Source: a virus. Taken from it: 47,399 nt of DNA. The stretch covers positions 1 to 47,399 of IMG/VR virus record IMGVR_UViG_3300023082_000003; one strand, 5' to 3'. Below the pieces are notes generated by a model, which ran no database searches, had not been told where the DNA came from, and saw only the letters and a list, made by a program, of their open reading frames with translations. Below are positions 1 through 47,399 of this stretch, one piece after another. A program made the position numbers and the translations under genes. Positions within the stretch are counted from its first letter, which is position 1; the number at the start of each line of letters is the position of its first letter.

Positions 1-127
1 GGCATATCGGCCTCAGAACGTGAAGGTGACAGGAATGTGGGTCATCGGCTTGATGATCGGGTAGTCGTAATGGATGAAGTAGCCGCCGGCGTCGTTCGCG
101 TGGTCGACGCCTGACTTCTTGTCGGGC
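1..127. repeat. Terminal direct repeat, left copy (contig overlap)
   Basis: Bases 1-127 are identical to 47273-47399. The repeat holds the start codon of the portal gene (minus strand, ATG at 5) and the last codons of the large terminase gene (stop at 13). The unit length is 127 and it falls inside coding sequence, which is what an assembler leaves when it closes a circle with a 127-base word. I infer a circular or circularly permuted genome of 47,272 bp. A real short terminal redundancy is less likely, because 127 is a common maximum k-mer. Confidence 0.93.
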
Positions 128-1314
128 TCACCATTGGGCGCCCACACCTGCTGCTCCAGGCCGTCCGCATAAGTCGGGCAGCGCAGCGGATTGACCAGGT
201 AGCGTCTGTCGCCGTTGGCGTTGCAGAACATGGCGTTCATGGCGTTGATCCGGTCCTTCACCGGCGGGTTTGCATCTGGCGCGATTACGCTGAACCCGGC
301 CTGGCGAAGGATGGCGATGTCCGTCTCACTTGCGTTGACAGACTTGCGTGACCCACCTGATGCGTCCGGGTAGATCCTGATCTCGCAGGTCTTCTCGTAG
401 TCCTTGCCGGTGTAGCGCCAGTAGCGTTCCTTGATGCGCCGAATCATGTCAGGCGTGTCGAACCCATCAATCAGTTCATCAACCGCCCTCGGCATGCCGT
501 CGGCGCGCTTGACGTGCGTGATCGCCGCCATCTTGCCGACGTTGAAGTCCATGCCGATGAACAGCGGCTCGCCGGGCTCCACAGTGTCGAAGCACTGGTT
601 CAGTTTGCGGTCGTAGGCGTGGTAGATCGACCCAGCATTCAGGTTGACGAACTGACCATTGAGGTAAGCGAGGATTAACTGAGGCGGGTATGACTCCATC
701 AGCGATGGGATGTAGTCGGGCGGCAGATTCAGCTCATTGTCGAAGGTGCTGGCCTGGACAAGGCCATACATCCCCTGCATGCCCGGCTTCTCGCGGAGCT
801 GCTTCACAAACTGCTGGTAGACGAACTTGAAACCCTCGGGCGTCGTTGTGACGTCCACGCCATTCTTCAGCCCTGGCGCGTTGTATCGCATCCGCGCGAT
901 GATCTTGCGCCAAGCGTGCTCAGCCTTAAGCGCGGGCAAGACATCCAGCTCATCCACCAACGCGTGACCAATCTTGAACCCCACGATGGTCTGCGGCTTC
1001 TCCATCGAGCGACAGATCGTCGTGCTGCGGTACTGGCCGCCACTGTAGAACTCGACCTCTTTGTCGCTCTCCTTCGTCTTGACCTTCAGCCCCCAGTCAA
1101 ACGCCACCTCTTCAATCGTTGGGAAGAAGATATCGCGGATCTGCGGATAGGTTGGAGCGAAGTAACCGGAGTTGATGCGCGGCCACTCCCAGACGTGCTT
1201 GCAAATCCCTGCGCAACCAACCCACGTCTTGCCCGAGCCGAACCCGGCAACAAAGCCGCGGAACTTGTGCTCCATCTGGAGAAACCGCGCCTGCGGGACG
1301 TTAAGCGTCGGCAT
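13..1314 (-). CDS. terL: Terminase large subunit (TerL)
   Basis: This is the packaging motor: an ATPase that drives DNA into the prohead, with a nuclease domain that cuts the concatemer. The 433-residue protein shows a Walker A-type P-loop (GFGSGKT) near residue 25. The C-terminal half has the acidic patches expected of the RNase H-like nuclease, including FIGMDFN near residue 255 and IYPDASGG near 320. I chose ATG at 1314 because a GAGG ribosome site precedes it and the product then starts MPTLNVPQ; a 449-residue upstream extension has no such support. It overlaps the terS stop by 14 bases. Across the circle junction the next gene is the portal. Length and gene order fit a siphovirus terminase. 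Confidence 0.95.
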   Translation of the reverse strand: MPTLNVPQARFLQMEHKFRGFVAGFGSGKTWVGCAGICKHVWEWPRINSGYFAPTYPQIRDIFFPTIEEVAFDWGLKVKTKESDKEVEFYSGGQYRSTTICRSMEKPQTIVGFKIGHALVDELDVLPALKAEHAWRKIIARMRYNAPGLKNGVDVTTTPEGFKFVYQQFVKQLREKPGMQGMYGLVQASTFDNELNLPPDYIPSLMESYPPQLILAYLNGQFVNLNAGSIYHAYDRKLNQCFDTVEPGEPLFIGMDFNVGKMAAITHVKRADGMPRAVDELIDGFDTPDMIRRIKERYWRYTGKDYEKTCEIRIYPDASGGSRKSVNASETDIAILRQAGFSVIAPDANPPVKDRINAMNAMFCNANGDRRYLVNPLRCPTYADGLEQQVWAPNGEPDKKSGVDHANDAGGYFIHYDYPIIKPMTHIPVTFTF

Positions 1315-1762
1315 CCGGCTTCCTCGCGTCCACCACGTCGACCTGCACTCGGATCGGCACAACGTTGTCGTGAGGGTTCTCGTTCTTGGTCTGGCGATTA
1401 ACGTATACGTCGCCGACCTCTTTGGCGGCCTGCTCTAACAGCTGGGCAGTCAACGCCAAGTTCTTCATGTTCTCTGCCCTCTCAGCCATCCGACCAAGCG
1501 CACGGAGGCGATAGGCTCTGTTGGCGATCGGGATGTCTGCTGTCTCTTCGCGGAATCGCTTTCGGGTGTCCTCGAACAGGGCTACCCAGCGCTTAGCAAG
1601 ACCCCGACCTGAATACTTGGTGGGGTCGTGAGTTTCAGCTTGCTGGCGGGTCAATGTGATGCTGAATTCTTTCTGGACGGCCTCTACCACTTGTGATGGC
1701 GTGTCGAAGCACGCCAAGGCCTGAACGATAAAGGCCTTCACGTCGTTGCTGAGGGCTGCCAT
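1301..1762 (-). CDS. terS: Terminase small subunit, DUF2280-like
   Basis: This 153-residue protein sits directly upstream of terL and overlaps it. The N-terminal part (AALSNDVKAFIVQALACF, then a TPSQVVEAVQ segment) reads as the helix-turn-helix region of the DUF2280 family, which I recognise as a small-terminase-type protein of Pseudomonas phages. The middle is helical and charged (ANRAYRLRALGRMAERAENM), as in the oligomerisation domain of TerS. Expected role: recognise the packaging start site and recruit TerL. No clear cos or pac sequence is visible next to it. The ribosome site is weak. Confidence 0.85.
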   Translation of the reverse strand: MAALSNDVKAFIVQALACFDTPSQVVEAVQKEFSITLTRQQAETHDPTKYSGRGLAKRWVALFEDTRKRFREETADIPIANRAYRLRALGRMAERAENMKNLALTAQLLEQAAKEVGDVYVNRQTKNENPHDNVVPIRVQVDVVDARKPDADA

Positions 1763-1793
1763 AGGCTTTCATCCGTCCAGAGCCTGTCCAGAA

Positions 1794-2417
1794 TCACGCC
1801 ATCTTGAGCAGACAGGTTCCGCAGGCCCTCGAAATGTTTAGTTTGCCCACCTCGGCGGGTTTGTTTGCTGCATCCACCAACGCTTGAACGTCAGGGCTCG
1901 CGCCATAGCGGCGAACCACTCCGACGAACTCTTCTACGTCGTGACCGCGCAGCGTCAGGCTCGGTAGTCCTTCCTGGGTGAACTTGGGCGCGCCATACGC
2001 ATCGAGCTTCTGAGCGATGTGGTAAAGCTCATGCTCCACCAGTGCGCAGAAGTCAGCGTCACTGCAATCTGCGCAGTAATCGGCAGCCAGGGTGATGAGG
2101 AAGGTTGGCACTTCGCCGAACCAGTCGAGCATCTGTTGCTCTTGCCGTGCCTTCTGCCAGCCCCCTGCGCGGAAGGCCACCTGCTCGGCTTGACCCAACA
2201 CAGTCCGGCCCTGCTTCTCGAATGCAGCTGAGGCCCACAGAATGCGAATGGGTGCATCAATCAGGTGAGCATGGTCAGGGTTATGGATGCTGCCTGTGTC
2301 GGAGATGATGTGACCGGTGATCCATTCCCACACATCGGGCGCAGGTGTGAGTCGGATGCCAAGCATTGATAGATCCGACAGCTCAAGCAATGATGCCGGA
2401 GGTGTTGGCCTGTCCAT
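1794..2417 (-). CDS. Putative phage metallopeptidase (HExxH)
   Basis: The 207-residue protein carries an HExxH zinc-protease motif (VEHELYHIAQK, near residue 130) flanked by a Cys/Asp-rich segment (DYCADCSDADFC) and a conserved-looking GHDVEEFVGVVRRYG segment after it. This is the pattern of the putative phage metallopeptidase family found near terminase genes. The start ATG has a GGAG site 6 bases upstream. The substrate is unknown; roles in virion maturation or host-protein cleavage are both possible. No signal peptide is seen, so it is probably cytoplasmic or packaged. The zinc motif is visible; the function is inferred. Confidence 0.75.
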   Translation of the reverse strand: MDRPTPPASLLELSDLSMLGIRLTPAPDVWEWITGHIISDTGSIHNPDHAHLIDAPIRILWASAAFEKQGRTVLGQAEQVAFRAGGWQKARQEQQMLDWFGEVPTFLITLAADYCADCSDADFCALVEHELYHIAQKLDAYGAPKFTQEGLPSLTLRGHDVEEFVGVVRRYGASPDVQALVDAANKPAEVGKLNISRACGTCLLKMA

Positions 2418-2426
2418 GATTTACTC

Positions 2427-2463
2427 CGCGCCACGAAACGGGCGCATCTGTTTTCGTGGCGCG
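2427..2463. repeat. 12-bp-arm inverted repeat, CGCGCCACGAAA family
   Basis: A perfect 12-bp inverted repeat (CGCGCCACGAAA at 2427-2438 and its complement at 2452-2463, 13-base loop) spans the gap between the metallopeptidase start and the next gene's stop. The left arm abuts the metallopeptidase ribosome site (GGAG). There is no T-run, so it does not look like an intrinsic terminator. The same word recurs near 9626-9661 and 18592-18632. Confidence 0.75.
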
Positions 2464-2802
2464 CTACTGGTTGGCTTTTTCGAGGACTTCGCCGGCTTTA
2501 TCCGCCGCCTTGTCCGCCTTGTCCGCCGCCTTGCTCACACTGTCAGCAGCGGCTTCAACTTTGCCTGCCGCTTCCTTGGTGCTGTCAGCGAGCTTGGTCA
2601 GGCGAAGGTCGCGCTGCTTGAGCGCTTCGTCATACGCCGTCCGAACCTGTGTGACCTGATTGCTGTACCAGCTGGCAAGCGACCACTGTGAGGCGCCGAA
2701 GCCGAGAGAAAAGGATCCGGCAACGATCAACAGCGCGATGACCCATACCTCCACCCGGCGCCACCAGCGTCGAGCAATAAATTCCACTGCACATCTGTCC
2801 AT
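2464..2802 (-). CDS. Membrane protein, one TM helix and Ala-rich tail
   Basis: This 112-residue protein has a basic N-terminus (ARRWWRRVE), one strong hydrophobic helix (residues ~20-38, VIALLIVAGSFSLGFGAS) and then a long charged helix ending in short repeats of the type KAADKADKAADKAGEV. The architecture (inner-membrane anchor plus periplasmic coiled coil) resembles i-spanins or holin accessory proteins, but the phage's convincing spanin pair is at 27460-27960. It starts one base inside the stop of the upstream membrane protein gene (TGATG), so the two are translationally coupled. Possible holin or lysis accessory; the function is unproven. Confidence 0.7.
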   Translation of the reverse strand: MDRCAVEFIARRWWRRVEVWVIALLIVAGSFSLGFGASQWSLASWYSNQVTQVRTAYDEALKQRDLRLTKLADSTKEAAGKVEAAADSVSKAADKADKAADKAGEVLEKANQ

Positions 2803-3170
2803 CAGGCTGCTCCTCCAAGCGTGGACAGCCGCGCGATCTCCGCGCTCTGGCTTGCCACCTTATCTGTGAGTTGTGCGACCTGGCTGGTGAGGGCCTCGAT
2901 CTTGCCCTCCATACGGCCTACTGCGGCTGCGAGTTCGTTGCGTTCTTTGGCGAACTGATCCGCTCGGGCGTCCGACTCTTTTCGAGCAGCCCGCTCCGAG
3001 TCGAGTAATTCATTCAGACGGCGGACGGTGCCGATGTCGGCGTTGTCCATGGCTCTGTCTGCGGCGTCCTTGGACAAGAACTTGCGAAGCCACAGGAAGC
3101 CACCCAGCAAAACGGTGCCCGTGCCGCCCAGCCAGGTAGCTGTGCCTGGGCCGAGGTCGGTTGGGTCCAT
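2802..3170 (-). CDS. Holin-like membrane protein with coiled coil
   Basis: The 122-residue product has one hydrophobic segment near the N-terminus (residues ~13-30, TWLGGTGTVLLGGFLWL) followed by a basic stretch and a long coiled coil (ARKESDARADQFAKERN, then regular heptads to the C-terminus). A GGAG site lies 5 bases before the ATG. It is coupled to the next membrane protein gene by a TGATG overlap. Pseudomonas siphovirus proteins of this size and place are sometimes annotated as holins. A single TM with a large soluble tail is not a classic holin topology, so I call it holin-like only. Confidence 0.65.
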   Translation of the reverse strand: MDPTDLGPGTATWLGGTGTVLLGGFLWLRKFLSKDAADRAMDNADIGTVRRLNELLDSERAARKESDARADQFAKERNELAAAVGRMEGKIEALTSQVAQLTDKVASQSAEIARLSTLGGAA

Positions 3171-3291
3171 TTCTACTCCGGGTACTAATGAGGCCCTCGC
3201 TGAACATGACGATCAGAGGTTCCGAGGGATTGGGGAAAGTTGCACATCCGGGAAAGCATCCAATGTAGGTAGCGGCTTTCCTCGGCGGTAC

Positions 3292-3321
3292 AAAAAAGCC
3301 CGCAGCATGTACGGGCTTTTT
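3292..3321 (-). terminator. Bidirectional intrinsic terminator
   Basis: The stem GCCCG / CGGGC with loop cagcatgta is flanked by A6 on one side and T5 on the other, so it can stop transcripts from either direction. It lies after the small secreted-protein gene (3341-3628) and before the holin-like gene, inside the presumed late transcript. Confidence 0.8.
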
Positions 3322-3340
3322 CAGTAACTTCCAGGCGTAT

Positions 3341-3628
3341 TCAGCAGGGTTTGAGGCCGACACCATCAGGCGCCGGCTTGGCCGAGGCCATCACGAAGTG
3401 GTTGCTGGATGCTCGCAGGTTGGATGCCAAGCTCTTGTCAGTGGCCTGACTACCCGTTCGCCACATGGCGAGAGTGAGCTCCAGACGCTTGACGCCGACG
3501 CTTGGCAGTTCGGCCAGCATCTGCACGGAGCGGAAGGCATACGACACAGGCTGAGCCAGTGCAGTCAGGGAGAAGCAGGACAGGCATGCGGCAAGCGCAA
3601 AGCCCAGATACATGGTGAGTTTCCGCAT
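3341..3628 (-). CDS. Small exported protein with signal peptide
   Basis: The 95-residue protein begins with a clear export signal: basic MRK, hydrophobic core YLGFALAACLSCFSLT and the site ALA|QP at residues 23-27. An alternative reading is a lipobox (LAAC, Cys15), but the hydrophobic core continues past it, so signal peptidase I cleavage seems likelier. The mature part is about 70 residues with no motif I recognise. The gene is isolated by terminators on both sides (3292-3321 and 3664-3692). It is the first gene after the Q-position gene, a place often used for lysis or host-envelope functions. Confidence 0.6.
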   Translation of the reverse strand: MRKLTMYLGFALAACLSCFSLTALAQPVSYAFRSVQMLAELPSVGVKRLELTLAMWRTGSQATDKSLASNLRASSNHFVMASAKPAPDGVGLKPC

Positions 3629-3663
3629 ACGGCATTCCTCTCAGGTTGGTTTTTCTCACGACA

Positions 3664-3692
3664 TAAAAAAGCCCCGCACTTGGCGAGGCTTC
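3664..3692 (-). terminator. Intrinsic terminator after the Q-position gene
   Basis: On the minus strand a GCCTCGC / GCGGGGC stem (one mismatch) with a caagt loop is followed by six Ts. It sits about 65 bases past the stop of gene 3758-4339. That is where lambda-like phages place the terminator that Q must overcome (tR'). Confidence 0.75.
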
Positions 3693-3757
3693 CGGAGCAA
3701 GTTGCCGTAGGCAAATTACTCAATGTGGCAAAATGATGCCCTCAGCCGCACGGGAAG

Positions 3758-4339
3758 TCAAGCAGCTTGATTCATCTGGTAAATCACCGCCCCGACTGGG
3801 CTCAGCGCCATCCGATCAAGGTCCTCACAGCAGTCGAATGTGAGGCGAATCATCCCCTCCCAATCACGCTCCCAATTGCAGGATTCAAGACGGCAACCGT
3901 ACTCAGCCCACAACCAGCTGCGAAACCCTTCCGGCTTGATCAGCGGGTCATCATTCGCCGACTGTCCGCCTTGGTGCATGTAGCGATACCGACGCATGAC
4001 GCCTTTCACCACGTACTCCAGCTTCTCGCGCTTGGCCGCGGTCATCCGTTTGGACTTCGAAACCACCATCCCGAATACGACCTCCTCCGCAGCTTCGCGG
4101 ACATCATCGTCCTGATTGGCTGCATACATGTATTCACCGAAGACGCGGACCTGCGGGTGAAGCTTGGCGATCGCCGACTGGATGTGACCGGCCAGCGCGC
4201 TGTGCATGGCGCGGTTCGCCGTTGGCCCGCGCTCCGTGCTCTGGACCACAACACCGAGCTGAACTACGTCCGAGGTTTGCCCGGGCGCCGGGATGTAGGT
4301 GCAGTCATGCCATGCCTGCCGTGCTGAGTGAATTTTCAT
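3758..4339 (-). CDS. Last gene of early operon; Q-position protein
   Basis: The 193-residue protein starts by ATGA overlap with the ninG stop. It contains a Lys/Arg-rich stretch (VVSKSKRMTAAKREKLEYVV, residues ~91-110), an RYRYMHQGG segment and a Cys/Trp-rich C-terminal part (YGCRLESCNWERDWEG, then DCCEDLDRM). I do not recognise a named domain. Its place (last after ninB and ninG, followed at once by a strong terminator and then late genes) is that of the late antiterminator Q. Q proteins also have basic patches and a zinc-binding region. The Q assignment is by context only; it could equally be another nin-type protein. Confidence 0.6.
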   Translation of the reverse strand: MKIHSARQAWHDCTYIPAPGQTSDVVQLGVVVQSTERGPTANRAMHSALAGHIQSAIAKLHPQVRVFGEYMYAANQDDDVREAAEEVVFGMVVSKSKRMTAAKREKLEYVVKGVMRRYRYMHQGGQSANDDPLIKPEGFRSWLWAEYGCRLESCNWERDWEGMIRLTFDCCEDLDRMALSPVGAVIYQMNQAA

Positions 4340-4932
4340 GCCTGCGCCCTCTTCAATTCTCTGGTCAGTTCCCGGTAGTGCGCGGTCAGCGCTTTCAGGT
4401 CGTCGATCGTGTATTTCTTCGGTTCGTGCGGGCCTTCCAGCCAGGCAACCTTCTCTGCCCCGATGCGCTGCACAAGGCTGATGCGGTAGTTCACGATGTC
4501 GCCGGACTTGTGGGTGTTACATGGCGAGCACTGCAGGTGGCAGTTCAGCGGCTCGAATCGCAGCTCAGGAGCGCTCGCTACCGTCCGATAGTGGCCGGCG
4601 TCGTTCTTACCCTGGTGGAAGCGACCGCAGCTTATGCACGGCTGCCCAGCGTCGCGGGCGCGCACCCAGGAGTTGAAAGCGATCTGCGTGTCCTTCATGT
4701 GATCCGAGCGGCTTTTCAGCTTCTCCTTGCGGACCTTGATTTCCTTGCGCTCGGCCTGGGCCAGTGACTTGCGTGCCTTGTCCTGATTCGCCGGAGCGAT
4801 GGCAAGGCCGCACGCCCAGCCGCACACCTTCTGTCCCAGCTTGGCCGGGACGAACTTGGTGGCGCACTCTGGGTTGGCGCACGTCTTTTCCTTGCGTGCC
4901 GGCGGCGACTTCACAGCTGCCCGGGCGATCAC
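4336..4932 (-). CDS. ninG: NinG (Rap-like recombination protein)
   Basis: The 198-residue protein has the NinG layout: an N-terminal zinc module (CANPECATKF, then VCGWACG), a basic coiled helix (residues ~55-75), and an HNH-like core with CISCGRFHQG, DAGHYR and CHLQCSPCN followed by HKSGD. In lambda, NinG/Rap assists Red-mediated recombination by binding branched DNA. The start is GTG at 4932 and overlaps the stop of the 32-residue microprotein gene upstream (GTGA). Its own stop overlaps the next start (ATGA), so it lies in a coupled nin-like string. Confidence 0.9.
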   Translation of the reverse strand: MIARAAVKSPPARKEKTCANPECATKFVPAKLGQKVCGWACGLAIAPANQDKARKSLAQAERKEIKVRKEKLKSRSDHMKDTQIAFNSWVRARDAGQPCISCGRFHQGKNDAGHYRTVASAPELRFEPLNCHLQCSPCNTHKSGDIVNYRISLVQRIGAEKVAWLEGPHEPKKYTIDDLKALTAHYRELTRELKRAQA

Positions 4933-5027
4933 AGGCCACCTCCGAATTGATGCGCGTCCGGATTCGAGCGGTAGCCGTGCTCGAGCAGAATCGCTGCGAG
5001 CCTTAAGAGGGCCTTAATGGTCTTCAT
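4929..5027 (-). CDS. 32-residue coupled microprotein
   Basis: ATG at 5027 lies inside the ninB stop (ATGA), and the TGA stop lies inside the ninG start codon (GTGA). The 32-residue product has a basic amphipathic N-terminal half (MKTIKALLRLAAILLEHGY) and a polar tail. Exact four-base overlaps at both ends, in an operon where every junction is like this, argue that it is translated. I recognise no domain. Confidence 0.65.
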   Translation of the reverse strand: MKTIKALLRLAAILLEHGYRSNPDAHQFGGGL

Positions 5028-5494
5028 GCGGCCACCTCGCCCAGCAGGTCGCTGAAGTACACGCCTTTACCGCTGAAGTCCGCCACGATGCGATCCGTGT
5101 AGGCGATCCCCTGGGCGCGATTGAACAGACTGGTCACCGGGAACCCATCTGGCCCGAGCAGCTTGCAGTCGCCCATCAGGTCGAACTTCTCCTCATAGCT
5201 GAGGTGCTTGGTGGTTCGGTGCCATGCTGCGCGGTAGTCCTCGTCCTCGTTGATGAGGATCTGGACGCCGTGATGAAGCTTGCAGTACTTGCGCGCGTCG
5301 CTGGCGTCGCCGATCTGCGTCATTTCCGCGATGCGCTTGTAGAAGGCGAACCACAGGGCGTTCTGATCCAGCGTGCGGTCCTTGCCCGGGCGCAGCGACA
5401 CCACGACAAAGCGCTTGTCGCGGTACATTGCCGTCATGCGGGTGATTGCCTCGGTGAGTTTGGCCTGGCAGTTGATCGAGATCTTGTCAGTCAT
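5024..5494 (-). CDS. ninB: NinB-like recombination protein
   Basis: The 156-residue protein contains the signature KDRTLDQNALWFAFYKRIAE (residues ~38-57), which matches the RxLDQN-x-LW segment of NinB/Orf proteins. The rest (YCKLHHGVQIL, SLFNRAQGIAYTDRI) is consistent with that fold but divergent. In lambda, NinB (Orf) binds SSB and single-stranded DNA and replaces RecFOR in recombination. NinG two genes downstream supports the assignment. The ATG overlaps the stop of a 29-residue microprotein gene. Confidence 0.8.
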   Translation of the reverse strand: MTDKISINCQAKLTEAITRMTAMYRDKRFVVVSLRPGKDRTLDQNALWFAFYKRIAEMTQIGDASDARKYCKLHHGVQILINEDEDYRAAWHRTTKHLSYEEKFDLMGDCKLLGPDGFPVTSLFNRAQGIAYTDRIVADFSGKGVYFSDLLGEVAA

Positions 5495-5580
5495 CGCGCA
5501 CCCCCAAACCAGTACGTCTCACGGCCGTCGGAATGAACCTTTGAGCTATTCAGCAGGGTTTTGAGTTGGGACCAGGTCAT
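5491..5580 (-). CDS. 29-residue coupled microprotein
   Basis: ATG at 5580 overlaps the stop of the 224-residue coiled-coil gene (ATGA), and its stop overlaps the ninB start (ATGA). The 29-residue product begins MTWSQLKTLLNSSKVH and ends in an aromatic, basic tail (YWFGGAR). I recognise no domain. The double four-base overlap is the main evidence that it is a real gene. Confidence 0.6.
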   Translation of the reverse strand: MTWSQLKTLLNSSKVHSDGRETYWFGGAR

Positions 5581-6251
5581 GGCTGCTGCTCCTGCGCCAT
5601 TGCAGCGTCGATGGTCTGATCCAAATCTTCGGCGCCACTTACTCGCTCTTCCGAAACAGATCCGAACTTGTCGGTGATGGTGGAAGTGCCAGCCATCCAC
5701 TCGCAGTTTTCAACTTGCGTCTGCAGCCAACGATATCGACCGGCGTCCTTCCGAAGCGCGTCGTTTTCCGCCTCGAGCGAGTCTTTCTCGCGGCTGAGCT
5801 TGATAATGTCCTTCCACTGTTTTTTGTAGCGAGGCGCGTACTCGATGACGTCTTCGGCAAGGTCTTCAAGGCGCTCATCCCATGCCTTTTCGTCAGTGTT
5901 GGCTGCCGAGTACTTCAGGTTGTCGAAGACACACGCAACAGCGTCCTCGAAGGTTTCTATCGCACGGAGCCGCACGATCTCATCCGCCTGCGCCTGATTG
6001 TGCGAGGTCAGATCGTCGCAGCGCTTGCGGAGCACGTCAGCGCGGTGCATGCCGAGCTCGGACCAGTGCGCGGTTTCCTGAACCCAATCCGTCTTGTCGC
6101 TGAACTCCTTGTAGGCGGTCTCGAAGCGCTGGAGGCGTTCGACCTCGGCAAGCAGGCCTTGAGCGCAGGCATGGAATTGCATGCGGGAAAGCTCGCTCGA
6201 CATCGCCAGATGCAGCGGCATCCCTATGATTCCTCTGGTTACCTCGCTCAT
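5577..6251 (-). CDS. Coiled-coil early protein (Eaa-like C-terminus)
   Basis: The 224-residue protein is almost entirely helical, with heptad-rich segments at residues ~33-60, 80-100 and 140-165. It ends with the RYRWLQTQVE ... LDQTIDAAMAQ pattern common to many phage early proteins, where a charged helix precedes an AGRYRWLR-type motif. Its function is unknown. Starts and stops overlap the neighbours by four bases on both sides. Confidence 0.75.
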   Translation of the reverse strand: MSEVTRGIIGMPLHLAMSSELSRMQFHACAQGLLAEVERLQRFETAYKEFSDKTDWVQETAHWSELGMHRADVLRKRCDDLTSHNQAQADEIVRLRAIETFEDAVACVFDNLKYSAANTDEKAWDERLEDLAEDVIEYAPRYKKQWKDIIKLSREKDSLEAENDALRKDAGRYRWLQTQVENCEWMAGTSTITDKFGSVSEERVSGAEDLDQTIDAAMAQEQQP

Positions 6252-6487
6252 GCTTTCACCGCCTTACCGAATGCAGTTCGGCAATCAAGGATCGCAGCGC
6301 CCGCAACATCGGAATTCGTGTAGTCGTAGTGGTTCGGCCAATCAATTGCCATCGAAGGGCGTGACGCCTGCCAACCCATCCATGCCGTGTACATCCCGAA
6401 CGACTGATATTCGCCCGATGGCGACTTGCGCGCGCTCAGGCCGAGGTTTTCTTCTGCCCACTTTTCAAACTCTTCACGACTGCTCAT
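6248..6487 (-). CDS. Small phage protein, GWQA family
   Basis: This 79-residue protein has the pattern seen in many phage early operons: an N-terminal FEKWAEE helix, a GEYQSF segment and a Trp-rich TAWMGWQASRP motif, followed by an AILDCRTAFG helix. The family has no settled function. It overlaps both neighbouring genes by ATGA. Confidence 0.75.
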   Translation of the reverse strand: MSSREEFEKWAEENLGLSARKSPSGEYQSFGMYTAWMGWQASRPSMAIDWPNHYDYTNSDVAGAAILDCRTAFGKAVKA

Positions 6488-6603
6488 CGAAAAAGCACTC
6501 CAACTGGCAACGGCTTCACCACCGTCTCAACTCTGTGCCCGGTGCCGACTGCGGCTACCAGGGTGATGGCTGCTATGCAGATCCAGATTCGGGAGGTGGT
6601 CAT
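6484..6603 (-). CDS. 39-residue single-TM microprotein
   Basis: ATG at 6603 lies in the stop of the DUF2591-like gene (ATGA) and its TGA lies in the start of the next gene (ATGA). The product has one hydrophobic helix near the N-terminus (IWICIAAITLVAAVGTG, residues 6-22) and a short basic tail. This looks like a small inner-membrane protein. It is below usual gene-calling limits, but the two exact overlaps support it. Confidence 0.6.
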   Translation of the reverse strand: MTTSRIWICIAAITLVAAVGTGHRVETVVKPLPVGVLFR

Positions 6604-7004
6604 GGCAGGAGCTCCTTTGGCACGCTGACGGTGTCACCGAGTTTGTGGGCGACGATGGCGCGGCAGGCGGCGACGAGATACGTAGGTCCAAACGATCCGT
6701 ACTCGTCGAACTGACGAGATGTGTCTGGCAAACCATCGTCGTTGCAGGGATAGGCGTAGATCGTCCCTTTGCGCTCGAAAGTCAGGTCGATCTGGTACTT
6801 CTCAATCAGCCGGCCGCCGTCTGCCCAGCTTGCAGATGGCTGGAAATTCGATACAAACCAGTTGCTCCACACATCCGCGCCGTCTCGATAACCGCTGCAG
6901 CTGAGGTAGTGCGGGTCGTATCTCACCCCCTCAACCTGCGCGACAGCCCAATCCAGCGCCGCGCCGGTCAGTTCCGCCGTCTCCACTTCTGCGAACTCAG
7001 TCAT
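6600..7004 (-). CDS. DUF2591-like phage protein
   Basis: The 134-residue product starts MTEFAEVETAELTGAALDWA, the typical opening of DUF2591 proteins. It continues with Trp-rich segments (DVWSNWFVSNFQPSASWADG) and ends with ACRAIVAHKLGD, also characteristic. These proteins are common in lambdoid early regions and have no known activity. ATG at 7004 overlaps the previous stop by ATGA; a longer upstream reading of the frame is Arg/Pro/Cys-rich and not protein-like, so I excluded it. Confidence 0.8.
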   Translation of the reverse strand: MTEFAEVETAELTGAALDWAVAQVEGVRYDPHYLSCSGYRDGADVWSNWFVSNFQPSASWADGGRLIEKYQIDLTFERKGTIYAYPCNDDGLPDTSRQFDEYGSFGPTYLVAACRAIVAHKLGDTVSVPKELLP

Positions 7005-7189
7005 ACGCACCCCCGGATCACAGTGACGTTGCTGGCAACCACATGATTGGCCCGCTTCTGCGTACCATCCCGACGCACAAGGCGCGCATCTGCTCCCTTG
7101 GTCAGCCTTACGATGTCTCGGTTGATCTCGACCACCTGGAAGCCTTCGGACTTGAGGGTGTTTACGGTTTGGGTTTGGATGGGGGTCAT
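7001..7189 (-). CDS. Small hypothetical early protein (62 aa)
   Basis: Starting at ATG 7189, one base inside the preceding stop (TGATG), the product reads MTPIQTQTVNTLKSEGFQVV and then a basic, beta-rich segment (IVRLTKGADARLVRRDG). It could be a small nucleic-acid-binding protein, but I see no named motif. It belongs to the coupled string between the replication and nin genes. Confidence 0.65.
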   Translation of the reverse strand: MTPIQTQTVNTLKSEGFQVVEINRDIVRLTKGADARLVRRDGTQKRANHVVASNVTVIRGCV

Positions 7190-7383
7190 CACTTGCGCTC
7201 CTGAACCAATTGGTCGACGCAGGCAACCCAAGCGGATGAGCCCTGCTCCGTTGTCCTTGCGCAGATCTGCGCCAGTGATGGATCAGGGGCGATCAGATAG
7301 CCAAAGCCCACGCACACGGCCAGAAACAGCGACGCGATCAGAGCGCCCTGAATCGCAGGCCAGACATAACGATGTACTGCCAT
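7189..7383 (-). CDS. Small membrane protein (64 aa)
   Basis: The product has one strong hydrophobic segment (residues ~12-30, GALIASLFLAVCVGFGYLIA) and a soluble tail with two cysteines (QICARTTEQ, VACVDQL). ATG at 7383 gives a TGATG overlap with the P-like gene stop; GTG at 7386 is an alternative start. It is probably inserted in the inner membrane. Function unknown. Confidence 0.65.
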   Translation of the reverse strand: MAVHRYVWPAIQGALIASLFLAVCVGFGYLIAPDPSLAQICARTTEQGSSAWVACVDQLVQERK

Positions 7384-8084
7384 CACGAAGCCCTCTTCCC
7401 GAATTTCGCCATCAGCAGTTCGCGCGCAGACTTGCCGTCAGCGGGGATGCCTTGCTGGGTGATCCGGTATTGATTGATTTGCTCGGCCAGCTCGTCGGCC
7501 AGTTCAAGCTCAGTTTTTTGGCTGTCGTGGCCGATGCCGGTCAGGATCTTGCCGTCGAGTGGTTGCCCGGCCTGGGCACGGCGCAGAACGATCGTGTAGT
7601 TGCGATCGAACCGCTCACGAAGGCCCTTGTTGTCCTGCTTCGATGCGCGCAGGTCGAACAATCCGGTGGCCTCGGCAGCGATCCGCACCGCCTCGTGGCT
7701 GTAGGTGCCCATCAGCGCCTCAAGCCATGCGTCGGTAGAGACCGGCATGCCGAAGTCTTCAGGCCCGGGCGTGCACATGGCGATGAACTCGCCGACGCTG
7801 GGCGCAAAGGGCTTCTTGAGTTTGCGGCACTTCTGAATGCCGAACTCGATCTGCTCCAGTGTGCGGATGCCCTCGTCGGCAAACTCCTTGATCCATTCGG
7901 CCTTGGCGGCGTCCAGCGCCTCCGTAGAGGGCCAAGCCTGACGCCAAGCGGGAAAGATGCCCCGAAGCCTGCGGAACAGGTTGTTCACGACCTCAGCCGT
8001 CTCCAGAGAGACAACCACCGGCTCTGTCACCACTGCGGGCGGCAGATTGCCCATCGTTGCGATGAGCTGCGTTGCGGATTTCAC
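7383..8084 (-). CDS. P: Replication protein P-like (helicase loader)
   Basis: This 233-residue protein matches the phage replication protein P family: FRRLRGIFPAWRQAW, then EWIKEFADEGI, IEFGIQKCRKLKKPFAPSVG and EFIAMC in order. P proteins load the host DnaB helicase at the origin bound by O. I prefer GTG at 8084 because it overlaps the O-like stop by GTGA, the junction type used throughout this operon, and gives MKSATQLIATMGNLP. ATG at 8111 would add nine residues and overlap the upstream gene by 31 bases. Neither has a strong ribosome site. Confidence 0.85.
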   Translation of the reverse strand: MKSATQLIATMGNLPPAVVTEPVVVSLETAEVVNNLFRRLRGIFPAWRQAWPSTEALDAAKAEWIKEFADEGIRTLEQIEFGIQKCRKLKKPFAPSVGEFIAMCTPGPEDFGMPVSTDAWLEALMGTYSHEAVRIAAEATGLFDLRASKQDNKGLRERFDRNYTIVLRRAQAGQPLDGKILTGIGHDSQKTELELADELAEQINQYRITQQGIPADGKSARELLMAKFGKRAS

Positions 8085-8878
8085 TGGGGCACCATCAGGT
8101 CGCGAGCCCATTCGGTGCTGTCGAAGTCAGGCTCGCTAGCCGGACGACGTGCAGGGAACTGGCGAACATTGCTGGCGGATGCTTCGTCGCGCTTCACCCA
8201 CTTGACCAGCAGGCTCACCCAAGCTGCTTGGGTTTCGAATCGGCCGGTCGCCGAGTAGTGGCAGACGAACGCGGCAGTGGCCTCTGGGGTGAAGCGGTCA
8301 ACAGGGATCGCCATGCGCAGTGCGTAGGCTTTCAGCAGCTTCTGATCTGGCACCCAATCAAGGGTCATCTCGGTCGGGGACTTTGGGTCAGCCGGCTCGG
8401 ACGAATTTTCATCGCTCGCGTGTAGAGTGTTGTGTTGATCTTCTCCATTCCCCATCCCTTCCCCTTCCCTTCCGGGGGTGAGGGCTCTCCTAACATTCGA
8501 CGACTCCTCGTCGAGTACTCGACTACCACTCGGCGAGCTTTCGTCAGGGCCTACGATAAAAGCCGGATATTTGAAGGTGCGTTTGTCGATTTTCTGGTGC
8601 CGCCAACCCCGCACATGCAGGTAGGTTTTTCCTTCGACCGAGTAGAGAGCGATCAAGTCGGATGACTTCAGCTCACCCAGCAGGCCGTCGACCGACTCAG
8701 CGGTGATATCGTCACCAGGGAATACGAGGGCCTTAATGGTCCGAGGCGACAGCGGGTGATTGCCGCCGTCGTCACAGAAGTTCCAGATGCCGATGAACAG
8801 GAGGCGAGCCAGCGGCGTGCAGGACATTACCTGCTCGCTCGACCAGAACTCCGGCTTGACAGTGCGGATACGTGCCAT
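8081..8878 (-). CDS. O: Replication initiator, O-like
   Basis: The 265-residue protein begins MARIRTVKPEFWSSEQVMSC and continues ARLLFIGIWNFCDDGGNHP, a winged-helix replication-initiator domain common in Pseudomonas prophages. Residues ~115-170 are low-complexity and charged. The C-terminal part (DRFTPEATAAFVCHYSATG, WVSLLVKWVKRD) resembles the DnaT-type helicase-recruiting module. In lambda-like phages the origin lies inside the linker of this gene; a cluster of palindromes sits there (8497-8523). ATG at 8878 gives a TGATG overlap with the Rha-like gene; GTG at 8881 is possible. Confidence 0.85.
   Translation of the reverse strand: MARIRTVKPEFWSSEQVMSCTPLARLLFIGIWNFCDDGGNHPLSPRTIKALVFPGDDITAESVDGLLGELKSSDLIALYSVEGKTYLHVRGWRHQKIDKRTFKYPAFIVGPDESSPSGSRVLDEESSNVRRALTPGREGEGMGNGEDQHNTLHASDENSSEPADPKSPTEMTLDWVPDQKLLKAYALRMAIPVDRFTPEATAAFVCHYSATGRFETQAAWVSLLVKWVKRDEASASNVRQFPARRPASEPDFDSTEWARDLMVPQ
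8497..8523. other. Overlapping palindromes in O-like gene; origin candidate
   Basis: A 7-bp inverted repeat (TCGACGA ctcc TCGTCGA, 8497-8514) overlaps a perfect 14-bp palindrome (GTCGAGTACTCGAC, 8510-8523). Both fall in the low-complexity linker of the O-like gene, where lambda carries its origin iterons. I do not see four regular iterons or a long A+T-rich run, so this is a candidate only. Confidence 0.35.
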
Positions 8879-9696
8879 CACGCGACCCCCTTGAGTTCTT
8901 TGTCATGCGTGAAAAGGCCGTCCCACGTTTTCTTCATGGGCAATTCGTTGTTCAGGTAGAGCTCGTAGAGGCGGATAGCGCCCTTCTTCAGCAGCACTGG
9001 CGTATAGGTGAAGAAGGCGTCTTTGCCGTGAGGGGTGACTTCGTGCGCGTGCTCGGTCATGTACTTGTCGCGGGCATAGGACGCCACACGCCAGCGCACG
9101 CCGGTCTTGCTCTCGTTGTAGAGCCAGCTGCGACCCTCAAGAGCCCCTCCGACTTGCATGACGTTCACGCCATTCAGCTTTTTGCAGAACTGCGGCGCAG
9201 TCATGCCTTCCTGGAAGAGGTTTTCCATCTGGTGGATCTTGGTCGCCTGAGCCTGATTCTCGACACTGAGCAGCAGCTGGGCTTTTTCGGCAGCCTGCTT
9301 CTTCTCAACTTCATCCGCCCAGGCGCGAGCGGCGGCAGCGGGATTGGAGAAATCCGGAAGCGTGGCAATAACTCGCCCGCCTTCCAGTTCGTGCCAGCGC
9401 TTGATTACGGCCATGCGCATTGCCGCGCTGTAGCCGGTCAGAAGGCAGTCGGTGTGCTCGCGGTCTAGCAAATACTCGAGCTGCTCGCGGTTCATGCTGT
9501 CAAAATAGATAGCACGGAAACCCGTGACATCTTCTTTGAGGTCGGAAAGCATTTTTTCTACGTCATTCTTGACGTGAAAGTGACGCTTGCCCGTCAGGTC
9601 GGCGATTTCCCTGGATGACATTGTGCGCGCCACGTTTCCGTAGATCGCATTTCGTGGCGCGGGTTGGTGGGTATTGCCTTGTGCTTGGATTTGCAT
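8878..9696 (-). CDS. rha: Rha-family regulatory protein / antirepressor-like
   Basis: The 272-residue protein has an N-terminal Rha-type DNA-binding region (MSSREIADLTGKRHFHVKND starting at residue 26), a central acidic and coiled region (residues ~120-150), and a C-terminal domain with FQEGMTAPQFCKKLNGVNV and GRSWLYNESKTGVRWRV, the layout of phage antirepressor (KilAC-like) proteins. Such proteins modulate lysogeny or relieve repression. It is the gene just before O. ATG at 9696 is used; ATG at 9621 is an alternative that starts directly at the Rha domain. No strong ribosome site is seen for either. Confidence 0.8.
   Translation of the reverse strand: MQIQAQGNTHQPAPRNAIYGNVARTMSSREIADLTGKRHFHVKNDVEKMLSDLKEDVTGFRAIYFDSMNREQLEYLLDREHTDCLLTGYSAAMRMAVIKRWHELEGGRVIATLPDFSNPAAAARAWADEVEKKQAAEKAQLLLSVENQAQATKIHQMENLFQEGMTAPQFCKKLNGVNVMQVGGALEGRSWLYNESKTGVRWRVASYARDKYMTEHAHEVTPHGKDAFFTYTPVLLKKGAIRLYELYLNNELPMKKTWDGLFTHDKELKGVA
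9626..9661. repeat. Inverted repeat, CGCGCCACG family
   Basis: CGCGCCACG (9626-9634) faces CGTGGCGCG (9653-9661) across 18 bases, inside the Rha-like coding sequence. The right arm extends to the full 12-base word TTTCGTGGCGCG found also at 2452-2463. Confidence 0.65.
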
Positions 9697-9727
9697 ATAA
9701 GATCCGTCCCACAGAAGTGTTTAAGAG

Positions 9728-9754
9728 AGCCGGGTCACTACCCCGGCTTTTTTT
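9728..9754 (+). terminator. Plus-strand intrinsic terminator upstream of rha
   Basis: The stem AGCCGGG / CCCGGCT with a 7-base loop is followed by T7 on the plus strand only. All nearby genes are on the minus strand, so it would stop antisense transcripts running toward cro and cI. Read on the minus strand the hairpin has no following T-run and would not be a standard terminator. Confidence 0.7.
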
Positions 9755-9789
9755 CGTCTTGGATTTGGCAGAGGCCCTCTGGATTACCC

Positions 9790-9996
9790 TTAAGAGTCCC
9801 TGCCTGAGGCCCTCATTGGGGTAACCAACTGAAGGACCGTTGCCTTCTTCCTGCCAACCTCTGAAAGCGCACCGTTGGCAATGGCCGCTTCCATCATTTC
9901 GTTGATAGCTCGGCTGAAGCTCCAGCCGTTTTGATGCATCAACCCCTCTACTGCCTGCCGCGTCTGAGGCGGCAACTTTTCCAGTTCAATGGTCAT
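9790..9996 (-). CDS. Small putative regulator (68 aa)
   Basis: The product (MTIELEKLPPQTRQAVEGLM ...) is a short helical protein with a predicted helix-rich core (GWSFSRAINEMMEAAIANG) that resembles the compact dimerising fold of ribbon-helix-helix or Arc-like regulators. This is a weak resemblance. I chose ATG 9996 because GGAG lies 6 bases before it; ATG 10008 adds four residues without a good site. It lies between the Cro-like and Rha-like genes, where lambda has cII. Confidence 0.6.
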   Translation of the reverse strand: MTIELEKLPPQTRQAVEGLMHQNGWSFSRAINEMMEAAIANGALSEVGRKKATVLQLVTPMRASGRDS

Positions 9997-10015
9997 TCGG
10001 GACTCCATAGGCCCG

Positions 10016-10216
10016 TCAGCCCGCGATATCTTCTTGCTTGTCCTGCATCAGCTCCTGGATCACGCCGTTTGCTACGGCCCATTCGATGATTTCGTAGAGA
10101 TAGGTCGCGTGCTGCATGCGGGTTTTGGTTGCGGCTTTACGCAAGATCCGATCAAGCACGGGTTCGAAACGAACCTTTACCGGGATGGCGCGCTTCTGAT
10201 TGGGGTCCATGTACAT
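10016..10216 (-). CDS. Small ribbon-helix-helix-like protein (66 aa)
   Basis: The protein begins MYMDPNQKRAIPVKVRFEPV, a basic strand-forming segment, then DRILRKAATKTRMQHATYLY and an acidic C-terminal helix (IIEWAVANGVIQELM). A strand followed by two helices is the ribbon-helix-helix plan used by Arc/MetJ-type repressors. An AGAGG site lies about 10 bases before ATG 10216; ATG 10210 is also possible. It is probably a transcription regulator of the early operon; the target is unknown. Confidence 0.6.
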   Translation of the reverse strand: MYMDPNQKRAIPVKVRFEPVLDRILRKAATKTRMQHATYLYEIIEWAVANGVIQELMQDKQEDIAG

Positions 10217-10247
10217 GCTTCGTTTTCCTCTGGCTGATGAAGTGGGT

Positions 10248-10433
10248 TTAAGCGGCAGATTTCTGAACTGCTTCAAGCAGAAGGGCTTCGATAGCCTTCC
10301 CGGTTTCGTAGCGAACTCCGGCCCCTTTGCTTGCGCGATGGATCGTCGGTTGAGTGGTACCGATCCGGTCAGCGACGGCTTTTTGGGAAAAGCCGTACTC
10401 GAACAGGCTGTTCAGCATTTCTTGTACGGTCAT
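10248..10433 (-). CDS. cro: Cro-like repressor
   Basis: The 61-residue protein contains a helix-turn-helix (YGFSQKAVADRIGTTQPTIH, residues ~13-32) and a short basic tail, the size and form of Cro. It is divergent from the cI-like gene, with the operator cluster between them. GGAGG lies 5 bases before ATG 10433. It is the first gene of the minus-strand early operon and is expected to bind the same operators as the repressor and shut down cI expression during lytic growth. Confidence 0.85.
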   Translation of the reverse strand: MTVQEMLNSLFEYGFSQKAVADRIGTTQPTIHRASKGAGVRYETGKAIEALLLEAVQKSAA

Positions 10434-10443
10434 AGGGGCCTCC

Positions 10444-10508
10444 AATTCGGCAGCGTATTGGTCGCATGATACGCAGGCGTATTGCAACAGGCAATACACT
10501 TGCGTAAT
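10444..10508. promoter_or_regulatory. Three immunity operators between cro and cI
   Basis: Three 16-bp sites fit AATACGC-NN-GCGTATT. At 10444-10459 it is AATTCGGCAGCGTATT (2 mismatches). At 10468-10483 it is GATACGCAGGCGTATT (1 mismatch). At 10493-10508 it is AATACACTTGCGTAAT (2 mismatches). Spacing is 24 and 25 bp. The same motif, with two perfect copies 25 bp apart, lies at 12201-12241. This is a lambda-like OR cluster. Confidence 0.8.
10466..10494 (-). promoter_or_regulatory. PR-like promoter for cro operon
   Basis: On the minus strand -35 TTGCCT (10494-10489) and -10 TATCAT (10471-10466) are separated by exactly 17 bp. Transcription would begin about 25 bases before the cro start. The middle operator covers the spacer and -10 and the right operator covers the -35, as expected for a repressed early promoter. 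Confidence 0.7.
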
Positions 10509-10510
10509 AC
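10482..10510 (+). promoter_or_regulatory. Candidate PRM-like promoter for cI
   Basis: On the plus strand TTGCAA (10482-10487), a 17-bp spacer and TAATAC (10505-10510) could form a weak promoter overlapping the operators. Only about 10-20 bases would separate the transcript start from the cI start codon, which lacks a good ribosome site, as in lambda's leaderless PRM message. The hexamers match consensus poorly, so this is tentative. Confidence 0.35.
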
Positions 10511-10529
10511 GTTTTCTTATTGGTGAGTG

Positions 10530-11198
10530 ATGCACATCGGGGATCGGATATTTTCCGAAATGAACGCGAAGGGTTGGAGCGAGGGCGAGCTTGCACGTCA
10601 GGCTGGAGTGACTCAGCCGACTGTGCATCGCATCATTACTGGTGAATCGAAGTCTCCAAAGAGGGATAACGTCGAGCGGATTGCCAAGGCGCTTCGAGTG
10701 CCCAGTAAATGGCTGTGGGACGGCGGCCCTCGTCCTGATCTAGTTGGGGTGTTCGACGCCAACGTCGAGCCTGCAGGCGGGCCGACGCGCTACTACGAGT
10801 ATCCGGAAATCAGCTGGGTGCAGGCCGGCGCAGCCAGGGAGGTTTTGGAGTTGTCGAACGTTGCGGCCAGCGAGATGCACCCTTCTGACGCATGGGCTGG
10901 GCCAAACGGATTTTGGCTAAAGGTCAGAGGGCCATCAATGACATCCCCCAACGGCATGTCGTTTTCGGAGGGAATGGTGATCCTTGTTGCGCCCGAATCA
11001 GATGTCGAAAGCGGTCAATACGTCGTTGCAAAGATGGTGGAAACTAACGAGACCACCTTTAAGCAGTTTGTGTGGGATTCGGGCCGGGCTTATCTAAAGC
11101 CACTGAACCCCGCCTTCCCTACCGTAGAAGTCGACGGCGAATGGGTGATCGTCGGAAAAGTTGTTGATGCAAAGTGGCCGAGATCGGTACTCGCCTGA
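10530..11198 (+). CDS. cI: cI-like repressor with S24 self-cleaving domain
   Basis: This 222-residue protein is the immunity repressor. The N-terminus is a helix-turn-helix (EGELARQAGVTQPTVHRIIT, residues ~19-38). The C-terminal half is a LexA/S24 peptidase domain with the cleavage site Ala99-Gly100 (SWVQAGAAR), catalytic Ser136 (VRGPSMTS) and catalytic Lys178 (TTFKQF). RecA-stimulated self-cleavage should link induction to DNA damage. ATG 10530 or GTG 10527 may start it; neither has a good ribosome site, which fits a leaderless maintenance transcript. Two further plus-strand genes follow and may be expressed with it in lysogens. Confidence 0.93.
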   Translation: MHIGDRIFSEMNAKGWSEGELARQAGVTQPTVHRIITGESKSPKRDNVERIAKALRVPSKWLWDGGPRPDLVGVFDANVEPAGGPTRYYEYPEISWVQAGAAREVLELSNVAASEMHPSDAWAGPNGFWLKVRGPSMTSPNGMSFSEGMVILVAPESDVESGQYVVAKMVETNETTFKQFVWDSGRAYLKPLNPAFPTVEVDGEWVIVGKVVDAKWPRSVLA

Positions 11199-11231
11199 CC
11201 CATCCAAGACGAATTAGAATACGAGGACAGC

Positions 11232-11555
11232 ATGAGCGATAAGGATGATGCTTCATTTGTAGAGACTGGCGATTCGCTGCGACATAATCAAGGCAGGGCT
11301 CTCAAGGTCCCTGGCGATGCCCTCGTTGACTACCTGAACCGAATGAGCCCGGATAATAAATGCTCATTTTGTTATGAGGGGGAGTATGCAGTAGTACCTG
11401 GAACTGGCGGCTCAACTGCTGGAGTAGTTGCCACCCCTGTCCCTCATGTTCAGCATCTCGGAGTCTGGTTCTATCTGGCGACTTGCAGGCGCTGCGGGCA
11501 TACCGTGTTTTTCAACGCGCCCTTTGTTCTTGCAGCGATGGCAGTGGATAGGTGA
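11232..11555 (+). CDS. Zn-ribbon-like passenger protein behind cI
   Basis: The 107-residue protein carries two CxxC pairs (CSFC near residue 44 and CRRC near 85), a likely zinc ribbon. It ends with a hydrophobic segment (TVFFNAPFVLAAMAV). GAGGACAGC precedes the ATG. It lies 33 bases after cI on the same strand and overlaps the next gene (TGATG). Genes in this place in lambda (rexB/rexA) and relatives act in lysogens, often against other phages. I cannot name its family; a defence or lysogenic-conversion role is inferred from position only. Confidence 0.7.
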   Translation: MSDKDDASFVETGDSLRHNQGRALKVPGDALVDYLNRMSPDNKCSFCYEGEYAVVPGTGGSTAGVVATPVPHVQHLGVWFYLATCRRCGHTVFFNAPFVLAAMAVDR

Positions 11556-12031
11556 TGGAATTAGCTCTTCGCTACTTCGATTTCTACGACCTAATGGATC
11601 GGGGGCAGGTCGCTGACGGTGAGACAGCTCGACGATACGGCAGTGATTACCTGCCAATTGATAACGTTGACACGTCTGAGCCTGTGCTTGCACTAGGGCC
11701 TGTGTATACTGAGATCTTGATCAAGGAAAACGTCACAATCATGAGCGCCTTCAGGAAAGACCTTTTCGTCACAATTACCCTCCCCGTGCTGCTTGCAGCG
11801 CTAGGGTCAGTGGCGTTGGGCTTGACTGCTTACACTCATATTGACACTAAGCTGGACGCCGCTAAGGCTGAGGCTTCTAGTGGCCTTGACCACCTTGGCG
11901 ATACCTTACGACAAGAGCTACGAGCAGATCGAGAAGCGCGCGCTAAGGAGTTTGAGACAATTCGCTCGGAAATGCGCGAAGACAGGAAGGACATGAGAGA
12001 CACGATAAAGGCCTTGTCCGACAGGCCATGA
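11555..12031 (+). CDS. Membrane-anchored coiled-coil passenger protein
   Basis: The 158-residue protein has a soluble N-terminal region of about 65 residues, one TM helix (LFVTITLPVLLAALGSVALG, near residue 70) and a long charged coiled coil (THIDTKLDAAKAEASSG through RADREARAKEFETIRSEM). ATG 11555 shares a base with the preceding stop; GTG 11552 is an alternative. Together with the zinc-ribbon protein it forms a two-gene unit behind cI that ends at a terminator (12048-12074). The pairing of a soluble sensor-like and a membrane protein recalls RexA/RexB, but no sequence similarity is claimed. Confidence 0.7.
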   Translation: MELALRYFDFYDLMDRGQVADGETARRYGSDYLPIDNVDTSEPVLALGPVYTEILIKENVTIMSAFRKDLFVTITLPVLLAALGSVALGLTAYTHIDTKLDAAKAEASSGLDHLGDTLRQELRADREARAKEFETIRSEMREDRKDMRDTIKALSDRP

Positions 12032-12047
12032 TTTACAGACCATCCCT

Positions 12048-12074
12048 AAAAGCCCGGCCCCGCGTCGGGCTTTT
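12048..12074 (+). terminator. Terminator of the cI passenger operon
   Basis: AAAAGCCCG and CGGGCTTTT form a 9-bp stem with a 9-base loop, followed by CGTTTT. It lies 17 bases past the stop of the coiled-coil gene and is symmetrical enough to act in both directions. Confidence 0.85.
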
Positions 12075-12159
12075 CGTTTTCATCCCCCGTCTGCATACTG
12101 CATTGGTCACCAGCGTAAGCTGGCAGAAGTCCTGATCCCACCAGGTTGACCAGGCAAGA

Positions 12160-12183
12160 GCCCGCCACTGAGCGGGCTTTTTT
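12160..12183 (+). terminator. Second intrinsic terminator before PL-like promoter
   Basis: GCCCGC cactga GCGGGC is followed by T6. It is a second stop about 90 bases after the first and directly upstream of the operators, apparently insulating the left early promoter from cI-operon transcription. Confidence 0.85.
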
Positions 12184-12200
12184 GTGCCTGCGTGAAAAAT

Positions 12201-12243
12201 AATACGCACGCGTATTGACTCACATAATACGCCCGCGTATTGT
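12201..12243 (+). promoter_or_regulatory. PL-like promoter with two perfect operators
   Basis: Two perfect operators, AATACGCACGCGTATT (12201-12216) and AATACGCCCGCGTATT (12226-12241), lie 25 bp apart. A promoter overlaps them: -35 TTGACT (12215-12220), 17-bp spacer, -10 TATTGT (12238-12243). The repressor bound at either site would block it. It should drive the plus-strand early operon (12538 onward). A third operator is not evident here. Confidence 0.85.
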
Positions 12244-12292
12244 TCACCCATCGAAACGAATCAGCCCCTACCAAGGGCCTCACGGATCGATC

Positions 12293-12337
12293 TGCTCTTT
12301 AAAAATCTAGACCGCCAAGCCTGCAGGCATAGCAGGC
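12293..12337 (+). promoter_or_regulatory. nut-like site: boxA plus hairpin
   Basis: TGCTCTTTA (12293-12301, followed by AAAATC) matches the boxA element of lambda nut and rRNA antitermination sites. A hairpin (GCCTGC, 7-base loop, GCAGGC; 12319-12337) follows 17 bases later in the place of boxB. The pair lies about 50 bases after the PL-like promoter. I infer NusB/S10-assisted antitermination of the left operon, which has a terminator early on (12734-12756). Confidence 0.65.
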
Positions 12338-12537
12338 CATCAACCCAGCAGGGCTCTGATGCAAACAGGTGTGACGGCCATGAAGCTGTCATTCAAGCGA
12401 CACGCAGGCCGCAAACGAGGGCGGAAGCGTGATACCGGGTGAGCGACCGGGGCCTGATTTGAAAAACAGATTTCCTCAATGGCCTTGCACGCAGGGCCAT
12501 TCGGGAAGCAGCATAGAGTGACTATTCAGGAGGTTTT
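12338..12537 (+). other. Leader of the left operon; no firm gene
   Basis: About 200 bases between the nut-like site and the first convincing gene. It holds a 20-codon Arg/Lys-rich reading frame (ATG 12380 to TGA 12442, MKLSFKRHAGRKRGRKRDTG) with a weak AGGTG site, and a 7-bp hairpin (AATGGCC ... GGCCATT, 12478-12501). I cannot tell whether the micro-ORF is translated. Confidence 0.4.
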
Positions 12538-12714
12538 ATGAACAAGAAGGAATTGGCCGGCATGGCGCCGGAGTTGCTTGAAGCGCTTGAGAAACTCTAC
12601 GCCGCTTACGAGGCATGGATGATCGCCGAGTACAACACCTGGTCGCCGGAAGACGCAGGTGATCCTGCGGTGATGGCAGCCAAAGCGCTGATCGAAAAAG
12701 CACGCAGTACGTAA
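12538..12714 (+). CDS. Small early protein, first gene of left operon (58 aa)
   Basis: An AGGAGG ribosome site 4 bases before the ATG is the strongest in the area. The 58-residue product (MNKKELAGMAPELLEALEKL ...) is helical, with aromatic residues in the middle (YAAYEAWMIAEYNTW) and a C-terminal AAKALIEKARST. Short phage proteins with an ELLEALEKL-type start and a K/E-rich end are common in early operons; function unknown. A terminator follows directly (12734-12756), so genes beyond it probably need antitermination. Confidence 0.75.
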   Translation: MNKKELAGMAPELLEALEKLYAAYEAWMIAEYNTWSPEDAGDPAVMAAKALIEKARST

Positions 12715-12733
12715 CCACGCCGAAATAAGCCAG

Positions 12734-12756
12734 GCCCGCCGAGTGCGGGCTTTTTT
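12734..12756 (+). terminator. Intrinsic terminator inside left operon
   Basis: GCCCGC cgagt GCGGGC with T6 lies 19 bases after the 58-residue gene. It resembles the terminator at 12160-12183. It would act like lambda tL1, passed only by antiterminated polymerase. Confidence 0.85.
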
Positions 12757-12792
12757 GTGGGCGCAGTTCAGGCCCAATAATTGGAGCACCCC

Positions 12793-12891
12793 ATGCCAAC
12801 CCTCCCCTCACCCCCACAAGCATGGGGACTGCTGACAGCAATACTTTCGCTGCACGCCCTCGCGCTGGGGCTGATGGTGGCTTGGGCTTGA
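12793..12891 (+). CDS. 32-residue membrane microprotein
   Basis: GGAG lies 6 bases before the ATG. The product starts MPTLPSPPQAWG and continues with a single hydrophobic helix (LLTAILSLHALALGLMVAWA) to its C-terminus. Good ribosome site, sensible length and a clean TM helix support it, but it is too short for firm calling. It sits between a terminator and the next gene's leader hairpin. Confidence 0.5.
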   Translation: MPTLPSPPQAWGLLTAILSLHALALGLMVAWA

Positions 12892-12897
12892 TTTCTC

Positions 12898-12920
12898 ATG
12901 CCGCTTTGATGAGGCGGCAT
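12898..12920 (+). other. Leader hairpin before the 147-aa gene
   Basis: ATGCCGC and GCGGCAT form a perfect 7-bp stem with a 9-base loop, 24 bases before the start codon of the next gene and just ahead of its GGAGG site. No T-run follows. Similar RBS-proximal hairpins precede other genes of this operon. Confidence 0.5.
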
Positions 12921-12943
12921 CGGAAATCAACGGAGGCAAGACG

Positions 12944-13387
12944 ATGGGACTTGATTGTTCACATGATGCATTTCACGGCGCATACAGCGCGTTCAACTCA
13001 TTCCGGCAGGCGGTTGCCTTTGCTATTGGCGGGAGCTTCCCGCCGCACTACAAGCGTGACGAGAAAGGTAGCTTTCTGCGTGACGAGGCAGACAAGCTGA
13101 TTCGCGACACAAGCTTGGATGATGAGTCGGTCTATACGGGCGATGACTACACGCAGGAAAAATACCCTGGACTCTTTGAGTTCCTGTCACACAGCGATTG
13201 TGATGGTGAGATATCGCCAGAGATGTGCAAAGCAGTGGCTGATGATCTTGAGCCTCTTCTTGAAAAAATGCCGGATGAGTGCTTCGGACATATCGCTCGT
13301 GATGGCGGCTATCGCCAGGTTCTCCAGAGATTCATTGATGGTTGCCGAGCTGCTCACGCTGCTGGCGAGCCTTTGGACTTCCACTGA
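12944..13387 (+). CDS. Conserved hypothetical phage protein (147 aa)
   Basis: The protein starts MGLDCSHDAFHGAYSAFNSF, an opening I recognise from Pseudomonas phage proteins of unknown function. It contains AIGGSFPPHY, a Gly/Asp segment, FLSHSDCDGEISPEMC near residue 80 and a C-terminal RQVLQRFIDGCRAAHAAGEP helix. GGAGG lies 8 bases before the ATG. No catalytic motif is evident. It is followed by nearly 600 bases without a convincing gene. Confidence 0.8.
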   Translation: MGLDCSHDAFHGAYSAFNSFRQAVAFAIGGSFPPHYKRDEKGSFLRDEADKLIRDTSLDDESVYTGDDYTQEKYPGLFEFLSHSDCDGEISPEMCKAVADDLEPLLEKMPDECFGHIARDGGYRQVLQRFIDGCRAAHAAGEPLDFH

Positions 13388-13978
13388 ATCATCCTCCTGC
13401 GCATTCACAGAGTGCGCAGCGGGATGCGGGACGCCAACTCCGCACATGCGGGCCACCTTGCATCGAAATCGCCCGACCGAGGGAGCTCTTAAGTCGGGAG
13501 GAAATGGTGACGGCCGTGGAATTCGGCGCCGGATCGACGTGACCGGTAACCCAAGGAAACCGTGGGCAACGGAACCAGCCAGAGCGCTACGGTCACCTTC
13601 TTGACTGATGTTCGCCGGCCAGTTGAAACGACCATGTGGGTGCCGCCACTGCGGATAAGCCTGTGTGAATCGACGATCTGGTGCGTGATCTGGCCCGGTC
13701 ACCTTGCTGGAGCTTTTTAGCTGCGAAGGCGAGGCTGTATCGGGGTGTGATCTGAAAAATGCGCAGGCGATGCGCTAAGCGCGACGGGTAACCGGGTTCC
13801 TAGGCCGGGTGACCGAAGCGTGACCATGTAGCTCAGTTGGTAGAGCGGCCTCGCAAAAGGCGCGTCGGCGGTTCGATTCCGCCTGTGGAAGTCGGTTCGC
13901 TGCCGGCCAGATCGCACCCCAATGCAGATTTAAAAGGTAGCCACTGCCTTCCCAGTGAGCGAGCAATAGGAGATTGCG
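13388..13978. other. 591-bp non-coding stretch
   Basis: No frame here has protein-like composition with a good start; the longest minus-strand frame (13187-13702) is antisense to the 147-aa gene and Arg/Pro-rich. The stretch holds several hairpins (TGCGCA arms at 13398-13403 and 13413-13418; CCCGAC / GTCGGG at 13472-13477 and 13493-13498) and the tRNA-like element at 13822-13890. It may encode one or more untranslated RNAs. Confidence 0.55.
13822..13890 (+). tRNA. tRNA-like element with shortened anticodon arm
   Basis: A perfect D-arm (GCTC AGTTGGTA GAGC, 13831-13846, preceded by TA) and a perfect T-arm (GGCGG TTCGATT CCGCC, 13867-13883) are present. Between them are only 20 bases instead of 22-23. 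The anticodon arm is a 4-bp stem GCCT / AGGC with a 6-base loop CGCAAA, so a 7-base loop with U33 is lacking. The acceptor strands (13822-13828 and 13884-13890) pair imperfectly and no CCA is encoded. It may be a decayed tRNA or a tRNA mimic; decoding is doubtful. Confidence 0.5.
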
Positions 13979-14314
13979 ATGAGTGAAGACGAAAAGTTGC
14001 TCATGCTGGCGGCGAAAGCCGAAGGGCGCGAACCCCCAATTGATGCAAATGGCGTTTGGAGCGCATGGGTTGGTAGCCCTGAAAGCGGTCATTGGTGGAA
14101 TCCGCTGGAAGACGATGGCGATGCGCTGCGACTGGCGATGAAGCTACGAATGACCGTCGAGCAAAGTATGTTCGAGATCAAGTCTTCAGCGTTTATCCCC
14201 CAACGAACGACTAGATCATTTTTCAATTCGGTCAGCGGAAACGTCACTAGAGACAAGGCAACTCGTCGCGCCATCGTCCTTACTGCTGCTGCGTTTGCCA
14301 AAGCCACCGCGTAA
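13979..14314 (+). CDS. Conserved hypothetical phage protein (111 aa)
   Basis: AGGAG lies 8 bases before the ATG. The N-terminal half contains WNPLEDDGDALRLAMKLRM (residues ~40-58), a pattern common in a family of phage proteins of unknown role. The C-terminal half ends with ATRRAIVLTAAAFAKA, also typical. No enzyme motif is visible. It is the first gene after the long non-coding stretch. Confidence 0.8.
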   Translation: MSEDEKLLMLAAKAEGREPPIDANGVWSAWVGSPESGHWWNPLEDDGDALRLAMKLRMTVEQSMFEIKSSAFIPQRTTRSFFNSVSGNVTRDKATRRAIVLTAAAFAKATA

Positions 14315-14438
14315 CACCCCGCCTACACCCACCCCCACCGAACATATCGCACTGCCCATCCTCCGCTGCCTATCTGGCCGATCGCGTTCTTGGCTTGGGC
14401 AGTGCCGTGTGTTTGGTCAACCAGCAAGGACCACGCAA

Positions 14439-14615
14439 ATGGCGAAAGAGCTCGTAGGGCACATCTGCCGCCTTTGCGGCGGCGCCTTCCAAACACGGCC
14501 GAAGGCAAAGAAGCATGTAATTCGAGCTCACGCCGAGAAGGTCACTCACCGACACGGCCCAGGCCAGCACGTCGATTATCTCTGGATTGAAAACAGCCCG
14601 TGGAGGCGATCATGA
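14439..14615 (+). CDS. C2H2-type zinc-finger protein (58 aa)
   Basis: The product begins MAKELVGHICRLCGGAFQ and continues with KKHVIRAHAEK, giving a Cys-x2-Cys ... His-x3-His arrangement like a single C2H2 finger. AAGGA lies 9 bases before ATG 14439. The frame extends upstream but is Pro-rich with no ribosome site, so I exclude that part. Its stop overlaps the next start (ATGA). A small DNA- or RNA-binding protein is likely; the target is unknown. Confidence 0.7.
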   Translation: MAKELVGHICRLCGGAFQTRPKAKKHVIRAHAEKVTHRHGPGQHVDYLWIENSPWRRS

Positions 14616-15040
14616 ATGCATTTGCGAAAGCGCAGTTTGAGTATGACAACCGCCTCCCGGTGGAGCATGACGAAGATCCCGCCGTAACCGAGTGGATCAA
14701 CTGCAACGCCAGTCGGTTGATGGATGGCGAGACGGTCACCTGGGGCTACAGGAAGTCGGACAAGGGCCAGGTCAAGGCCGACGAGTTCTACACGGCAGTG
14801 CAGGAACACCTGACGTCGCGCCAGATCGACGGCGAGGACCAGCGTGACGCATTCGCCCGGCTGGTCGTTGCGAATCTGGTCTGGGGCCACCGCATGGACG
14901 GCCGCGAGCAGGCGCAGTACCTGATGGGGCCTAAGTCGGCCCTCAAGGACATCGCGGTATCGCTGTTGCAGCCTCACGCAGCCAGGGCAGTCGCGCTGGA
15001 CGCCGAGTACATGCGCCAGTCAGAGGAGTGCGGATTTTGA
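14612..15040 (+). CDS. Hypothetical early protein (142 aa)
   Basis: GGAGG lies 5 bases before ATG 14612, which overlaps the zinc-finger gene stop. The product (MNAFAKAQFEYDNRLPVEHD ...) is acidic, with a Trp-containing segment (VTWGYRKSDKG) and a helical C-terminal half (RDAFARLVVANLVWG). The opening matches a family of Pseudomonas phage proteins of unknown function. The stop is shared with the TTG start of the next gene. Confidence 0.75.
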   Translation: MNAFAKAQFEYDNRLPVEHDEDPAVTEWINCNASRLMDGETVTWGYRKSDKGQVKADEFYTAVQEHLTSRQIDGEDQRDAFARLVVANLVWGHRMDGREQAQYLMGPKSALKDIAVSLLQPHAARAVALDAEYMRQSEECGF

Positions 15041-15243
15041 GCCCGCACGTTTTGATCGGCCGTTACCTCGACGACATCGAATCTGGCGACAGGCCTGTCC
15101 TCTACGAACACCTTGCCGAGAAATGCATCGTCGACCACTTCATGTCCGGCGCGATCGACGCCGAGGAATTCCACTACTACTGCGAGCGCTTTCGCCGTGC
15201 TGTTGGGCGTGCCGTGGTGCAAAACGCAAGGAGAGCAGCATGA
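15037..15243 (+). CDS. Small early protein with TTG start (68 aa)
   Basis: I chose TTG 15037 because it overlaps the upstream stop (TTGA) and GAGGAG lies 9 bases before it; GTG 15028 would place that site flush against the codon. The product begins MSPHVLIGRYLDDIESGDRP and has LYEHLAEKCIVDHFM and EEFHYYCERFRRAVG, a mostly helical acidic protein. No family is recognised. Confidence 0.65.
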   Translation: MSPHVLIGRYLDDIESGDRPVLYEHLAEKCIVDHFMSGAIDAEEFHYYCERFRRAVGRAVVQNARRAA

Positions 15244-15410
15244 GCCAGCCAATCGTCAAATCACTGATCGACGATCAGATCGCCGAGATTGAGCGAAGCC
15301 TCGCGATCATCGGCGCCGGCCTTCCCCGCGAAATGCCAGTCGCCCATCTGCCACCGAAGCTGGTTGAGGCAGTAAAGGCCGGGCGGATCAGCGTGAGGCC
15401 CCGGCAGTGA
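15240..15410 (+). CDS. Small early protein (56 aa)
   Basis: ATG 15240 overlaps the preceding stop (ATGA) with AAGGAG just upstream. The 56-residue product reads MSQPIVKSLIDDQIAEIERS, then LAIIGAGLPREMP and a short basic end. A helical, possibly dimerising small protein; function unknown. Its stop overlaps the next start (GTGA). Confidence 0.65.
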   Translation: MSQPIVKSLIDDQIAEIERSLAIIGAGLPREMPVAHLPPKLVEAVKAGRISVRPRQ

Positions 15411-15523
15411 CCGCCACCCAGCGCCGTCGCCGCCTTATCTTCTGGCGCGGATCGTTCCCGGTCCTCGCAGCCTTCACCGTCCTGATGATCTCGCTGTCCC
15501 TCGCTGACCGAATCACGCAATAA
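15407..15523 (+). CDS. 38-residue membrane microprotein
   Basis: GTG 15407 overlaps the preceding stop (GTGA). The product has a strongly basic N-terminus (TATQRRRRL) followed by a TM helix (FPVLAAFTVLMISLSLA). The positive-inside pattern and the exact overlap support a small inner-membrane protein. Too short for family assignment. Confidence 0.5.
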   Translation: MTATQRRRRLIFWRGSFPVLAAFTVLMISLSLADRITQ

Positions 15524-15544
15524 CCCCCACCCTATTCAATCGCA

Positions 15545-15567
15545 GCGCCCCGGCACACGGATGGCGC
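15545..15567 (+). other. Leader hairpin before the 102-aa gene
   Basis: GCGCC / GGCGC outer stem with an inner CCG / CGG stem and a 5-base loop (gcaca), 11 bases before the start codon and directly ahead of GGGAGA. It follows a C-rich CCCCCACCCTATTC tract, a layout shared with the leader before 22986. Confidence 0.5.
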
Positions 15568-15578
15568 GGGAGACTCAC

Positions 15579-15887
15579 ATGCAAAATACACCTGTCGAAG
15601 TATTCGTCGCCGAAGGCTTCCCGGTACGAATCACACCTGAAGTATTGGCCGCTGCGTTCTGGGGCATGGATTGCGTCCAACAGGCCGACTTCTTCCAGGC
15701 CCTCGCCAAACGCATTGAGCAGGAAAGCCCAGAGGCTTATGGCTTCGGTGAGTTGCAGTGGTGCGGGCTGAAGCAAGAGCTTCGTCAACCGGGCCGCGAG
15801 CTCGCAAACCAAATGCACATGGCTCTTTCCGCGTTCGCTTACGACTTCTGGCCTCAACAGCCTGAAGGCGCCCGCACTGGCTTGTAA
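15579..15887 (+). CDS. Hypothetical early protein (102 aa)
   Basis: GGAG lies 7 bases before ATG 15579. The protein (MQNTPVEVFVAEGFPVRITP ...) has an LAAAFWGMDCVQQADFF segment and ends QMHMALSAFAYDFWPQ. Phage proteins of this kind, with a short strand region then helices with aromatic residues, occur near single-strand annealing genes. No function is known. The next gene is 12 bases downstream. Confidence 0.7.
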   Translation: MQNTPVEVFVAEGFPVRITPEVLAAAFWGMDCVQQADFFQALAKRIEQESPEAYGFGELQWCGLKQELRQPGRELANQMHMALSAFAYDFWPQQPEGARTGL

Positions 15888-15899
15888 CTGGAGATCATC

Positions 15900-16628
15900 A
15901 TGTCTGAGAAAAACCTCAGCATCTGGAGCCAGGTCGAGAAGACCGACACCAGGTTCACGAAAGAAGCCAAGGTCGGCGGCCAGAACATCACCAGCCTTAA
16001 CGGCACGGCGATGATCATGAAAGCCACCGAAGTGTTCGGTCCGGTCGGCATCGGCTTCGGCTGGAAGGTCATCGAAGAGCGCTTCGACAAGGGCGCAGAG
16101 ATGTTCAGCGGTGAAGGCGACAAGCGCGTCAGCCTCGGCTTCGAGCTGAACCACACGATCAAGATTACCTTCTGGTTCAAGCACGAGGGTGAGCGCGGCG
16201 AGCTTGAGCAGTACGGCTGCACACCCTACCTGTACAAATCGAAGTTCGGCACCACCACCGACGGCGAGGCGCCGAAAAAGTCCCTCACGGACGCCATCAA
16301 GAAGTCCCTGTCAATGCTCGGCTTCAGCGCTGACGTGTTCCTGGGCTTGTTCGATGACCGCGACTACGTGGACCAGCGCCGCGACGAGGTCCTGATCGAG
16401 CAGGCGGTGGACAGGGTTGCAGAAGAGGAGCGTCAGAAGCAGGAGCGCCTCGACTTCATCGCATCGGTTATCAAGCACATGAGCGAAGCCAAGACACCGA
16501 ACGAGCTGAAGAAGATTCATGACTCAGCGGTTCGCCAGTTGGCCGCACGACGCGATGACAAGGCCGTCACCCGCATTGCTCGCGAGTACGAAGAACAGAA
16601 ACCCCGCTTTGATAAGGAGGCTGCGTGA
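15900..16628 (+). CDS. Putative single-strand annealing protein (Rad52-like)
   Basis: The 242-residue protein has an N-terminal domain with INGTAMIM-like sequence (SLNGTAMIMKATEVFG), GFGWKVIEERFD and TKITFWFKHE-like strands, followed by a Gly/Lys segment (KKSLTDAIKKSLSMLGFSAD) near residue 140. This order resembles Sak/Rad52-type annealing proteins, in which the DAIKKSL helix precedes an FLG-type end. The C-terminal third is a charged helix. Such proteins anneal complementary strands during recombination, often partnered by Gp157 or an exonuclease; Gp157 is the next gene. A RecT-type annealing protein is an alternative. No exonuclease gene is visible nearby. Confidence 0.6.
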   Translation: MSEKNLSIWSQVEKTDTRFTKEAKVGGQNITSLNGTAMIMKATEVFGPVGIGFGWKVIEERFDKGAEMFSGEGDKRVSLGFELNHTIKITFWFKHEGERGELEQYGCTPYLYKSKFGTTTDGEAPKKSLTDAIKKSLSMLGFSADVFLGLFDDRDYVDQRRDEVLIEQAVDRVAEEERQKQERLDFIASVIKHMSEAKTPNELKKIHDSAVRQLAARRDDKAVTRIAREYEEQKPRFDKEAA

Positions 16629-17125
16629 TGACTGCGCTCTACCAGATCAGCAAGGAATTTCAGGAGCTCGCCGTTCTGGCCGAGACGGCCGACGAAGACT
16701 TAGCCGTCGCCATCCACGACACGATGGGCGCCATTCAGGCCGAGTTCGAGGACAAGGGCAAGGCGATCGCCATGCTGACGCTCAACATAGACGGCGATCT
16801 TGAGGCTATCCAGTCGCAGATTGACCGGCTCACCGAGCGCAAGCGGATCATCAACAACCGCAAGGAATCGCTCAAGGAGTACCTGCGCACGAACATGGAG
16901 GCGGCGGGCATCAGCAAGATCAGTCATCCGCTGTTCACCATCAGCTTGGGCAAGGGCAAGCCGGTTGTCGTCATCGACAGCGAGCGCGACATACCTGACG
17001 ATTTTATACGCACGAAAGTGACCAGCGCACCGGACAAGGCTGAGATCGCCAAGGCCATCAAGGAAGGTGTTGAGGTGCCGGGCGCTCACAGCGAGATCGG
17101 CAAGTCATCAATCAGCATTAAGTGA
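16628..17125 (+). CDS. Siphovirus Gp157 family protein
   Basis: The 165-residue protein matches Gp157: MTALYQISKEFQELAVLAE, a long coiled coil (IQSQIDRLTERKRIINNRKE), then YLRTNMEAAGISKISHPLF and the strand FTISLGKGKPVVVI, ending IPDDFIRTK and VPGAHSEIGKSSISIK. Gp157 proteins travel with phage recombination genes. AAGGAGG lies 7 bases before ATG 16628, which shares a base with the preceding stop. GTG 16625 is possible but too close to that site. Confidence 0.9.
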   Translation: MTALYQISKEFQELAVLAETADEDLAVAIHDTMGAIQAEFEDKGKAIAMLTLNIDGDLEAIQSQIDRLTERKRIINNRKESLKEYLRTNMEAAGISKISHPLFTISLGKGKPVVVIDSERDIPDDFIRTKVTSAPDKAEIAKAIKEGVEVPGAHSEIGKSSISIK

Positions 17126-17132
17126 GGTTGCC

Positions 17133-17834
17133 ATGGCAGTTTCCCTCGAATTAAGCATGGTCCAACAGAATCGCGCCCTCTCCGCTCAACTGGAGGCGGC
17201 CACAGAAGAGTTTGAACGCAATGGCGGGGTGATCGAGCGCCTGGAGCTGAGAACGTTTGCCAAGCCGATCTTCAACAGTGAGGTCATTTCGCCCAGCGCC
17301 AAGCTCAGTAAAGCGGTGAACATCCAGAAGTCGGAGAAGGCCACCGCCTTCGAGCGAGGCATCGCGGAAAAGCTGAAATGCTACGTGCACCTTGGTGTAG
17401 CGGTGGCAGCAAAAGACCTGGGCCTTGGCACTCGCCGGCTGAACTTCATCGCGAGCAATTACGGCATCGTGTTCAAGAGCCACGGGCACCGCAGCGCAGT
17501 CGCCGACAAGGAGAAGCACGAGGCCCTTCTGCTGCCCGATGTCAAACAGGCAATCTCCGAAGGTGCTACGCAGCAGGACCTGATCCGACGGTTTGGCATT
17601 GCAAAATCGCGACTGGTCAAAATGGCAAAGACCCACAACTTCAACTTGCCCGGCCTGGTGGACGAGGCAGCAGATCGCAAGCTGATCGACCGCATCAAGG
17701 CTTTCGCCGAATTGGGCGTGCCTAGAACCACGTGTGCCCGGTGCATGCAGATCAGCCAAAAGAAGCTGTGGCGGATTATCGACATGTACGCCATTCACTA
17801 CCCGGTCAAAGAACGGCGCGCGGAGGCAGTATGA
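17133..17834 (+). CDS. Putative DNA-binding protein with repeated HTH segments
   Basis: The 233-residue protein has three segments that read like helix-turn-helix units: GVAVAAKDLGLGTRRLNFIA (residues ~90-110), ATQQDLIRRFGIAKSRLVKM (~143-162) and GVPRTTCARCMQISQKKLWR (~196-215). The N-terminal third is helical. ATG 17133 follows GAGG; an upstream reading is Arg/Cys-rich and unsupported. A regulator or nucleoid-like protein is plausible. I recognise no named family. The stop overlaps the next start (ATGA). Confidence 0.7.
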   Translation: MAVSLELSMVQQNRALSAQLEAATEEFERNGGVIERLELRTFAKPIFNSEVISPSAKLSKAVNIQKSEKATAFERGIAEKLKCYVHLGVAVAAKDLGLGTRRLNFIASNYGIVFKSHGHRSAVADKEKHEALLLPDVKQAISEGATQQDLIRRFGIAKSRLVKMAKTHNFNLPGLVDEAADRKLIDRIKAFAELGVPRTTCARCMQISQKKLWRIIDMYAIHYPVKERRAEAV

Positions 17835-18292
17835 AGAAGCGCAAACCCCACAACCTCCGGGCGAGGATTGAACGGTCATGCCGCGCCATCCTCAGCACCA
17901 ACCACGTCTGCGTCGTGAACATAGATCCAACCGGCCATCAACAGATGTTCAACTGGAAGAGCGTCAAGCGGATCACTTCGCGGCAGGTTCTGGACGCGAT
18001 CTTTGACGTCCCGCACAACTGGACGATCTACATCAGTTGCATGTGCATGCGCCAGGACGGAAGCGAGTACCTGAAATCGGTCGAGATCGCGCCGATGGGT
18101 ATGTACCTCGCAAGCCATCTGACCGACACGATCGAGCACTACTACACCGAGTTGCGTGCCAGCTGCAATGCTCAGCACCTGGTGGCTTACGGCTGGATAG
18201 CGATCCCTTCCGCCATATCCCTGGACGAGGATCAGGCCGCAAGGGTGTTCAAGGCCGCGGGCGCATGGAGTCAGACCAAGGTGGCGGCGTGA
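17831..18292 (+). CDS. Conserved Pseudomonas phage protein (153 aa)
   Basis: The protein begins MKKRKPHNLRARIERSCRAI and continues STNHVCVVNID, then the W-rich NWKSVKRITSRQV segment and a C-terminal YGWIAIPSAISLDEDQAARV. I recognise this as a family widespread in Pseudomonas prophages, with no assigned function. The basic N-terminus suggests nucleic-acid contact. GGAGG lies 4 bases before ATG 17831, which overlaps the upstream stop. Confidence 0.8.
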   Translation: MKKRKPHNLRARIERSCRAILSTNHVCVVNIDPTGHQQMFNWKSVKRITSRQVLDAIFDVPHNWTIYISCMCMRQDGSEYLKSVEIAPMGMYLASHLTDTIEHYYTELRASCNAQHLVAYGWIAIPSAISLDEDQAARVFKAAGAWSQTKVAA

Positions 18293-18373
18293 AGCGCATC
18301 AGCACACGCGTGGCGCAGCGCCGCCGGCAGGAACACATCCACCTCCCCGCAAGCGGATTGAAGGAGCCAGTTC

Positions 18374-18709
18374 ATGGCAATGACCCAACAGCAGCGCGAC
18401 GAGAAGGCTGCGCTGAAACGCAAGTCAGTTGGCGAGGAAGAGCTGAGGTTGCGAGTTCGGCCGGGTACCAAGCAAGCCCTCGCTGAGCTGATGGCTTGGG
18501 CTGAGATCGAGGAGCAAGGCGAAGCGCTGACAGTGATGATTCACCGGCTTCACGAATTAGGGCCTGATCGGGCCCGGCCATTACTGCTCGTGCCGCGCCA
18601 CGAATACCGACCTTCCAGAACCGTGGCGCGGCTTTTCGCTGAGAAAAGCATGTTGATTATCGGCAAGGACCCGGGCGACGAGATCATCAGCCCGGTGATG
18701 CAGGCGTAA
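18374..18709 (+). CDS. Ribbon-helix-helix-like small protein (111 aa)
   Basis: AGGAG lies 7 bases before the ATG. The N-terminal half (RDEKAALKRKSVGEEELRLR, then RPGTKQALAELMAWA) resembles a ribbon-helix-helix DNA-binding unit: a basic strand followed by two helices. The C-terminal half is unlike known domains. An 11-bp-arm inverted repeat (18592-18632) lies within its coding sequence. It is possibly a transcription regulator. Confidence 0.7.
   Translation: MAMTQQQRDEKAALKRKSVGEEELRLRVRPGTKQALAELMAWAEIEEQGEALTVMIHRLHELGPDRARPLLLVPRHEYRPSRTVARLFAEKSMLIIGKDPGDEIISPVMQA
18592..18632. repeat. 11-bp-arm inverted repeat, CGCGCCACGAA family
   Basis: GCCGCGCCACG (18592-18602) faces CGTGGCGCGGC (18622-18632) across 19 bases. 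The left arm includes CGCGCCACGAAT, 11 of 12 matching the word at 2427-2438. It lies inside the RHH-like coding sequence; TTTT follows the right arm but coding continues. Confidence 0.65.
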
Positions 18710-18748
18710 CACCACTACGCCGGTGTCACGCAGGCATAACGCCGGTGT
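18700..18748. repeat. Short direct repeats between genes
   Basis: GCAGGCRTAAC occurs at 18700-18710 and 18730-18740, and ACGCCGGTGT at 18717-18726 and 18739-18748. This looks like a partial local duplication upstream of the gene at 18781. It may be operator-like or a remnant; no promoter is obvious. Confidence 0.5.
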
Positions 18749-18780
18749 GGACGAACCCGAACTGCCAGGGGCTAACCCTT

Positions 18781-19056
18781 ATGGAAACATCTACGCCTGA
18801 CGGCCGTGAATATCTCGGTCGAATGGACCACGGTTTAACGAATTGCGGCCGCGTCGTTATGAGCCGCTGGGACCAGCCTGAGCGCAGTGACAACGCCGCA
18901 GACCTCGGACGATTTATCAGCGATGTTCGCCTCAGTGGACTGACCCACACAAGTGCTGAGCGTTTCCGTGGCGACCCTATGCCTGATTGGGTTGGTCAGT
19001 CTAAGTGCGGTGATTTGAATTGCCGCTGTCAAAAGTACTGTTTGGCGGCGGACTGA
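18781..19056 (+). CDS. Hypothetical protein with Cys-rich C-terminus (91 aa)
   Basis: The product begins METSTPDGREYLGRMDHGLT and ends with CGDLNCRCQKYCLAAD, a compact four-cysteine tail that may bind a metal. AGGGG lies about 11 bases before ATG 18781; GTG 18745 would add 12 residues. No family is recognised. Its stop codon directly abuts the stop of a minus-strand gene (19057). Confidence 0.6.
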   Translation: METSTPDGREYLGRMDHGLTNCGRVVMSRWDQPERSDNAADLGRFISDVRLSGLTHTSAERFRGDPMPDWVGQSKCGDLNCRCQKYCLAAD

Positions 19057-19251
19057 TCACACCTGCAGCGCATCAACCGCTGCCTCGATGGCAATCACAG
19101 CCTGAGAGCCAATATGCGGCCGGACATCTGATTCAAGCAGGCACGCCGCAACGGTCTCTGTGAGGTCATCGGGATCAATACCCCGCTTCCTGATTTCGGC
19201 CAATACAAATATCAGTGCCGTTTCCAGCGCCAACTCTCTGTCTTCGCTCAT
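19057..19251 (-). CDS. Minus-strand small protein inside plus operon (64 aa)
   Basis: This frame opposes its neighbours. It begins MSEDRELALETALIFVLAEI and has RKRGIDPDDLTETVAACLLE, an acidic helical protein that reads like a real phage protein. AGGAAGGG lies 8 bases before ATG 19251. The stop codon touches the stop of the convergent gene at 19056. No antisense function is shown. Confidence is moderate because strand switching here is unexpected. Confidence 0.5.
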   Translation of the reverse strand: MSEDRELALETALIFVLAEIRKRGIDPDDLTETVAACLLESDVRPHIGSQAVIAIEAAVDALQV

Positions 19252-19315
19252 GACCGTATCCCTTCCTGTGGAGCGGTAAGCGTAGGCCATTTTTCCCATC
19301 GCATGGAATCGAACC

Positions 19316-20329
19316 ATGAGTCAGCAGCACCAGATTCTGGTCGGCGATTGCATCGATATGATGCGGACGCTGCCGGACCAGTCCGTTCACACCTGCGTGA
19401 CCAGCCCGCCGTACTTCGGCTTGCGGGATTACGGCGTCGAGGGCCAGATCGGCCTGGAGGAAACGCCCGCCATGTTCATCGCGCGATTAGTCGCCGTGTT
19501 CCGAGAAGTGCGCCGAGTACTCCGCGACGACGGCACGATCTGGGTAAACATGGGTGACAGCTACGCAGGAAGCTGGGGAGCCCAAGGCAGGCCTCAAGGT
19601 GATGGGCAGATGTCCGGGCGCAGCGTGACGTCCGCGCGGCAGATCAACGAACACCCGCGATTCAAATCGGGCACCGGCGTGCGCGGTCGCGAGATGGGAA
19701 TGAAGTCAAAGGACCTTATGGGTATGCCTTGGCGGCTCGCTTTCGCGCTGCAGGACGATGGATGGTATTTGAGGCAGGACATCATCTGGAACAAGCCAAA
19801 CCCGATGCCTGAGAGCGTGCGAGATAGATGCACCAAGTCGCACGAATACATCTTCCTGCTGAGCAAATCGAAGAAGTACTACTTCGACCAGCCCGCCATT
19901 GCAGAAGATGCGTTAGAGCCGCGAGGCCCTGGCAACGTATCGCCCATAGAGGCACTGCCGGGAGAGCGGCCCACAGAAAATTCGAATATCCGTGGCTCGC
20001 TTCACAAAATCGGGCCGCGCTTCACCCGAAATAAGCGGAGCGTTTGGACGGTGGCCACGCACAGTTTCAAAGGCGCCCACTTCGCTACCTTCCCGCCTGA
20101 CCTGATCCGGCCTTGCATTCTCGCCGGCGCGCCGCGCGGCGGCGTCGTGCTGGACCCGTTCGGCGGCGCCGGTACCACGTCGCTGGTTTCGATGCAGGAA
20201 GGCCGTCGTTCGATCATCTGCGAGCTGAACCCTGATTACGCAGCCATGGCTCGCGCTCGCATAGAGGCTGCCTGGCTGGATGGCGCCGCGCAGATGGACG
20301 TCTTTCACGACGCGCCCCCGGCGGCCTGA
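19316..20329 (+). CDS. DNA methyltransferase, SPPY type (m4C/m6A)
   Basis: The 337-residue protein is an amino-methyltransferase. The catalytic motif IV, TSPPYFGLRDYG, comes first (Ser30-Tyr33) and the SAM-binding motif I, DPFGGAGTTSL, comes late (Asp280), so the order is the beta class used by many N4-cytosine and some N6-adenine enzymes. RVLRDDGTIWVNMGDSY and QDIIWNKPNPMPES are typical intervening segments. The region between ~85 and 135 is probably part of the target-recognition domain. No cognate endonuclease is nearby, so it probably protects phage DNA or regulates genes. A C5-methyltransferase gene follows 47 bases on. Confidence 0.92.
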   Translation: MSQQHQILVGDCIDMMRTLPDQSVHTCVTSPPYFGLRDYGVEGQIGLEETPAMFIARLVAVFREVRRVLRDDGTIWVNMGDSYAGSWGAQGRPQGDGQMSGRSVTSARQINEHPRFKSGTGVRGREMGMKSKDLMGMPWRLAFALQDDGWYLRQDIIWNKPNPMPESVRDRCTKSHEYIFLLSKSKKYYFDQPAIAEDALEPRGPGNVSPIEALPGERPTENSNIRGSLHKIGPRFTRNKRSVWTVATHSFKGAHFATFPPDLIRPCILAGAPRGGVVLDPFGGAGTTSLVSMQEGRRSIICELNPDYAAMARARIEAAWLDGAAQMDVFHDAPPAA

Positions 20330-20376
20330 CTTATCCCATTCCCACCTTTGAATCACGCCACTGGCGAGGATCAGCA

Positions 20377-21522
20377 ATGCAGATCGACTACGGCTCAGTC
20401 TGTTCCGGCATCGAGGCCGCGACAGCTGCCTGGCACCCGCTGGGCATGACACCGGCGTGGTTCGCCGAGATCGAACCCTTCCCGTCAGCGGTGCTGGCCC
20501 ACCATTACCCGCAAGTGCAGAACCACGGCGACATGACCAAGCTCGGGGCCCTGGTGCTGGCCGGTAAGATCAAGGCGCCAGCGGTGCTCGTCGGCGGCAC
20601 ACCCTGCCAAGCGTTCAGCGTGGCCGGTATGCGGCAAGGCATGCTGGATCCGCGCGGCGCACTCACCATCAAATATGTGGAGCTTGCAGATGCAGTTGAC
20701 CATGTTCGAACAGCCCGCGGCGATGACGAGTGTGTCGTCGTCTGGGAAAACGTTGTCGGCGTCCTCAGTGACAGATCCAACGCCTTCGGATGCTTTCTTG
20801 CGGCGCTTGCTGGGGAGGACAGCGAATTGCAGCCAGCAGGGGGTAAATGGACGCACGCTGGTTGTGTGTATGGACCCCGACGAACAGTCGCGTGGCGGGT
20901 ACTTGATGCCCAATATTTCGGCTTGGCCCAACAACGGCGCCGTGTGTTCGTTATCGCAAGTGCTCGAAGAGGATTCGATCCATCCGAGATACTTTTTGAG
21001 CGCGAAGGCAAGCGCCGGGATACTCCGCCGAACCGCGGCGAGGGGCACGATTTTGCCGGACATGCTCCTTTCGGCGCTGCATTGCAGTGTGGGTGCGGAT
21101 ATCTCTTCGAAGAAGAATGCGGGGCCTGGGGATGCGCAAACTGCGAGGGCGATGAAGGCCCTGCCGTAAGCGTGCTGGCTGGCGTGCCGGCTTACGGCGG
21201 CGATCGCAAAGAATCGCTTTTCCGCGCTGGAACACTGACTGCTCATGGCATACGCCATGACTTCGCCTCGGAAACGTTCATGGTTCACCCGGAGCAAGCC
21301 TATGCGTCTGGCCTGCTTACACCTGCTGCGGGCCGCGTTCGGCGGCTTACACCCATTGAGTGCGAGCGGCTTCAGGGCTTCCCCGACGGCTACACGCTGA
21401 TCCCCTGGCGCGGCAAGCCCGCCGGCGAATGCCCAGACGGTCCGCGCTATAAGGCGATCGGCAATAGTAAGGCCGTTCCCGTCGTGCGCTGGATCGGTGC
21501 GCGCCTCCTCGAACAAATCTGA
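20377..21522 (+). CDS. dcm: C5-cytosine DNA methyltransferase
   Basis: All main motifs are present: motif I near GSVCSGIEA, catalytic GGTPCQAFSVAG (Cys77), motif VI WENVVG (Glu124), motif VIII AQQRRRVFVIA (residues ~185-194), and motif X YKAIGNSKAVPV near 365. A five-cysteine insert (CGCGYLFEEECGAWGCANCE, residues 238-257) probably binds zinc and lies in the target-recognition region. It transfers a methyl group to cytosine C5; the target site cannot be read from sequence. A second reading frame with protein-like content is nested at 20690-21169, and codon choice in the dcm frame shifts there toward rarer codons. Confidence 0.93.
   Translation: MQIDYGSVCSGIEAATAAWHPLGMTPAWFAEIEPFPSAVLAHHYPQVQNHGDMTKLGALVLAGKIKAPAVLVGGTPCQAFSVAGMRQGMLDPRGALTIKYVELADAVDHVRTARGDDECVVVWENVVGVLSDRSNAFGCFLAALAGEDSELQPAGGKWTHAGCVYGPRRTVAWRVLDAQYFGLAQQRRRVFVIASARRGFDPSEILFEREGKRRDTPPNRGEGHDFAGHAPFGAALQCGCGYLFEEECGAWGCANCEGDEGPAVSVLAGVPAYGGDRKESLFRAGTLTAHGIRHDFASETFMVHPEQAYASGLLTPAAGRVRRLTPIECERLQGFPDGYTLIPWRGKPAGECPDGPRYKAIGNSKAVPVVRWIGARLLEQI
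20690..21169 (+). CDS. Nested out-of-frame ORF in dcm (159 aa)
   Basis: The frame is +1 relative to dcm and begins at ATG 20690 with GGAG 7 bases upstream. The product starts MQLTMFEQPAAMTSV, then has GRTLVVCMDPDEQSRGGYLM, NISAWPNNGAVCSLSQVLEE and a basic-hydrophobic YFLSAKASAGILRRTAARG segment. The last two resemble a family of phage proteins with a YFLS-K-ACAGILRRA pattern that I recall as separate genes near phage methyltransferases. It lies wholly within the dcm coding frame, whose own motifs are intact, so one stretch appears to encode two proteins. Function unknown. Confidence 0.55.
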   Translation: MQLTMFEQPAAMTSVSSSGKTLSASSVTDPTPSDAFLRRLLGRTANCSQQGVNGRTLVVCMDPDEQSRGGYLMPNISAWPNNGAVCSLSQVLEEDSIHPRYFLSAKASAGILRRTAARGTILPDMLLSALHCSVGADISSKKNAGPGDAQTARAMKALP

Positions 21523-21555
21523 ATCCATCGCGGCGCCATCTGCAGAGGCCATCCC

Positions 21556-21765
21556 ATGCCCGAACCCATTGAACCCGTCCCGCGCGTCTCGGCCACCGTA
21601 TTCCCCGGCCTGGACGGCAATCACCGCATCAGCCTTCACTGGTTCCATCAGATTCATCTGACACCCGCTGAAGCGCTGACCATTGCACGAGAAATCAACC
21701 AATACGCCATCGACGCCATGCGGGCTGACGGTGAGCGGGAGGAAGTAAGCCATGAATCAATGTAA
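21556..21765 (+). CDS. Small hypothetical protein (69 aa)
   Basis: AGAGG lies 7 bases before the ATG. The product (MPEPIEPVPRVSATVFPGLD ...) has an HRISLHWFHQIHLTPAEALT segment and an acidic end. The final 14 bases overlap the next gene. No family is recognised. Confidence 0.65.
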   Translation: MPEPIEPVPRVSATVFPGLDGNHRISLHWFHQIHLTPAEALTIAREINQYAIDAMRADGEREEVSHESM

Positions 21766-22486
21766 GCGTTTGAGCGATTGCCCGGCGGATCGGCTGGCTC
21801 AGTGTCGTGGCGAAGCTGTGCCGCCTGCTGGCGATGTGGAAGTGTTCAGCATGAAATACGGCGAGAGGCCGACCGAGGGAGATGGGCAGCTTATTCGTCA
21901 TGCCGATCATCTTGCTGTCGTCACCCGCCTGACCGCCGAGCGTGACGGGCTGAAATCATCCGAAGAATTGCTTCGGGCTGAGTTGGCATGGTCGGAGAAC
22001 GACTGTCGCGACCTCATGAAAGAGCGTGACGGGCTGCTGGCGGATGTGAACGCACTTACAGAGCACAGAGACGAGCTGAAGATGCAGCGCGACCGCTGGG
22101 TGAGGATGCACAACAACCTTCAATCCGAACTGACCAAGGCGCGGGAGTTGCTGAGCGCCAACGCTACAGACTTCGAAGGCATCCGGCGTGCTTTGGCATC
22201 TTTCCACAAAGAGAATCAGGAACAGTGGTGCGGATATCTGGATGACAGCCTTGGCATCTGCCTTTTCCGCATAAAGGAGATGGCTGCATATCTCGCCATC
22301 CCCATCGCCCACAACGCCGACGAGAGCTGCGGGCAAGATGCAGAAGCGGCGAAGGGTGGTGAGTCAATCGGCGCCAAGTGCTGGTCATGCAAGCAGCCTG
22401 TAACGCTCATGGAATGGGTCGAGACCGATGGTCAATGCCCGCACTGTGACGCCGAGATAGACGAAGCAGAGGGATTGAAACCATGA
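21752..22486 (+). CDS. Coiled-coil protein with C-terminal zinc ribbon
   Basis: The 244-residue protein has a Cys-containing N-terminus (MNQCKRLSDCPADRLAQC), a coiled coil at residues ~50-135 (RLTAERDGLKSSEELLRAEL ...), and a C-terminal CxxC ... CxxC zinc ribbon (CWSCKQPVTLMEWVETDGQC, then PHCDAEI). Phage early proteins with a coiled coil and Lar-like zinc end are common; activity unknown. GGAGG precedes the ATG by 9 bases. The stop overlaps the next start (ATGA). Confidence 0.7.
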   Translation: MNQCKRLSDCPADRLAQCRGEAVPPAGDVEVFSMKYGERPTEGDGQLIRHADHLAVVTRLTAERDGLKSSEELLRAELAWSENDCRDLMKERDGLLADVNALTEHRDELKMQRDRWVRMHNNLQSELTKARELLSANATDFEGIRRALASFHKENQEQWCGYLDDSLGICLFRIKEMAAYLAIPIAHNADESCGQDAEAAKGGESIGAKCWSCKQPVTLMEWVETDGQCPHCDAEIDEAEGLKP

Positions 22487-22920
22487 CCAACAACACACAG
22501 CTGTTGAATTGTCCGTTCTGCGGCACCGATGACGTTGATCCGACTGGTGTCCTGAATGGCGACGAAACCCGCTCGCCAGAGTGCATGGGATGCGGCGCCA
22601 CCGCCCCGACCGTAGCTACTTGGAACTGTCGCATAACCGCCCCTGCCGAGGATGTCCGCGCAGTGGTGGAGGAGCCGGTGGCGTGGATGCAGTTTGATGG
22701 CGAAGGAAATAATGATTTCACCGACGACCACGAAACCGCTGAACGCTGGGCAAGGAACAACGGACCGAAATACGCGGACTGGTTGACGCCGCTCTACCGC
22801 CAACCGCAGCGCCCGGTCGTGTTGCCGGAGCGCAAGCCGAAGACCGAACTCGGCATCTACAGACTTGAGGATGAAGGCTACAACGCCTGCCTCGACGATA
22901 TCGATCGCCTGAGCAAGTAA
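22483..22920 (+). CDS. Lar-like N-terminal zinc domain protein
   Basis: The first ~50 residues carry the Lar-like pattern LLNCPFCGTDDV ... SPECMGCGATAPTV ... WNCR, seen in Lar restriction-alleviation proteins. The remaining ~95 residues (PVAWMQFDGEGNN, ERWARNNGPKYADWLTPLYR) resemble a separate small phage domain. The whole is thus a fusion or a longer family member. Restriction alleviation is a known role of Lar; it is not shown here. The gene belongs to the DNA-modification end of the operon. ATG overlaps the previous stop. Confidence 0.7.
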   Translation: MTNNTQLLNCPFCGTDDVDPTGVLNGDETRSPECMGCGATAPTVATWNCRITAPAEDVRAVVEEPVAWMQFDGEGNNDFTDDHETAERWARNNGPKYADWLTPLYRQPQRPVVLPERKPKTELGIYRLEDEGYNACLDDIDRLSK

Positions 22921-22985
22921 CCCCGCCGCCCGTTCGGCCCCACCCTATCCCTATTGCCTGCTGCGTATGCGGCGAGGACGAAGTC

Positions 22986-23372
22986 ATGCTCACAGAAAAA
23001 GAACTTGAGGATCTGCAAGCGGAAGTTAACCGGCTTTCAGGCCGCCACAGCTCAGCCGTCCAGATTGAGGCAGCACCGGTGATCCGCGACGAGAACGGAT
23101 TTTCCCAGCACCCCGATCTGCCGGACTTCGATGAGGGCGACGGCGAGAAGTGCAAAGCGTGGATTGCCGAGCAGGAACTGGAAGTTGCGATGGTCAGCCT
23201 GGAGGACCACAGCGACGAAGCGATATCTGATCGGTACTTCGAGGCCGGCGACCCAGACTGCAGCTATTGGGAACCGGACCGACCAGAGGGTGAAGGTTGG
23301 TTCTGCCTGGCGATTCACGACACTGACGACGGCCCCGTGTGCTGGTGGGCTCGCCCCTTGGTGACCCCATGA
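22986..23372 (+). CDS. Acidic hypothetical protein (128 aa)
   Basis: The protein begins MLTEKELEDLQAEVNRLSGR and has an acidic, aromatic C-terminal part (CSYWEPDRPEGEGWFCLAIH). It is very acidic and could be a DNA mimic, but nothing confirms that. GAGG lies 8 bases before the ATG, just after a leader hairpin. The stop overlaps the next start (ATGA). Confidence 0.65.
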   Translation: MLTEKELEDLQAEVNRLSGRHSSAVQIEAAPVIRDENGFSQHPDLPDFDEGDGEKCKAWIAEQELEVAMVSLEDHSDEAISDRYFEAGDPDCSYWEPDRPEGEGWFCLAIHDTDDGPVCWWARPLVTP

Positions 23373-23545
23373 ACCTGATCGACTGCTATGTCACCGAAAT
23401 CCTCGGCGCGCCGTACCGCAAGTTCGGTTGCTGGTGGGTTGATGTGGAGTACGTCAGCGAAGGTCGCCCCGGCAAGTCCAATCTGATGTTCAAGACCGAG
23501 GCCGCCGCAAAGGCTGTCGCGATCGGTCACGTCTTCCAGTCCTAA
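23369..23545 (+). CDS. Small hypothetical protein (58 aa)
   Basis: ATG 23369 overlaps the preceding stop. The product begins MNLIDCYVTEILGAPYRKFG and ends AVAIGHVFQS, a short strand-rich protein. I recognise no function. Confidence 0.65.
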   Translation: MNLIDCYVTEILGAPYRKFGCWWVDVEYVSEGRPGKSNLMFKTEAAAKAVAIGHVFQS

Positions 23546-23567
23546 CCCCTTCCCCATCTATCCACAT

Positions 23568-23588
23568 GCCTGCCGGTGTACGGCGGGC
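23568..23588 (+). other. Strong leader hairpin before the 77-aa gene
   Basis: GCCTGCCG and CGGCGGGC form an 8-pair RNA stem (one U-G) with a gtgta loop. GAGGA follows at once and the GTG start is at 23600. The hairpin lies against the ribosome site, so it may affect translation. It follows a C-rich tract and resembles the leader before 22986 (TGCCTGC ... GCGGC GAGGAC). Confidence 0.5.
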
Positions 23589-23599
23589 GAGGACTCATC

Positions 23600-23833
23600 G
23601 TGCCTACGATAATCGTCACGACAGTAATATCTACCGCTTTTGAGGTTCCAGAAGGCCTGACGATCGAACAGATTCGCCATGCCGCGCTGTCGGACCTCTG
23701 CGAGATGGAGGAAATCACCGACGAGGTGGTTGCTCACCATGACCGGGTTATGAATAGCGCCTTCATTGGCGACGCGGTATCCAAAAGCTGCTCAGTCGAA
23801 AATGCGATCACCGAACCACTCAACCCCGCATAG
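23600..23833 (+). CDS. Small hypothetical protein (77 aa)
   Basis: GAGG lies 7 bases before GTG 23600; an in-frame GTG at 23576 lies inside the leader hairpin and is less likely. The product (MPTIIVTTVISTAFEVPEGL ...) has a strand-forming start, an acidic helix (SDLCEMEEITDEVV) and a polar end. Function unknown. Confidence 0.6.
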   Translation: MPTIIVTTVISTAFEVPEGLTIEQIRHAALSDLCEMEEITDEVVAHHDRVMNSAFIGDAVSKSCSVENAITEPLNPA

Positions 23834-23855
23834 ACCCCGGACGGAGGTAGCCAAC

Positions 23856-24137
23856 ATGAAAACGGCATTTTTGCTGATGGCTCAGTACAACGGGATGGCG
23901 ATCATTCCGCTTGAGCGGGTGTGCGCTGATTACTTCAGCCACCTGACGCCTGAGAAAATGAAGATGAAGGTGGCGGCCGGCGAGATTGACCTGCTGCTGG
24001 TGAAGATGGAAAGCAGTCAGAAGTCGGCGCGCGGTGTTCATCTGAACGACCTGGCCGCCTACCTGGACGAGCAGCATTCGAAAGCTCGATCTGAACACAA
24101 CAAGTTGATGGGCCGAAGCCTTCGACGCGTGTCGTAA
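23856..24137 (+). CDS. prtN: PrtN-like pyocin activator homologue
   Basis: The 93-residue protein matches the PrtN family: MKTAFLLMAQYNGMAIIPLE, then VCADYFSHLTPEKMKMKVAA, GEIDLLLVKMESSQKSARGV and HLNDLAAYLDEQ. In Pseudomonas aeruginosa PrtN activates pyocin genes under DNA damage. GGAGG lies 8 bases before ATG 23856. It is the last gene before the integrase. A phage copy may activate phage genes or host bacteriocin genes during induction; which is unknown. Confidence 0.9.
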   Translation: MKTAFLLMAQYNGMAIIPLERVCADYFSHLTPEKMKMKVAAGEIDLLLVKMESSQKSARGVHLNDLAAYLDEQHSKARSEHNKLMGRSLRRVS

Positions 24138-24429
24138 AATCCCGCCAAACGCCCTTTCTCATGCGCCACTGCTTGATTTTCGCTACAGCAAGCAGTGAAT
24201 GCGCCGTAAGTTACTGATCTATCGGCGTTTATTAATCCAGTAGATCCGATCCATCATCGGGGCAACAGAAAACCTCCTACATACCGGATCTGCTGGGGTA
24301 GCGTGGTTTTCTGCTTGTCTTGCCTGCATTTCAGAGACTCTCATTCGCTTCGGTTTGACGCCGTTTTCGCTTGTTTCCGAATGACCGTTGCTACAATGTA
24401 GCAAGCCAAGTCAGTCGTGTAGCAAATTC
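24138..24429. promoter_or_regulatory. Integrase control region; attP candidate
   Basis: This 292-bp non-coding stretch is less G+C-rich than its surroundings. It contains an inverted repeat CACTGCTTG / CAAGCAGTG (24167-24175, 24189-24197), another CAGAAAACC / GGTTTTCTG (24266-24274, 24305-24313), and a perfect 17-bp palindrome TTGCTACAATGTAGCAA (24388-24404). TGTAGCAA recurs at 24418-24425, just before the int start. TACAAT in the palindrome may be the -10 of the int promoter. Such elements could be integrase arm sites or an int operator. No tRNA-like attP core is seen. Confidence 0.5.
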
Positions 24430-25545
24430 ATGGGCACTATTACCCTTCGCAAGCGCCAGGACGGATCGTCGGCATATACCGCGCAGATCCGCATCACGAA
24501 GAAAGGCGCGACAGTTTATCAGGAAAGCCAGACGTTCGAGCGCAAGGCCACAGCCCAGGCGTGGCTGAAGAAGCGAGAGTCGGAGTTGGCTGACCCGGGC
24601 GCCATCGATAAGGCGAACCGCAAAGGTCACACCGTCAAGGACATGATCGACCGCTATCTGGACGAGTATGAAAAGCTGCGCCCGCTCGGCAAGACCAAGC
24701 GCGCGACACTGAAGGCCATCGGCGAAAGCTGGCTCGGCAGGCTGGCGGACAAGGACATCAGCAGCCAGAAGCTTGTCGAGTACGGCCTGACGCGGATGGA
24801 AGCCGACGGCATTCAGCCGCAGACCGTGGGCAACGATCTGGCTCACCTCGGCGCGGTGATGGCAGTGGCACGCCCGGCGTGGGGTTATGACGTTGACCCC
24901 ATGGCAATGCCTGACGCACGGCGTGTGCTGAAGAAGATGGGAGCTGTCACGCGCAGCAAGGAGCGAGACCGCCGACCTACAAAGGATGAGATCGAAACCA
25001 TCCTCAAGTACTTCGAGGAAATGCGAGATCGCCGAAAGCAGGAGATCGATATGGTGCGCGTGACGCTGTTCGCGCTCTTCTCGACTCGACGGCAGGAGGA
25101 AATCACGCGGATCCACTGGGCCACTGTCGACGAGGCGCGCCAGAGCGTGCTGATCACCGACATGAAGAACCCGGGCCAGAAGTACGGCAATGATGTGTGG
25201 TGTCACCTGCCCAATGAAGCTTGGCAGCTCATGCAGTCAATGCCCAAGGGCTCGGCGCGGCCGTTCCCGTATAACGCGAAATCTGTGTCGGCCGCATTCA
25301 CTAGGGCGTGCAACTTCCTTGAGATTCAGGATCTGCACTTCCATGACCTGCGTCATGACGGCGTGAGCCGTTTATTCGAAATGGGGTGGGATATCCCGAA
25401 AGTGGCCTCCGTGTCCGGCCACCGGGACTGGAACTCGATGAGGCGCTATACGCACCTCCGGGGAAACGGCGACCCTTACAAGGATTGGCCGTGGTTGAAG
25501 CGGGTGATTGAAGGACCGAAGATCGACCCGAAGAAACTGACTTGA
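24430..25545 (+). CDS. int: Tyrosine recombinase integrase
   Basis: The 371-residue protein is a phage integrase. An N-terminal arm-type domain (GTITLRKRQDGSSAYTAQIR) is followed by a SAM-like core-binding domain (KGHTVKDMIDRYLDEYEKLR) and a catalytic domain with Arg221 (FSTRRQEEI), Lys246 (TDMKNPG), His305/Arg308 (HDLRHDG), His331 (SGHRDW) and the nucleophile Tyr340 (MRRYTHL). It inserts and excises the phage genome at att sites. ATG 24430 is used; an in-frame TTG at 24388 would start inside the palindrome. No good ribosome site is seen, so expression may be low or leader-controlled. No excisionase gene is obvious. Confidence 0.95.
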   Translation: MGTITLRKRQDGSSAYTAQIRITKKGATVYQESQTFERKATAQAWLKKRESELADPGAIDKANRKGHTVKDMIDRYLDEYEKLRPLGKTKRATLKAIGESWLGRLADKDISSQKLVEYGLTRMEADGIQPQTVGNDLAHLGAVMAVARPAWGYDVDPMAMPDARRVLKKMGAVTRSKERDRRPTKDEIETILKYFEEMRDRRKQEIDMVRVTLFALFSTRRQEEITRIHWATVDEARQSVLITDMKNPGQKYGNDVWCHLPNEAWQLMQSMPKGSARPFPYNAKSVSAAFTRACNFLEIQDLHFHDLRHDGVSRLFEMGWDIPKVASVSGHRDWNSMRRYTHLRGNGDPYKDWPWLKRVIEGPKIDPKKLT

Positions 25546-25597
25546 TGTACTGGGGGCCGGCGCTCGCCTGCTCCCTCCTACGGCGTCCTGCCGACGA

Positions 25598-25912
25598 TCA
25601 CAAAACCCGAACCAGCTTTCCCTTATAGAAGCACTGAATCCCAGCATCAAGATCATGCTCCGGCCGGTGAAAGAGGCCGAGGTGGAAACCCTCCTCCAGT
25701 TCGAGCAAACCCCACTCCCGCGCGGCGTCCGTAACCTCGAGCATGTCCGACAGCTCGTCGGCATCAACCTGATACATCTGGTACGCGAGCATTGCCAGTT
25801 CCCTCAGCTTCGCTCGCTGGCCGTCAGGGTCCGTGACGAGGTCCTGCCTGTCCTCGACCATGAGCTTCCATTCGGCCAGAGGGTCGGCAACGTTCTTCAT
25901 TGGAGGGATCAT
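25598..25912 (-). CDS. Hypothetical protein convergent with integrase (104 aa)
   Basis: The product begins MIPPMKNVADPLAEWKLMVE and has a helical core (KLRELAMLAYQMYQVDADEL) and GFHLGLFHRPEHDLDAG near the end. It faces int across 52 bases. Starts at 25912 and 25900 both lack clear ribosome sites. It lies at the end of the late operon, between a tail gene and int, where passenger genes often occur. Function unknown. Confidence 0.6.
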   Translation of the reverse strand: MIPPMKNVADPLAEWKLMVEDRQDLVTDPDGQRAKLRELAMLAYQMYQVDADELSDMLEVTDAAREWGLLELEEGFHLGLFHRPEHDLDAGIQCFYKGKLVRVL

Positions 25913-25990
25913 GTTGGGTCTGATAGCTGGATATGCGTCCAGTTAACCGAAGCAGCGCCGCCGGCGTCAATTGCTGCCGACCGGAGGTGA

Positions 25991-27235
25991 TCAGACCTTG
26001 CGCACGCCGAACTGTGCGACCTTGACCCGGGAGTCTTGGGTGATGCCGGCGGACAGGTACAGGCCCATGCGCGCGGTCACGACCGTTTCCGTCACGTCGC
26101 AGGTATAGCGCTGCGTCTCCAGTGCGCCTTTCCAGCTGGCCGGCAAGGTGAACGGCTCCTGGTATTTGTCCATCGACCGGTAATAGATGGTGGTGGACGT
26201 GCCTGATACTGGCTTGGTGATGATGAGCTCCGCTTCCCAGCCTAGAATGCCGCGACTGTTTCCTACGATCTCCGGCGCAGAGACCATCTCGATGACGTCA
26301 CCGGCCAGCAAATTCGCCAAGGTGATGTTGGAGCTCAGCTGCAGATAGATGTAGCCGCCTGCCGTCGCCAGTGTGCCGCCGAGCTCAATGCACTGCGCCT
26401 CGCCGTACGCAGATGTCTCCTTGTACCAGCGCGACGTTATGCCAGTGAGCCCTGAACCGGAGGCCTTGTAGTTGTCAGCCAGCACCGATCCGGTGACCGG
26501 GTTGACCGATGCGTTGATCACGCCGGTGGTGCCGGTCATCAGCGGGTTCGGGTTCAGGCAACCGAAAGGACGGATAGCGGAATAGATGTCGGCCGCATCC
26601 GTTGGCACCGGCACACCGAAAAATTCGAAGTTGGCATTGATGATGGGCACGCATTTCGACTGAATGAAGTCTGCGCCGATGATGTTCGGGTGCAGGTCGT
26701 CCACCGTCATGGCCTGGGTGAAGCCGTCCCAGATGTTCACGACTGGCACGAACTGCCGGACGTATCCCAGCACCCAGTCCTTGTATGCGATCGCGTCGGC
26801 TAGCGCCTGACCGGTCAACGCCTTCGTGCCGAAGCGCGGGGTACCGGTGCCGACAATCAGGTATTTTCCGGGTGTGTTCTGGAATGCCGTGATGATCTTC
26901 ATCACGTTTGCCTTGCTGTCGGCAAGCGTCATACCTGCCGTGGTGCTGTCGTTCGTGCGCGACATCAGCATCCAAAGATCGGCGCTGGCGGAAGTCAGGC
27001 ACCCAGCAAGACGCGCCATGAACTGCCCAGAGTGGTCGCCCACCTTGCCCTGGTTATCCAGGTAGCTCGGGAACAGGCCGGTCTTTGCAGCGATCGCACC
27101 GGCGTATCCATAGGCCTCAGTTCCGTACGCCGTCGGCACAATGGTGTGGCAGTTCGCGCTGAAGCTGTCGCCCAGGATGCCAAGGCCCCGCCGGATGCGC
27201 CGCTTGCTGATCGGACCGCTGACTATCAGGCTCAT
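25991..27235 (-). CDS. Tail-associated SGNH hydrolase
   Basis: The 414-residue protein has the SGNH/GDSL order: GILGDSFSANCH (Ser24), SRTNDSTT (Asn95, block III) and DDLHPN (Asp179, His182). Such enzymes remove acetyl or acyl groups from surface sugars. The C-terminal ~220 residues are beta-rich (GGYIYLQLSSNITLANLLAG, then TSTTIYYRSMDK) like a receptor-binding or trimer domain. It is the last structural gene and may deacetylate lipopolysaccharide or exopolysaccharide during adsorption. ATG 27235 overlaps the preceding stop (ATGA). Confidence 0.8.
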   Translation of the reverse strand: MSLIVSGPISKRRIRRGLGILGDSFSANCHTIVPTAYGTEAYGYAGAIAAKTGLFPSYLDNQGKVGDHSGQFMARLAGCLTSASADLWMLMSRTNDSTTAGMTLADSKANVMKIITAFQNTPGKYLIVGTGTPRFGTKALTGQALADAIAYKDWVLGYVRQFVPVVNIWDGFTQAMTVDDLHPNIIGADFIQSKCVPIINANFEFFGVPVPTDAADIYSAIRPFGCLNPNPLMTGTTGVINASVNPVTGSVLADNYKASGSGLTGITSRWYKETSAYGEAQCIELGGTLATAGGYIYLQLSSNITLANLLAGDVIEMVSAPEIVGNSRGILGWEAELIITKPVSGTSTTIYYRSMDKYQEPFTLPASWKGALETQRYTCDVTETVVTARMGLYLSAGITQDSRVKVAQFGVRKV

Positions 27236-27444
27236 TGGCTGACCTCGAAGGCGGCGCCTGAGCTTGGCGTGATGCGCGTCGGCGACATGCCGAAGTCCAT
27301 CGGCCATGCACCGTCAGCCGCGAACGTGTCCACGGTCACCCATGAGCCCTCGACCTGCTTTTCAACGGCCACACTGCCGCCGTTGGCTTTGACGATGAGG
27401 GTCGCCTTCCCCATGTATTTGCTGACCAGTTGCGCTGTTGCCAT
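27232..27444 (-). CDS. Small tail-fibre-linked protein (70 aa)
   Basis: A 70-residue, beta-strand-like protein (MATAQLVSKYMGKATLIVKA, then ADGAWPMDFG). It overlaps the SGNH-hydrolase gene start by ATGA, so the two are coupled and their products may interact. It could be a small tail-fibre assembly or structural protein; no named family. Confidence 0.65.
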   Translation of the reverse strand: MATAQLVSKYMGKATLIVKANGGSVAVEKQVEGSWVTVDTFAADGAWPMDFGMSPTRITPSSGAAFEVSQ

Positions 27445-27459
27445 GCCCTTCCCCTTTGA

Positions 27460-27960
27460 CTATTTGATCAGAGCGTCGTATGAGCGCTCACAGGCTTTTC
27501 CTGCTATTCGGCTTGCATCAGCGATCGTCGCCAGGTCTCCCGCTCTTTGGTCAGCGCGCTGGCGCAGGTCGGCGAGCACGGTGGTGAGATCGCGGATTGC
27601 CGAGCCTCCTGCGGCAACTCTGGAATTGAGGGCGGCGCGACCGGCGAGCAGCTTATTGACTTCGAGCTGCAGGCTGTCAGCAGCAGACTGAGCGTCAGCA
27701 GCATCGGCAGCAGCCAGCTTGATTTGTTTTTGAGCATCGTTGCGCACCTGGTCAATGTCGCGTTGGCGTTGCTGTTCGGTCTGGCGGGCCTGCTCGCTGG
27801 CCTCGGCGGCCTTAGTCTCGATGTCTGCCCGGTATGCGGCGTACTCGTTGCGGACGTCGGCGAGTCGCAGCGTTTGGTAACCGGCGGCCACAGCCAAAGC
27901 TATTATCAGAGCCGCCACTCCCCATACCCACATCGGCACAAGCTTGAGAGCGGAGATCAC
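27460..27960 (-). CDS. Rz: i-spanin, Rz-like (DUF2514-like)
   Basis: The 166-residue protein starts at GTG 27960, overlapping the endolysin stop (GTGA), with AAGGA upstream. It has a TM helix near the N-terminus (MWVWGVAALIIALAVAAGYQ, residues ~9-28) and a long periplasmic coiled coil (AAEASEQARQTEQQRQRDID ...) ending in AGKACERSYDALIK. This is the inner-membrane spanin plan. With the nested o-spanin it should bridge inner and outer membranes and fuse them at lysis. Confidence 0.85.
   Translation of the reverse strand: MISALKLVPMWVWGVAALIIALAVAAGYQTLRLADVRNEYAAYRADIETKAAEASEQARQTEQQRQRDIDQVRNDAQKQIKLAAADAADAQSAADSLQLEVNKLLAGRAALNSRVAAGGSAIRDLTTVLADLRQRADQRAGDLATIADASRIAGKACERSYDALIK
27504..27737 (-). 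CDS. Rz1: o-spanin lipoprotein, Rz1-like, nested in Rz
   Basis: This 77-residue protein lies wholly inside the i-spanin gene in another frame. It begins MLKNKSSWLLPMLLTLSLLL and has a lipobox TAC|SS (Cys22) followed by a Pro-rich mature part (SPVAPPSIPELPQEA), as in Rz1. AGGTG lies about 8 bases before ATG 27737. Nesting of Rz1 in Rz is known from lambda. It should be anchored in the outer membrane and pair with the coiled coil of Rz. Confidence 0.85.
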   Translation of the reverse strand: MLKNKSSWLLPMLLTLSLLLTACSSKSISCSPVAPPSIPELPQEARQSAISPPCSPTCASALTKERETWRRSLMQAE

Positions 27961-28382
27961 GGCACGTCCTTGAAGAACACGTGGTGACCCATCTTCAGGG
28001 TTTGCCTCGCTTTTGCGGCCCACGCCGGCGGCTTCGGCATGGTTGTGGCGTAGTAATGGGTCGCGCCGCCTGTTGGATCTGGCTTGAGCCCGTCAATGAC
28101 CTGGCTCGCGGCTAAGCGGCAAGTTACGAACTCGCCAGCCGGGATCGGCTTTGCGCCGCTAAGGTATGGGTAGTTGGGATCGTTCTTGTTCCAGCAGCTG
28201 AACTGGAACGGCTTCTGGCAGACGCCGGCGTAGCCTTCGCCCCACCACGACTTATCCTTGCCGTCGTTCACTCGGTTGCGGATCGTCCAAGCCACGGCCA
28301 CCATCCCGGCCAGCCCTTCCCCGCGCGCTTCGCCCCACAGCGTGCGCGCCAGTACATCGCGATCTTTTTCAGTTACGGTCAT
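27957..28382 (-). CDS. Endolysin, cell wall hydrolase (SleB/Hydrolase_2-like)
   Basis: The 141-residue protein matches the Hydrolase_2 family: RTLWGEARGEGLAGMVAVAW, TIRNRVNDGK, WWGEGYAGVCQKPFQFSCWN and THYYATTMPKPPAWA. The Glu in WGEARGE is the expected catalytic residue. It should degrade peptidoglycan. No signal peptide is present, so release probably needs a holin. GGAG lies 6 bases before the ATG. Spanin genes follow directly. Confidence 0.9.
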   Translation of the reverse strand: MTVTEKDRDVLARTLWGEARGEGLAGMVAVAWTIRNRVNDGKDKSWWGEGYAGVCQKPFQFSCWNKNDPNYPYLSGAKPIPAGEFVTCRLAASQVIDGLKPDPTGGATHYYATTMPKPPAWAAKARQTLKMGHHVFFKDVP

Positions 28383-28396
28383 GCTTTTCTCCAGGC

Positions 28397-28422
28397 AAAA
28401 AAATACCCGCTCGATGGCGGGT
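28397..28422 (-). terminator. Intrinsic terminator between fibre and endolysin
   Basis: On the minus strand ACCCGC catcga GCGGGT is followed by ATTTTTTT. It lies after the tail-fibre gene and before endolysin, so lysis genes may be expressed only on antiterminated transcripts or as a fraction of read-through. Confidence 0.8.
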
Positions 28423-28449
28423 TGCGGGTGTTGCTTCGGTTTGGGCCTG

Positions 28450-29976
28450 TTAGGCGGCCGGCGTCATGAGTGCTTCAAGCCTGGCGAGACGCTCTTCCTG
28501 ACCTCGCGCAATAAACAGCGCAAGCTGGTCATAGCGGAAGCCGTATCTGTTACCGGCGGGCTCGGCTTTTTTCGTGATGACATACTGACGAGATGTTTCT
28601 TCCCACGTAAAGGAGGGATAGTCCTCGTACTGCTCAAACATGGATATCTCAACATTTTGATAAATCATTTCGCCGAGTGAATAAATGTTGCCGCGAATTG
28701 ACTCGTAACCCGCCTCCTCGACGGCTGGCCATTCGTCGTAGCAGATGAATGCGTAAGCCATCGCGTCCAGACCAAATGAGGTCATGATTTCGATGGCTCT
28801 TTGCACAGTCATGCCGACGTGAATCCTTGCCTCATCCCCTTTCTCTAAGATGGATGCAAGCCACTTGAAGGTGCCGATCTCTTTGGCCAGAGCGATTGAA
28901 GCTTGAATTTCTGCCTCTTTCATCGCCGATACTGCGGTTTTCTCGCGTGCGTCGGACGTGTTGATCGTTCCGGAAACAGCAAATATTGTTGACCATCGTC
29001 GTTGGCCGTTACCCAAATTTGCGCCGCCGTCAATGTCGTTGTAGAGGTTGGTGCAGACGACACTAAGGGGTATATATCCGCTATTTGCTGGGTTGACGGA
29101 CTGGATCTGGTTTACGCCAGTCCCTTGGGTCAGAATGAGCCGCCCTTGACTCGACATGACCTGGAACACCGCGGCGCCGGGCGCTACGCTGGTAGCGCCC
29201 ACCAATGAAGCATTTGCTAGCGTCTGCGGCGCGGACCATGAGTTCGCATTGCTAAGCAGCGGCACGTTAGCGCCTGACGTGTCGATGTTTCTGACGGCAG
29301 AGCTCCCAAGGCCTAAAGCGGTGCGCGCACCTCCCTGATCGCTGGCGCCTGTGCCGCCAGACGATAAAGGTATGGGTGACGTCACGCTCAGGGATGGCAC
29401 TGTCAAGAGGCCTGCATAGGAGTACGTCATCTGCGGGCCCGAGGCGGTGTTGTCCGCATTTACTGATCGCCAGCTATAACCCCCAGATCCAGCGCCGCGG
29501 TTGACAATAAAATTCCCTTCGCCTAGCTGGCCGGAATTCCAGGCCATGTACATGCCTTGCGTCCCATACAGCGCCGCTGCTGATTGGACTCCCACCTCGG
29601 AGAGCAAAACTCGACCATCCGTTCTGCCAGTGCCCCCCTTAGTGATGGGCAGGGTGTCATAGTTGCCGGTCGTGCCCAGCGCTGCCAGCTTGTCGCCAAA
29701 TTGCAACCGAAGCTGGTTGAACGCATCCACCATCAGCTTCGGATAACCCTGGACCGGCATGATGGCGTACGTTGCGCCACTCACGGTCGCACCTTTGTAG
29801 GCTGGCAAGATCGAGATCACAGTAGCGCTGGCCACGTTGGTGACTTCATAGCTCAGACCGTCGGGGCCGACGAAGGCGTCCCCGACTCGCGCATTGGCGT
29901 CGAAAGCAGCGTTAGTGCCAGTTACCGCGGTTGATCCGTTTGTCACGGACACAGTCCCACCTCTGAGCCAAGGCAT
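28450..29976 (-). CDS. Tail fibre with C-terminal S74-type chaperone
   Basis: The 508-residue protein has an N-terminal fold (MPWLRGGTVSVTNGSTAVTG), a Gly-rich repeat-like middle (ITKGGTGRTDGR, PLSSGGTGASDQGG) and a C-terminal segment beginning SDAREKTAVSAMKEAEIQAS, where the pattern of the S74 intramolecular chaperone appears (TSDAREK ... GFRYDQLALF). In such fibres the chaperone trimerises and is cut off at the Ser of the motif. It should bind a host receptor. GGAG lies 8 bases before ATG 29976; TTG 29994 is an unlikely alternative. Confidence 0.85.
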   Translation of the reverse strand: MPWLRGGTVSVTNGSTAVTGTNAAFDANARVGDAFVGPDGLSYEVTNVASATVISILPAYKGATVSGATYAIMPVQGYPKLMVDAFNQLRLQFGDKLAALGTTGNYDTLPITKGGTGRTDGRVLLSEVGVQSAAALYGTQGMYMAWNSGQLGEGNFIVNRGAGSGGYSWRSVNADNTASGPQMTYSYAGLLTVPSLSVTSPIPLSSGGTGASDQGGARTALGLGSSAVRNIDTSGANVPLLSNANSWSAPQTLANASLVGATSVAPGAAVFQVMSSQGRLILTQGTGVNQIQSVNPANSGYIPLSVVCTNLYNDIDGGANLGNGQRRWSTIFAVSGTINTSDAREKTAVSAMKEAEIQASIALAKEIGTFKWLASILEKGDEARIHVGMTVQRAIEIMTSFGLDAMAYAFICYDEWPAVEEAGYESIRGNIYSLGEMIYQNVEISMFEQYEDYPSFTWEETSRQYVITKKAEPAGNRYGFRYDQLALFIARGQEERLARLEALMTPAA

Positions 29977-30007
29977 CAGATATTCTCCAATCAAAAGGTT
30001 TATGCGC

Positions 30008-30670
30008 TCAGGAAACTAAGCGCGCGCAAAGAAATGGTCGGTTTCCGGGGTCAGCGGTCCACGCTGTTGTCGCTACGCTGTACATGATGATTCGGTTATT
30101 CGCGTAATCGACCCCAAGAGAGCAAAGCCCGCCAGCGGATTGGTTATGGCAGTACATCGTGAACGGGTTGATCGAAACATATTCGCCAGGTCCTAGCGCC
30201 TTGGCGATCGTCCACATCCACCGCCTTCCTGTGGAGAGGTCCTCGAATCCCGCATAGGTCCAGGTGCCAGAGGCGAAGGTAACGACGACAGCCGGCGCAC
30301 CGCTGTCATAAACAAGCCCACCAGCCGCGTTCCATATGCGCATACCGAAGGTGGCCGTTCCCATGGACGCCCAAGCAGCCGCGAAATAAAGGCCGCTCAG
30401 ATTCCCACTGGTGGTGGACGCCTTTATAGAAAATCCTGTCCAGTTTCCCGGGCCTCCGCTGAACCAGACCGAATACGGAACTTGGATCGCTCCGCCATCT
30501 GGCCGGATGAACACGATCGGCGGATCGGCGCTGGTTACCGCCCTTGGGAACACCACACTTGCGCCACCAACACCGGCGTAACTCCCTTTTGTCAAAACGC
30601 ACAACCGCGGCGTTTCTGCATCGATCTGCACGTAGCCGCTGTCGTTGATGCACAGAACCCCGTAACTCAT
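30008..30670 (-). CDS. Tail-tip/fibre protein (220 aa)
   Basis: The product starts MSYGVLCINDSGYVQIDAET and is rich in Gly, Trp and aromatic residues with beta-strand pattern (SVWFSGGPGNWTGFSIKAST). Its first ~25 residues resemble those of the next gene (both MSYG, then G..D..T..V), suggesting paralogy. It lies between J and the fibre, so a tip or receptor-binding role is likely. ATG 30670 overlaps the preceding stop by ATGA. Confidence 0.75.
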   Translation of the reverse strand: MSYGVLCINDSGYVQIDAETPRLCVLTKGSYAGVGGASVVFPRAVTSADPPIVFIRPDGGAIQVPYSVWFSGGPGNWTGFSIKASTTSGNLSGLYFAAAWASMGTATFGMRIWNAAGGLVYDSGAPAVVVTFASGTWTYAGFEDLSTGRRWMWTIAKALGPGEYVSINPFTMYCHNQSAGGLCSLGVDYANNRIIMYSVATTAWTADPGNRPFLCARLVS

Positions 30671-31035
30671 GCTCCCCACCTAATTGCGTAGGCTTTCGCC
30701 ACGACCCTTGTCTGGTTTGTGTTGTTCAGGTTTGCGCCTGGGTTGGCTGACCTTACCGTGACCTGGTTCATTGCCACGCTGACATACGGGTAGGAGCTGA
30801 TGTTGCCTGCTGCGTCACCCTGGGCCGACTGCACGTCCTGCACCCTTGTGGGGATGATCATGAACACGCAATTGGCCGGATTGAAGCCCGGGATGTTGTA
30901 GGTGTAGATGGTGGGGGTATTGCCGCTGGTCATGCTGAAGTCGACAACGCCCTGCCAAATCACCTGGTAGGTGAAGGTGGGCGTGTCCATGACCAGATTG
31001 CCGTTTTCGTCCCAGACCCTCGCGCCATAACTCAT
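30667..31035 (-). CDS. Tail-tip protein (122 aa), MSYG family
   Basis: Starts MSYGARVWDENGNLVMDTPT and has aromatic strands (YTYNIPGFNPANCVFMIIPT). Related to the following 220-residue protein at its N-terminus. ATG 31035 overlaps the J-like stop by ATGA. Small beta-rich tip proteins in this position are common in Pseudomonas siphoviruses. Exact role unknown. Confidence 0.75.
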   Translation of the reverse strand: MSYGARVWDENGNLVMDTPTFTYQVIWQGVVDFSMTSGNTPTIYTYNIPGFNPANCVFMIIPTRVQDVQSAQGDAAGNISSYPYVSVAMNQVTVRSANPGANLNNTNQTRVVAKAYAIRWGA

Positions 31036-34000
31036 GCGTCAAGATTCCCCCACTGATAGCGCTTCACGCCGTTTTGATCGAAAACTTTGCCACCAAACCC
31101 ATTAATGACCTGGCGTCCACCGCCGCCCAGCGGGGAGTTTATCTCGAAGGTTCCATCCTTGTTGAGGATCCAGCCACTCTGACCAGCGAGGTAGTTAGTG
31201 GAGCTTATGTAGCTGCCGATCTTGGCGTTGGTTATCGTGCCGTCCGCGATGAAAGCTTGGTTGATGAATACTTGGCCGCCCTGCACCGCAAATGGCACCG
31301 AAAGCGATCCGCTTGTTTCGTCTAAGATTGCGAAGCGCTGGGCATAGGCGAGGATCTGCGACTCCTGCTGTTGGCCTTCTACGCCGATTGCCAGCCCGGC
31401 CATCACCGTCCTGCCGTTGACCGTCGTGGACGTTTTTATGGTTGTGAGAGCAGACACCTTGCCGTTCAGTCCTGAAACAGCGGTGCTTGCGGTTTGAGCT
31501 TGTGCTGTAGCCCCATTGGCAGTCGCTTGAGCTGTATCTAGGCGGGTAGATAGTGCTCCATCTCCGTCGGAACGGGCGGTGGACTCAGCCTGAATCGCCG
31601 CCTGATTGCTGCCCACCGTGGCAGTCAATGTCGACAGCTGTTGCGCGGTAGCCTGCTGGTTAGTCGCCATCGCCGTTTCAACCGTGATGACGCGCGCTTC
31701 GTTCGTGCCGACCCGCGCGTCCAGGACTGTGGTGCGCTGGGCCTGCGCGAAGTCCTGCTCAGTCCTTACCTTCACCTCCTGGGCATAGCTGGCTGTCGCG
31801 TCCCACCCTTTCAGCGCGTCAGCCATCAATCCTTCGATGGGATCATCGCGAGTGGAGGCCTGGATCGCTTGCAGTTGCGAAGCGGTCGATGTGGTCTTAC
31901 CGTCGATGGTGGTGATGTCAGTCGTGTTTTTCGTGACCTGCGCGGCCAGCCCGTTAGCTGTCCGAATCGACTGGCCGCTGTTCACCCAGTACAGAGGGTT
32001 CGGCGGTCCGTTCGAGCCGTCGGCTTTTGCCGGCACGTCGAGGATCGCGGTCCAGAGGTTGTCGCCCACCCGGACGGTGTTGTCGCGCACGTAGGCATCG
32101 GTCGGAACGTATACCAGCGCATCGACCAGATCCCCGATCTCTTCCTTCAATTCATCCAGCCGCTCATTGACTGAGTTGGGACCGTCGCCGGTGATCAGCT
32201 CAATATCTGAAAGCAGACTCTGTGAAAGCTCTGTCTTGCTGATCTTCCCAGCCATCGCAGCCAGGTAGGCCGATATATCGTTCGAGGTCGACGCCGGAAC
32301 GTACAGAAAGGCGCTCTTGCCGTAAGCGTTCACTGATCGAATGAAGTAGTAATAGTTGGTGTAGAACGCCAACCCGGTGTGCGTGAAGCTCAGGCCCTGC
32401 CCCAGATAGTCAGCTGTCTGCGCCGTGGCTGTCGGCGAGGTGCTGAAGAAATACTCGTAGGTGCCACCGTTCAGCGAGAGCGTCGGGTTCTGGGGAATCA
32501 GCACGATGTTGTCGATAGAGGACTGGACCACGCATGATTCTGGGATCGGTGGGCCATTGATGCTGACGTTGATCGAGACCTCGCCAGAACGCGCCATAGG
32601 CCCAACAGCTGCGACACTCATCGTATAGTTGCCAGATGGCAGGCCATTAATGGCGCAACGGTTAGCCTCTGCTGGCACCGAGTGGGACTGAACAGCTGCC
32701 GAGCCCTGCTTCACGACCACGGCGTAAGACGTGACGATGCCAGATGGCGGCGTCCAGGCCAGCACGCCCTGAACCACTTCCGCTGTGTCGTCGGGGATCC
32801 ATGAAAGGTTCGTGGGCGAGCCAAGACCGCCGGTAGGCAGATTGATGAACCCGAGCGGGTTGTAGGGCTGGCCCACGGCATCGTCAAACTGCGCGGCTTC
32901 GTACTGAGCAACGGAAACGCTGCAGCCTTCAGCAGTAGCCATCGACCAGTTGGTGACGATGAACTCCCCCAAGATGTTCAGCGACGGCAGGTTGACCCGA
33001 ACCGCGCGGCCTGGCCGGCAGTTGTAGCCCTGGAAGTTCATGGGCAGGTTGAGTGCGCCGGCGGCGCGGCGGCGGCGGAGCTCAATATTCGCCAGGCGCT
33101 GCGCCTGATACGGGTCGGTGACATAGGAGAAGGTCAGTGTCTCCGCCGCCTCTCCGCCATCCTCGGTAACCCACTGAGCAACGCTGACCTCGGGGTAATC
33201 CGTTTCCGTCCATGATTGCGACGGATCGATGAAAGTCCCGCGCACAGTATTAATGGCCGCATCGTTCGTTGGTTCGGTGTTTCCGGTGATGGTGCCCACG
33301 ATCATGTCTTCGGTGATTTCGAAGTCATAGGGCCCATAATAAGCGCCGGCCTGAAGCATCCAGCGACCACCGACACGGATCAGTTTGCCCGCGCATGCGG
33401 CCTCAAACCGCTGCATAACGTTGGTGCGCTGCTCGTCCGCGCCAATCACACAGGCAGAACGATAACGCTGACTGACCGATCCGTCTGCGTTGGTGATTGT
33501 CTCATCGCACACGTTGGCCGCGCTGGCGAACGTCTCGAACACGATCTCATCGTCTGGTACGCCGCAGCGGGTACGCAGATACCAGAGCATGTGCAGCGCG
33601 GTGTTGCCGGTGTAGATGTTGCTGCCGGTGCGTGGGTCGAAGATGTCGTTGCGGCCGCGAACCACGAAACGGACGTCCGGGATGCCTGAAGGGAATTTGA
33701 CAGCACTGTAAAACAGCGACAGCCGGACATAGGAGAGCCCGCGACCAATCTGAGTGTCTTTCCAGTCGGCGCAGTTGGCTTTGAGGAAGGCGTTGACCTG
33801 GGTGGGATTGACCACCAGCTCATAGGTCGCGTACGCACCAAAGCTCGATATCTCTTCCTCGCCAAGGTAAATGGCTTCGAGGTCATCGATCGCGCCTTCG
33901 CACAGCACATAGACCAGGTGCAGCCACTCGCCGTCAGCCTGAGTCCCTGACTGTTCCTGCGCCCATACCAGCACGCCGCCGGTGCTGACGCGGCCGAGGA

Positions 34001-34208
34001 TGAAGCGGACTGGGGCTTTTGAGGATCTGACTGTCTGCGCCGACGGCTCGTTGTCGCGCATGGACGACTTGGTGTTGAGCTTTTCCTGCTGCTCCGCCGC
34101 GTAGAAGGCCAACCCCGCACCCACCACAGCGCCGACCGGCCCCCCTTGCACGAAGCCAAGGACGGCGCCGACGACGACCTGGGCGAGCTTCCTTACTCCA
34201 CTGCTCAT
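31032..34208 (-). CDS. J: Tail tip attachment protein, J-like
   Basis: At 1058 residues it is the largest protein encoded here and corresponds to the lambda J/central fibre. The N-terminus has a Gly-rich membrane-like helix (VVGAVLGFVQGGPVGAVVGA) as in other J proteins. The middle shows fibronectin-III-like strands (SYAVVVKQGSAAVQSH, TNYYYFIRSVNAYGKSAF) and the C-terminus resembles the DUF1983 end (TIKTSTTVNGRTVMAGLAIG, NAKIGSYISSTNYLAG). It determines host recognition and starts the tail-tip complex. ATG 34208 overlaps the preceding stop (ATGA). Confidence 0.9.
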   Translation of the reverse strand: MSSGVRKLAQVVVGAVLGFVQGGPVGAVVGAGLAFYAAEQQEKLNTKSSMRDNEPSAQTVRSSKAPVRFILGRVSTGGVLVWAQEQSGTQADGEWLHLVYVLCEGAIDDLEAIYLGEEEISSFGAYATYELVVNPTQVNAFLKANCADWKDTQIGRGLSYVRLSLFYSAVKFPSGIPDVRFVVRGRNDIFDPRTGSNIYTGNTALHMLWYLRTRCGVPDDEIVFETFASAANVCDETITNADGSVSQRYRSACVIGADEQRTNVMQRFEAACAGKLIRVGGRWMLQAGAYYGPYDFEITEDMIVGTITGNTEPTNDAAINTVRGTFIDPSQSWTETDYPEVSVAQWVTEDGGEAAETLTFSYVTDPYQAQRLANIELRRRRAAGALNLPMNFQGYNCRPGRAVRVNLPSLNILGEFIVTNWSMATAEGCSVSVAQYEAAQFDDAVGQPYNPLGFINLPTGGLGSPTNLSWIPDDTAEVVQGVLAWTPPSGIVTSYAVVVKQGSAAVQSHSVPAEANRCAINGLPSGNYTMSVAAVGPMARSGEVSINVSINGPPIPESCVVQSSIDNIVLIPQNPTLSLNGGTYEYFFSTSPTATAQTADYLGQGLSFTHTGLAFYTNYYYFIRSVNAYGKSAFLYVPASTSNDISAYLAAMAGKISKTELSQSLLSDIELITGDGPNSVNERLDELKEEIGDLVDALVYVPTDAYVRDNTVRVGDNLWTAILDVPAKADGSNGPPNPLYWVNSGQSIRTANGLAAQVTKNTTDITTIDGKTTSTASQLQAIQASTRDDPIEGLMADALKGWDATASYAQEVKVRTEQDFAQAQRTTVLDARVGTNEARVITVETAMATNQQATAQQLSTLTATVGSNQAAIQAESTARSDGDGALSTRLDTAQATANGATAQAQTASTAVSGLNGKVSALTTIKTSTTVNGRTVMAGLAIGVEGQQQESQILAYAQRFAILDETSGSLSVPFAVQGGQVFINQAFIADGTITNAKIGSYISSTNYLAGQSGWILNKDGTFEINSPLGGGGRQVINGFGGKVFDQNGVKRYQWGNLDA

Positions 34209-34603
34209 TCAACTCTCCAGACCGCCAGGGGCGTGCATTCAACTCGGGTTACACCGTCGTCGGTGGTTGACCAGTATTCGTTTGCCCAGAACACAGCGAC
34301 GGCACGACCATTTGGCGCGTCGTACATCGCCACATCGCCGCGCTGGATGAAGGCAGGCTGAACGCGGGCGAAACACGCGTCCCACGCTGCCTCAAGGCTG
34401 CCGTGATTCTTCTTCAGCAACCGCTTCGCGCCCGACTCCGTCTTGTACTTGCCACGGTACTGCTCGGCTGGGTCCTTCCTGCATACAGCAATCGTGCAGT
34501 CGGCAGCGAACAGGCAGCAGTCAAATTCCCCCCATGAAAAAGGCCGCCCTAAGGCAGCCTTGATCACGTCGTGCAGACGCGTAGTCCAGTCTCTGTTGCG
34601 CAT
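34205..34603 (-). CDS. Tail assembly protein, DUF6950-like (132 aa)
   Basis: The product begins MRNRDWTTRLHDVIKAALGR and contains PFSWGEFDCCLFAADC, which resembles a Cys active-site segment of NlpC/P60-like tail proteins such as lambda K, followed by YKTESGAKRLLKKNHGSL and RGDVAMYDAPNGRAV. In lambda, K lies just before I and J. A tail-tip peptidase or assembly role is likely. A longer upstream frame is Arg/Pro-rich and unsupported. Confidence 0.75.
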   Translation of the reverse strand: MRNRDWTTRLHDVIKAALGRPFSWGEFDCCLFAADCTIAVCRKDPAEQYRGKYKTESGAKRLLKKNHGSLEAAWDACFARVQPAFIQRGDVAMYDAPNGRAVAVFWANEYWSTTDDGVTRVECTPLAVWRVE

Positions 34604-34605
34604 CG

Positions 34606-35208
34606 CTATTTCTCGTAATTGAACACCGGCGCGTCCTTGCTCGACCCCCAGTAGATGGGCCACTCGGACATTTGGGCGATTGCGTAGAAGAACCGGTCGC
34701 CTTGATGGCGCGCCCGATGGTTTTCGTCGGTGAAGCGCTCGGTGCCGGTCCGGCTCCACTCGGCCATGCGATCAACGATTGGAACGGTGATGCTGTTGCC
34801 GTCTGAGCCGTTTCCGCCGAACGAGAAGCTTGCGGCATCCATACGCCCCGAGAACAGGATGTCGGCGGCGTAGTTCCCGGCCTCATCGAACACAACGAAC
34901 AGCAGCTTTCCGGACCGGCCGCGACAGCCGCGGATGTTGGTCTCGGTGATGATGTAGCTGTCCAGGCCGCTGAGCGTCAGATCCACCGACATAGGCGAGC
35001 CTGAGTTGTCGCTCTCCTGCGACTGGCCTACTTCACCGAAGTGGCCCACGCCGTCGTAAGTGATGCCGTCGATGACCAGCGTCCCTGTGCCGGTGTGCGC
35101 GAAGACCATGCCGTCCTCGAAGTCGAGCTGACAGGCATATACCGTGAGGAATTTACCAGTCGAGATGATATCGACGACGCTTTGGCTGAATGGGAATGAC
35201 GACGCCAT
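34606..35208 (-). CDS. Minor tail protein (200 aa)
   Basis: The protein begins MASSFPFSQSVVDIISTGKF and has beta-rich sequence (TGTLVIDGITYDGVGHFGEV, SVDLTLSGLDSYI) typical of minor tail or baseplate-hub proteins located between the distal tail protein and J. It is one base from the previous stop (TGATG). Its exact counterpart in lambda is unclear, perhaps L- or hub-like. Confidence 0.75.
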   Translation of the reverse strand: MASSFPFSQSVVDIISTGKFLTVYACQLDFEDGMVFAHTGTGTLVIDGITYDGVGHFGEVGQSQESDNSGSPMSVDLTLSGLDSYIITETNIRGCRGRSGKLLFVVFDEAGNYAADILFSGRMDAASFSFGGNGSDGNSITVPIVDRMAEWSRTGTERFTDENHRARHQGDRFFYAIAQMSEWPIYWGSSKDAPVFNYEK

Positions 35209-35792
35209 CAGAAGGCCTCCCTGAACTGGTAGCTGCCGTTGGCGATTACTGGTTTAACGGTCATGGCCCAGGTGTCCTGCGTCATGCGCATCTCGGAATA
35301 TGGGTTGAGGTACTCGATTGCGGTGCCAGCGGTCATGGTGCGCCTGATTCGCTTGTTTACTGTCACCGTCGCAAGGCCTTGGGCATTTGAGGATGCGGCG
35401 TCCACCACCTCGAACATCTCGCCGGCCACGGTAAGGTAATCGCCGACGGAGAACAGCGTGGTGTTCGCAGTGGCGCCGGATATCGAGATTGTTCGGGCCT
35501 GGGCATTGCCGGCCGCCACTTTCAGGGCCCCCACGTTGTTGGTGCGTCTGCGCGTGAACGCAGGCAGGTTGAAGGTCCCGAACATCCCGTCAAGCTTTCC
35601 CAGGAATGCAGACAGCTCGCGCTCCCGGATTCGGGTGAGCAGATCGAACGTCAGCGTGCATTGCCAGTAGGCGCCGGGCTGACCGACGATCTGCTGGGCG
35701 TTGGACAGCGTCGATGTGAAAGCCCTGCTGTTGTTCACCAGCCCCCACGTCATTTCAGAGGGGCGGATCGATGCCGGCAATGTGAGCGCCAT
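35208..35792 (-). CDS. Minor tail / distal tail-like protein (194 aa)
   Basis: The product begins MALTLPASIRPSEMTWGLVN and contains PGAYWQCTLTFDLLTRIRER (residues ~39-58), like other tail proteins that follow the tape measure. The C-terminal half is beta-rich. In gene order this is the lambda M or distal-tail position. It shares a base with the next start. Confidence 0.75.
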   Translation of the reverse strand: MALTLPASIRPSEMTWGLVNNSRAFTSTLSNAQQIVGQPGAYWQCTLTFDLLTRIRERELSAFLGKLDGMFGTFNLPAFTRRRTNNVGALKVAAGNAQARTISISGATANTTLFSVGDYLTVAGEMFEVVDAASSNAQGLATVTVNKRIRRTMTAGTAIEYLNPYSEMRMTQDTWAMTVKPVIANGSYQFREAF

Positions 35793-35806
35793 GCGTACTC
35801 CTTGAG

Positions 35807-38647
35807 CTATCGGTTTCTGGCGATCAGCTGACGAGCCGGGCCGTTCTTTTTGAAGTCTCGCAGGACGAGGTTGTAGCCTTGCTGAGCGCCCTGCTGCGCC
35901 GCCTGCTGAATCCGCGCCAGAGTCGCGTCATCAGCGGTTCCTTGCACGGTGATTGTTTGGCTGATCGCCGGCATGCTCCCCGATGATGGAGAGCGCGCCG
36001 CAGCGTTGGTCGCCGTAACGGCGCCGGCCGGGTTAACGTAACCACCGTCGGCGTAACCTTTCCCTGCGTTCATGCGCTCGAGGAACTCACGCGCGCCAGG
36101 CTGTTGAACCGCTGACTTCTGCACAACGAACTCTCCGCCGTGCACAACTCCCTTTGGCTGGTACTTGCCTCCATCGCCGGTGTAGCCACCATCGGAGAAG
36201 CCAAGGCCAGCACCGGCGACACTGGTGAATATCCCGACGGCCGCTTTGCGCACAGCAATCCGGATCAGGTCCGTGATGATCCCGTCGGCCAGGTCTTTGA
36301 AGGACAGTTTCCCGGTCTTCACGAAGTTGACGATGCCGTCTTCCATGCTGCTGAAAGCATTAGTGAACAGGCTGCGGGTTTGGCCGGCAACGTTGGCGGC
36401 CTGCTCGGCGTAGGTCTGGAAGGCTGAGGAGGCTCCGATAGACCAGTCGGACTGAAGATTATCAACTGCTACGTAGTAGTTCTGCTGGGCAGACAGCCTC
36501 TTCTGTAAAGCTGCCTCCAGACTGGCTGTCTCGTCATCGTAGAGGCTCTTCTTGTCAGAGCTTTTGTCGCTGCCATTGAACGTCTCTGTCAGCTTGTCCA
36601 TCTGCGACTGATATGACTGCGATATCTGTTGCATTTCCTGCAAGCGCTGTAGTGACTTATCCCCCAGCCCGGCACCGGCCAACTTCTCGTTCAACCCTGT
36701 CTGCGCAAGCTGTAGCTGTGCGTTCAGGTTTTGCTGGAACGCAAGCAGCTTTTGCGTTTGCTCGCCTGACAGCTTTTTGAGCTCGGTCTCCCTTTCAAGA
36801 GCGGCATTCTGTTTCTGTTGCGCAACGTTCAAGTCGGCCATTGCTAGAATTTGCTTCTGCGATGCCGTAAGCGTTTTCCTTTCTTTCAGGTCCGCAATCT
36901 GCTGTTCAAGCTCTACGAGCTTTTTGGCTTCAGTGCCCAACGTCCGCGAGCCGTCAGTCTGCGTGCCAATCAATGCATTCTGCTGCTGCAGCACGGCATA
37001 CCGCTGACGAGCTTCATCCAGAAGCTTCTGACCAGCACTCTCCGTGTAAGCCTTCTCCTTCGGCTGCTTCTTATCCTTGAACTGCTCTGCCGCTGCGTCC
37101 CTCAGTTGCTTTATCTGTTCTTGCGAATAAATGACGCCTTTTGCTCGGGCGGACTCAACTTGTTTTTCAATCTCTTTATAGCGGTCGGCGAGTTTCTTCG
37201 CGGGCGGGTCTGATGCCTTTAGTGCGGCGTTGAGCTTTTCCTGCGACTCAATGGCCGTCTTGTTGGCGTCATTGATAGCCTTCCTGGCCGCTACTCTTCT
37301 CTCATCCTCAGCTTTCTGCACGTACAGGTCGGTTATCGCCGTCTGTGCGCCTTTCTCTCCCGCGCCAAGTTCGCCCAGGTTCGGATTGTCGTCGAACATG
37401 GTTGGCGCGACTGAGGCATTACGCACTCGCTGTAACCTGTCTTCAAGCTTCGCCAGCTTCTGGTCAAAGGTGTCCTCGCGCCCGATGTCGAGCGCAGCAT
37501 CCCAAGCGCCTTTTGCCGCTTTACCCACCGCATCCCATGCTGTTTCTACAAATCCGAGGTTTTGCTTGATCTTGTCGGCCCTGCTTTCCAGTGCCTCTGC
37601 ATAAGCCTTTTCTGCCAGGTTCGCAGCGCCCTGCTGATCTCCCTGCTTCTCCAGCGCGGCAATCTGGGCGTAGGTACCAGCAGTGAGATAGCCCAGCCGA
37701 TCATTGAGCTCCTTCGAGTATTTGGCCGGGTCTTTCGCCAGCTTTTCGAAATCTGCAATGGTTGCGCTTGCGGCTTTACCGGTGGCGTCCTGCATTTTCA
37801 AAGCAGCAGTCGCGATGATCTCGAACGAAGCAGCGGGGATTTTGGAGCTTCCCGCGAGCTGGGCCAGAACTGCAGACGCAGCGCCGACGGTGCCTACGGA
37901 CTTGCTCACCCTTTCGGCCATTGAGCCAAGCGCGCCTGCGCTGGTCCCTGCGGCGTTGCCGGTCAGGATCAGTGCGTTTCGAAACTCGTCCTGCTCTTTT
38001 GACCCTTGATAGTAAGCAGCTCCAAGGGCCGCAGCGGCTGCTGCCGCTACAGTGAACGGGTTTATCAGCCCGAGGACGTAGCCGCCGAGCGCCTTGGCTG
38101 CAGGACCAGCTCCGCCAAACATATCTTTGAGCTGTCCACCCTGTTGCAGAAACACGGTGAGTGGTGCTTGCCCGCCTTGAAGGGATACCGCGATGTCGGT
38201 GAACTGCGCAGGCACGCCGCGTAGTGCTGCCGCCGTTTGCTTTGCCGAAATCCCGGTCTTGGTCATGTCAGCATTGAAGCGGCCAAGGTCAGTCCGGGTT
38301 GCATTGATCTTGCTTTGGTATTCGTTGAAGGTGTCGGTGTCGATCAGGCCCAGCTTTCGGTTTTTCGCCAGCTCCTTTTCCTGTCTATCCAACTCTCCGA
38401 GCTTACGAGTAACGGGATCGATGCTGCCCAGCAGAGCCTCAAGTGAGGCTCTTTGCTCCTTGACCTGACTCCCTGCCTTATCTGCCGACTGACCTACTTC
38501 CTCAAGCCCGTCAGACGCTTTATCCATTGCGGGTTTGATGCGTAGTCCTGCTCCTTCAAGGGCTTCCAGTGCTCTGCGCGTGTCGGCTGCCTTCTGCTCA
38601 GCGTCCCGACTATCGATTTCCAACACCAAGCGGGATGTCTGAGCCAT
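35807..38647 (-). CDS. Tape measure protein
   Basis: At 946 residues it has the expected tape-measure layout: an N-terminal alpha/beta-like segment (MAQTSRLVLEIDSRDAEQKA), coiled coils, a hydrophobic Ala/Gly patch near residue 190-220 (LGLINPFTVAAAAAAALG), long Gln/Lys/Ala-rich helices, and a C-terminal Gly-rich part (KGVVHGGEFVVQKSAVQQPG). The GVPAQFTDIAVSLQGGQAPL segment is typical of the prophage tail-length family. It sets tail length and is ejected with DNA. Length predicts a tail of roughly 140 nm by the usual 1.5 A per residue rule. Confidence 0.92.
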   Translation of the reverse strand: MAQTSRLVLEIDSRDAEQKAADTRRALEALEGAGLRIKPAMDKASDGLEEVGQSADKAGSQVKEQRASLEALLGSIDPVTRKLGELDRQEKELAKNRKLGLIDTDTFNEYQSKINATRTDLGRFNADMTKTGISAKQTAAALRGVPAQFTDIAVSLQGGQAPLTVFLQQGGQLKDMFGGAGPAAKALGGYVLGLINPFTVAAAAAAALGAAYYQGSKEQDEFRNALILTGNAAGTSAGALGSMAERVSKSVGTVGAASAVLAQLAGSSKIPAASFEIIATAALKMQDATGKAASATIADFEKLAKDPAKYSKELNDRLGYLTAGTYAQIAALEKQGDQQGAANLAEKAYAEALESRADKIKQNLGFVETAWDAVGKAAKGAWDAALDIGREDTFDQKLAKLEDRLQRVRNASVAPTMFDDNPNLGELGAGEKGAQTAITDLYVQKAEDERRVAARKAINDANKTAIESQEKLNAALKASDPPAKKLADRYKEIEKQVESARAKGVIYSQEQIKQLRDAAAEQFKDKKQPKEKAYTESAGQKLLDEARQRYAVLQQQNALIGTQTDGSRTLGTEAKKLVELEQQIADLKERKTLTASQKQILAMADLNVAQQKQNAALERETELKKLSGEQTQKLLAFQQNLNAQLQLAQTGLNEKLAGAGLGDKSLQRLQEMQQISQSYQSQMDKLTETFNGSDKSSDKKSLYDDETASLEAALQKRLSAQQNYYVAVDNLQSDWSIGASSAFQTYAEQAANVAGQTRSLFTNAFSSMEDGIVNFVKTGKLSFKDLADGIITDLIRIAVRKAAVGIFTSVAGAGLGFSDGGYTGDGGKYQPKGVVHGGEFVVQKSAVQQPGAREFLERMNAGKGYADGGYVNPAGAVTATNAAARSPSSGSMPAISQTITVQGTADDATLARIQQAAQQGAQQGYNLVLRDFKKNGPARQLIARNR

Positions 38648-38663
38648 GCTTTTCTCCGGGCAT

Positions 38664-38686
38664 AAAAAAACCGGCTCATGGCCGGT
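38664..38686 (-). terminator. Intrinsic terminator after the lipoprotein gene
   Basis: On the minus strand ACCGGC catga GCCGGT is followed by T7. Its core is identical to the terminator at 44741-44763. It separates the lipoprotein gene from the tape measure gene. Confidence 0.85.
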
Positions 38687-38706
38687 TTAACAATTTTTCC
38701 ACACAA

Positions 38707-39111
38707 TCATTTCACTACAGGATCGAAACCCTGGACTGAAACGTTGAAGAGATTCTGAGCGCTGTTCCGTATGCCGTCGCACCATGTATACCGACCGCAA
38801 TCGAACTTCCCGACAATTGCATAGCGGCCTGAGCCAAGGCTTTGCTTGAAAACCTGACCATTCATGTATCCGATCTGGTTGGTCGGATAGGTCTGAATGA
38901 AGGTGTCGTTTGCAGTGGCGACTTTCATCCGCGTCACTGTAGAGACTGCGCTGATAGCCCTGCCCCACATTTCCGAACACTGCTTTTCTCCGTCGCAGAC
39001 CGGAGTTGGATGAACCTCAGACAAAGGCATGTCCGGTTTTTTTGGCTGCTGGGCGCAACCCGAAGCGACTAAGGCTGCAAACAGCAATGAGCAAATCTTG
39101 AGGGGTTTCAC
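38707..39111 (-). CDS. Lipoprotein moron in tail operon
   Basis: Starting at GTG 39111 (GGAG 9 bases upstream), the product has a signal peptide MKPLKICSLLFAALVASGC with a lipobox (ASGC, Cys19), then AQQPKKPDMP and a soluble domain with paired cysteines (VCDGEKQCSEMWG, FDCGRYTWCDG). No structural tail gene is expected here. A lipoprotein inserted between the G/GT chaperones and tape measure, with its own terminator, fits a moron that may block superinfection or alter the envelope. The family is not recognised. ATG 39126 is an alternative start lacking a good site. Confidence 0.75.
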   Translation of the reverse strand: MKPLKICSLLFAALVASGCAQQPKKPDMPLSEVHPTPVCDGEKQCSEMWGRAISAVSTVTRMKVATANDTFIQTYPTNQIGYMNGQVFKQSLGSGRYAIVGKFDCGRYTWCDGIRNSAQNLFNVSVQGFDPVVK

Positions 39112-39172
39112 GTTACAAATCTCCATTTTGTGTGCCGGCAATCTATCACTATCGGCAAACAGACAGGAATCT

Positions 39173-39897
39173 TCATTCTTCAGCGGCCAGGCAGACCTCA
39201 TCCAAGGCAAACATGACCTCGTCCATATCGTCACGGGTCAACAGTGGCGGATGCGAATCCAGCCAGTCGGATATCTCACGGCCGCCGAGCGGCAGCGGGA
39301 AAGCCCCGGCCATGCTCGTCAGGAAGCGACGGCCGCGGCAGATGTTGTGAAAGGTGTTCAGCAGGTAGGCAGTGAGCGCGTCGGTCGGCGGTTCGTCGGG
39401 AACTGTCAGGCGGAGGCGCTGGTAGATTGCGCGCCTTTTCTCGGCTTGGCCGGCCCACTCCTTTTCCCACTCGAAGCGGGCGACGGCTTTCCCACTGTCT
39501 GCACAAGTTCCGCCTTGGCTTCTCTGGCGATCGCCCCAGACTCATCAAGAACAAAGATCATGAACTCGATGTTGGCTTCGAGCAGATCAGCAGCCACGTC
39601 CGGAGTGAACTTCAGCGGATTGCCTTCTGCATCCTGTACGCCAGCCCAGTCCTTGAGGATGAAGCGGCTGAGCAGCATGCACTGGTTCTGGTGCTCGGTG
39701 CGCTCACCGGCGATCACGCCTACGTCCCCTTCGTCGAACTGGGAGTCGTTGCGCTGAATCCTGCGGCGCATGCGCTCCATCGCGACCTGGTACTCGGCAT
39801 TGTCGAGCCCAACAAGCTGGATCTTCGTGTCATCGTCGAACTGGACCCACTTCGCAGCGGTGCTCGGCGATTCCTTCTTGGTCATTTTCAGAGCCAT
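39173..39897 (-). CDS. GT: Tail assembly chaperone gpGT, -1 frameshift product
   Basis: Ribosomes reading G (from 39897) can slip back one base at GGGAAAG (39493-39487) after Lys137 and continue in the -1 frame for 104 residues to a stop at 39173, giving about 241 residues. The extension (AVARFEWEKEWAGQAEKRRA, then TAYLLNTFHNICRGRRFL) has no start of its own and protein-like composition. In lambda, gpG:gpGT is about 30:1 and both recruit the tape measure. The slip site is the same G-GGA-AAG used by lambda. Confidence 0.85.
39406..39897 (-). CDS. G: Tail assembly chaperone gpG
   Basis: The 163-residue zero-frame product begins MALKMTKKESPSTAAKWVQF and has a helical middle (QVAMERMRRRIQRND) and a Ser/Pro/Lys-rich end, where the slip site lies. 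This is the major tail chaperone that, with gpGT, wraps the tape measure before tube assembly. It lies between the tail tube protein and the tape measure region as expected. Confidence 0.9.
   Translation of the reverse strand: MALKMTKKESPSTAAKWVQFDDDTKIQLVGLDNAEYQVAMERMRRRIQRNDSQFDEGDVGVIAGERTEHQNQCMLLSRFILKDWAGVQDAEGNPLKFTPDVAADLLEANIEFMIFVLDESGAIAREAKAELVQTVGKPSPASSGKRSGPAKPRKGAQSTSASA
39487..39493 (-). other. Programmed -1 frameshift site GGGAAAG
   Basis: In the gpG frame the heptamer reads G GGA AAG, an X XXY YYZ slip site identical to lambda's. Slippage joins gpG to the T extension. No pseudoknot is obvious after it. Confidence 0.85.
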
Positions 39898-39966
39898 GTC
39901 AAACCTCTACGCCACGCCAATAAAAGGGCCGCCCCGGCCGGCGTTAGACCGGAGCAGCCAAAAGGG

Positions 39967-40890
39967 TCAAGGGGTTGGATCGGCAGCAGCCAATCGAGTG
40001 ATGGTCGGGCTCAGCTTGGCGACGGTGTAGTTCAGCGTTACCTCGACCAGGTCGCGCTTGCCGCCGCTTGGCAGCTCGCCGTCCACTTCCACGGCTGGGA
40101 AGTTGAAGGTGTACTTGTTGCCCAGGCTGTCGGTGATCGGAAAAACGATCGCGATAGGCAGACGGGTGAAGGTGTTCTTCCAGATGGTGTACGCCCGCGC
40201 CGACCACGCCAGCGTGATGCTGCCGGTGATGGCTGCCTCGGTGGCGATGTGCGCGCCCGGGCCGAGACTGTCAGAGCCCAGGCAGCGCTGGGTTTGCAGG
40301 CTGTTGTCCAGATTGATCGTCATCGCCGATACGCATGCCACGCCTTCCAGCGACTGACCATCCACCAGGATCGTGCCGACGTTGATGTTCGACAGGAATG
40401 GAGTGGTGGTCGGCGCGTTTGGTGTTACGACAATCGGGACCGTGCCGTCGGTGTAATCGAGGCACGCCATGTTGAAGGTGGCGGTGATCTTTCCGTCAGA
40501 CGGGATGTCCAGCGCGAAGGTCGAGACGTGCGCGCCTTTGAACAGGCCGTAGACGCCGACGTCGGTGTAGCCCTTGGCGATCGAGAACGTGTGGCGGGTG
40601 TCGCCCACGCGCAGAACGTCATTGGTCCACACGCCGTAGAAGGCAGCTTCGAGCAGCTTGTCGAAAGTGCCGAACGAGAACTCACCGGTGAGATCGCCGC
40701 CGATATCGATGCTGGTCGCGACCGAGCCTTGGCTGAGGCGAGTGTCAGTGATCTCGTCGCTGACTTGAGTGTTGACGGTCGGGGTCAGCGCATTGCCAGT
40801 CAGGCGAAGCGTGTCCCAGGTTCCGTTCGGGGTAACGCCAGGCGTCACCTCTGCGATGATGTGGCTTACAACCTTGGCTCCGCTCGACAT
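39967..40890 (-). CDS. Major tail tube protein
   Basis: The 307-residue protein has the tube-protein look: an N-terminal segment (TPGVTPNGTWDTLRLTGNAL, residues ~16-35), beta-rich repeats (TFALDIPSDGKITATFNMAC) and a C-terminal strand pattern (RDLVEVTLNYTVAKLSP). It matches the Phage_tube_2 type of major tail protein. It stacks as rings to form the tube. A terminator lies just upstream (40914-40935). Confidence 0.9.
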   Translation of the reverse strand: MSSGAKVVSHIIAEVTPGVTPNGTWDTLRLTGNALTPTVNTQVSDEITDTRLSQGSVATSIDIGGDLTGEFSFGTFDKLLEAAFYGVWTNDVLRVGDTRHTFSIAKGYTDVGVYGLFKGAHVSTFALDIPSDGKITATFNMACLDYTDGTVPIVVTPNAPTTTPFLSNINVGTILVDGQSLEGVACVSAMTINLDNSLQTQRCLGSDSLGPGAHIATEAAITGSITLAWSARAYTIWKNTFTRLPIAIVFPITDSLGNKYTFNFPAVEVDGELPSGGKRDLVEVTLNYTVAKLSPTITRLAAADPTP

Positions 40891-40913
40891 GGGTGTCTCC
40901 TGTTTGCGGGCGT

Positions 40914-40935
40914 AAAAAAACCCGCAGTGAGCGGG
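40914..40935 (-). terminator. Intrinsic terminator before the tail tube gene
   Basis: On the minus strand CCCGC tcact GCGGG is followed by T7. It lies between the tail terminator gene and the major tail protein gene. Confidence 0.75.
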
Positions 40936-40953
40936 CGGGCGTTTGGTTTGTGA

Positions 40954-41349
40954 TCAGCCGGCGCGGAACCGGATGTTTACGTTGATCTGGTAGAAGCCTT
41001 CGAACTCTCCGGCAATCACTTGGCTGGCCTCCTGGCATTCAAAATCGCCGGAGGACCAGTAGGCGAAGTGCGCCTCTAGCGCGTCGGCCAGTTCGGTGAT
41101 GGCTTTGGTGCCGGTTCGCTCGCGGGCGAAGCACTGGATGCTGATCTGCCCGGGCTTGCGGGTGTAAGGCTTGTCGGCCATGCCGGCCATGAACGCGGTG
41201 GCGTACTGGATGTTCAGGCGGCACCAGAGCCCCGTATCCGGCGGCGTGAACACCGCAGGCTGGTTCGGGTAATCGATGCGCGCCTGCTCAATGCCGGTGA
41301 AGGCCACCATGCGCGCGGTGATAAGTGAGCGGATTTGCTCGAACTTCAT
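40954..41349 (-). CDS. Tail terminator-like protein (131 aa)
   Basis: The protein (MKFEQIRSLITARMVAFTGI ...) contains NIQYATAFMAGM and KPGQISIQCFARERTGTKAI, as in tail terminator/U-like proteins, and ends with strands (FYQINVNIRFRAG). It caps the tail tube and joins it to the head. It overlaps the previous gene by ATGA. Confidence 0.8.
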   Translation of the reverse strand: MKFEQIRSLITARMVAFTGIEQARIDYPNQPAVFTPPDTGLWCRLNIQYATAFMAGMADKPYTRKPGQISIQCFARERTGTKAITELADALEAHFAYWSSGDFECQEASQVIAGEFEGFYQINVNIRFRAG

Positions 41350-41918
41350 TTGTAGGCCTCACTCACGCCGATAAAAGCCAGGTCGTACACGCCGCCCGGC
41401 GCCTGCGTGGAATGGCCCAGTTCCAACATCTCGCCATATGGGCTGTTGGTCTGGATGTAGATCACGGGGAATAGGCCGGACGCCCTGATGAGCATCGAGC
41501 CCTTGCTAATGGTGTCGCGGCCGGACGGGTCTACGTTCTCGACGACTGACATATCCGGCGCACCGATGGAAACCATGTGGCTGCCGCGGAACGTGCCGCC
41601 GATGTACCCCTTCCCCGCTGCCTTGGCGTCCACGTAGAAGTTCTCTTTGCGTTCGCGCTGGGTCAGCTTCTTGAACTTCTTCCTGCCGGTGTTGCTTGCG
41701 TTGCGCGTATCGACGTTTGCGTCGTAGGCATCGGCCAGTGCGGTGTTCTTCGACCGTAGGGCCTTGTTCGCCTTCCACAGGTCAGGATTGCCTACCGGCG
41801 AGCGGTTCACCACCTCGGTGAGCATCGCTATCCCAATGGCGCGGGCCATCTGCGTGATGTCTTCGCCCGCCTGGTCGGCAAACTCAGTGAGACTGTGGCT
41901 CCAACCTGCCTTAGCCAT
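41346..41918 (-). CDS. HK97-gp10-like tail/head-tail protein (190 aa)
   Basis: The 190-residue protein begins MAKAGWSHSLTEFADQAGED, has EVVNRSPVGNPDLWKANKAL near residue 35, then a basic region (RKKFKKLTQRERKENFYVDA) and ends with SPYGEMLELGHSTQAPGGVY, the C-terminal pattern of gp10-type proteins. It is thought to help complete the tail or the neck. The stop shares an ATGA with the next gene. Confidence 0.8.
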   Translation of the reverse strand: MAKAGWSHSLTEFADQAGEDITQMARAIGIAMLTEVVNRSPVGNPDLWKANKALRSKNTALADAYDANVDTRNASNTGRKKFKKLTQRERKENFYVDAKAAGKGYIGGTFRGSHMVSIGAPDMSVVENVDPSGRDTISKGSMLIRASGLFPVIYIQTNSPYGEMLELGHSTQAPGGVYDLAFIGVSEAYK

Positions 41919-42277
41919 CAGGTTTTCCTCATCTGGATCTCGTAATGGGCGCCCGCCGGGTCGAGTTGAACGTTGACCACATCGAAACCGTTGATCTTGT
42001 GACCGATGTCCGGGATGCCGCCAATGGTTTCGTTCGTCAGCGCAATCAGCAGCTGGTCAGTGGCGCGGATGTTGACGCCGTCGACCTGGGCGATCTTGAA
42101 GCTGTCGAACACTCCCCGACCGCTGTAGGCGATCACCACCAGATCACTGCCGGTTTCTGTGACCGGGTCCCAGGCGCCCGGCAGCGTGATGCCACCGGTG
42201 AAAGGCAGCACCGCATCAGCCAGGTCGGTGTCGAACGCCTCAGCCAGGTCTGCCTGTATCTCTTCGCGTAAGCCCAT
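41918..42277 (-). CDS. Head-tail connector/head closure protein (119 aa)
   Basis: The product (MGLREEIQADLAEAFDTDLA ...) has a helical start, strands (GSDLVVIAYSGRGVFDSF) and ends AHYEIQMRKT. Its place between the adaptor and the gp10-like protein fits a head-closure (stopper) protein. No signature residue is decisive. Confidence 0.75.
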   Translation of the reverse strand: MGLREEIQADLAEAFDTDLADAVLPFTGGITLPGAWDPVTETGSDLVVIAYSGRGVFDSFKIAQVDGVNIRATDQLLIALTNETIGGIPDIGHKINGFDVVNVQLDPAGAHYEIQMRKT

Positions 42278-42280
42278 GGT

Positions 42281-42670
42281 TCACCTGTACACGTTGAAGC
42301 TGAATGCACTGGCCCGCCATGGCCCCAGCAGTCCTAGGGCGAACTGGACACCGTCGGGTAGCGCGGTGGACTTGCTGCTGTCGATGGACGCGAAGGTCTT
42401 GCTTGTGGATACCGAGCCGGCCTTCACCGTCTTCGCCGAAAGCGTGCCAGAGGTCTGCTGCTGGTACAGCTTGCCCTGAGAGGCGACCACCGCCAGTTCG
42501 GCGCCGGCCTGCTTGATCTCTTCAGGGATGGCGTCCATGTCGACGCCGGTGAGGCTGAGGGAGGTCAGATAGGCGTTGGCCTGCAACACGGCGCGGGCCT
42601 TCTTGTCATCTGGCGCCCAGTCGGTACCCAGGATGGCGTCAACGTCCGCCACGGTGATGTAGGTTGCCAT
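42281..42670 (-). CDS. Head-tail adaptor-like protein (129 aa)
   Basis: Starts MATYITVADVDAILGTDWAP and has AVLQANAYLTSLSL, the form of neck adaptor proteins of the gp6/DnaT_2 type. A long helix and a Ser/Thr-rich end follow. ATG 42670 is used; a longer upstream reading of this frame is antisense-like and unsupported. It should sit under the portal. Confidence 0.8.
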   Translation of the reverse strand: MATYITVADVDAILGTDWAPDDKKARAVLQANAYLTSLSLTGVDMDAIPEEIKQAGAELAVVASQGKLYQQQTSGTLSAKTVKAGSVSTSKTFASIDSSKSTALPDGVQFALGLLGPWRASAFSFNVYR

Positions 42671-42710
42671 CTGGCCTCCGCTTGAATGAATGGGGCCGAA
42701 GCCCCGGGTG

Positions 42711-42917
42711 TTACTTGGCCTTGGCTTTCGCAGCTTCGGTCTTCTCACCGCCGCCGTTGTTGCGTGCGGCAGTTTCTTCAGCTTCAGTGCGCGCGGAATC
42801 AACGCCGCCGGTTTCGCCAACGGTTTCAGGGCCCACCGTGATGGCGCCCTCAGTACCGCCGAAGCCCCAGCGAGCTTTAACGTTTGGATCGATGTGCTTG
42901 TCTTTTTCAACTGCCAT
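42711..42917 (-). CDS. Small Ala/Glu/Gly-rich protein after capsid (68 aa)
   Basis: GGAG lies 7 bases before the ATG. The product starts MAVEKDKHIDPNVKARWGFG and ends in a repetitive Ala/Glu/Lys tail (EKTEAAKAKAK). Small proteins next to capsid genes can be head-decoration or assembly factors; function unknown. Confidence 0.65.
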   Translation of the reverse strand: MAVEKDKHIDPNVKARWGFGGTEGAITVGPETVGETGGVDSARTEAEETAARNNGGGEKTEAAKAKAK

Positions 42918-42965
42918 GATTCTTCTCCTGAGGAGGTCCAGCCCCCAATGAGGGCTGGATTTCGG

Positions 42966-43991
42966 TTAGGCCGCTGCGACGGTGGAAGTGATGAACGCGA
43001 GCGGGACCTGCTTGCGAGCAAACTTGCGCTCCCAGTTGGTCGCCAGCGCCAGATCCGACCAGTTCGCCGAGATTGGGCGAGTGGTGGTCGGTGTACCGGT
43101 GATGGTGGTACCGGTGAACGAGTAACCCAGCGGATGGATCACAAAGTTGCGACGAGTCCACAGGGTCTCGGTACCGCCACCGTTGCCACGGTCAGGAGCA
43201 CGCTCGTATTCCAGACCGTCGAGCCCTTCTGGCTGCTGCTCAGCGAATCCCATGGCGCCCGGGCCGAAGATGACTGACAGGTACTTGGCAGCAGCACCAG
43301 TGCCGATGACAGGCATGCCGTCGTCAACCACCACGCGCATACCCTGGAAGCGACCTTGGAAGTCAGGGTCTTGCTCGGCGATCGGGGTGAAGTCGATCTG
43401 ATTCTGAATCGACAGCTCGGTGTGGACTGCCGAGTGCATGGCGATTACTGCCAGGCCGCCAAGCTGACCGGTGTAGTCGCCCATGGTCGCCTTGGCGCGG
43501 ATGATCGCAGTCGGACTGATGACGCCGCCGGCATCAATGACCATGTCGCCGCCGTTGCCTGCAACGTTGTCGTTGTAGATGCCGATCGAAGTTGCGATCG
43601 CACGGCGCTGAGCCACACGACGCCAGTAGCTGAGCAGGCGGCCTGCAACGAACTCAAGCGGATCCTGCTTGGTGATGTTCTTCACCAAGTTCATGCAGTT
43701 CCAGCCTTCGTTGAGGTACGCAGCGCGCGCCTGCATGGAAGCACTGGTGACCGACAGCGGTACCGCGATGTCGGTGTACACGTCGTTCGAGTAGTTCGAC
43801 TCAATGGACGCGTCCAGATCGACCCACCACGGGATGGTGAAGGTGTTGGATGGGCTGGCCAGCAGCGCAGTCATGTCCGCGTTGGTGGTCAGGATGCCCG
43901 ACTCGAAGAACGCGGTGCGCTCTACCGAGTTGACGCTGATGTAGTCGCGCAGTTCGTCGCGGAACACGACGTCCGAGAGAATGGTTGGCAT
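42966..43991 (-). CDS. Major capsid protein
   Basis: The 341-residue protein lies after scaffold and before the connector genes. It begins MPTILSDVVFRDELRDYISV, has LVKNITKQDPLEFVAGRLLS near residue 103 and ATMGDYTGQLGGLAVIAMHS near 168, and ends WERKFARKQVPLAFITSTVA. The position and length fit an HK97-fold capsid protein, although it is not closely similar to the lambda E protein in the parts I can compare. Confidence 0.88.
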   Translation of the reverse strand: MPTILSDVVFRDELRDYISVNSVERTAFFESGILTTNADMTALLASPSNTFTIPWWVDLDASIESNYSNDVYTDIAVPLSVTSASMQARAAYLNEGWNCMNLVKNITKQDPLEFVAGRLLSYWRRVAQRRAIATSIGIYNDNVAGNGGDMVIDAGGVISPTAIIRAKATMGDYTGQLGGLAVIAMHSAVHTELSIQNQIDFTPIAEQDPDFQGRFQGMRVVVDDGMPVIGTGAAAKYLSVIFGPGAMGFAEQQPEGLDGLEYERAPDRGNGGGTETLWTRRNFVIHPLGYSFTGTTITGTPTTTRPISANWSDLALATNWERKFARKQVPLAFITSTVAAA

Positions 43992-44002
43992 TGCAAGTTC
44001 CT

Positions 44003-44698
44003 TTACTTGGCCTCAGCAGCCGCTTTCATGCGTGCGTGCTCGGCGGGGTTGGTTCGGCGGAGCTCTACGCGCTCCATACCGGTCATTTGGTCCCACGTTT
44101 TGGTGGCCCCGCCACCCTTACCCCCGGCAGCCCCGCCGCCGTTCGCTTGACTGCCGCGCACCAATGCTGCGTAGCGCGGCGCTTGCTGGAATTCTTTTGC
44201 CAGGTCATCGAGTGTCGCGATGGTCAGGTTGCCCGCAGCGTCCGTGACCTTGACCTGCCCTTCTACGATCTTCAGGCGCCGCTGCACGAACTCGGCGAGG
44301 ATCTCGGCGTTCTCGCCGTCGGCGATGCCATTGGCGATCTTGCTGGCCGCTGAAGTCAGGTCGCGGCGCTCGATGCTGGTGGTCAGCTCGGCAAGGCGAG
44401 TGCGCTCAGCCGCAAGGGCCTGTTCGCTGCTGGCGTACAGCTGCTCGAAGTCGCCACGGGCCTTGGCTGCTTCCAGTTGCTCTTTCGTGAGCTTCTCGTC
44501 AGCCTCACGCTTGAGCCGCTTGGCCTCCTTGGCTTCGTCCAGCAGGATCTGGTTTTGGCGCTTCAGGCCTTCGAGGTCGCCACCACCGGTGGGCAATCCC
44601 TCAACAGCCAGCACGTAGTCTTCACCCTGGGCCTTGTAGAAAGCCTGTAGGGAAGGCTCGAGTGCGTCGAATGCTGCCTTGTCGATCAGATATTTCAT
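44003..44698 (-). CDS. Scaffold protein
   Basis: The 231-residue protein is strongly helical with long charged coiled coils (LKRQNQILLDEAKEAKRLKR, then TKEQLEAAKARGDFEQLYAS). It has a flexible Gly-rich segment (NGGGAAGGKGGGATKTWDQM) and a basic C-terminus typical of scaffolds that bind the capsid. It lies directly before the capsid gene, separated from the MuF-like gene by a terminator. Confidence 0.85.
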   Translation of the reverse strand: MKYLIDKAAFDALEPSLQAFYKAQGEDYVLAVEGLPTGGGDLEGLKRQNQILLDEAKEAKRLKREADEKLTKEQLEAAKARGDFEQLYASSEQALAAERTRLAELTTSIERRDLTSAASKIANGIADGENAEILAEFVQRRLKIVEGQVKVTDAAGNLTIATLDDLAKEFQQAPRYAALVRGSQANGGGAAGGKGGGATKTWDQMTGMERVELRRTNPAEHARMKAAAEAK

Positions 44699-44740
44699 GT
44701 CATCCCCCGGATGATTTGCCGTTGGCTCAGCCGCGGGCGT

Positions 44741-44763
44741 AAAAAAACCGGCTCATGGCCGGT
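44741..44763 (-). terminator. Intrinsic terminator before scaffold gene
   Basis: ACCGGC catga GCCGGT and T7 on the minus strand, identical in core sequence to the terminator at 38664-38686. Late polymerase must read through it to reach the capsid genes. Confidence 0.85.
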
Positions 44764-44780
44764 CGTTTGATGATTCGATG

Positions 44781-45824
44781 TCAGAGCCCCGCTCGCTCGA
44801 AGGCCCGAGGCTCAAGGTCTTTCAGTTGCTGAAGGTTCAGGGTCTTGCCGTTGTCGTCGACGAACTTGTCGAGGGTCAGGTCGCCCTTTGTGAACAAGGC
44901 ATACCGCTTCGGCCCCAGCACATCGCGCTGGAAGGCGGCAGGCTGACGTGATAGCCAGTCCTGATAGCTCGTCTTACTGGATACCAGCTCCACACCGTCC
45001 GGGCCGATTGAGGGCCGCGTCGAGCCTTTGATCTCCCGCGCAAACTCGTCTTTCAGCACAGGCAGTGCACTCGATCGGCAATTCCAGTGGCCGGGCGGCT
45101 TGGGATCATCCCAGCCATACAGGTGCTGGTCTCGCGCCTGGCACATCGGGCTGGTCTTCGAGTCGAGCGTCGATATCCAGCGCCAGCCTTCAAGGATGTC
45201 GTCGTTTGCCTTGAGCGTTTCCATGCGCGCCGTGCTGGCGACATGGTTTGTCATGGTGCGGACGAGTGACGACGCCTGATCCTGATGAAGCTGGTGCACG
45301 CTGGTGAGGCGCCGGCCGATCTGCTGGCTGGTCTCGCCCAGGCTGGAACCAATCTGGATCTCGCCGATGATCTCGGCGGCCTTCTTCGTCCCGAACTGGT
45401 CAAGCGCACCGCCGATGCTGATCCGCTGTGCACCCTTCCGCGCCTCGAGGATCAGCGGGTCAGCCAGAGCCGCGGCACTGACCATTTCAGCCGACGGCAC
45501 GTTGAGTTGAACAACCAGCTTCACGACCTTGCCCAGCATCGTGGCGTTGAACTCGGCCTCGTATGCGGCGAACTCTCCCAGATCGAGCTGCGCCCTGCCC
45601 TTCAAGTCGTCGTAGATGCCCCGAAGATCGCCCTGCAGCGTTTCAATCTGTGAGTTGTACCGTTGAGTTCCGTAAGCACTCAGTCCAGCTGATACGCGAT
45701 CCTTGGCAGTCTTGATGGCCTTGCTGATGAAACTCGCCACCCGCTTCAGGTTGCCCCCGGCGTAACGCTGGACGTAAATCTGATGCCGAGTGGTGGCGTC
45801 CGTCAGGTAGCCTTCACTACTCAT
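44781..45824 (-). CDS. MuF-like head morphogenesis protein
   Basis: The 347-residue protein shows the MuF core: GWRWISTLDSKTSPMCQARD near residue 213, then WDDPKPPGHWNCRSSALPVL with the Cys pattern. N-terminal helices precede it. MuF proteins bind the portal and enter the head. The start overlaps the portal stop by 8 bases. Confidence 0.88.
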   Translation of the reverse strand: MSSEGYLTDATTRHQIYVQRYAGGNLKRVASFISKAIKTAKDRVSAGLSAYGTQRYNSQIETLQGDLRGIYDDLKGRAQLDLGEFAAYEAEFNATMLGKVVKLVVQLNVPSAEMVSAAALADPLILEARKGAQRISIGGALDQFGTKKAAEIIGEIQIGSSLGETSQQIGRRLTSVHQLHQDQASSLVRTMTNHVASTARMETLKANDDILEGWRWISTLDSKTSPMCQARDQHLYGWDDPKPPGHWNCRSSALPVLKDEFAREIKGSTRPSIGPDGVELVSSKTSYQDWLSRQPAAFQRDVLGPKRYALFTKGDLTLDKFVDDNGKTLNLQQLKDLEPRAFERAGL

Positions 45825-47277
45825 CGATCACCTCGGGCTGCTTTGTCCCAGTTGGGTCATCCTCGCTGCCCAGCACCGGCGCATCGGCCTCGCGGTCTTC
45901 GTCGATATCCTCGTCCGTGCGATCCGACTCGATGACGCCAGCTTGGCGAAGATTGGTGCGCAAATCCTTCTTGGCAATGATGCCCTGCTGCCAGAGCTGT
46001 ACCTGAGCCAGGATGGCCTGAGCGTCCATGACCTGATCGAAGAACTCTTGGTTGAGCCAGAACACCGTCCCGACCTCGTCCACGGCGTCCATCATGAAGC
46101 GCTGGGCGTCGAACAGGGCCAGGCGGATCGCCTCGGATACGTTGCCAGCGATGGTGCCGAGCACCGAGTTATCGGAGCTGTACCGGATGCGAACTGCTTC
46201 CGCCGTCTCAGCGCCGCCGCCCTGCTGGACGATACGGGCGCCGATCATGAGCATCTGCGCCTCCTTGTCCTTCATCAGCTCGCGGGCCAGCTGGCTTTCA
46301 TCGGCTTGCAGGAACGTGGCAGTGCCGGACTTGCCGAGGTTGTGACCTCTCCGCGAGCCGATCTGCATCCCGTTCGGGTTCAACTTGATGAAGCTGTCCG
46401 GATCAATGTCCGTGGTGATGAACAGGGTCGGCTGTGAGGCGATGAAACCCGACTCCTCCACCGTGGCGCTGTTGCCATAGTGCAGGATGTTCACTTCAGC
46501 CAAGTCCTCAAGCGGGGCCTTGTCGATGCTGGCGTCGTTGTTCTGCGCGCCGAAGAAGTGGAACGGTATGTGGTCGAAGGTCTTGCCGGTCTTGTCCTTC
46601 GGCTCGCTCTCTTCACCATCCAGCCGGTCTTCGCTGTACACGCGCTGGATGTACCGGCCGCCGACCAACATCAGCGCGCGGTATTGATCCTTGGCTGTGA
46701 ACTCGAAACCGTCCTCGGTGGGCTCGTTGATCTTCTCGTGCAGCACGACGAGCGTCAGGCGCTTCACGCCGTCGATCACGTCCTCGCGCCAGTTGACGAT
46801 GCTCTCAGCCGGGTAGAAGTGGACGTAAGCGCGCGCCTTCGCTGCCTGAGCAACAGTGAGCGAGGTCTGCCCTTCTGGCATCTGGACCTTCGGGTAATCA
46901 ACGAGAAACCCGCCGCGCCCTGTGTCCAGGCATTCGCCAGTGGCTTCCTTGCACAGTTGCTCAAGGCTTGCCCCGTCGCCGCTGACGTTCTCCAGCAGGT
47001 AGTTGATCGCGGCCGGCAACTCGACCTCGGCCGTCTTGCGGAAGACTGCACCCATCAGACCGGTGCGAGTGCGGCCAGTGACGTTGAGGAACATCGCGCG
47101 GCGCTTGAGTTGCTGATACCGCTCCTTATTCTCTTCCGACAGGTTGAGCGGGTCCGGCATCGGCAGGTATTCGTCGTACTTGCGGACCTCTCGGGGGCCA
47201 GCTACGCAACGCTTAACCAGCTGCCAACCGGGCAAGGCGTCTGAATACTCCTTCCGGATGGCGCTGTAATTGGGCAT
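45817..47277 (-). CDS. Portal protein (DUF4055-like)
   Basis: The 486-residue protein begins MPNYSAIRKEYSDALPGWQL and has MFLNVTGRTRTGLMGAVFRK near residue 62 and HIPFHFFGAQNNDASIDKAP near 235, the pattern of DUF4055 portal proteins. It forms the dodecameric ring at the head vertex through which DNA passes. The start lies in the terminal repeat, and on the circle the large terminase gene ends 8 bases before it. It is followed by MuF-like and scaffold genes. Confidence 0.93.
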   Translation of the reverse strand: MPNYSAIRKEYSDALPGWQLVKRCVAGPREVRKYDEYLPMPDPLNLSEENKERYQQLKRRAMFLNVTGRTRTGLMGAVFRKTAEVELPAAINYLLENVSGDGASLEQLCKEATGECLDTGRGGFLVDYPKVQMPEGQTSLTVAQAAKARAYVHFYPAESIVNWREDVIDGVKRLTLVVLHEKINEPTEDGFEFTAKDQYRALMLVGGRYIQRVYSEDRLDGEESEPKDKTGKTFDHIPFHFFGAQNNDASIDKAPLEDLAEVNILHYGNSATVEESGFIASQPTLFITTDIDPDSFIKLNPNGMQIGSRRGHNLGKSGTATFLQADESQLARELMKDKEAQMLMIGARIVQQGGGAETAEAVRIRYSSDNSVLGTIAGNVSEAIRLALFDAQRFMMDAVDEVGTVFWLNQEFFDQVMDAQAILAQVQLWQQGIIAKKDLRTNLRQAGVIESDRTDEDIDEDREADAPVLGSEDDPTGTKQPEVIDE

Positions 47278-47399
47278 ATCGGCCTCAGAACGTGAAGGTG
47301 ACAGGAATGTGGGTCATCGGCTTGATGATCGGGTAGTCGTAATGGATGAAGTAGCCGCCGGCGTCGTTCGCGTGGTCGACGCCTGACTTCTTGTCGGGC
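47273..47399. repeat. Terminal direct repeat, right copy
   Basis: Identical to bases 1-127. It carries a second copy of the last 38 codons of the large terminase gene (stop codon at 47285 on the minus strand), so this fragment should not be counted as a second gene. Confidence 0.93.

Follow-up and report, generated by a model that had tools for sequence, protein, structure and literature searches.

The locus described here raises the question of whether a set of repeated palindromes lying on both early promoters of a phage genome constitutes the operators of an immunity switch and, if so, which of two overlapping right-hand sites serves as the third operator and where the repressor promoter is placed. 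By comparing the window (i.e., the whole stretch of 47,399 nucleotides that was analysed) with related loci, we found that these sites are very probably the operators of a λ-type switch in a Pseudomonas temperate phage, judging from their sequence and conservation.

Palindromes on the two early promoters

A pattern search over the whole window located two perfect copies of AATACGCNNGCGTATT (consensus AATACGC-NN-GCGTATT), namely the left sites OL2 and OL1, together with one copy carrying one change (B) and two copies carrying two changes (C and A) on the right, with start-to-start distances between the 16-mers of 24 and 25 bp in the right cluster and 25 bp in the left one (Table 1). The preliminary description had reported these five sites, and their positions, mismatch counts and spacings were reproduced exactly; the PR-like and PL-like promoters that it proposed were also recovered, including by a promoter scan. 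When up to three changes were allowed, a sixth match, differing at three positions, was found (A'). When the window was simulated 300 times with a first-order Markov model, matches with 0, 1 and 2 changes averaged 0.003, 0.003 and 0.07, respectively, compared to five observed sites with no more than 2 changes; the simulations produced a maximum of 2 such sites, and a pair 23-26 bp apart in 0 of the 300. The five 16-mers are thus far above the chance expectation, which supports their reading as operators of an immunity switch. An Rfam search detected no RNA family at the operator region.

Table 1. Features of the putative immunity region, in order along the window.
Feature	Sequence	Position	Strand	Remarks
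cro-like gene		10248-10433	-	61 aa, recognition helix TQPTIHR; PHROG 6831 transcriptional regulator, 4.5e-18
Putative right operator C	AATTCGGCAGCGTATT	10444-10459		Over predicted PR start and leader; adjoins cro Shine-Dalgarno
Promoter PR	TTGCCT-17-TATCAT	10466-10494	-	-35 at 10494-10489, -10 at 10471-10466; predicted start ~10459
Putative right operator B	GATACGCAGGCGTATT	10468-10483		Inside PR spacer; most conserved right-hand site
Site A of the preliminary description	AATACACTTGCGTAAT	10493-10508		Kept only as PR -35 and predicted PRM -10
Predicted PRM -10	TACACT	10495-10500	+	Predicted start ~10507; without -35 box
Putative right operator A'	AATACGTTTTCTTATT	10506-10521		Over predicted PRM start; upstream of cI Shine-Dalgarno
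cI-like repressor gene		10530-11198	+	222 aa from ATG at 10530; SD-like GGTGA at 10522-10526
Terminator-like hairpin		12048-12074	+	Closes repressor operon ahead of left operators
Putative left operator OL2	AATACGCACGCGTATT	12201-12216		Overlaps PL -35
Promoter PL	TTGACT-17-TATTGT	12215-12243	+	-35 at 12215-12220, -10 at 12238-12243; predicted start ~12250
Putative left operator OL1	AATACGCCCGCGTATT	12226-12241		PL spacer and part of -10
boxA-like antitermination element	TGCTCTTTA	12293-12301	+	PL leader

The product of the cI-like gene matched the PHROG 4 repressor (7e-41), Pfam S24 (2.8e-19) and HTH_3, and displays an N-terminal helix-turn-helix (HTH) with the recognition helix TQPTVHR, followed by a C-terminal peptidase S24 domain. 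It is 33% identical to λ CI, with A99-G100, S136 and K178 aligned, the first of which we take to be the λ-like cleavage site, and the other two the λ-like catalytic residues. The HTH motifs of the CI-like and Cro-like proteins match at 10 of 20 residues, and their recognition helices are nearly identical, while the proteins differ outside this helix. Given the shared recognition helix, we propose that both would bind one palindrome, and on these comparisons the palindrome is very probably the target of the two phage repressors.

Downstream of cro lie two small genes, which matched phrog_4113 and phrog_5333 and not CII, followed by a Rha-type antirepressor, a replication initiation protein and a λ P-like helicase loader. 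Features typical of lambdoid phages were found in the replication genes of the PR operon, the divergent cI and cro genes around operators, a CI with HTH, S24 domain and self-cleavage residues, and operators overlapping both PR and PL. The left operator pair lies 1.0 kb downstream of the cI gene, where the other early operon starts. Two unassigned genes on the cI strand occupy the interval between cI and the left operators (11232-11555 and 11552-12031), one with paired CxxC motifs and the other with a hydrophobic, probably membrane-spanning stretch; neither had a PADLOC match, and both are candidates for superinfection exclusion. Elsewhere in the window, a weak Rfam tRNA match (13824-13888; 30.4 bits, with a cut-off of 29) was not confirmed by ARAGORN.

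Putative operators vary together with the DNA-binding domains

Relatives were gathered by CI protein (in viral contigs and genomes), by the two-site pattern, and by the HTH alone (in 398 Pseudomonas genomes). HTH relatives were present in 21 of the 398 sampled genomes, 3 of which belong to the class of the window, and the relatives with names came from Pseudomonas (prophages as well as phages), except for one Pantoea record in the more distant set. At the DNA level, the phage collection yielded as its only near match a 40-bp stretch outside the immunity region. The motif scan of related phages, which the preliminary description had put forward as a check, showed, in about 40 related loci from Pseudomonas, that a change in the DNA-binding domains of CI and Cro is accompanied by a change in the operators.

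Among loci found by CI protein, all 12 that had this HTH and upstream DNA harbor sites with no more than 2 changes; the other loci collected in this way, many with 57-72% CI identity but a different HTH, had no such sites in the DNA examined. Relatives whose HTH contains TQPT(V/I)HRI carry AATACGC operators on the right-hand side and, in every locus whose left side could be placed, at PL as well; in two loci (L008 and L064) the HTH reads KQPTVHRI. Two loci (L064 and L065) have a different C-terminal part of CI, yet retain this HTH and AATACGC operators. The Cro helix follows that of CI, being TQPTIHR in the window's class and TQPTINR, TQPTIYR or TQ(P/A)(T/S)ISR elsewhere, with altered operators. 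Other HTH classes display different but related operators at equivalent places, and the operator core of the wider family is NATNCG-N4-CGNATN. Furthermore, a PL spacer of 17 is accompanied by sites 25 bp apart and a spacer of 18 (L002, L006 and L064) by sites 26 bp apart, the PL operators thus remaining in register with the promoter.

This co-variation bears on the idea that a host regulator, and not the phage repressors, binds the palindromes, or that they function in replication or recombination. Apart from the sites being simple palindromes, nothing specific speaks for it; since they track the HTH of CI and Cro between phages and sit on both early promoters, we regard it as highly improbable.

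Most of the class-1 and UFJF-like loci that extend far enough into the PL leader contain an exact boxA, (C/T)GCTCTTTA, 54-87 bp past the -35 of PL. The remainder of the leader varies among relatives around this boxA of conserved position, which points to Nus-dependent antitermination; the PR leader of the window contains no exact boxA. A short open reading frame in the PL leader (12380-12442; 20 residues, Arg/Lys-rich, MKLSFKRHAGRKRGRKRDTG) was considered as an N-like peptide and rejected, as relatives do not conserve this region and the frame is probably due to chance. An A-run just 5' of OL2 (12195-12200) and the sequence CCATCG past the predicted PL start (12249-12254) are conserved across several operator classes.

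The third right-hand site and the probable repressor promoter

The preliminary description had counted site A among its five operators; in a fully λ-like arrangement, this site would be an OR3-like third operator over the repressor promoter, with a PRM -10 near 10505-10510 and CI on the middle site, at about -42, activating PRM. That arrangement is consistent with the just two changes of site A, its 25-bp spacing and its score of 12.1 with the left-operator matrix, and a PRM start near 10517 would put the middle site at -41.5. To compare the sites, each was scored against the 8 positions of the core (N)AT(N)CG-N4-CG(N)AT(N) in 23 dereplicated relatives, with the best A' offset chosen over six positions and equal freedom given to A and the controls. 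The mean core scores were 7.6 for B, 7.1 for C, 6.7 for A' and 5.1 for A, compared to 4.0-4.3 for control stretches and 3.7 for shuffles; A' retained at least 6 of the 8 core positions in 22 of the 23 relatives, and site C was operator-like in the same number.

A second scoring used matrices built from left operators only. In the window, A' scored 10.8, close to the value of A given above, with a local background maximum of 1.4. Across relatives, A ranged from 12.9 to -2.6 in the window's class, fell to -15.5 in phage UFJF_PfDIW6, and lay between -10.7 and 1.2 in another large class; the corresponding values of A' were 2.5-10.8, 10.8 and 12.2-15.7. The right half of site A is therefore lost outside the class (about 1 to -15.5), whereas A' keeps 10.8-15.7 there. 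In addition, the distance from A to A' varies by class between 11 and 16 bp, which indicates that A' is kept as a palindrome and not as a piece of a rigid block. From these results, A' is probably the third right-hand operator, and the arrangement built on site A is unlikely; the five matches initially described are real, and it is the role given to the one at 10493 that probably does not hold.

Sites A and A' overlap by 3 bp, and their simultaneous occupancy is unlikely. Site A would be at most a weak, class-specific operator, which may also serve in the window's class, since it scores as well as A' there. A further explanation is that A and A' are both in use, CI acting mainly on one and Cro mainly on the other, as a class-specific discriminating device, in line with scores far above background for both sites in the window and several class members, and with the differences between CI and Cro outside the recognition helix. 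We find this doubtful, to the same degree as the arrangement built on site A, because the score of the 10493 site is so variable within the class itself and its conserved part is explained by promoters. Indeed, the invariant part of site A, CAATA(C/G)A(C/A)T, is made up of the PR -35, read as TTG on the opposite strand, and then TA(C/G)A(C/A)T.

The latter box lies directly beside the PR -35 in 43 of 43 loci, and it probably represents the -10 box of the repressor promoter PRM; its position in the window is, on balance, the one that we favor for this promoter, with somewhat less assurance than the assignment of A'. Its invariance stands against the -10 required by the arrangement on site A, which is weak and unconserved (TAATAC, CAATAC or CGATAC). 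Two other -10 candidates were discarded: TAATAC (10505), which is not conserved outside the window's class and overlaps A', and TACGTT (10508), which also overlaps A'. The predicted PRM -10 is accompanied by no -35 box, and the middle operator occupies that place; the missing box counts against the assignment, since it leaves the predicted PRM activity unexplained.

The predicted starts of PR and PRM are 48 bp apart and the PRM -10 abuts the PR -35, so that the two promoters should exclude each other. The nearest operator upstream of the predicted PRM start is the middle one, at about -32, and a site at about -42 is absent; CI would thus not be placed for a λ-like activation of PRM.

A proposed switch and its comparison with known systems

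Integrating these findings, we propose that CI and Cro would bind one palindrome at all operators. At PL, the two sites 25 bp apart would cover the -35 and the spacer/-10, silencing the early operon; on the right side, C over the PR start, B over the PR spacer and A' over the PRM start would control two divergent promoters, with CI on B and C turning off cro and the replication genes, and Cro on A' turning off cI. A single RNA polymerase would span both PR and PRM, rendering the lytic and lysogenic states sterically exclusive, and a CI with the self-cleavage residues of λ CI would allow DNA damage to release the switch. An antirepressor gene of the Rha/Ant type is present in the PR operon (8878-9696; phrog_63, Phage_pRha), and its product may release the switch as well.

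We tentatively raise the possibility, to which we give less than even weight, of a widespread Pseudomonas phage family whose three-operator switch is built on abutting PR and PRM promoters, with one operator for each start and a third that is shared; CI would not activate PRM, and the decision between lysis and lysogeny would depend on promoter exclusion and repression alone. If true, this would be a different logic from that of λ, built of the same parts. The tight promoter overlap, kept despite operator change, offers a natural test of whether a λ-like switch needs CI positive autoregulation. The palindrome is also a likely operator code for a common Pseudomonas prophage group, so that sequence data could be used to assign immunity groups.

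A limited literature search found no described Pseudomonas operator with this sequence, and a text search of papers for the half-sites gave only unrelated hits, seemingly to lists of primers. Among named phages, UFJF_PfDIW6 (L071) is the nearest, with a CI HTH that is 59% identical and a Cro that contains TQPTIHR; it shares with the window the PR/PRM layout, the A' site, a pair of left operators at PL, and boxA, whereas its operators differ at inner positions, the left ones being AATCCGTTTACGTATT-like, and it has CII. Its published description reports it as lytic, notes a lysogeny module and does not mention operators (PMC8951688). It carries CI, Cro, CII and seemingly intact right and left operators of the family, a set that fits a temperate ancestry or lifestyle. 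Regarding the repressor itself, the nearest solved HTH by sequence is that of the 434 repressor, and the full-length CI is ~37-38% identical to 434 CI and the P22 repressor.

The compact λ-type immunity switch initially described is supported in gene order, the S24 CI, Cro and one operator family at both early promoters, while its right-hand layout does not seem to be that of λ. As in λ, cI and cro are divergent, there are three right-hand sites, and repeated sites of 16-17 bp lie on PR and PL, mostly 23-25 bp apart; the distance between the operator clusters is likewise similar, ~1.7 kb here and ~2.3 kb in λ, and the two genes that follow cI here occupy the place of rexAB. Conversely, the annotated OL-cI-OR region of λ contains no match to AATACGCNNGCGTATT with up to 3 changes, the left operators are two instead of three, and none of the products searched was recognised as CII. 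The operators annotated in the λ record, together with its promoter boxes, place the λ starts of PR and PRM 83 bp from each other, compared to the predicted 48 here; OR2 lies at about -42 from PRM, compared to about -32 for the middle operator, and the third right-hand site is upstream of the PRM start in λ, whereas here it is on the predicted start. Taken together, the switch is very probably of the known λ-like kind, differing in its palindrome and, probably, in a promoter overlap far tighter than that of λ.

Follow-up and report, generated by a model that had tools for sequence, protein, structure and literature searches.

A +1-frame gene nested in a phage C5-cytosine methyltransferase gene probably encodes a second chain of the enzyme

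The window analysed here, an entire virus record of 47,399 bases, was found to carry a C5-cytosine DNA methyltransferase (MTase) gene at 20377..21522 on the plus strand, within which a second long ORF lies in the +1 frame. The locus raises the question of whether this nested ORF is a gene and, if so, what its product does. The main-frame product, here designated alpha (381 aa), matched the Pfam family DNA_methylase (PF00145, E 6.5e-32) and phrog_116 (E 7e-81). Motifs IV, VI, VIII, IX and X were all found (PCQ, ENV, QQRRRVF, RRLTPIECERLQGFP and GNSK, respectively), and the catalytic PCQ and ENV together with motifs VIII and X identify alpha as a C5-cytosine MTase with intact catalytic motifs, as the initial annotation had it. 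The motif VIII core, by direct reading, is at 20929..20949 (plus strand) and overlaps the nested ORF, while motif IX, by motif inspection, is at 21340..21384 (plus strand). The nested ORF, here designated beta, occupies 20690..21169 on the plus strand (159 codons and a stop), and the position, frame and length first given for it were exact. Its ATG (20690..20692, plus strand) is formed from GAT|GCA (Asp-Ala) of the MTase frame, and the GGAG reported 7 nt upstream, which resembles a Shine-Dalgarno sequence, is present at 20679..20682 (plus strand). An N6/N4 DNA methyltransferase gene (19316-20329; PF01555, E 5.6e-47) adjoins the C5-MTase gene upstream, and an open frame of 422 codons runs antisense to it (20485-21753, minus strand).

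In the window alone the open +1 frame is unremarkable, with 1.3 stops expected in synonymous shuffles and a probability of 0.21 that none occurs, and the case therefore rests on relatives. These were gathered by means of the MTase protein, in order to avoid selecting open frames, and the resulting sample comprised the 77 loci in which motif VIII could be recognised. The +1 frame was open for at least 140 codons and encoded the same protein in 77/77, its C-terminus having diverged in four; the +2 frame was typically open for about 30 codons. In Streptococcus phages 6.9 stops were expected in the nested frame and 0 were observed. Neither frequent nested-frame stops nor a lack of homologues, which the initial annotation had named as the evidence that would count against it, was found.

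The MTase frame uses rarer codons inside the overlap, as had been remarked (mean log RSCU -0.09 inside versus +0.19 outside, P < 0.001 by permutation), and its third-position GC is 0.54 within the overlap versus 0.73 outside. Synonymous codon identity was determined for 63 dereplicated MTases at positions where the amino acid is conserved, for which codon usage predicts 0.34-0.37. The nested ORF gave 0.65 for its first half and 0.80 for its core, compared with 0.47 for the sequence upstream and 0.42 for that downstream, and the proposed check of synonymous sites in homologous MTase genes thus came out in favour of a second gene, with 0.80 in the core set against 0.42-0.47 outside. Substitutions were also classified by their effect in both frames; as the sequence pairs are non-independent, the ratios are to be read as effect sizes and not as formal P values. 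Inside the overlap dNN/dNS was 0.56 and dSN/dSS was 0.33 for the +1 frame, compared with 1.43 and 0.73 for the +2 control, and outside the overlap the +1 frame was without consistent constraint (dNN/dNS 0.95 and 1.09). Repeats within single clades gave 0.58 and 0.31 for Streptococcus and 0.55 and 0.32 for Acutalibacteraceae; in a short upstream stretch of the Streptococcus clade dNN/dNS was also low (0.60) but dSN/dSS was not (1.14). The signals for initiation are retained as well. The codon from which the nested start is formed is GAT or AAT in 63/63 relatives (gene-wide, GAT and AAT account for 46% and 31% of their respective codon pairs), the valine at the GGAG site is encoded by GTG in 54/63 versus 34% gene-wide, and GGAG or GGA precedes the nested start in most relatives.

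Two explanations that dispense with a second protein have to be set against these data. Part of the conserved MTase sequence, motifs IV-VIII, lies in the nested region, where its codons can show through in the +1 frame, and the conservation seen there might be the trace that codon usage of a conserved MTase leaves in that frame. This is hardly credible, since synonymous sites are more conserved inside the overlap than in conserved motifs outside it, and since a nested copy of the hinge segment described below is absent from 26/26 single-chain MTases that have a motif VIII of their own. An RNA or DNA element within the MTase gene might equally lower synonymous variation and leave the open frame as a by-product, and synonymous constraint alone does not prove translation. 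However, the substitutions track +1 codons and not +2 codons (dSN/dSS 0.33 and 0.73), the +1 result was obtained in three clades, stops are absent where about seven are expected, and the start codon and ribosome-binding site are conserved, so that we give this explanation just as little credence. Both were rejected by the frame-specific substitution tests, and the element is refuted at the level of sequence. Judged by these comparisons, the overlap of 20377-21522 and 20690-21169 is dual coding, with purifying selection on the +1 frame and not on the +2 frame, and the overlapping gene pair suspected from the window is genuine.

A tblastn search with the nested protein matched 117 phage records (E <= 1e-5), and the matches listed overlie C5-MTase genes wherever that gene is annotated. 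The phages and hosts include Pseudomonas, Vibrio, P1, P7, Caulobacter, Mycobacterium, Akkermansia and Ruminococcus; other family members used as queries added elements of Streptococcus, Lactococcus, Listeria and Enterococcus, a Methanobacterium virus and a Methanomethylovorans plasmid. Grouped by host, the phages with beta are those of Pseudomonadota, Bacillota, Actinomycetota and Akkermansia; archaeal records and P1 dmt contain it too. Copies were nested in 156/160 cases in viral contigs and in about 76/80 in bacterial genomes, and the exceptions were contig ends, short remnants, diverged copies missed by the motif or cases of a broken main frame. No copy standing on its own turned up among the IMG/VR, GTDB, phage and plasmid records sampled. 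Thus the nested product does belong to a conserved phage family, as had been proposed, but the existence of relatives as separate genes was not supported, every complete copy sampled being nested. The impression of separate genes can be traced to records that annotate the nested ORF as a gene, as in Streptococcus phage MM1 (orf14), phage pST and Paenibacillus phage Lily (gp63); MM1 orf14 and Lily gp63, which look like separate entries, prove to be nested. Phrog_16143 was matched by 15/23 nested relatives, the window member matching weakly (E 4e-4). The window family and the MM1 family aligned with E 3.3e-29 in hhalign, the window-headed set in this comparison (A3) itself including six MM1-type rows. 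The window member accordingly combines a homologous nested protein, a +1 location inside a C5-MTase gene and dual-coding selection, the features by which the beta family is defined.

Some of these records already name the product. In MM1 (DQ113772) orf13 and orf14 have the same nested +1 layout and were deposited as alpha and beta subunits of a C5 methyltransferase; the record names beta without explaining it, and its beta differs from the window protein in being only about 22-25% identical. In Lily, gp63 is entered as 'g62 internal gene' and lies in the +1 frame of the C5-MTase gp62, but Lily differs from the window in belonging to the class of small MTases described below and in the C-terminus of its beta. 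Phage P1 Dmt carries the same nested ORF, unannotated, over its C5-MTase part, though dmt, unlike the window gene, is bifunctional and has an adenine MTase annotation too. The initial description of the pair as one of undescribed function is therefore right only in part, as the deposited name of MM1 orf14 is 'C5 methyltransferase beta subunit', PHROG 16143 is labelled DNA methyltransferase, and the two-polypeptide enzyme M.EcoHK31I is a biochemical precedent (PMC3404938).

In order to see what beta might contribute, its structure and distant relatives were considered. AlphaFold2 was run on 101 sequences, and in the model of beta residues 100-142 form a confident two-helix C-terminal part (block means of 93-97 pLDDT for residues 101-130). 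The remainder had low confidence, as could be expected of a chain that folds on its partner. Searches of solved structures and folds with beta, Foldseek included, gave nothing significant; Pfam and NCBIfam gave no credible match, a single weak match to metallothionein being due to chance, and the N-terminal half matched no known domain. A type II MTase profile, in contrast to these, was matched by 24/26 MM1-type betas (in one example at positions 239-291). The conserved core of beta (residues 69-131, GGYLMPNISAWPN...LPDMLLSAL; 20894..21082, plus strand), supported by alignments A1-A3, synonymous identity and the AlphaFold2 model, contains the segment SLSQVLEEDSIHPRYFLS at 20948..21001 (plus strand). 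The same DNA is read as FVIASARRGFDPSEILFE in the MTase frame.

Counterparts of this segment were noticed among plasmid MTases that matched nothing but the segment. In single-chain C5-MTases of Paenibacillus (L483, LRDVLEMQVDEKYYLS) and Bacteroides (L484, LKDILEDEVDDKFYLS) it belongs to the main frame, after motif VIII and before the target-recognition region, and no nested ORF is present there; we call it the hinge. Alignment to the in-frame hinge with hhalign gave E 1.5e-8 over 31 columns for MM1-type betas and E 7.5e-8 over 46 columns for the window-headed family, each value referring to one comparison and each match spanning only these 31-46 columns. A regular-expression count over the loci collected found the hinge only nested in 212 MTases, only in frame in 26, both ways in 0 and neither way in 68. 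The profile alignments show the core of beta to be homologous to the hinge of single-chain C5-MTases, and in this count the nested and the in-frame hinge exclude each other. The second polypeptide thus holds a conserved element of the enzyme, present in beta and absent from alpha.

We consider it probable, on what the sequences can tell, that an overlapping split C5-MTase is encoded here, its alpha chain by 20377-21522 and its beta chain by 20690-21169, with beta supplying the hinge in trans. Alpha would provide motifs I-VIII, the variable region and motifs IX-X, without the hinge of single-chain enzymes. Both genes would be carried on one mRNA, beta being initiated in the +1 frame at its own ribosome-binding site within alpha. 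Its C-terminal half (WPN..VCSLSQVLE...YFLS..A..GILRR.....LP..L..AL) would form the hinge and a small two-helix domain, which may bind alpha and complete or tune its small domain, such that full methylation would need both chains. As the window alpha keeps motifs I-X, it might nevertheless act alone. For M.SssI, artificial fragments reassemble best when the division falls after motif VIII and before the target-recognition domain (PMC3404938). In single-chain enzymes the hinge comes next after motif VIII, but in the window the two nearly coincide, and the arrangement may have arisen by a frameshifting deletion right after the motif VIII core of a single-chain ancestor. The hinge DNA would then have come to lie in the +1 frame, alpha reading it as FVIASARRGFDPSEILFE and internal translation preserving the hinge, and the upstream part of beta would have been overprinted on motifs IV-VIII. 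Convergence of a short peptide is the alternative to such a transfer of the hinge.

Beta could instead be a real protein with a function of its own and no structural part of the enzyme; it might, for instance, inhibit or regulate the MTase, or serve as an anti-restriction factor. Every catalytic motif is present in alpha, the N-terminal half of beta resembles no known domain, and P1 dmt, a phage MTase gene, has no restriction partner annotated beside it, all of which would suit such a role. We nevertheless judge it unlikely, because the core shows homology to a part of the MTase that is missing from alpha, and no copy of beta was found apart from an MTase in the samples searched. Ribosomal frameshifting might also give access to the second frame and yield an alpha-beta fusion with no separate beta, and in two loci (L060 and L181) the C-terminus of the MTase does run on in the nested frame behind a poly-G tract. 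With the nested ATG and ribosome-binding site conserved, and with the tract seen in only a few relatives and absent from the window, this is a very improbable account. The tracts, of 7, 15 and 6 bases in the close relatives L058 (3381-3520), L060 (3381-3600) and L181 (3381-3540), move the C-terminus of the MTase to the third frame (L058) or the nested frame (L060, L181), in what looks like phase variation by slipped strands.

The split enzyme favoured here can be compared with two known ones. In M.EcoHK31I (YGGCCR) beta (X82231) is encoded inside alpha in another frame. M.AquI is encoded by consecutive genes that are not nested. Two polypeptides of M.EcoHK31I make up one C5-MTase, with motif IX in the small polypeptide, and M.AquI is a naturally split enzyme of two subunits, divided in its variable region, and its small subunit holds motifs IX-X (PMC3404938). 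M.AquI resembles the proposed pair as a natural two-subunit C5-MTase, though the place of the split differs. M.EcoHK31I, compared by its published layout, shares with it a conserved enzyme element in the smaller polypeptide; however, that element is motif IX, whereas the window alpha keeps RRLTPIECERLQGFP and its beta carries the hinge, and the window enzyme is not of the M.EcoHK31I type proper. The sequence of M.EcoHK31I was not found in the E. coli genomes that were searched with P1-type and Com-linked MTase DNA, and the MTase_II profile had no match in Enterobacteriaceae genomes at E 1e-60.

A second class of nested genes fits M.EcoHK31I better than the window does, again by published layout. 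It consists of small C5-MTases from Acinetobacter, Salmonella, Klebsiella, Stenotrophomonas, Lily and mycobacteriophage SG4 (loci L273, 3809-4522; L436-L451; L454-L459), in which a +1 ORF of 165-350 codons covers nearly the whole gene, with 0 stops found where about 4-7 are expected in most. Motif IX is missing from their alpha, and a pattern search gave 23 cases in which the +1 product terminates in the motif-IX-like LNPxWVEWLMGxPxGW. Selection measured over the whole gene was less marked here (dSN/dSS 0.42 for the Acinetobacter type, no clear signal for the SG4 type), and the betas of the two classes cross-match weakly in PHROG profiles. With a motif-IX-like element in the +1 ORF, which is the layout of M.EcoHK31I, this class strengthens the view of a split enzyme.

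The two proteins would probably join as a single working enzyme in hundreds of phages, the laboratory phage P1 included. With somewhat less assurance than for the window itself, it seems likely that a large class of C5-MTases of phages and mobile elements are two-chain enzymes from overlapping genes, in which one segment has moved to the +1 frame, as the hinge in the window, P1 and MM1 and as a motif-IX-like element in the small MTases, and that this arrangement is old enough to be common to viruses that infect methanogens and to those of several bacterial phyla. The literature searched, which included few subscription papers, nowhere describes the nested gene as a feature of general occurrence; its breadth, the proof of dual coding and the exchange of the hinge appear to be undescribed, beta having been named only in isolated phages (MM1, Lily). 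There are few documented cases in DNA phages of long same-strand nested genes under strong selection, and the gene described here is found in hundreds of genomes, P1 dmt among them. For many phage MTases now annotated as one protein a subunit would be missing, a possible reason why expression failed or a specificity is unknown, and in this family the passage of a protein segment from one reading frame to another can be studied as a natural experiment.

A few relatives depart from the common arrangement. In L166 and L172 an intact nested frame accompanies a main MTase frame that is apparently broken or truncated upstream, and in mycobacteriophage Dove (L009, 1565-2683) the MTase is divided between the consecutive genes 107 and 108, the first of which contains the nested ORF. 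On an E. coli chromosome (L274, 3803-5009) a Mu-like com gene is followed by a C5-MTase gene with a nested +1 ORF, at the place where Mu has mom. Last, in P1-like E. coli plasmids (L001, 2637-3700) dmt is conserved over its first 722 bases and often replaced in the part that follows, a pattern that suggests a swap of the target-recognition region along with the tail of beta.
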